A stretch of DNA of 20,389 bases from a virus. The stretch spans positions 1-20,389 of the IMG/VR virus record IMGVR_UViG_3300043122_000008. One strand, 5' to 3'. This document shows positions 1 through 20,389 of the stretch, piece after piece; position 1 is the first letter of the stretch; each line of letters starts with the position of its first letter. The translations under genes were made by a program, and so were the position numbers. The notes under the pieces were generated by a model, which was not told the origin of the DNA, did no database searches, and worked only from the letters and a program-made list of their open reading frames with translations.

Positions 1-3000
1 CCGAAAGAAACATTTGCACCAAGGCCAACAACTTGTGCCGCTTGATTATTCACAGGAGATATTTGAGTAGGTGATCCTACATCACCATCTGTATCAACAG
101 AATGAACTAATACATCGAACTCTCGCAGTGGACCACCAGTGATACCAAGATTCTTAGCAAATGTAAATTCAAATACAGTATTCTTGCCAGTTGTCTCTGA
201 ATATAATACATTAGCTGGAATCTTCTCAGCATCTTTAGCATATACTTCTATCAGATAATGTTTCAACCAATCAAGATTTTCCCATATACCTGTTGGAGCA
301 TCCCATTCGATAATACAATCATGATCAACAAAAGTAACGCCATCACCTGTTGAATTTTGTACTTTTAAATTTTCCACACCAACATTCATGTATGGAATAG
401 ATGAATAGAAAATATCTACAGCTGCAGAATAAGCTATAGTATTCTCAATATATTGGACTTTGATTGTTTTAGATGTCGTATCAGTAAAACTATTCAGAAC
501 TAGTGAAGTCCCATTTTCACCCTCTTGCAATACACCATCAACATACCATGTGATCTCAGGTGAAACAAAATCATTCGAGATTGCATTTATTGTGATTGTT
601 TCAGGGGTGATATTACCTGGAGTTACTTCTTTAAATTGATTAGTGTCTACAATTAATGTTAAACTTCTATCCCAAAAGTTAGGAAGAAGTGTTGCTGTAG
701 TTTCACTAGTATACTGCATCTTAGATTTAGCACCAGAATCTGAATAAGCTTGTACAGCAAAGATCGCAGACGGTGCTTCTAACGCAGGTAAAATAAAGAA
801 AGGTTCCGTAGTTCGACCTATCTCAGTAAATAATGGGAGATTAGTGTCTGTCTCACGAGGATCACCTGCAAGATGCGCATATACAATATATCCTGCAATA
901 GTTTCATCGCTAACTGGATCCCAAGTAAGTTTACCAGACGAATTATAAATATTTATCGAGTCAGTTGAATATACAAGATTTTGGGGACGTGAAATAAAAG
1001 ATTGATAGAGACTTCTTGGCCGAATATACTCATCATCAACTATATTCCATGCTAATTGAGTATAATCGAATCTTTCACCATTAACCTCACAAGTTTTGTC
1101 TTCATCTACTTTTACACTATTTACTTTAATGTAAAGTGGATTCTCAGGTGAACCAATTCCCACACGAGAACTTACTAACTTAATGAAGTCACCTGGCTCT
1201 AGATATTTATCACGTAAGACATATTTAAACTTAATTGTAAAAGCAGACCGGCTAGTTCGTACAGTTTCTTCTGCTTTAGCTAGTGCATGGTAGTAGTCTG
1301 TGATACCTTCAGCAAATATCTCAGTCTCCATCTCAATATAACTATCTTCTTCAAGCATTTCTGAATAGACAGTGTCATCGAGATTCTTAACAATAAAGCT
1401 GTCATAATTAGGTTCACGAGTAGTCCAGAGATACATACCACCTTGACTAATTGCTGCTGCCGCACATTTCTTCTCAGGATCTGTACTTGTATTGTGAATG
1501 ACAATATCAATTTGGTAAACTTTATCAGCTACAACATCCCCAAGATTGACATCAGCAGATGAAGGCGCGCTGGTATAATCTGTAACATTATTTTGCGTTA
1601 CTTCTTCTTGAGCGGCAACATCTGTAATAGTGACACTAACAATATCACCACCGTATTCAAGTTTACAAGTACCTGTATTTTCTTTTCGTACTACAAATTG
1701 ATATGAGAGAGTTGCATCATCAGTACCGTCCCAGACACCGAAAGATTCCTTAAATTGACCCAGAGCAGTATCGCCCCAAGAGCCAGTTTGAAGTCTGTAA
1801 TAGGAACCACCAACACCTTCAAAGTATGTCTTATTATACTTAGGTGGCCATGAGACAGAGTCTTCTTTGAATTCTTCACATTCATTATGATACTTTATAG
1901 TACAAAAATTTAATCGATCACTAGCACTTGGCCAAGAGATTTCAATATCTTGTTCTAGGCAGAGATCATCATCAGTAATCTCAATTACATTTTCAATTAC
2001 ATCATTAGATGAAGGATACTGAAGTGAAAGTTTATACTTACCACCAGACCAAACTAATCGGGCATCACCCATTGTAGCAAGGATTGCCTCAACATTTTCA
2101 CGAATAGGTTTGGTTGTATCAACAATCAGATTACACTCATAAAGAGGGATATCACGTTGAGTAATATAGCGTGTTTCATCAAAGGGCTGGTAGAACCAGC
2201 CGCCTACTGCTGCATCTTGCTGTACAATCGTATCACATACTGCTGCAGCTGCTTCAAAAGATGCTAGGTCAATCTCTGATACAGGTATTCCCTTCCCTGA
2301 GATATTGTCCATCAAATAGTCTAAGAGACACCACGCAGGGTTATTAGAATATGCAAATTCTGTACTTAAGACACCGCCGACAACTGTTCTTACCAACTTA
2401 CCTTCAATCAGAAACTGAACATCTGGAACAGAATTAAATTGAGGATCATCTCTATCCAGGCGTACAACCATTGATGCATAAGCCATATCATCAAAAGTTG
2501 CTTTCTGTCTTTCTGAGAAGTTTACGCCTGCAATAGCATCAGCGGTACCACCATTATTATGAACATCGATACGGAAAGCAGCCTTAGGGTGTCTAAAATT
2601 GTCCTCATAAGTACCGATATCATCATCTTTTAATGACCTTGATTCATCAATGACTACATCGTAACAATTATGAATTGGCCCTTGACATAAAGCTTGCTGT
2701 ACAAAAAGGAATTCATGGCGCTTACCGTCAAGATTTCTACTTAAGAGACCACCGTCACTCCCTGAGTATGTATGCTCAACCGTCTTAATTGTAGGACGTC
2801 TTACCCCAAGAGAATCATATTCAGCATTATCATAATCCCATTCAAATGTAGTAAAAGTTCCAGATTGTCTTTGACGCGGACCCGCCTGTAGAACTTTATC
2901 TGCATTTGATTCAGTGTATTTAAATTTATTCCTAGATTTATGAAATACACGAACGCCACCAACCTTTGCTCTACCATACACCAGTGGTAGATTACTTGGT

Positions 3001-3146
3001 TCACCTTCAATCGGTATTTCATAGCCCTTGCGAGCATCAGCTGCCTCTTTAGCTTTTTTCTTTGCCTTTTTAGCCTGTTTCATTTGATAGGCAACTGAGG
3101 CAGCAACGAGAACCATCTGAATTACAAAACCAACTACTGAACCCAT
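1..3146 (-). CDS. J-like tail tip / host-specificity protein, C-terminus beyond window
   Basis: This is an open frame of 1048 codons from the ATG at 3146 to the left edge, so the protein is truncated by the window. Residues 4-19 are hydrophobic, followed by an Ala/Lys-rich segment (23-40) and then the P-L-V-Y-G-R-A-K-V-G-G block (54-64) typical of lambda gpJ-like tip attachment proteins. Residues about 720-815 look like a fibronectin type III domain, with more beta-sandwich-like segments at about 825-910 and 915-1010. A beta-rich segment at about 440-570 interrupts the J-like part. gpJ-type proteins form the tail-tip hub and central fibre that contact the host receptor. The start overlaps the stop of the upstream gene by one base (TAATG), which suggests translational coupling. 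The family is assigned from motifs and from its place at the end of the tail module. The receptor is unknown. Confidence 0.85.
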   Translation of the reverse strand, partial: MGSVVGFVIQMVLVAASVAYQMKQAKKAKKKAKEAADARKGYEIPIEGEPSNLPLVYGRAKVGGVRVFHKSRNKFKYTESNADKVLQAGPRQRQSGTFTTFEWDYDNAEYDSLGVRRPTIKTVEHTYSGSDGGLLSRNLDGKRHEFLFVQQALCQGPIHNCYDVVIDESRSLKDDDIGTYEDNFRHPKAAFRIDVHNNGGTADAIAGVNFSERQKATFDDMAYASMVVRLDRDDPQFNSVPDVQFLIEGKLVRTVVGGVLSTEFAYSNNPAWCLLDYLMDNISGKGIPVSEIDLASFEAAAAVCDTIVQQDAAVGGWFYQPFDETRYITQRDIPLYECNLIVDTTKPIRENVEAILATMGDARLVWSGGKYKLSLQYPSSNDVIENVIEITDDDLCLEQDIEISWPSASDRLNFCTIKYHNECEEFKEDSVSWPPKYNKTYFEGVGGSYYRLQTGSWGDTALGQFKESFGVWDGTDDATLSYQFVVRKENTGTCKLEYGGDIVSVTITDVAAQEEVTQNNVTDYTSAPSSADVNLGDVVADKVYQIDIVIHNTSTDPEKKCAAAAISQGGMYLWTTREPNYDSFIVKNLDDTVYSEMLEEDSYIEMETEIFAEGITDYYHALAKAEETVRTSRSAFTIKFKYVLRDKYLEPGDFIKLVSSRVGIGSPENPLYIKVNSVKVDEDKTCEVNGERFDYTQLAWNIVDDEYIRPRSLYQSFISRPQNLVYSTDSINIYNSSGKLTWDPVSDETIAGYIVYAHLAGDPRETDTNLPLFTEIGRTTEPFFILPALEAPSAIFAVQAYSDSGAKSKMQYTSETTATLLPNFWDRSLTLIVDTNQFKEVTPGNITPETITINAISNDFVSPEITWYVDGVLQEGENGTSLVLNSFTDTTSKTIKVQYIENTIAYSAAVDIFYSSIPYMNVGVENLKVQNSTGDGVTFVDHDCIIEWDAPTGIWENLDWLKHYLIEVYAKDAEKIPANVLYSETTGKNTVFEFTFAKNLGITGGPLREFDVLVHSVDTDGDVGSPTQISPVNNQAAQVVGLGANVSF

Positions 3147-3730
3147 TATTCTTTACCCCACTTGAGTACAGATTTATTGGAACCTTCATATATTTGATCA
3201 CAGCAAGTGTCTTCAGGATTTCTACGCTTAACTGCATCTTTACTCAAATATAAATTCTTCTTCAAATCTAAGTCTGACATAGGACTCGAACAAGTTATTT
3301 GAAGAATTGATTCACCAATTTCATCTGTCTCTAATTTATAAGCATTAGCATCAATACGACCAACATAAGATGTTAACACCTCATTATCATTTAAAAGAGG
3401 CTGATTATTTTCAGGGTTTATAAAGCCAATATGTACAGCTACACGTTTACCTACTAGACCATTATCTGCAAATTCACCGGTAGTAAATAAGGGATCTGCA
3501 ATATTTATCTTATATTGCTCTCTATCTACAGTAGAGCTTAATTGCGGTGGGTCAATAGAGACAAGAGCTGCATTAGCTTCATATACATTATCTTGAAAAG
3601 TTATTTCATTAAAATATGTTGTAATACAATAGATTGTATTATCATTGATATCATAGATTCGCACCAGATAAAAATACTCTAATGCAGGCTGCATCAAAAT
3701 ATTTTGAAGAGTTTCACTAAATTCAATCAT
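3146..3730 (-). CDS. Minor tail / tail-tip protein (lambda gpL-like position)
   Basis: The protein is 194 aa. It follows the tape measure gene by one gene and directly precedes the J-like gene, the place held by lambda gpL. The N-terminus is beta-rich with the pattern Y-F-Y-L-V-R-I-Y-D, and the C-terminus ends in a charged block and K-W-G, as in several small phage tail-tip proteins. There are four cysteines (35, 147, 176, 177). Lambda gpL binds an iron-sulphur cluster through cysteines, but their arrangement here differs and I cannot say whether metal is bound. The start ATG overlaps the upstream TGA stop as ATGA, so expression is probably coupled. The structural role is inferred mainly from gene order. 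Confidence 0.65.
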   Translation of the reverse strand: MIEFSETLQNILMQPALEYFYLVRIYDINDNTIYCITTYFNEITFQDNVYEANAALVSIDPPQLSSTVDREQYKINIADPLFTTGEFADNGLVGKRVAVHIGFINPENNQPLLNDNEVLTSYVGRIDANAYKLETDEIGESILQITCSSPMSDLDLKKNLYLSKDAVKRRNPEDTCCDQIYEGSNKSVLKWGKE

Positions 3731-4320
3731 ACAATTCGCTCCACCATTTTAATAGTTCCAGGACTCATTAACATCCCATCCTCGTAGACCATGCCTGTAA
3801 CCACATCTGTATCATAAAATACAGACATTAGCACATCATCACGATGATAAACAGTATCTAATGTGACATCTGATCTCAAGATAGGAAATATATACATAAG
3901 TCCCTCATCTGTTAAATCTTGAGTAAGCATATAGATTTTACTATGATTATTAAATTTTACGAAGGTTCCCTTAGGAATTAATCCAACATTGTTTGTAATA
4001 TTTACAAATGAGCTACCTGCTGTACCCGTAGCTGCAGGAATTGAATTAGAGGTTCGTTTACGAACAACACCCATATTCTGTGGCATTTGTACCATTACAG
4101 TCTCAGAATGACCCTTTGTAACTAAACTGACAAGGAAGTCATTAGCGTCCTCCAAGAGAGGCACAACGGCAGTTTCGATTTCCCACCGCTGTGCCGTACT
4201 CTTTGATACTTGTCGTTTAAGAGAAAGGGTATCTGAAACAGAAATAGGCACATTACTTCGCACAGTTAAAGGTGCGGCAAATTCAGCAATTACACTTCCA
4301 TTTTCATAGATACCGTACAT
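3727..4320 (-). CDS. Tail protein after the tape measure (gpM/distal-tail-like)
   Basis: The protein is 197 aa, beta-rich, with no signal peptide or membrane segment. It begins 2 bases after the tape measure stop, and an AAGGGA ribosome-binding site lies inside the end of that gene. In lambda-type phages the gene after the tape measure encodes gpM, and in others the distal tail protein, which joins the tube to the tip. The segment around residues 50-80, with alternating hydrophobic and charged residues, fits such a fold, but I recognise no diagnostic motif. The gene ends in an ATGA overlap with the next one. Function is inferred from position. Confidence 0.6.
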   Translation of the reverse strand: MYGIYENGSVIAEFAAPLTVRSNVPISVSDTLSLKRQVSKSTAQRWEIETAVVPLLEDANDFLVSLVTKGHSETVMVQMPQNMGVVRKRTSNSIPAATGTAGSSFVNITNNVGLIPKGTFVKFNNHSKIYMLTQDLTDEGLMYIFPILRSDVTLDTVYHRDDVLMSVFYDTDVVTGMVYEDGMLMSPGTIKMVERIV

Positions 4321-4322
4321 AA

Positions 4323-7300
4323 CTATCCCTTATAACCTGTTTCTTTGTTATGAGCATTTACTCCATTAGCAATACTTGGGAGCATTCTGAAGACTTCTGC
4401 TCTAGTTTGACGTGATACGTCACCTGTAATGTTAAGATTAATAACTTGCTGTGGTGTATCCTTTACTTTGCGCTTGGTCGGTTTAGCATCATTTCTCATC
4501 GGTAATGTAGAATTGATACCAGTTACAGGACCACCTGTTGCGAAATGTGGAATAAGGCCACGATTAATGTTCTCGAGGAGTCTGCGATGTTTCTTGGTTT
4601 GCTTGGCATTAATAACATATTCGCCATTTGACAATCTAGCGTAGATAGAATCAGAGGTACCAGTACCCGGACCAGTAATATAACCACCTGTAGCGGCAGC
4701 CACACTATTTCCAAAGAGCCCAGAGACAAATGTCATAGCAGTCCCAAAGAAACCACTTAGACCACTACCGGCAGACATCAAAGCATCACCAATACCTGTA
4801 ACAATCCCAGAGAAAAAGGAAAATACTTTTGAGCCTAAACCATCATTTTGTGTCAAGGTATCACTGATCCCATCAAACATTCCTTTAAAAACGCCTGAAA
4901 CGTTCTCATAAAGACTTGATCCAAAAGATTGGAGGCTTTCTGTAAGTTTACCATTTTCACCAGTCAATGGATCTAACATGCCATTGATAAATGTATCAAT
5001 TATGCTATTAGTAAGTGTACTGGCGATATTGGCAACAAAATCTCCTATATCATTTTCACCTTTAAGGAGACCCTGGAAAGCACTAGTAAGGCCTGAATGG
5101 ACTGAAGTAGCCATTTCAATACCAGCTTGTTTAATTGACTCTAATCTAGACAGCTTAGGATCTTTTGAAGATCTCTCAATTTCATCTTCAAGATGCCGTT
5201 TAGCTGTATTTACCAAAGATTGTGCTGCACGTTTCTCTTGGGGCGAAGCACCTTCAGCTTGCATTATTGCTGTTTGTTCTTCAATGGTCTTTAAAAGACC
5301 GGCAATCTTAGACCGTCCTGCCATATCGATCATATTAAATGCAGAATCTTCAATATTGATACCAATATCATTTAATGCAAATTTAGTCTTTGCACCAAAA
5401 TCTTTCTTGCTAACAGCTATAAGAGCATTTTCAATAAGTCTTTGCATGTCATCTGCTACTTGTTTTGCAGTTTTGTTACCTGCACCGACATCTTGAAGTT
5501 TACGTTCTTGTTGAATATCTAGCGCAGCATTATACAATTGCTGTAAATCAACCAAAGATAGCTGTTGAAGCTGTTCTTTCATTTCAGATAGTTTCGGTAC
5601 CACTCCTGTAATTGTGTCAACAACTTCAGAAGTTTTCATTGTACTAAAGCTATCCTTTGCTAAGATTGCGCTTACACCACTTTGGAGATATTGAAGTTGT
5701 GTTGCAAATGATGCTTCACGTTGTTCTTTGAAAACATTCATAGCATCATTAAGTGGTTTGCTAAAATTGACATCCGAAGATTTAGCTGAGTTTTGATCTG
5801 ATTTATCTTTAGCTGAGTTTTGATCTGATTTATCTTTAGCTGAGTTTTGGTCTGATTTATCTTTAGTGAGATTTGTACCCAGATATTTTGTTAAGGTACC
5901 ATCTAATTTATCAAGCATTGTCCTAGCACTATCTGCCAGCTGAATCTGCAGTTCTTCAGGTAACATTGCAAATTCTTCTTTAGACAAATTAAGACTGAAA
6001 GCCTGATTAATCGAATCAAGTTTACCAGCAAAGGTATCGAATATCTTTTGCATTCGATTTAGAATCGTCTCAGCTTCATCCAACTCAGCTACAATTTGCT
6101 CAAAAGGCTTAGTTTTATCACCGGATTCAATTAGATGATTAAGATAAATGACGCTTTTCTGTGCATCAATTATTTGCGTACGCATTTCTTTTGGAATGGC
6201 AAGCAATTTCTTATTATCAGAGAATCCAGCATCTTTCAATAATTGGAATTGGCTTGAAATAGTCTTTCCAAGATTATTAAAGAAAGATTTAAAAGCAAGC
6301 CTAGCGGCCTTAATCTTATTCGTAAGAATTTGATCAAATTCAGCCTTCGATACTACTTCATCAGTCTGTGACATTGACTTATTAATATCTTTGACTAATG
6401 TGTTAGCTTCGACTAGATTATTTAAACTAGACTTATCCATTGCAGCGATATCTTCAAGGGATATATTAATGCCCAGTGAAGATATATTACTGATAAATGT
6501 TTGCAGATCAGTTGGGGTTTCACTCAAAGCTTCACGAATATTATACAACCTTTTATAAAGTGATTCAATACCACTGGTATTCCCTGAAAGCTCTGCTTGA
6601 TAGATCTTATCTTGAACTTCCTTGAAATCTTTCAAGAGACTTAAAGATCTATCGAACCCCTTAGAACGAACTACTTGGCTAAGATCAACGCCTGCCATTC
6701 CAGCAAGATCATTTGATAAAAGTACTTGATTTGTATCGTTAAATAACTTAAGAATCTTTTGATCGATATTCTTTTTATCACGCTCGATCTTAGCATACTG
6801 CATAAGATAATCACGTTCAGTGGGTGCCATTTGTGACATCAATCGAGTTACAAATTGACGAGACTGCGCAGGACTGATACCCATCATCTTAGTGTATCTA
6901 TTCTCTTCACCATTAAATAATGCTGAAAGATTTTCCATAAAGGATTTTTGATCTACACTAACACGTCGCAAGAAAAAGAGACGATCTCTATCAGAAGGTG
7001 CAAGATTTTCTAAGAGCTCTTTATGTGCCTTGTCATAGGTAGTTCCAATATTAGACAGAGTACTAGGAAATTTAGTTTGTAAAAGTTCAGAAGCTGTTTG
7101 AATCTTAGTCATCTCAGCGAATAATTGCTCAGCTACCTCATCACCAAGACCTCTAAAAGATCTATCAGATGCCCAGTTAATACCTATAGACTCAGCTAAA
7201 GACTTAAGCTTGAATTGTTTTCTGGAATTATTATTAGTCTTTGCTGTGTTAATGATCGATTCAATTTCAACCTTAATGCCAGCAAGAGCATTTGCATATC

Positions 7301-10300
7301 TGTTGAGATCTCGTACATTATCTGCTTGTGCCATATCTTTAAAGATACGTGTGGCAGACTTACTAAGATGTTCGAGTCTAAGTAAAGATTCCTCATCATT
7401 AGCAAACAAAGAACTTGTATCTAATGTCATCCCAATATCTTTTAGACTATTCTGAAGATTAGATACCCGTTTTTGGAACTTAGAAATATTCTTAGATTCC
7501 CTGTTAAACTTAATCTGAGCTTCATTTGCTTTGATTAATTTATCAAGTAATTTATTATACGCTTGTGCCAAAGGATTTGAGTCAGGTAATTTGGTAAGGC
7601 CTCTTTGAAAACCACCTGTAAATGTTATAAGCCACCTAGATTCTCTTGTGCCTACTGCTTCTGCTGCCTTTTTGAATTTCTTCTGGAGCTCTTCAGTAGC
7701 AATCTGCAGTTGATCATTGGTATAGAGCAGTGATTTAGACTGCTTTTCAAGATCAATTAAATAATCAAGTTTAGGCGATACAGGACCTTTATAACGTATA
7801 TTGTACTTGGTATCTCGCAGTTCTTCCAAACGCTTCATATCTTTGAAGGTATCAGAATTATCTCTGCCTGCAATTTGATTTAAAGTTTTCCTGAGACTTA
7901 AGAGCCATTTATTCCAAGCATAGCTCCTATCAAGCATCTTTTGTTTAGACCAAGAAACAGCTGTATCAACCCAAGTTCCAGGTTCTTTGAAGAATTTAAG
8001 ACTTTCAAGGTATTCTCCAAAATTTTCAATCTTATCGCCAGACTTAACTTCAAGATGTTTTGTGTATCTATCAAGGGCTCTATTCAGATCCTCAATAGAT
8101 TTATGGGTATCACTGGAGATTTCACCTGTAGTAATCTTTTGGAAATCTGCAGATTCAACTGTATCTGAGAACTCCTTGAGCATTTCTTTGAGCTTCTTTT
8201 TCTCTTTGCTCGATATCTCATCAAAATCAATACCACTAACATCAAAGGTAAGTTTTAGTTGATTTTTCTTAGCAAGGTCTTCAAGGGCTTTACTAATCCC
8301 AGACTTACCCAATTCTTTAGGTACGGATCCTAATGTATGTTGCCATACCCACTTAAAACCATCACCTATTGTCTCCCAGAATTTGCCTTTGGGACCAAAG
8401 AGGAGTACACCGGCTGCACCTACAGCCGCTACAATAGCTGTTACTATTAAACCTGTTGTACTAGTAATTGCTGAAAAAACTGATCCAATAGCTTTTGTGA
8501 TTACACTAACTATACCCTTCGGTAATAAAGTAGTCAAACCAGCAAGCATTAAGCCAGCTGAAGCATCAAACTCATCTTTACCCTGTGCTACTCGACTCGC
8601 GACACCACCAACCAAATAAGCGCCTGCAGCAATACCCGCTCTTCTCATGAACATTGCCCCACTACCACCAAAGTATGCACTAATTGCGGCAAAACCTTTC
8701 TTGATAGTTGAGGGATCTATAAGATTTGAGAAAAGCATCCTAGCTTGAGATCTAAATTTAATCAAAGCACCCATCAAAGAAACCAAGGTGGTTCCAATGA
8801 TGATTGTAGTAACTTTTAAGAATGGATTCTCAAGTTTAATTTTATTCCAAGTTGTCGCCAAGTCATCCATGGGGGATGAATCATCTTTAAATGACATATC
8901 AGATGATTCTTGGGCTGAAGCTATACCTGCCATTAAAGCAAGTATAGTGGTAATGATTGCAACCTTGCCGAATTTGCCAAGAAATAGTCTACCTAAAAGA
9001 CCTTGAGAACCTGCTAATTTCATAGCATAGGTATTTACAGATCGTAATTGGTTCTTAGCTTTAGCGGCAATATCAGATAGTGATCTTGTGGCTTTCGAAG
9101 TGGCCGATGCAGCACTACCTCCACCGCCAAACATTCCTGCAAAGTTATTAAAAAGAGGATTAATCTTTGCGCTCTTATCAGGTTTCAAGTATTTTTCATA
9201 AAAGCTGCGTGTATCTTTAGGAGCAAACCCACCAACACCTGTAAAAACAGATGCAATGTTAGCTGCTTGACGTTTACCAAAGTTCTTTTTAAATGTGATT
9301 TTGACCCATGAAACCATCTCACCGATTCTAGATTTAATGGATTGAATGGTGCTTTTAGCATCAGTACCAAAGAGTATTCTATCTAGATAGCTATGAGTAG
9401 TATTCCAAGCGGGTCGAATTAAATCAGCTGTCCAATCAGCGGCAGAATTCCAAGCCTTAGCAAGAGCAGTTTTAAGACGCTTACCAAAAGTATTAGAAAG
9501 AGCACTATTGGCAGCACCAGCCCCACCGTACACAATAGCATTCAGCCAGTTAAGTTTCTTATTAGAACTAATAAAATATTTTAGTTCACGGCTTAATGGC
9601 TTGAATACTTTTGATTTAATTGTACCGACAATTTTACCGGACAGTTCATCTCCATGCCACAAGGCGGCTAAGATTCCAGCTTTAGCACCATAATTAAGTA
9701 CTGGCATATCTTGAAATAAAGAATCTAGCATACCCATTTGATCTATTGCAAGACCGAGTAAACCGATGGTACGAGTAGGCCCAAGACGACCAAAGATAAA
9801 TCTAGAGATCATACCTCCATTTTTACCTCTAATCAATCCAGACATATTCTTAAAGACTTTACCTAGAGATCCAATCTCTTTCTGGCCTTTTTTGAAGACA
9901 TTAAAGAGGTCCATCCCCATGCTACCTAAGAGAATAGCACCTAAAATACCCAGAGGACCGCTCAGATTTAATTGATCCGTAAAATCAAATAAACCTCTAA
10001 TCGCATTAGAGATCTTCGGGAATTGTTCTATAAAACCTCTAAAGAAACCTGTTACGCCTTTACCCAAATCTCTGAGTATAATAGGTATCTCTCTAGCGGC
10101 AACTCGCATAGCTGTACCAACAATGGTACCTATCTTATTTCCTACTGCATACATCAAGCTTCCGCCCGTAAAAGCTGCACCAAATTGCTCTGCAACTATA
10201 GTTCCACTAGTGGCAAAACTCGTCACAAGGGCAGCTAAAATATACTTCTTAATAATATTTGCAGGAAATAAGAGTTGTACCAATACAGCGCCAATTGCGG

Positions 10301-12476
10301 CAGATGCCCCTTTCATTAGAGATGGAAAGGCTTCAAAAAGATCTTTAAATAGCTGGGTCATTGACTCTTTGATGGATATAAATGCATCCATAAAACTAGA
10401 GCCTTTGATCTTTGGAAGTTTAAATTCATTAATTACAATTTTAAACTTTGTAAATTCAGGGACATCAATATCGAAATTCTTTACTCGATTGAAAAGCCCC
10501 TGAAAGACCGTTATAGTACCTTTAGCAAAAGTATTTAAACCACCTTTTGCTTTATCCCAGAGACCCTTAGAAGTAGACACAACTGTTTCCACAGTATCAG
10601 TCCACCATGAGTGTCCAATAACAGCATCATAGATATTGAAGAAAACTTCAATTACCTTTTTACCAAAGCTTCTGATATGTTGTAATGCTTTTGTGAAAGG
10701 ACTTTTATCTAATATACCATCAAAAAGTTTTCCAAGTTCTTCTTGAACTCTTTCGCGAAATTCTTTCAAAGCATCAATTATTTTATCAGCTCGAATAAGT
10801 TTTGCTATTTTATTAAAGATTCTACGAACTGTTTTAAAGAGATCAACCAGAGGCGTCTGCAACACCATAAAGACATTTACAAAATCTGAAAAAGTCTCAG
10901 CTAAAGATTTCGAAGCACCACCAACATAATTGATGATAACTGTAAGAGATTTCGCAACAATTGTTGGTAACATTAAAAAGAGCTCTTTAACTGTTCCCGC
11001 TATGTTGTAAACCTCTGGCAAGAAAGTGTTGGAAATAATTCGGCCTACTTGATAGATCTTGACAGTAAGGCCACTGATTCCTTTTGCCAGTTCATTTATA
11101 GATTTTAAGAAATTTTCAAGATGGCCACGTTTAAATGTGAAGATCTTGGCACTGTCAAAATTGAAATAATCTTTGACCCTACGCCAACCAAATTCTGCAT
11201 TTATAACAAACTCGGTAATTTGACTTCCAAGAGTGTTATAATTCTTCGAGACAGCAATTGCTAAGCGCTTTAATCCTGCTGCATATTCTTGAAGATTCTT
11301 ACGACTAAAGAACCGTTCCAATGTTAGTTTATTCCAACCAGCACCAGTCCAGTTCTTTGGGTTTAATGACTTAAGATCATCTAATGCTTTCTCTACATCA
11401 GATTTGAAACTAAGTTTTGCAAAAGGATTAAAGTTCTTAAACTTTTCAAAATAACTCCCAGTAGACCTATCAAGGATAGTAAGAGCATCTCGAATATCAT
11501 CCTTAAGCGTTCTCGTCAAGACTCCACGTGGTAAAACTTTCAGGAATTGTTTACCAAGAGCACTTACAATACCAAACATTGGTTTAGCAATAGATTTGAT
11601 TCCACCAAGTGTTTGGTGATAGTAATATGCTATTCTGGTACCTAATTCAAAAGCATCTCTAGAAGCTTGCCGTATTGCTTTACTTAAACTGAATGTCCTA
11701 AGACCCATAGCAGTTGTCAGTCCAAGACCTTTATCTAATTCAGATACATAGATCTTAATAGAATCTGAAAGAGATGTCTTTGCTTGTGCTAAAGAAGGTG
11801 CTAATTGGCCAAACTCGCTATTAATTGTTCTAGATTGATTAAGTAAAGATTTAAATACAACATCACTGGTAAGCTTACCTTCAGCAGCTAACCCACGTAG
11901 TTTACCAGTGGTAACTCCAATTTCATCTGCAATTGCTTTGGCAATCCTTGGCGCTTGTTCCAATACAGAGTTCAGTTCTTGACCTCTGAGTGTACCAGAG
12001 GAGATACCCTGTCCTAACTGAATAATGGCAGCGGCAGCAGACTGAGCACCCATATCATCGATAGCAACAGCCTTCTGGATAGATTCAGTAACTTTCAAAA
12101 TCTTATCCAGAGGTGTACCTGTAGATTTGAGTGCACGTCCAAAAGATGAAAAGACTTGGACAGTACCAGAGAGGGAACCTCTTGTACGTTCAGCCATCTT
12201 AAAGAGCTGTTCTTGAGTGGTCAATAGATCTTTAGAACGACCTGTAACTGTAGCAATCTTATTATTAAGACTGGTAAATTCAGTTGATACATTCTTAAGA
12301 TAATTAATAGCAAAGCCACCGGCTGCAAGAGCTCCGATAGACTTTACTAATCCCCTCATAGATTCAGAAGTTTTACTAGTGGTCTTGTCGATGTTACTTA
12401 CAGCTTTTTCTACATTAGCTAGTTGTTTTTCCGCTTTTGATGTTTTAGCATTTACATCAACAATAACACCAGACAT
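4323..12476 (-). CDS. Tail tape measure protein, 2717 aa
   Basis: This protein sets tail length and is threaded through the tail tube. I chose the ATG at 12476: GAGG sits 5 bases upstream of it, whereas the in-frame GTG at 12482 overlaps that GAGG. Residues about 70-250 match the tape measure N-terminal domain, including S-G-T-L-R-G-Q-E-L-N-S-V-L and A-A-E-G-K-L-T-S-D-V. The C-terminus (about 2596-2650) has the usual G-G-Y-I-T-G-P-G-T-G-T-S-D-S-I block followed by S-N-G-E-Y-V-I. Long helical and coiled-coil stretches fill the middle. Several hydrophobic segments are present, for example about 1169-1187, which looks like a signal peptide ending in A-S-A-Q. No lysozyme or peptidase motif was seen. 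At about 0.15 nm per residue the tail would be close to 400 nm. A 9-residue repeat lies at 2206-2232. Confidence 0.95.
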   Translation of the reverse strand: MSGVIVDVNAKTSKAEKQLANVEKAVSNIDKTTSKTSESMRGLVKSIGALAAGGFAINYLKNVSTEFTSLNNKIATVTGRSKDLLTTQEQLFKMAERTRGSLSGTVQVFSSFGRALKSTGTPLDKILKVTESIQKAVAIDDMGAQSAAAAIIQLGQGISSGTLRGQELNSVLEQAPRIAKAIADEIGVTTGKLRGLAAEGKLTSDVVFKSLLNQSRTINSEFGQLAPSLAQAKTSLSDSIKIYVSELDKGLGLTTAMGLRTFSLSKAIRQASRDAFELGTRIAYYYHQTLGGIKSIAKPMFGIVSALGKQFLKVLPRGVLTRTLKDDIRDALTILDRSTGSYFEKFKNFNPFAKLSFKSDVEKALDDLKSLNPKNWTGAGWNKLTLERFFSRKNLQEYAAGLKRLAIAVSKNYNTLGSQITEFVINAEFGWRRVKDYFNFDSAKIFTFKRGHLENFLKSINELAKGISGLTVKIYQVGRIISNTFLPEVYNIAGTVKELFLMLPTIVAKSLTVIINYVGGASKSLAETFSDFVNVFMVLQTPLVDLFKTVRRIFNKIAKLIRADKIIDALKEFRERVQEELGKLFDGILDKSPFTKALQHIRSFGKKVIEVFFNIYDAVIGHSWWTDTVETVVSTSKGLWDKAKGGLNTFAKGTITVFQGLFNRVKNFDIDVPEFTKFKIVINEFKLPKIKGSSFMDAFISIKESMTQLFKDLFEAFPSLMKGASAAIGAVLVQLLFPANIIKKYILAALVTSFATSGTIVAEQFGAAFTGGSLMYAVGNKIGTIVGTAMRVAAREIPIILRDLGKGVTGFFRGFIEQFPKISNAIRGLFDFTDQLNLSGPLGILGAILLGSMGMDLFNVFKKGQKEIGSLGKVFKNMSGLIRGKNGGMISRFIFGRLGPTRTIGLLGLAIDQMGMLDSLFQDMPVLNYGAKAGILAALWHGDELSGKIVGTIKSKVFKPLSRELKYFISSNKKLNWLNAIVYGGAGAANSALSNTFGKRLKTALAKAWNSAADWTADLIRPAWNTTHSYLDRILFGTDAKSTIQSIKSRIGEMVSWVKITFKKNFGKRQAANIASVFTGVGGFAPKDTRSFYEKYLKPDKSAKINPLFNNFAGMFGGGGSAASATSKATRSLSDIAAKAKNQLRSVNTYAMKLAGSQGLLGRLFLGKFGKVAIITTILALMAGIASAQESSDMSFKDDSSPMDDLATTWNKIKLENPFLKVTTIIIGTTLVSLMGALIKFRSQARMLFSNLIDPSTIKKGFAAISAYFGGSGAMFMRRAGIAAGAYLVGGVASRVAQGKDEFDASAGLMLAGLTTLLPKGIVSVITKAIGSVFSAITSTTGLIVTAIVAAVGAAGVLLFGPKGKFWETIGDGFKWVWQHTLGSVPKELGKSGISKALEDLAKKNQLKLTFDVSGIDFDEISSKEKKKLKEMLKEFSDTVESADFQKITTGEISSDTHKSIEDLNRALDRYTKHLEVKSGDKIENFGEYLESLKFFKEPGTWVDTAVSWSKQKMLDRSYAWNKWLLSLRKTLNQIAGRDNSDTFKDMKRLEELRDTKYNIRYKGPVSPKLDYLIDLEKQSKSLLYTNDQLQIATEELQKKFKKAAEAVGTRESRWLITFTGGFQRGLTKLPDSNPLAQAYNKLLDKLIKANEAQIKFNRESKNISKFQKRVSNLQNSLKDIGMTLDTSSLFANDEESLLRLEHLSKSATRIFKDMAQADNVRDLNRYANALAGIKVEIESIINTAKTNNNSRKQFKLKSLAESIGINWASDRSFRGLGDEVAEQLFAEMTKIQTASELLQTKFPSTLSNIGTTYDKAHKELLENLAPSDRDRLFFLRRVSVDQKSFMENLSALFNGEENRYTKMMGISPAQSRQFVTRLMSQMAPTERDYLMQYAKIERDKKNIDQKILKLFNDTNQVLLSNDLAGMAGVDLSQVVRSKGFDRSLSLLKDFKEVQDKIYQAELSGNTSGIESLYKRLYNIREALSETPTDLQTFISNISSLGINISLEDIAAMDKSSLNNLVEANTLVKDINKSMSQTDEVVSKAEFDQILTNKIKAARLAFKSFFNNLGKTISSQFQLLKDAGFSDNKKLLAIPKEMRTQIIDAQKSVIYLNHLIESGDKTKPFEQIVAELDEAETILNRMQKIFDTFAGKLDSINQAFSLNLSKEEFAMLPEELQIQLADSARTMLDKLDGTLTKYLGTNLTKDKSDQNSAKDKSDQNSAKDKSDQNSAKSSDVNFSKPLNDAMNVFKEQREASFATQLQYLQSGVSAILAKDSFSTMKTSEVVDTITGVVPKLSEMKEQLQQLSLVDLQQLYNAALDIQQERKLQDVGAGNKTAKQVADDMQRLIENALIAVSKKDFGAKTKFALNDIGINIEDSAFNMIDMAGRSKIAGLLKTIEEQTAIMQAEGASPQEKRAAQSLVNTAKRHLEDEIERSSKDPKLSRLESIKQAGIEMATSVHSGLTSAFQGLLKGENDIGDFVANIASTLTNSIIDTFINGMLDPLTGENGKLTESLQSFGSSLYENVSGVFKGMFDGISDTLTQNDGLGSKVFSFFSGIVTGIGDALMSAGSGLSGFFGTAMTFVSGLFGNSVAAATGGYITGPGTGTSDSIYARLSNGEYVINAKQTKKHRRLLENINRGLIPHFATGGPVTGINSTLPMRNDAKPTKRKVKDTPQQVINLNITGDVSRQTRAEVFRMLPSIANGVNAHNKETGYKG
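5781..5861 (-). repeat. Three tandem 27-bp repeats in the tape measure gene
   Basis: Units run 5781-5807, 5808-5834 and 5835-5861. The first two are identical and the third differs at one base (5850). In the protein they give D-K-S-D-Q-N-S-A-K three times (residues 2206-2232), a hydrophilic linker. The near identity at DNA level, including synonymous positions, points to recent expansion. Confidence 0.97.
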
Positions 12477-12493
12477 ATCCACCTCACGGTTTT

Positions 12494-12529
12494 AAACCCC
12501 ACTAAAGATATAAATCTCTAATGGGGTCT
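12494..12529 (-). promoter_or_regulatory. 16-bp RNA hairpin between the gp10-like gene and the tape measure gene
   Basis: In minus-strand RNA, positions 12529-12514 pair with 12509-12494 around the loop UUAU. The stem includes CCCC/GGGG and three G-U wobbles and has no mismatch. Read from the plus strand the same wobbles become A-C mismatches, so the fold suits the minus-strand message. It sits 3 bases after the stop at 12533 and just before the tape measure ribosome-binding site. Only UUU follows on the minus side, so a strong terminator is unlikely. Processing, attenuation or RNA stability is more plausible. The plus-strand copy is followed by a T run, so it might also stop antisense transcription. 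Confidence 0.7.
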
Positions 12530-12532
12530 TTT

Positions 12533-12841
12533 TTAGTTTTTGGTTTTTACGATTATTCCATTGGGAGAAACCCCTGGGATATTCAATAATGTTCGTTCAA
12601 TAAAATAAGAAGGAGCTTGTTTTGAGGAACCTTCATTCAAAGGTTCTATATAGGGTACAAGATTTTCTATTTGGTTCCCTTTAACTTCCCATCCTTCTTG
12701 TGCAGTGCCTGTATCTACAGGAGTAGCTGCTTTCAAATCTTCCACAAGTTCTTTTGTCTTTGATTCTAAACCATCCGTAATTACAGCCTTAGATTCTTTT
12801 CTAAAGGCTTTCTTGAAATTTTCAAGTCCTTTTACTTTCAT
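12533..12841 (-). CDS. HK97 gp10-like tail completion / head-tail joining protein
   Basis: The protein is 102 aa. The sequence T-P-V-D-T-G near residue 40, then P-Y-I-E-P-L-N-E-G and A-P-S-Y-F-I-E-R-T-L, matches the pattern of the HK97 gp10-like family (helical N-terminus, P-V-D-T-G, then E-G and a P-x-x-F block). Family members act at the neck or tail end during head-tail joining. The start overlaps the end of the chaperone extension by 20 bases, and AGAGG lies 6-7 bases upstream. Family members often lie before the tail tube gene, so its place between the chaperones and the tape measure is somewhat unusual. The exact role here is inferred. Confidence 0.65.
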   Translation of the reverse strand: MKVKGLENFKKAFRKESKAVITDGLESKTKELVEDLKAATPVDTGTAQEGWEVKGNQIENLVPYIEPLNEGSSKQAPSYFIERTLLNIPGVSPNGIIVKTKN

Positions 12842-13519
12842 CCTTGACCTCTTTTATCACATCTAGTTTATCACCACCACGAGCAGACATCATCTTATTA
12901 AAGAGCCATGATCCTTGAAGTGAACTTACACTCATATGACCATCGGATACTTTAGGTTTAGATACTTCTTCGTAAATGGGAATCAAAGAGGCAAATATCT
13001 CTTGTGGGCGTTTATCACAGCCAAAAGTTTGCATCAATTTTGCTGTACGATCATCTTCTCGCCATCCTACAGGTCTTGATTCAAAGTATTTTTTCCATCC
13101 GAGGAGTTCAGTGTAAGGCATCTCTTCTACAAGCTTATATACAGGTATTCGGAGTGCATAAGCTAGTTCATAGATACTAAACTCTTCCTCGGAAAGTATT
13201 ACTTTCCCTCAGTCATAATCCCAGAATATTTGATGATTTCATTGGAAAGACTGGCAAGTTCTTCCAAAGGGAAACCTTCAAACTCTTCATCAGTCATGTC
13301 TACAGCCCCTTCAGCGGCAGCACGAATGACATGTTTCACAATCTCAAAATCCGCATCTTCGGTAGATTCACCTTTAGTCAAAGCTTTAGCTTTTTCCTGG
13401 AGCTCCTGAACTTCAATGACTTTCAGTTTAGAGATTTCAATAGTTTCACCCATAAACTTAGTCTTTTTGGTGATACGTTTACCGATAAGGCCGCGCAAGC
13501 CTTTTGCTTCTTCTGCCAT
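12822..13519 (-). CDS. Tail assembly chaperone GT, -1 frameshift product
   Basis: The product is about 232 aa: 106 residues of G, then a slip of one base back at GGGAAAG (13208-13202) and 126 residues in the -1 frame ending at 12822. The extension starts V-I-L-S-E-E-E and contains L-G-W-K-K-Y-F and G-W-R-E-D-D-R-T-A-K-L-M, typical of the T part of lambda-like chaperones. The -1 frame is open through the G stop with no interruption, and its only internal ATG (13121) lies 27 codons in, so frameshifting is the natural way to express it. GT binds tape measure and tail tube proteins during tail assembly and is not in the virion. The gene's place just upstream of the tape measure module fits. Confidence 0.88.
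13181..13208 (-). promoter_or_regulatory. Programmed -1 ribosomal frameshift signal
   Basis: The heptamer GGGAAAG (13208-13202) is in the right phase (G GGA AAG) right before the TAA stop and is identical to the lambda G/GT slip site. A 4-nt spacer (13201-13198, which includes the stop) is followed by a stem-loop in minus-strand RNA: ACUUUC (13197-13192), loop CGAG, GAAGAGU (13187-13181). The stem is about 6 bp with one G-U pair. A competing pairing GGAAAG/CUUUCC would hide the heptamer itself and could modulate slipping. Confidence 0.88.
13199..13519 (-). CDS. Tail assembly chaperone G
   Basis: This is the 106-aa zero-frame product ending T-E-G-K and TAA at 13199. I chose the ATG at 13519 because AAAGGAG lies 8 bases upstream. 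An in-frame codon at 13567 would add 16 residues inside the preceding gene and has no good ribosome-binding site. The protein is helical and acidic at its C-terminus (D-M-T-D-E-E-F-E-G-F-P-L-E-E-L), like gpG-type chaperones. Most ribosomes should make G and a minority GT. The start is 4 bases after the stop of the upstream 80-aa gene. Confidence 0.85.
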   Translation of the reverse strand: MAEEAKGLRGLIGKRITKKTKFMGETIEISKLKVIEVQELQEKAKALTKGESTEDADFEIVKHVIRAAAEGAVDMTDEEFEGFPLEELASLSNEIIKYSGIMTEGK

Positions 13520-13523
13520 TTTG

Positions 13524-13766
13524 TTAGGCTCCTTTGATATCTTTGGAATAGGTGGACAAGATGTCATCGACTTGCTTCCTCATCTGATGAAGGATAGACA
13601 ATGTTTTGAAGATCTCAGCAGATTTCTCGCGATCTTCAGCGAACTCTTCAATACGTTCAAAGGTTTTCTGAATGCTAACATTTACGCATTTACGCATATG
13701 TTTAGCTGTGATACGGACCACATAGTCCATACTAAACGGGCGTTTAATTTTCTCAATAATCGACAT
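13524..13766 (-). CDS. Unknown 80-aa helical protein between tail tube and chaperone genes
   Basis: I do not recognise this protein. It is mostly helical and charged, with a basic first half (M-S-I-I-E-K-I-K-R-P) and a Glu/Lys-rich second half, and has no membrane segment. The ATG at 13766 has GAGAGA upstream at fair spacing. An in-frame ATG at 13820 would give 98 aa, but its ribosome-binding site (AGGG) is weaker. It starts about 100 bases after the tRNA, and its last codons contain the ribosome-binding site for chaperone G. Its location in the tail module suggests a tail assembly role, but that is only inference. Confidence 0.7.
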   Translation of the reverse strand: MSIIEKIKRPFSMDYVVRITAKHMRKCVNVSIQKTFERIEEFAEDREKSAEIFKTLSILHQMRKQVDDILSTYSKDIKGA

Positions 13767-13867
13767 ATTAAGTCTCTCAATAATGGTTATTGGAAGGTAG
13801 CTAGAGCAGATTGCAGACATCTAATCCCTAACCTAGCATTTACCGTCTGCCACGACACTTCCATAAA

Positions 13868-13943
13868 TGGGGCTCACAATAGGACTCGAACCTATAACCT
13901 GCTGATTACAAGGCAGCTGCTCTTCCTATTGAGCTATGCGAGC
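13868..13943 (-). tRNA. tRNA-Thr(UGU) with encoded CCA
   Basis: The 76-nt cloverleaf is complete: acceptor GCTCGCA/TGTGAGC with one G-U pair, T8, D arm GCTC/GAGC with GG in the loop, anticodon loop CTTGTAA, five-base variable region, T arm ATAGG/CCTAT with loop TTCGAGT, then C73 and a genomic CCA. The anticodon TGT (13910-13908) reads ACA threonine codons. The anticodon stem closes with a C-U mismatch at 31/39. It begins 7 bases after the tail tube stop and has no promoter of its own that I can see, so it is probably cut out of the virion-gene transcript. It may supply ACA decoding for this AT-rich phage. Confidence 0.93.
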
Positions 13944-13950
13944 TTTAAGA

Positions 13951-14550
13951 TTAAACTGTGTAAGCACCGAAGAATTCAGACTGCAGCGTCAAGGTGACAG
14001 TAGCAGTATTCGAATCAGTCAACTGAGGAGAAACCTGGAGGGCTTCAATCTTACCTACCCAGTAATACTGACTATTTTCGACAGTACCTATACCAGCTGC
14101 AGTAGAAGCATATTTGGTATCACCAGTGCCAGTAGGCTCAGAGTTCATCAGTACAAAACGGAATACATACTGATTACCATCACCTACCATAGAACCAAGG
14201 ATATTGTCAGCTTCCTTGGCCCAATCAGCCGGAACAAAGTTAAGCTGGATTTCCATCGAAGGAGCATCAGCCTGGCCCTGCACCTGCTGAGAGGTCTTAG
14301 AGCCATAAGTAGGAACGTTGACAACGTTCGGAGGAGTACCCATAGAAGGATATTCACGAACATTATTAATACGAACAAAAGTACCAGGAGCTTGAACACC
14401 ACCCTGAGAGGCAATCTCAGTGGCAAACAAAGCCTGGAACTCAGCATCTGTGTCCAAAGCTGCCAAAGCAGTCTTAGTCAGCGGAGTTGCAGGACAAGCA
14501 ACAGCAAGGTCAGAAAAGACACCTGCACCAATAGAAGAAAGATGAGCCAT
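13951..14550 (-). CDS. Major tail tube protein
   Basis: The protein is 199 aa and is the likely building block of the tail tube. The ATG at 14550 has TTGGAG upstream and sits 3 bases after the preceding stop. The pattern is that of siphovirus tube proteins: an N-terminal segment, a central Q-G-Q-A-D-A-P-S-M-E-I-Q-L-N-F strand region, D-N-I-L-G-S-M-V-G-D-G turns, and a C-terminal T-A-T-V-T-L-T-L-Q-S-E-F-F strand. It lies between the tail terminator and the chaperones, as expected for lambda gpV-type genes. C-terminal Ig-like domains found in some relatives are absent. Confidence 0.8.
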   Translation of the reverse strand: MAHLSSIGAGVFSDLAVACPATPLTKTALAALDTDAEFQALFATEIASQGGVQAPGTFVRINNVREYPSMGTPPNVVNVPTYGSKTSQQVQGQADAPSMEIQLNFVPADWAKEADNILGSMVGDGNQYVFRFVLMNSEPTGTGDTKYASTAAGIGTVENSQYYWVGKIEALQVSPQLTDSNTATVTLTLQSEFFGAYTV

Positions 14551-14553
14551 TTA

Positions 14554-14958
14554 TTAAACTCCAAAGAAGTTAAAAGGTATACTGTATTTAGTGCGACATA
14601 AAGAACTGTTCTCACTGTCAGGCTTAGGATCACCTAAAACAGAAATACGACCTATCTGCGTATGACCAGAACCTAGTGAAATATTCTTATTCACAAGATA
14701 CCCATCCAAAATATCAGCAATCATAAAGGCACGATTTGGGCCGATATTCCTCGGAGTAAATATTTCTATAATGAGTAATCCAGCTACAGAACTAGAATTA
14801 ACACCATTACTACTTGCGATAATTGATACTCGAATAAATTCTGTAACCGATGAAGTAGGTGTCAAATTTCTAGGATACGTCTTGATGTTTTCTGCTTTCC
14901 ATTCATCAGAGGCAAATATGGAGAATATATCAGTTTGTAGTCTAGTATATTTTCCCAT
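14554..14958 (-). CDS. Tail terminator-like protein
   Basis: The protein is 134 aa. It starts one base after the previous stop, with GAGGGG upstream. A segment with F-I-R-V-S-I-I and G-L-L-I-I-E-I-F-T-P, followed by a helix (A-F-M-I-A-D-I-L-D-G-Y-L), resembles the alpha/beta fold of tail terminator proteins such as lambda gpU, which cap the finished tail tube and join it to the head. The gene lies directly before the tail tube gene, the usual place. The family was assigned by pattern and position, not by a strong motif. Confidence 0.65.
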   Translation of the reverse strand: MGKYTRLQTDIFSIFASDEWKAENIKTYPRNLTPTSSVTEFIRVSIIASSNGVNSSSVAGLLIIEIFTPRNIGPNRAFMIADILDGYLVNKNISLGSGHTQIGRISVLGDPKPDSENSSLCRTKYSIPFNFFGV

Positions 14959-14959
14959 A

Positions 14960-15310
14960 TTATACCCCTCGACTTATTTCCAGCAGTGTAACAAATTTGC
15001 CATTGGCAATTACATTTCCTATGGACCATGTAATGTTATTGATTACTACCTCATCAAAGAAAGTAATATCAGGAGCCTCTGTAGTCTTAAGGAGTATTTG
15101 TTTGATTTCTACAGATTTTTCTGATCGTTTTCTTTTTGAATTTAACTCAATAACACTAACATTTAATGTCGAAGGGTTTGTAGGTACACTTGCTGTTGAA
15201 AAATCAAAATCATCAGGATTTTTCTTATTAACTGTAGCTGAGACTACTTGGCTTTTAAGTAATTTAAAAGCATTATCTAAATTTTTGCCAATTAGCAATT
15301 TTATATTCAT
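14960..15310 (-). CDS. Head closure / neck protein
   Basis: The protein is 116 aa. The second half is a series of short strands (V-V-I-N-N-I-T-W-S-I-G-N-V-I, then K-F-V-T-L-L-E-I-S-R-G-V), as in small beta-barrel head closure or stopper proteins that seal the portal channel. The gene lies between the head-tail adaptor and the tail terminator, where such proteins are normally encoded. The start overlaps the upstream stop by one base (TAATG). No diagnostic motif was recognised, so the function rests largely on gene order. Confidence 0.55.
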   Translation of the reverse strand: MNIKLLIGKNLDNAFKLLKSQVVSATVNKKNPDDFDFSTASVPTNPSTLNVSVIELNSKRKRSEKSVEIKQILLKTTEAPDITFFDEVVINNITWSIGNVIANGKFVTLLEISRGV

Positions 15311-15783
15311 TAATTAGCCCTCCACCATGTATTGGAGCCTTTATTAAAGAGGATAGGCTGGATTAACCGTCTTACTACAGACGGAAGTAGATCTGGATTG
15401 ATTATGCCAGTAAGACTGATAGTTCCAATATCCAATGCGTTAACTGTCCCTGTACTGTCTTGTAGTCCCTCATTTTTAAGTAAGTGAAGAGCTAGTTCGA
15501 AGGTCGCTAGAATTATCCGGTTAGGAGTAGGATTCATAAGAGCCATAACTCCCAACCTAGGATCAAAATAATAACCACTACGAGGAAAAGCTAATGTTTG
15601 ATCAACACTTATAGCAATTCCTGTCCAACGCTGAGCGTCTAAGATAGATGTAGCTGTGACCAAGGCTTGTGCTTGCCTGGTACTATCTGCATCTGTCCAT
15701 TCACTGCAATCAAGGCGATCAGCAAAGTAGTCGTCAGCTTCCTGGACAGTCGCATGAGAATTAACTCCTTTAGCGAGTGCCAT
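15310..15783 (-). CDS. Head-tail adaptor protein (DnaT-like domain family)
   Basis: The protein is 157 aa. The pattern starts with N-S-H-A-T-V-Q-E-A-D-D-Y-F-A-D-R and W-T-D-A-D, then a helix ending L-D-A-Q-R-W-T-G, then L-A-F-P-R-S-G, and an A-T-F-E-L-A-L-H-L-L helix. This is the usual layout of phage adaptor proteins annotated as DnaT-like. They bind the portal and begin the neck. The ATG at 15783 has GGGAGAC upstream. It lies 18 bases after the capsid gene and overlaps the next gene by one base. Confidence 0.8.
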   Translation of the reverse strand: MALAKGVNSHATVQEADDYFADRLDCSEWTDADSTRQAQALVTATSILDAQRWTGIAISVDQTLAFPRSGYYFDPRLGVMALMNPTPNRIILATFELALHLLKNEGLQDSTGTVNALDIGTISLTGIINPDLLPSVVRRLIQPILFNKGSNTWWRAN

Positions 15784-15801
15784 ATGTGTCTCCCAATTAG
15801 A

Positions 15802-16980
15802 TTACGAATGGAATACCGGAAGAACACCCAACGACAGAGCCGAAGAAGCTTTACGCTCAAAGGTGCCGACAGTATTTGCCAAGGTATCAGCAACATCAGT
15901 AAGTACAGTAGGAGTACCACTGACTACTGCTTTCATGTAGTCTGCGTCAGAGGGGAATGCTTCAGCATTACCTTTCCAGTTATAACCGGCAGGAGCTGCC
16001 ACATAGCCCCAACGATGCCAGATAGTAGTAGTACCACCACCTTGATAGGCATCAGCATTACGAGCAATCTCAGTAGCATCGGGTACAGCCAGATTTTCCA
16101 TCGCAATAGCACCAGGCAATACAATAAAGGAGGTCTTAGTACCTACAATATCGACACCGGCACCAGTATTGAGCTTAGTCAGTTCAGCACTGGACAGACC
16201 CTGAGATGCACGAGTAACAATCAAGCGGAATTTACCATCGAAGATAGTGTTAAATTCTACGTTACCGTCTTTAACACGATCCTGATCTACCAAGTTGGCA
16301 GAACGCAAAGAGGCCAAGGTAGCAGGCGAGACTACAAGATAAGCATAATCAGGCTCATAGTCTTTATAAGCCATACCAAATGCTTGCAAGAAGCCTTCAG
16401 CACGAGCAGCACCCTGTGCAGAAGCACTGGCATCTACGATAGCTTTGGACGCACCAAGGTCAACATAGAAACCGTAGCGTTTGTCAGTGGGATCATTCTC
16501 GAAAGTCTGTCCACCAAGACCAGCTTGACCAGTACCAGCAGCTGCACCATTGAGAGCCTCAGAGATCATGACACCCTTGAGGACAGCCAGAACAGCATTA
16601 TGCTCATCTTGAGCACGAGTTTCACCAAAATCACGACCGATTTTAGCAAGACCATCCTGCTGCGTAACTACCTGCTGCATGTTAACTTTTTCTGCACCAT
16701 GGGTACGGACAGTCTTAACATAAGTCAAGTAGTCAGAGCTGTAGGAAGTCTTAGTACCATCAGTATCATCCGTCAGAGAGGCTGTATTGATGGTAGGATT
16801 AAGAGGTTTAAACCAACGAACCTGACCGATAAAAGTCTCAGTCGAAGTATCGATATTTGGGTTACTTCCGACAATACCAGTACCCGACAGTTTCTTGGCA
16901 TTGGTATATGCCTCATCGGAGTACGCACTGATAGTGTCTTGGAGTACAAAATTATTTGCGCCAGAAGGACTAGAAGGCAT
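15802..16980 (-). CDS. Major capsid protein, HK97 fold
   Basis: The protein is 392 aa, of normal length for a capsid subunit. It has an N-terminal arm, then Q-V-R-W-F-K-P-L, T-H-G-A-E-K-V, a long helix region rich in Ala (about 125-150), the block D-Y-A-Y-L-V-V-S-P-A-T-L-A-S-L-R, and a C-terminal H-R-W-G-Y-V-A-A-P-A-G-Y-N-W-K-G. The last block is typical of one HK97-fold capsid family (Gp13-like, from memory). AAGGA precedes the ATG by 9 bases. It lies directly after the scaffold gene. No protease domain is fused to it. It uses more C-ending codons than its neighbours, which fits high expression. Confidence 0.88.
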   Translation of the reverse strand: MPSSPSGANNFVLQDTISAYSDEAYTNAKKLSGTGIVGSNPNIDTSTETFIGQVRWFKPLNPTINTASLTDDTDGTKTSYSSDYLTYVKTVRTHGAEKVNMQQVVTQQDGLAKIGRDFGETRAQDEHNAVLAVLKGVMISEALNGAAAGTGQAGLGGQTFENDPTDKRYGFYVDLGASKAIVDASASAQGAARAEGFLQAFGMAYKDYEPDYAYLVVSPATLASLRSANLVDQDRVKDGNVEFNTIFDGKFRLIVTRASQGLSSAELTKLNTGAGVDIVGTKTSFIVLPGAIAMENLAVPDATEIARNADAYQGGGTTTIWHRWGYVAAPAGYNWKGNAEAFPSDADYMKAVVSGTPTVLTDVADTLANTVGTFERKASSALSLGVLPVFHS

Positions 16981-16998
16981 CTTATTTATTCCTTAAAA

Positions 16999-17682
16999 TT
17001 ATTTACGTTTTGGAAGTTTACCTTGTTCTGCAAGTTTCATAACCTCTGCTTGAGTCATTTCAAAGAGAGATTTATTATTTGCAGAAGAAGCGCTCGAAAG
17101 ACTGTTAGATGTGCCTCCTCCAACATTTACCTTAGGTTTAAGCAAGAATGAATTTGCATCATCTTCCATAAACTTATCGACATAAATATCAAGAGAAGTT
17201 CCATCCTTGTGAACCCATTCACCTGAATCAGCTTTCACCAAATTGGGCACAATCTCACGAAAAGCCATATCTTGAGCATTCTGATTACGGAAGTTAAACT
17301 TAGCTAGTGCCTTACGAACGTCCATATCTCTTGTAAGTTCAATATTACGCTGCTCTAAAGCACTTTTCTGGGCTTTAATCTCAGATATCTCAAGTTCATG
17401 AGCTTCTTTGAGTTTGCCCTCTTCTTTTAATCGTTCTACTTCACGATCTTTTTCTTTCTGCTCAAAATCAGCAACCTTTTTCAATGCATCATCACGAGCA
17501 TTATAGGCGTTATTCAGCTTTTCTTTGATTGCTTTGAGTTCCGTCTCAACAGCAGCCTTTACTTTAGCATCGATATCTTCTTCATTACCATTATTGGATC
17601 CATTGTTATTATTCGAAGAAGAAGCTGCATCAGGATCAAGGTTGTTGTTGTTGTTGCTTGCATTGTGGTTTGTATCAGACAT
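16999..17682 (-). CDS. Capsid scaffolding protein
   Basis: The protein is 227 aa. Residues 1-35 are a low-complexity Asn/Ser/Gly tract, partly encoded by five AAC triplets in a row (17655-17641). Residues about 37-120 form a charged coiled coil rich in Lys and Glu. The C-terminus is short and basic (Q-G-K-L-P-K-R-K), as in scaffold proteins that touch the capsid subunit through a basic tail. It precedes the major capsid gene by 18 bases, the standard scaffold position, where it would guide procapsid assembly and then leave. The ATG at 17682 has only a weak AAGAAAG upstream and follows tandem hairpins. Confidence 0.85.
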   Translation of the reverse strand: MSDTNHNASNNNNNLDPDAASSSNNNNGSNNGNEEDIDAKVKAAVETELKAIKEKLNNAYNARDDALKKVADFEQKEKDREVERLKEEGKLKEAHELEISEIKAQKSALEQRNIELTRDMDVRKALAKFNFRNQNAQDMAFREIVPNLVKADSGEWVHKDGTSLDIYVDKFMEDDANSFLLKPKVNVGGGTSNSLSSASSANNKSLFEMTQAEVMKLAEQGKLPKRK

Positions 17683-17695
17683 CTTATTAACTTTC

Positions 17696-17732
17696 TTGAG
17701 TACAACTCAATTAGATAAGATACAATCTTATC
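17696..17732 (-). promoter_or_regulatory. Two tandem perfect hairpins with the same UGU loop upstream of the scaffold gene
   Basis: In minus-strand RNA, GAUAAGAU-UGU-AUCUUAUC (17732-17714, 8-bp stem) is followed three bases later by UUGAGU-UGU-ACUCAA (17710-17696, 6-bp stem). Both stems are perfect and both loops read UGU. They lie 14 bases before the scaffold start. They could control translation of the scaffold message, be RNA-processing sites, or as DNA be two inverted repeats bound by a protein. Nothing shows which. Confidence 0.65.
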
Positions 17733-17749
17733 GGTAGTTAAAATCTAGT

Positions 17750-17774
17750 ATGGAAGATTTCTATGACCTTCCAT
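17750..17774 (-). promoter_or_regulatory. 7-bp hairpin after the RNA polymerase gene
   Basis: ATGGAAG and CTTCCAT (17774-17768 with 17756-17750) form a perfect stem with an 11-nt loop in the 127-bp gap between the polymerase stop and the scaffold start. There is no strong T run after it, so I would not call it a terminator. The rest of the gap is AT-rich with no promoter that I can support. Confidence 0.4.
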
Positions 17775-17809
17775 GTTCTCATATATAGGTTAATCTAACG
17801 GGTTCTTTC

Positions 17810-18199
17810 TTATCCTACACCATACCATCCGTAATCATCTGCAAATCCTTCAGAAATCTTCTCAAGAATGTCATCGACAGAAAGAATATCTTCAATTGTC
17901 AATACTTTTCCACCGATAACTGACTTACCTGGAACAGGAATCAATCCTTTAAGAATTGCTTCTTCTAGGTATTTATCATATAAATTCTTCGGCAATCCTC
18001 TAGCTAACATTTCATCCAGTGTTTGCTTAATAACATTCTTTTCCAAGACTTCTGCATAGATTTCTCTTAATGCTTTTCTAGCGGTCAGCATGTCAGAGGC
18101 GTTTGTAAAGAATGCATCATGAATAGTTGATGTAGGAATCTTTTGAGATTTACCCCACAGATGAAACTTTTTAACAATTACGGCATCATTAGAGTGATT
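17810..18199 (-). CDS. Single-subunit RNA polymerase (T7 type), C-terminal exon
   Basis: The exon has 129 codons and a stop. Its first residues N-H-S-N-D align with the T7 RNA polymerase N-F-V-H-S-Q-D segment (H784), and I-H-D-A-F, 26 residues on from the His, with motif C I-H-D-S-F (D812, a metal-binding catalytic Asp). In T7 that distance is 28. A helical C-terminal tail of about 100 residues follows. The frame continues upstream only to a TTG at 18202 inside the intron, so it has no start of its own. Joined at 18912/18199 the reading frame is kept (phase 0) and the T7 alignment across the join needs no gap. The polymerase would transcribe phage genes. An unrelated phage protein with similar short motifs is the alternative. 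Confidence 0.75.
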   Translation of the reverse strand, partial: NHSNDAVIVKKFHLWGKSQKIPTSTIHDAFFTNASDMLTARKALREIYAEVLEKNVIKQTLDEMLARGLPKNLYDKYLEEAILKGLIPVPGKSVIGGKVLTIEDILSVDDILEKISEGFADDYGWYGVG

Positions 18200-18722
18200 C
18201 AATGTGTTCAGACTGGTCGTTAATCAGTCCCGTTAAAACATTTAATTTGGCAAATTTTCCGTGAATTTTAATAGCAAGCTTATCATAGGCAATAGCAGCT
18301 TCCAATTCTGTTTCAAATTGGCCTATATAGTGACGCCTATTTTGAAATCGAATGGAAGCTTTCCAACAATTTTTTACTTTATCAAACCATACACCCTTAT
18401 AATTGCTGGAACCATTTTTCTGTCTTGCTTTATTATATTGATTTTCAAGTGATGTGGCAAGTCGTAGATTATGTATATTATTATTTAATCGATTACCATC
18501 AATATGATCTATAAACAAATCATCAGGGATTTCTTTATTAGTTAGATAGAACCAAACTAATCGATGTATATAATAGTATTTTCCATCAACTCTTACACGT
18601 CGATAACCGTCTTCAGCAATATATCCAGCTTCTGCATTTTTCTTTGCTGAACCTCTTGAAATACGATTAAAAAATTTACCATCTTTGTAGTAGAAAAGGG
18701 CCTTAAGGCGTTCTAACTTCAT
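18189..18722 (-). CDS. HNH homing endonuclease with AP2 DNA-binding domain
   Basis: The protein is 177 aa. Residues about 51-90 form an HNH_3-type nuclease: I-H-R-L-V-W, then I-D-H-I-D-G-N (His73) and H-N-L-R-L-A-T (Asn85). Residues 106-161 are an AP2-type domain, from S-N-Y-K-G-V-W through Y-I-G-Q-F to A-A-I-A-Y-D-K-L-A and the closing K-L-N. AGGAG lies 6 bases before the ATG. Such enzymes cut intronless alleles so that the intron is copied in. The last codons and stop (18199-18189) lie in the 3' exon, so the gene is intact only in unspliced RNA or from an internal transcript. This type of endonuclease is common in phage group I introns. Confidence 0.92.
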   Translation of the reverse strand: MKLERLKALFYYKDGKFFNRISRGSAKKNAEAGYIAEDGYRRVRVDGKYYYIHRLVWFYLTNKEIPDDLFIDHIDGNRLNNNIHNLRLATSLENQYNKARQKNGSSNYKGVWFDKVKNCWKASIRFQNRRHYIGQFETELEAAIAYDKLAIKIHGKFAKLNVLTGLINDQSEHIESL

Positions 18723-18911
18723 TATGTCTCCTGTTTTAACTGCTATATGTCGCCATATAGATCAGACTATATCTTACACTTAGAGTGCCTCCGCGCTTCG
18801 AGCGGACTTCCGCCCTACATAATAGTCGTTGCACCTTCAATTAAGCTTGGCTCAGAGTTGTCTCAGAGAGAGTTTCTCTGAATTCACGGAGTTTTACAAC
18901 GGCATATCACT
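18200..18911 (-). mobile_element. Group I self-splicing intron, 712 nt
   Basis: The 5' exon end CAACGGU (18918-18912) pairs over 7 bp with GCCGUUG (18903-18897), with the canonical U-G pair at the splice site and an 8-nt loop: this is P1. Intron bases GUGAU (18910-18906) pair with AUCAC in the 3' exon (P10). The last base is G (18200), as required. AACGACUA (R-like, about 18830-18823) and AAGAUAUAGUC (S-like, 18775-18765) can form P7. CAGAGA/UCUCUG gives a P2-like hairpin and CACU-CUA-AGUG a P8-like one. The catalytic core lies upstream of the endonuclease gene, which fills the 3' part. Confidence 0.92.
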
Positions 18912-19932
18912 ACCGTTGACTGCAAAAGCTGTTCTCGCCTTAGTAGCATCTGCAATATCATTTATCTTACCTGCTTTATTTGCAATTTGTTCCCACCAAG
19001 AAGCTTCGGTCTTTTGGGGTATTTGGAGAATATTCGTAATCCAATTTCCAAAGCGATCTTTGTATACAAGTCGTTCTTCAAAAGATTGTGTGAAATTTTG
19101 CTCAATAACTTTACCGTCAAAGTTAACCCAAGGTACATTCGTCCAACTCTTAGGTAAGTTATTCTTGATCTTTTTCTTTTTACCAACTTTAGCTTCAGGG
19201 ATTTTTATCTCTAAAAGATTCTTTCCTTTTATAAATTTCACTTTAAAGATATCCCCGGCTATACGTCTATCTTCAGGCACCGAGGGGCCGTAGATCAAGT
19301 CATGGAGGGTGCCGTTAGGCTTCCAGAAAGGTAGGCGTCGCAGAAGTTTTTCACTTATGGGTTCACCTGCCTTGGTTCCCAAAACGCGAGCCCACTCAGG
19401 GGGAATTACGTAACCCTTCTTCTTATGCTTCAAAAGATGTATCTTAGCGACAGAAATCCAGTCAAAATCAGAATTTGAAGGCTTTGCATGACTTAAAAAA
19501 TCTTCAGCTAATCTTCCAAAATACCTCGTAAAATCTTTTAAAATTGGGACTTGCTCTTGAAGATATTCACTCATTATTTTAGCAATATCTCTAAAGTCAG
19601 ACGGAGTAACAACCTTATTGTAAGCATGTGATAAGTTCTCCACAAGCTCACGTGTTTTTGGCTCAAGGAAGTAGAGTTGCTCAAGGATATCATCTCCAGG
19701 ATCTAACCCTTTATTGAAAATATCACGTACATTTTCACGTAGACCTCGAAGTTCTAAAGATAATTCTGGATCGAACTTTTCATATCTTGCTATTCGAGCA
19801 GATATTTCATTCAATACTTTATCCCTATCAGAGGCTTTTACAACTAATACATCAGAATCTTTACCAAGAACTTTCGCAAGTTTACCTTCAACATTAAGTA
19901 TACCAGTTCTTTCACCTGCGCCATAAAATGTA
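18912..19932 (-). CDS. Single-subunit RNA polymerase (T7 type), exon with motif B end
   Basis: The exon has about 340 codons. It opens with T-F-Y-G-A-G-E-R-T-G, which fits the end of motif B (T7 M-T-L-A-Y-G, Y639). The block D-I-A-K-I-M-S-E-Y-L followed by D-F-D-W-I-S-V resembles the T7 region Y-M-A-K-L-I-W to H-W-V-T-P-D-G. It ends A-F-A-V-N-G at the 5' splice site 18912. From Tyr to the His in the next exon there are about 339 residues against 145 in T7, so about 190 residues are inserted, including a Lys-rich part (K-V-G-K-K-K-K-I-K). Motif A and the N-terminal half lie upstream of the window. The 3' splice boundary near 19932 is inferred. Confidence 0.7.
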
Positions 19933-20389
19933 CAATAATGGAATTATAGATAAAAATAGCCTTTATCGTTTCTACGTATTCTCTTAGAAATAGTAGAATG
20001 ATGTATATTGATTGCCTTGCCAGCAGCTCTTACAGAAGAAAATATTCCAAAAGGTGTATGTACAGGTTTTCGTAAATGTTTTCCATGCTGAGATGGAACC
20101 TCATCGATAATGGGGCTATCTTTGTGATAATAACCCTTATGTAATACACTTTTGCTTTTTGCTTTCTTCGATATAATTGCTTTTTGAACACCATGCGCTT
20201 TTGCTGCTGCTGCAACTGTTGGAAATTCACCTAATGGCGTAACTACAGCCTTTGCTCTAGGTGAATTGTTTCCACTAACTGCCTTTCTTGCAATCTCGTA
20301 CATCTTAGGTGTTAGTCTTATATTCTTCCTACTACACATTGTCGTATAAGCAATATTTAATACTGGTAATTTAAAGATACGCATTAGAA
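19933..20389 (-). mobile_element. Second intervening sequence (probable group I intron) in the RNA polymerase gene, 5' part outside window
   Basis: The polymerase frame is interrupted: upstream of T-F-Y-G comes a TAA (19946-19944) ending a homing-endonuclease-like gene. The only G between that stop and the motif is at 19933, so under the group I rule (intron ends in G) the 3' splice site should be 19933/19932. The layout, with an endonuclease gene ending close to the 3' splice site, copies the other intron. The P1, core and 5' splice site would be beyond the edge, so the class is not proven. Confidence 0.6.
19944..20389 (-). CDS. Homing endonuclease C-terminal region with two IENR1-type repeats, partial
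   Basis: The frame is open to the right edge, with an ATG at 20384 that has no visible ribosome-binding site context, so the protein probably starts outside. A NUMOD3-like stretch (about L-T-P-K-M-Y-E-I-A-R-K-A-V-S-G) is followed by two repeats of the intron-encoded nuclease type: V-T-P-L-G-E-F-P-T-V-A-A-A-A-K and H-T-P-F-G-I-F-S-S-V-R-A-A-G-K, each ending in K-G-Y-[YF]. These are DNA-binding modules of homing endonucleases. No nuclease motif (GIY-YIG or HNH) is present in the visible part, so it is either upstream or lost. Confidence 0.72.
   Translation of the reverse strand, partial: LMRIFKLPVLNIAYTTMCSRKNIRLTPKMYEIARKAVSGNNSPRAKAVVTPLGEFPTVAAAAKAHGVQKAIISKKAKSKSVLHKGYYHKDSPIIDEVPSQHGKHLRKPVHTPFGIFSSVRAAGKAINIHHSTISKRIRRNDKGYFYL

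Follow-up and report, generated by a model that had tools for sequence, protein, structure and literature searches.

An apparently mobile group I intron next to the catalytic centre of a T7-type phage RNA polymerase gene

Group I introns in phage RNA polymerase genes are already known in kind, from the motif C intron in the RNAP2 gene of ZC08 and from the virion polymerase intron of PhiPA3. The N4-like Pseudomonas phage ZC08 (KU356691) has an insertion in its T7-type RNAP2 gene that is termed an endonuclease insertion, and not a group I intron, in the accessible part of its description (PMC5418858). When we analysed ZC08 RNAP2 (L234, 4704-4969), a group I intron was found with the Rfam model RF00028 (88.9 bits) together with an HNH_3 gene, and the exon reading frame ended at the VHD of motif C; by eye no convincing P1 was seen in this intron and its splice site was not fixed to the base. 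The gp210 intron of PhiPA3, a putative group I intron of a virion RNA polymerase subunit gene, contains an HNH endonuclease that was shown to nick the gene of a rival phage and to block the rival's virion production (PMC11620839). The zeta-group crAss-like phages have many introns and inteins, disrupted RNA polymerase genes included, and the causes of the disruption were left partly open (PMC7886860). It is established that introns and inteins favour conserved places (PMC2814812), and a single phage gene can have as many as three introns (PMC11878797).

The window analysed here comprises an entire virus record (20,389 bases). At positions 18200-18911 it contains what is very probably a mobile, self-splicing group I intron in the gene of a T7-type single-subunit RNA polymerase, inserted between the equivalents of T7 F782 and V783, two residues before H784. 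This resembles ZC08, where a T7-type polymerase gene is likewise interrupted by a group I intron, but there the site is in motif C (as in the relative L224) and the polymerase is a subunit of the two-part N4 RNAPII type. PhiPA3 is alike in that an intron lies beside the conserved aspartates of a virion polymerase gene, but it is a jumbo phage and its polymerase is multisubunit and of an unrelated fold. The interrupted polymerase of the crAss-like phages differs in being of the double-psi beta-barrel type. P23-45 also carries its polymerase within a virion protein, but as a tape-measure fusion that is homologous to cellular polymerases (PMC10770324). The introns in DNA polymerase and terminase genes of Staphylococcus, Vibrio and Aeromonas phages matched the core DNA at about 68-80% over parts, but differ in their host genes. 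The open literature, with few subscription papers, was searched and gave no report of an intron at this site or in a MuF-fused polymerase. A guessed 21-residue peptide query for N4-like polymerases had no matches and was uninformative.

All features are on the minus strand, in the order end of a second intron, middle exon, intron and 3' exon (Table 1). As the window is the entire record, the start of the RNA polymerase gene falls outside it.

Table 1. Features of the interrupted polymerase gene in the window, and sites of group I introns in this gene among relatives (L004 numbering; a slash marks the insertion point)
Feature	Position or locus	Strand	Remarks
Second group I intron, 3' part	19933..20389	-	motif B (QNMV/TFYG); 5' part outside window
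HNH/NUMOD1 endonuclease of second intron, C-terminal part	19944..20387	-	NUMOD1 6.3e-7
Middle exon, RNA polymerase gene	18912..19932	-	from the end of motif B as far as the T7 F782 equivalent
P1 exon strand CAACGGU	18912..18918	-	pairs with 18897-18903; outermost pair C-G in window
Group I intron, 712 nt	18200..18911	-	Rfam RF00028, exact absence in most homologues, P1 covariation
P10 intron strand AGUGAU	18906..18911	-	6 bp with AUCACU of 3' exon
P1 internal guide GCCGUUG	18897..18903	-	
P3 5' strand CUCCGUG	18885..18891	-	two pairs changed on both sides
P7 5' strand GACUA	18823..18827	-	invariant in seven carriers; crosses P3 as required
P3 3' strand CGCGGAG	18789..18795	-	
P7 3' strand UAGUC	18765..18769	-	
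P9 hairpin	18743..18760	-	endonuclease gene comes after
HNH_3 + AP2 homing-type endonuclease, 177 aa	18189..18722	-	Pfam HNH_3 1.7e-14, AP2 7.7e-9; PHROG 99 8.3e-60
3' exon, RNA polymerase gene	17810..18199	-	H784 equivalent and motif C (IHDAFF), includes stop codon
P10 3' exon strand AUCACU	18193..18198	-	
Site 883, GEAF/RPF	L027		
Site directly behind motif A aspartate, DA/SSSG	L023-L025		
Site 1047	L025		
Motif B site, KA/QNMV	L011, L013, L025, L026, L039		
Motif B site, MV/TFYG	window, L002, L006, L015, L017, L023, L024, L030, L032, L034, L042, L225, L229		
Site 1416	window and carriers		site of the intron 18200-18911
Motif C site, HD/AFF, directly behind aspartate codon	L224 1745-2620		P1 CCACGAU with GUCGUGG

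The boundaries of the intron are exact. The 5' exon ends with GTC AAC GGT at 18912 and the 3' exon begins with AAT CAC TCT at 18199. The initial annotation had fixed the splice sites to the base by a P1 of 7 bp with a U-G pair at the 5' splice site, a terminal G and a P10, and all of these were recovered: the last intron base is the G at 18200 and P10 has 6 bp in the window. The P1 motif occurred once in the window and in none of 100 shuffled sequences. The assignment to the group I introns was borne out by a covariance search, where RF00028 matched from 18951 to 18743 over its full length (model 1-253) with 69.8 bits and an E-value of 3.8e-16. A P3-P8/P4-P6 core with P7 crossing P3 was present, and P3, P4, P5, P7 and P9 were counted. 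The element between P7 and P3 (GGGCGGAAGUCCGCUC) forms the extra hairpin that is typical of subgroup IA. Pairs suggested by RNAalifold (100-102 with 109-111 and 194-196 with 202-204) were discarded in favour of the standard P7.

The same intron was found at the same site in seven independent carriers (the window with L002, and L012, L018, L036, L039, L042 and L177) and partially in two further ones (L041 and L043). In the seven carriers, the named structure paired 98.6% of the cells, compared with 33-45% for slid versions, and 12 pairs were changed on both sides, including one exon-intron pair. The outermost P1 pair, which is formed by one exon and one intron base, was A-U in three carriers, U-A in three and C-G in one, and the U-G at the splice site was kept in all seven. 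P10 had 6 contiguous pairs in the window, 5 in L042 and 2-3 in the other five carriers, and since it is short in most carriers it supports the structure less than P1 does.

Without splicing, the message runs into a TAA at 18896-18894 after five intron codons and lacks the catalytic aspartate of motif C, which lies 28 codons downstream of the intron site. We infer that in vivo the ribozyme cuts itself out of the transcript by means of P1 and P10 and joins the exons to ...AVNG/NHSND.... The restored AVNGNHSND had been aligned with T7 APNFVHSQD, and HMMER gave the identical alignment. Most relatives encode the same junction gap-free, and 99 distinct intronless relatives read straight across it. 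The junction codons AAC-GGT were found in 7 of 7 carriers and in 9 of the 99 distinct intronless sites (p 4.7e-7, with relatedness ignored).

A homing endonuclease gene might alternatively have divided the polymerase into two subunits that are translated separately. This has been proposed for the N4-type RNA polymerases, which consist of two adjacent pieces and for which endonuclease insertion is the suggested cause (PMC5418858). For the present locus such a split is very unlikely. The ribozyme core is complete and its P1 covaries with the exon; the 3' exon lacks its own start codon before the conserved H784 region, where there is only a TTG inside the intron; and when the intact homologues were checked for separate genes, both parts were found as one fused gene in the intronless relatives.

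The group I intron also contains an HNH/AP2 endonuclease gene with its own ribosome site, AGGAGA at 18727-18732, after P9. The endonuclease reading frame crosses the 3' end of the intron, and its last codons and the stop codon lie in the 3' exon (18189-18199). Closely related endonucleases (75-99% identical) were all located at this one polymerase site, and the loci of more distant relatives (under 50%) gave no match to the polymerase gene. In related phages the HNH/AP2 protein would cut or nick the allele that lacks the intron, and these phages would then copy the intron by repair.

Several observations suggest that the intron is mobile. The carriers occupy several places on the exon tree, and in a quick tree built from 93 exon proteins the presence of the intron required 6 changes, at least 5 of which were forced by well-supported branches. 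Close polymerases with and without the intron were L012 versus L016 and L017, L177 versus L147, L036 versus L145, and L018 and L039 versus L015. Between carrier lineages the DNA identity was about 62-70% in the exons, 69-79% in the intron and up to 86% in its core, with higher values throughout for the close carriers L177 and L036 and the very close carriers L018 and L039. The scattered presence and absence, and introns that are more alike than their exons, argue for a mobile element. The carrier sample is biased because some carriers were found through the endonuclease; in a search with the exons only, carriers made up 3 of about 28 loci that covered the site.

The T7-type identity of the interrupted gene, assigned earlier from family knowledge, holds by collinear motifs and by the predicted fold. 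A profile of 38 relatives compared with the PDB had T7 RNA polymerase as the top match with a modest E-value of 0.0014, and the D421-R-G-R, D537, H784 and D812 regions were collinear with T7. All T7 catalytic residues were found in order (DxRaRxY, DASSSGAQ, K-x7-Y-G, HSND and HDAFF); motif C and the end of motif B lie in the window, and motif A and the rest were read in the near-identical L002 and L030 and in relatives. A structure-based comparison with single-subunit RNA polymerases was run and found a match. The AlphaFold model of L004 residues 386-1545 (pLDDT 83.6) matched the human and yeast mitochondrial and the T7 RNA polymerases in Foldseek with E-values of 5e-17 to 2e-14, at TM-scores of only 0.33-0.56, which are low partly because there are about 200 more residues than in T7 between motifs B and C.

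The 3' exon had an RNA polymerase as its PHROG match and scored 24.8 bits with PF00940. This Pfam score is barely over the cut-off of 22, and relatives bear the names head protein, head morphogenesis or minor head protein-like, which would fit a head protein of another function. Such an assignment is hardly credible against the complete ordered set of T7 catalytic residues and a predicted fold that matches single-subunit RNA polymerases, and the head and polymerase names are both compatible with a fusion protein. The intact gene of L004 indeed encodes 1,545 residues in which the polymerase follows a head-type N-terminus, and in DSS3_VP1 (Naomviridae) PF04233 (MuF) and PF00940 were found in one protein of 1,463 residues named head morphogenesis. 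In the relatives, the polymerase is a MuF-RNAP fusion of about 1,500 residues encoded between the portal and major head protein genes. Relatives of the fused polymerase were found on over 560 viral contigs. The MuF part lies outside the window and was taken from relatives and from the near-identical L030, which covers the 5' portion of the gene in this lineage as far as motif B, including the N-terminal head part. From the MuF fusion and the place between the portal and major head genes, the polymerase is probably packaged in the virion, and it would be injected as an early polymerase. The vRNAP of phage N4 is a virion-carried polymerase of the single-subunit type and is not known to be a MuF fusion.

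Downstream of the 3' exon follow scaffold-like, major head, head-tail and tail genes, and the series ends with a tape measure protein of 2,719 residues and a J-like tail protein. A tRNA-Thr (TGT) was found between the structural genes on the coding strand, at 13868-13943. At 15310-15783, in the slot expected for a head-tail connector, there was a Pfam DnaT_2 match (4.6e-17), and this family name may be misleading.

The polymerase gene of the window is interrupted a second time, in motif B. The near-identical L002 holds this intron completely (925-1777; Rfam 72.7 bits at 915-1140), with a P1 of ACAUGGU and GCCAUGU and a P10 of 8 bp (AAAAUGUA with UACAUUUU), read directly from the sequence. A homologue of its endonuclease in EBPR siphovirus 1 has HNH and NUMOD1. 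The initial annotation had overlooked this second intron, did not mention the HNH/AP2 gene in the first and did not extend to the MuF fusion in the relatives; it was incomplete rather than wrong, and its identity call stays intact. Two interruptions could also mean a decaying pseudogene, with the intron and the reading frame as relics. This is the least probable of the alternatives, as every exon is open with intact catalytic motifs, near-identical copies exist in other assemblies (L002 and L030) and compensatory pairs are kept in the ribozyme.

Among the relatives, group I introns were found at seven sites of the polymerase gene (Table 1). L025 has them at three sites together with an intein-like insert in the MuF domain (220-1236, HFRC/YLDDTLVYTKSGF...GSN/C). 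This insert, at reference 248, was not counted as an intron, having an open frame and a Cys at both junctions. Near reference ~992, shortly before motif A, L015, L017, L027 and L032 have inserts of 127-159 codons that resembled introns in the gap table; they are open in frame with no Rfam match there and were therefore counted as protein insertions. In L034 (EBPR siphovirus 1, JF412302) the MV/TFYG site and the endonuclease were seen, with a core below the Rfam gathering score. Its region 6010-11383 is annotated as gp47 (head protein), gp48 (HNH endonuclease) and gp49 (hypothetical), which look like a single MuF-RNA polymerase gene interrupted by an intron at motif B.

Taken together, the intron at 18200-18911 is probably a clean and mobile instance among introns that are strikingly concentrated at the catalytic motifs of a probably injected polymerase. 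It is possible, though we consider it rather doubtful, that virion RNA polymerase genes are repeatedly contested by intron endonucleases. The little-recognised MuF-fused T7-type family would then have its introns at seven sites, including those directly behind both catalytic aspartates, because cutting the injected polymerase gene of a rival is an effective weapon, as was shown for PhiPA3 against PhiKZ with an unrelated polymerase. Group I introns have repeatedly made their home in the catalytic core of a T7-type phage polymerase, and the relatives point to a widespread MuF-RNA polymerase fusion. Intron insertion explains genes that were annotated as separate pieces, such as gp47, gp48 and gp49 of EBPR siphovirus 1, and the many close alleles with and without the intron allow homing, and interference between phages, to be tested directly.
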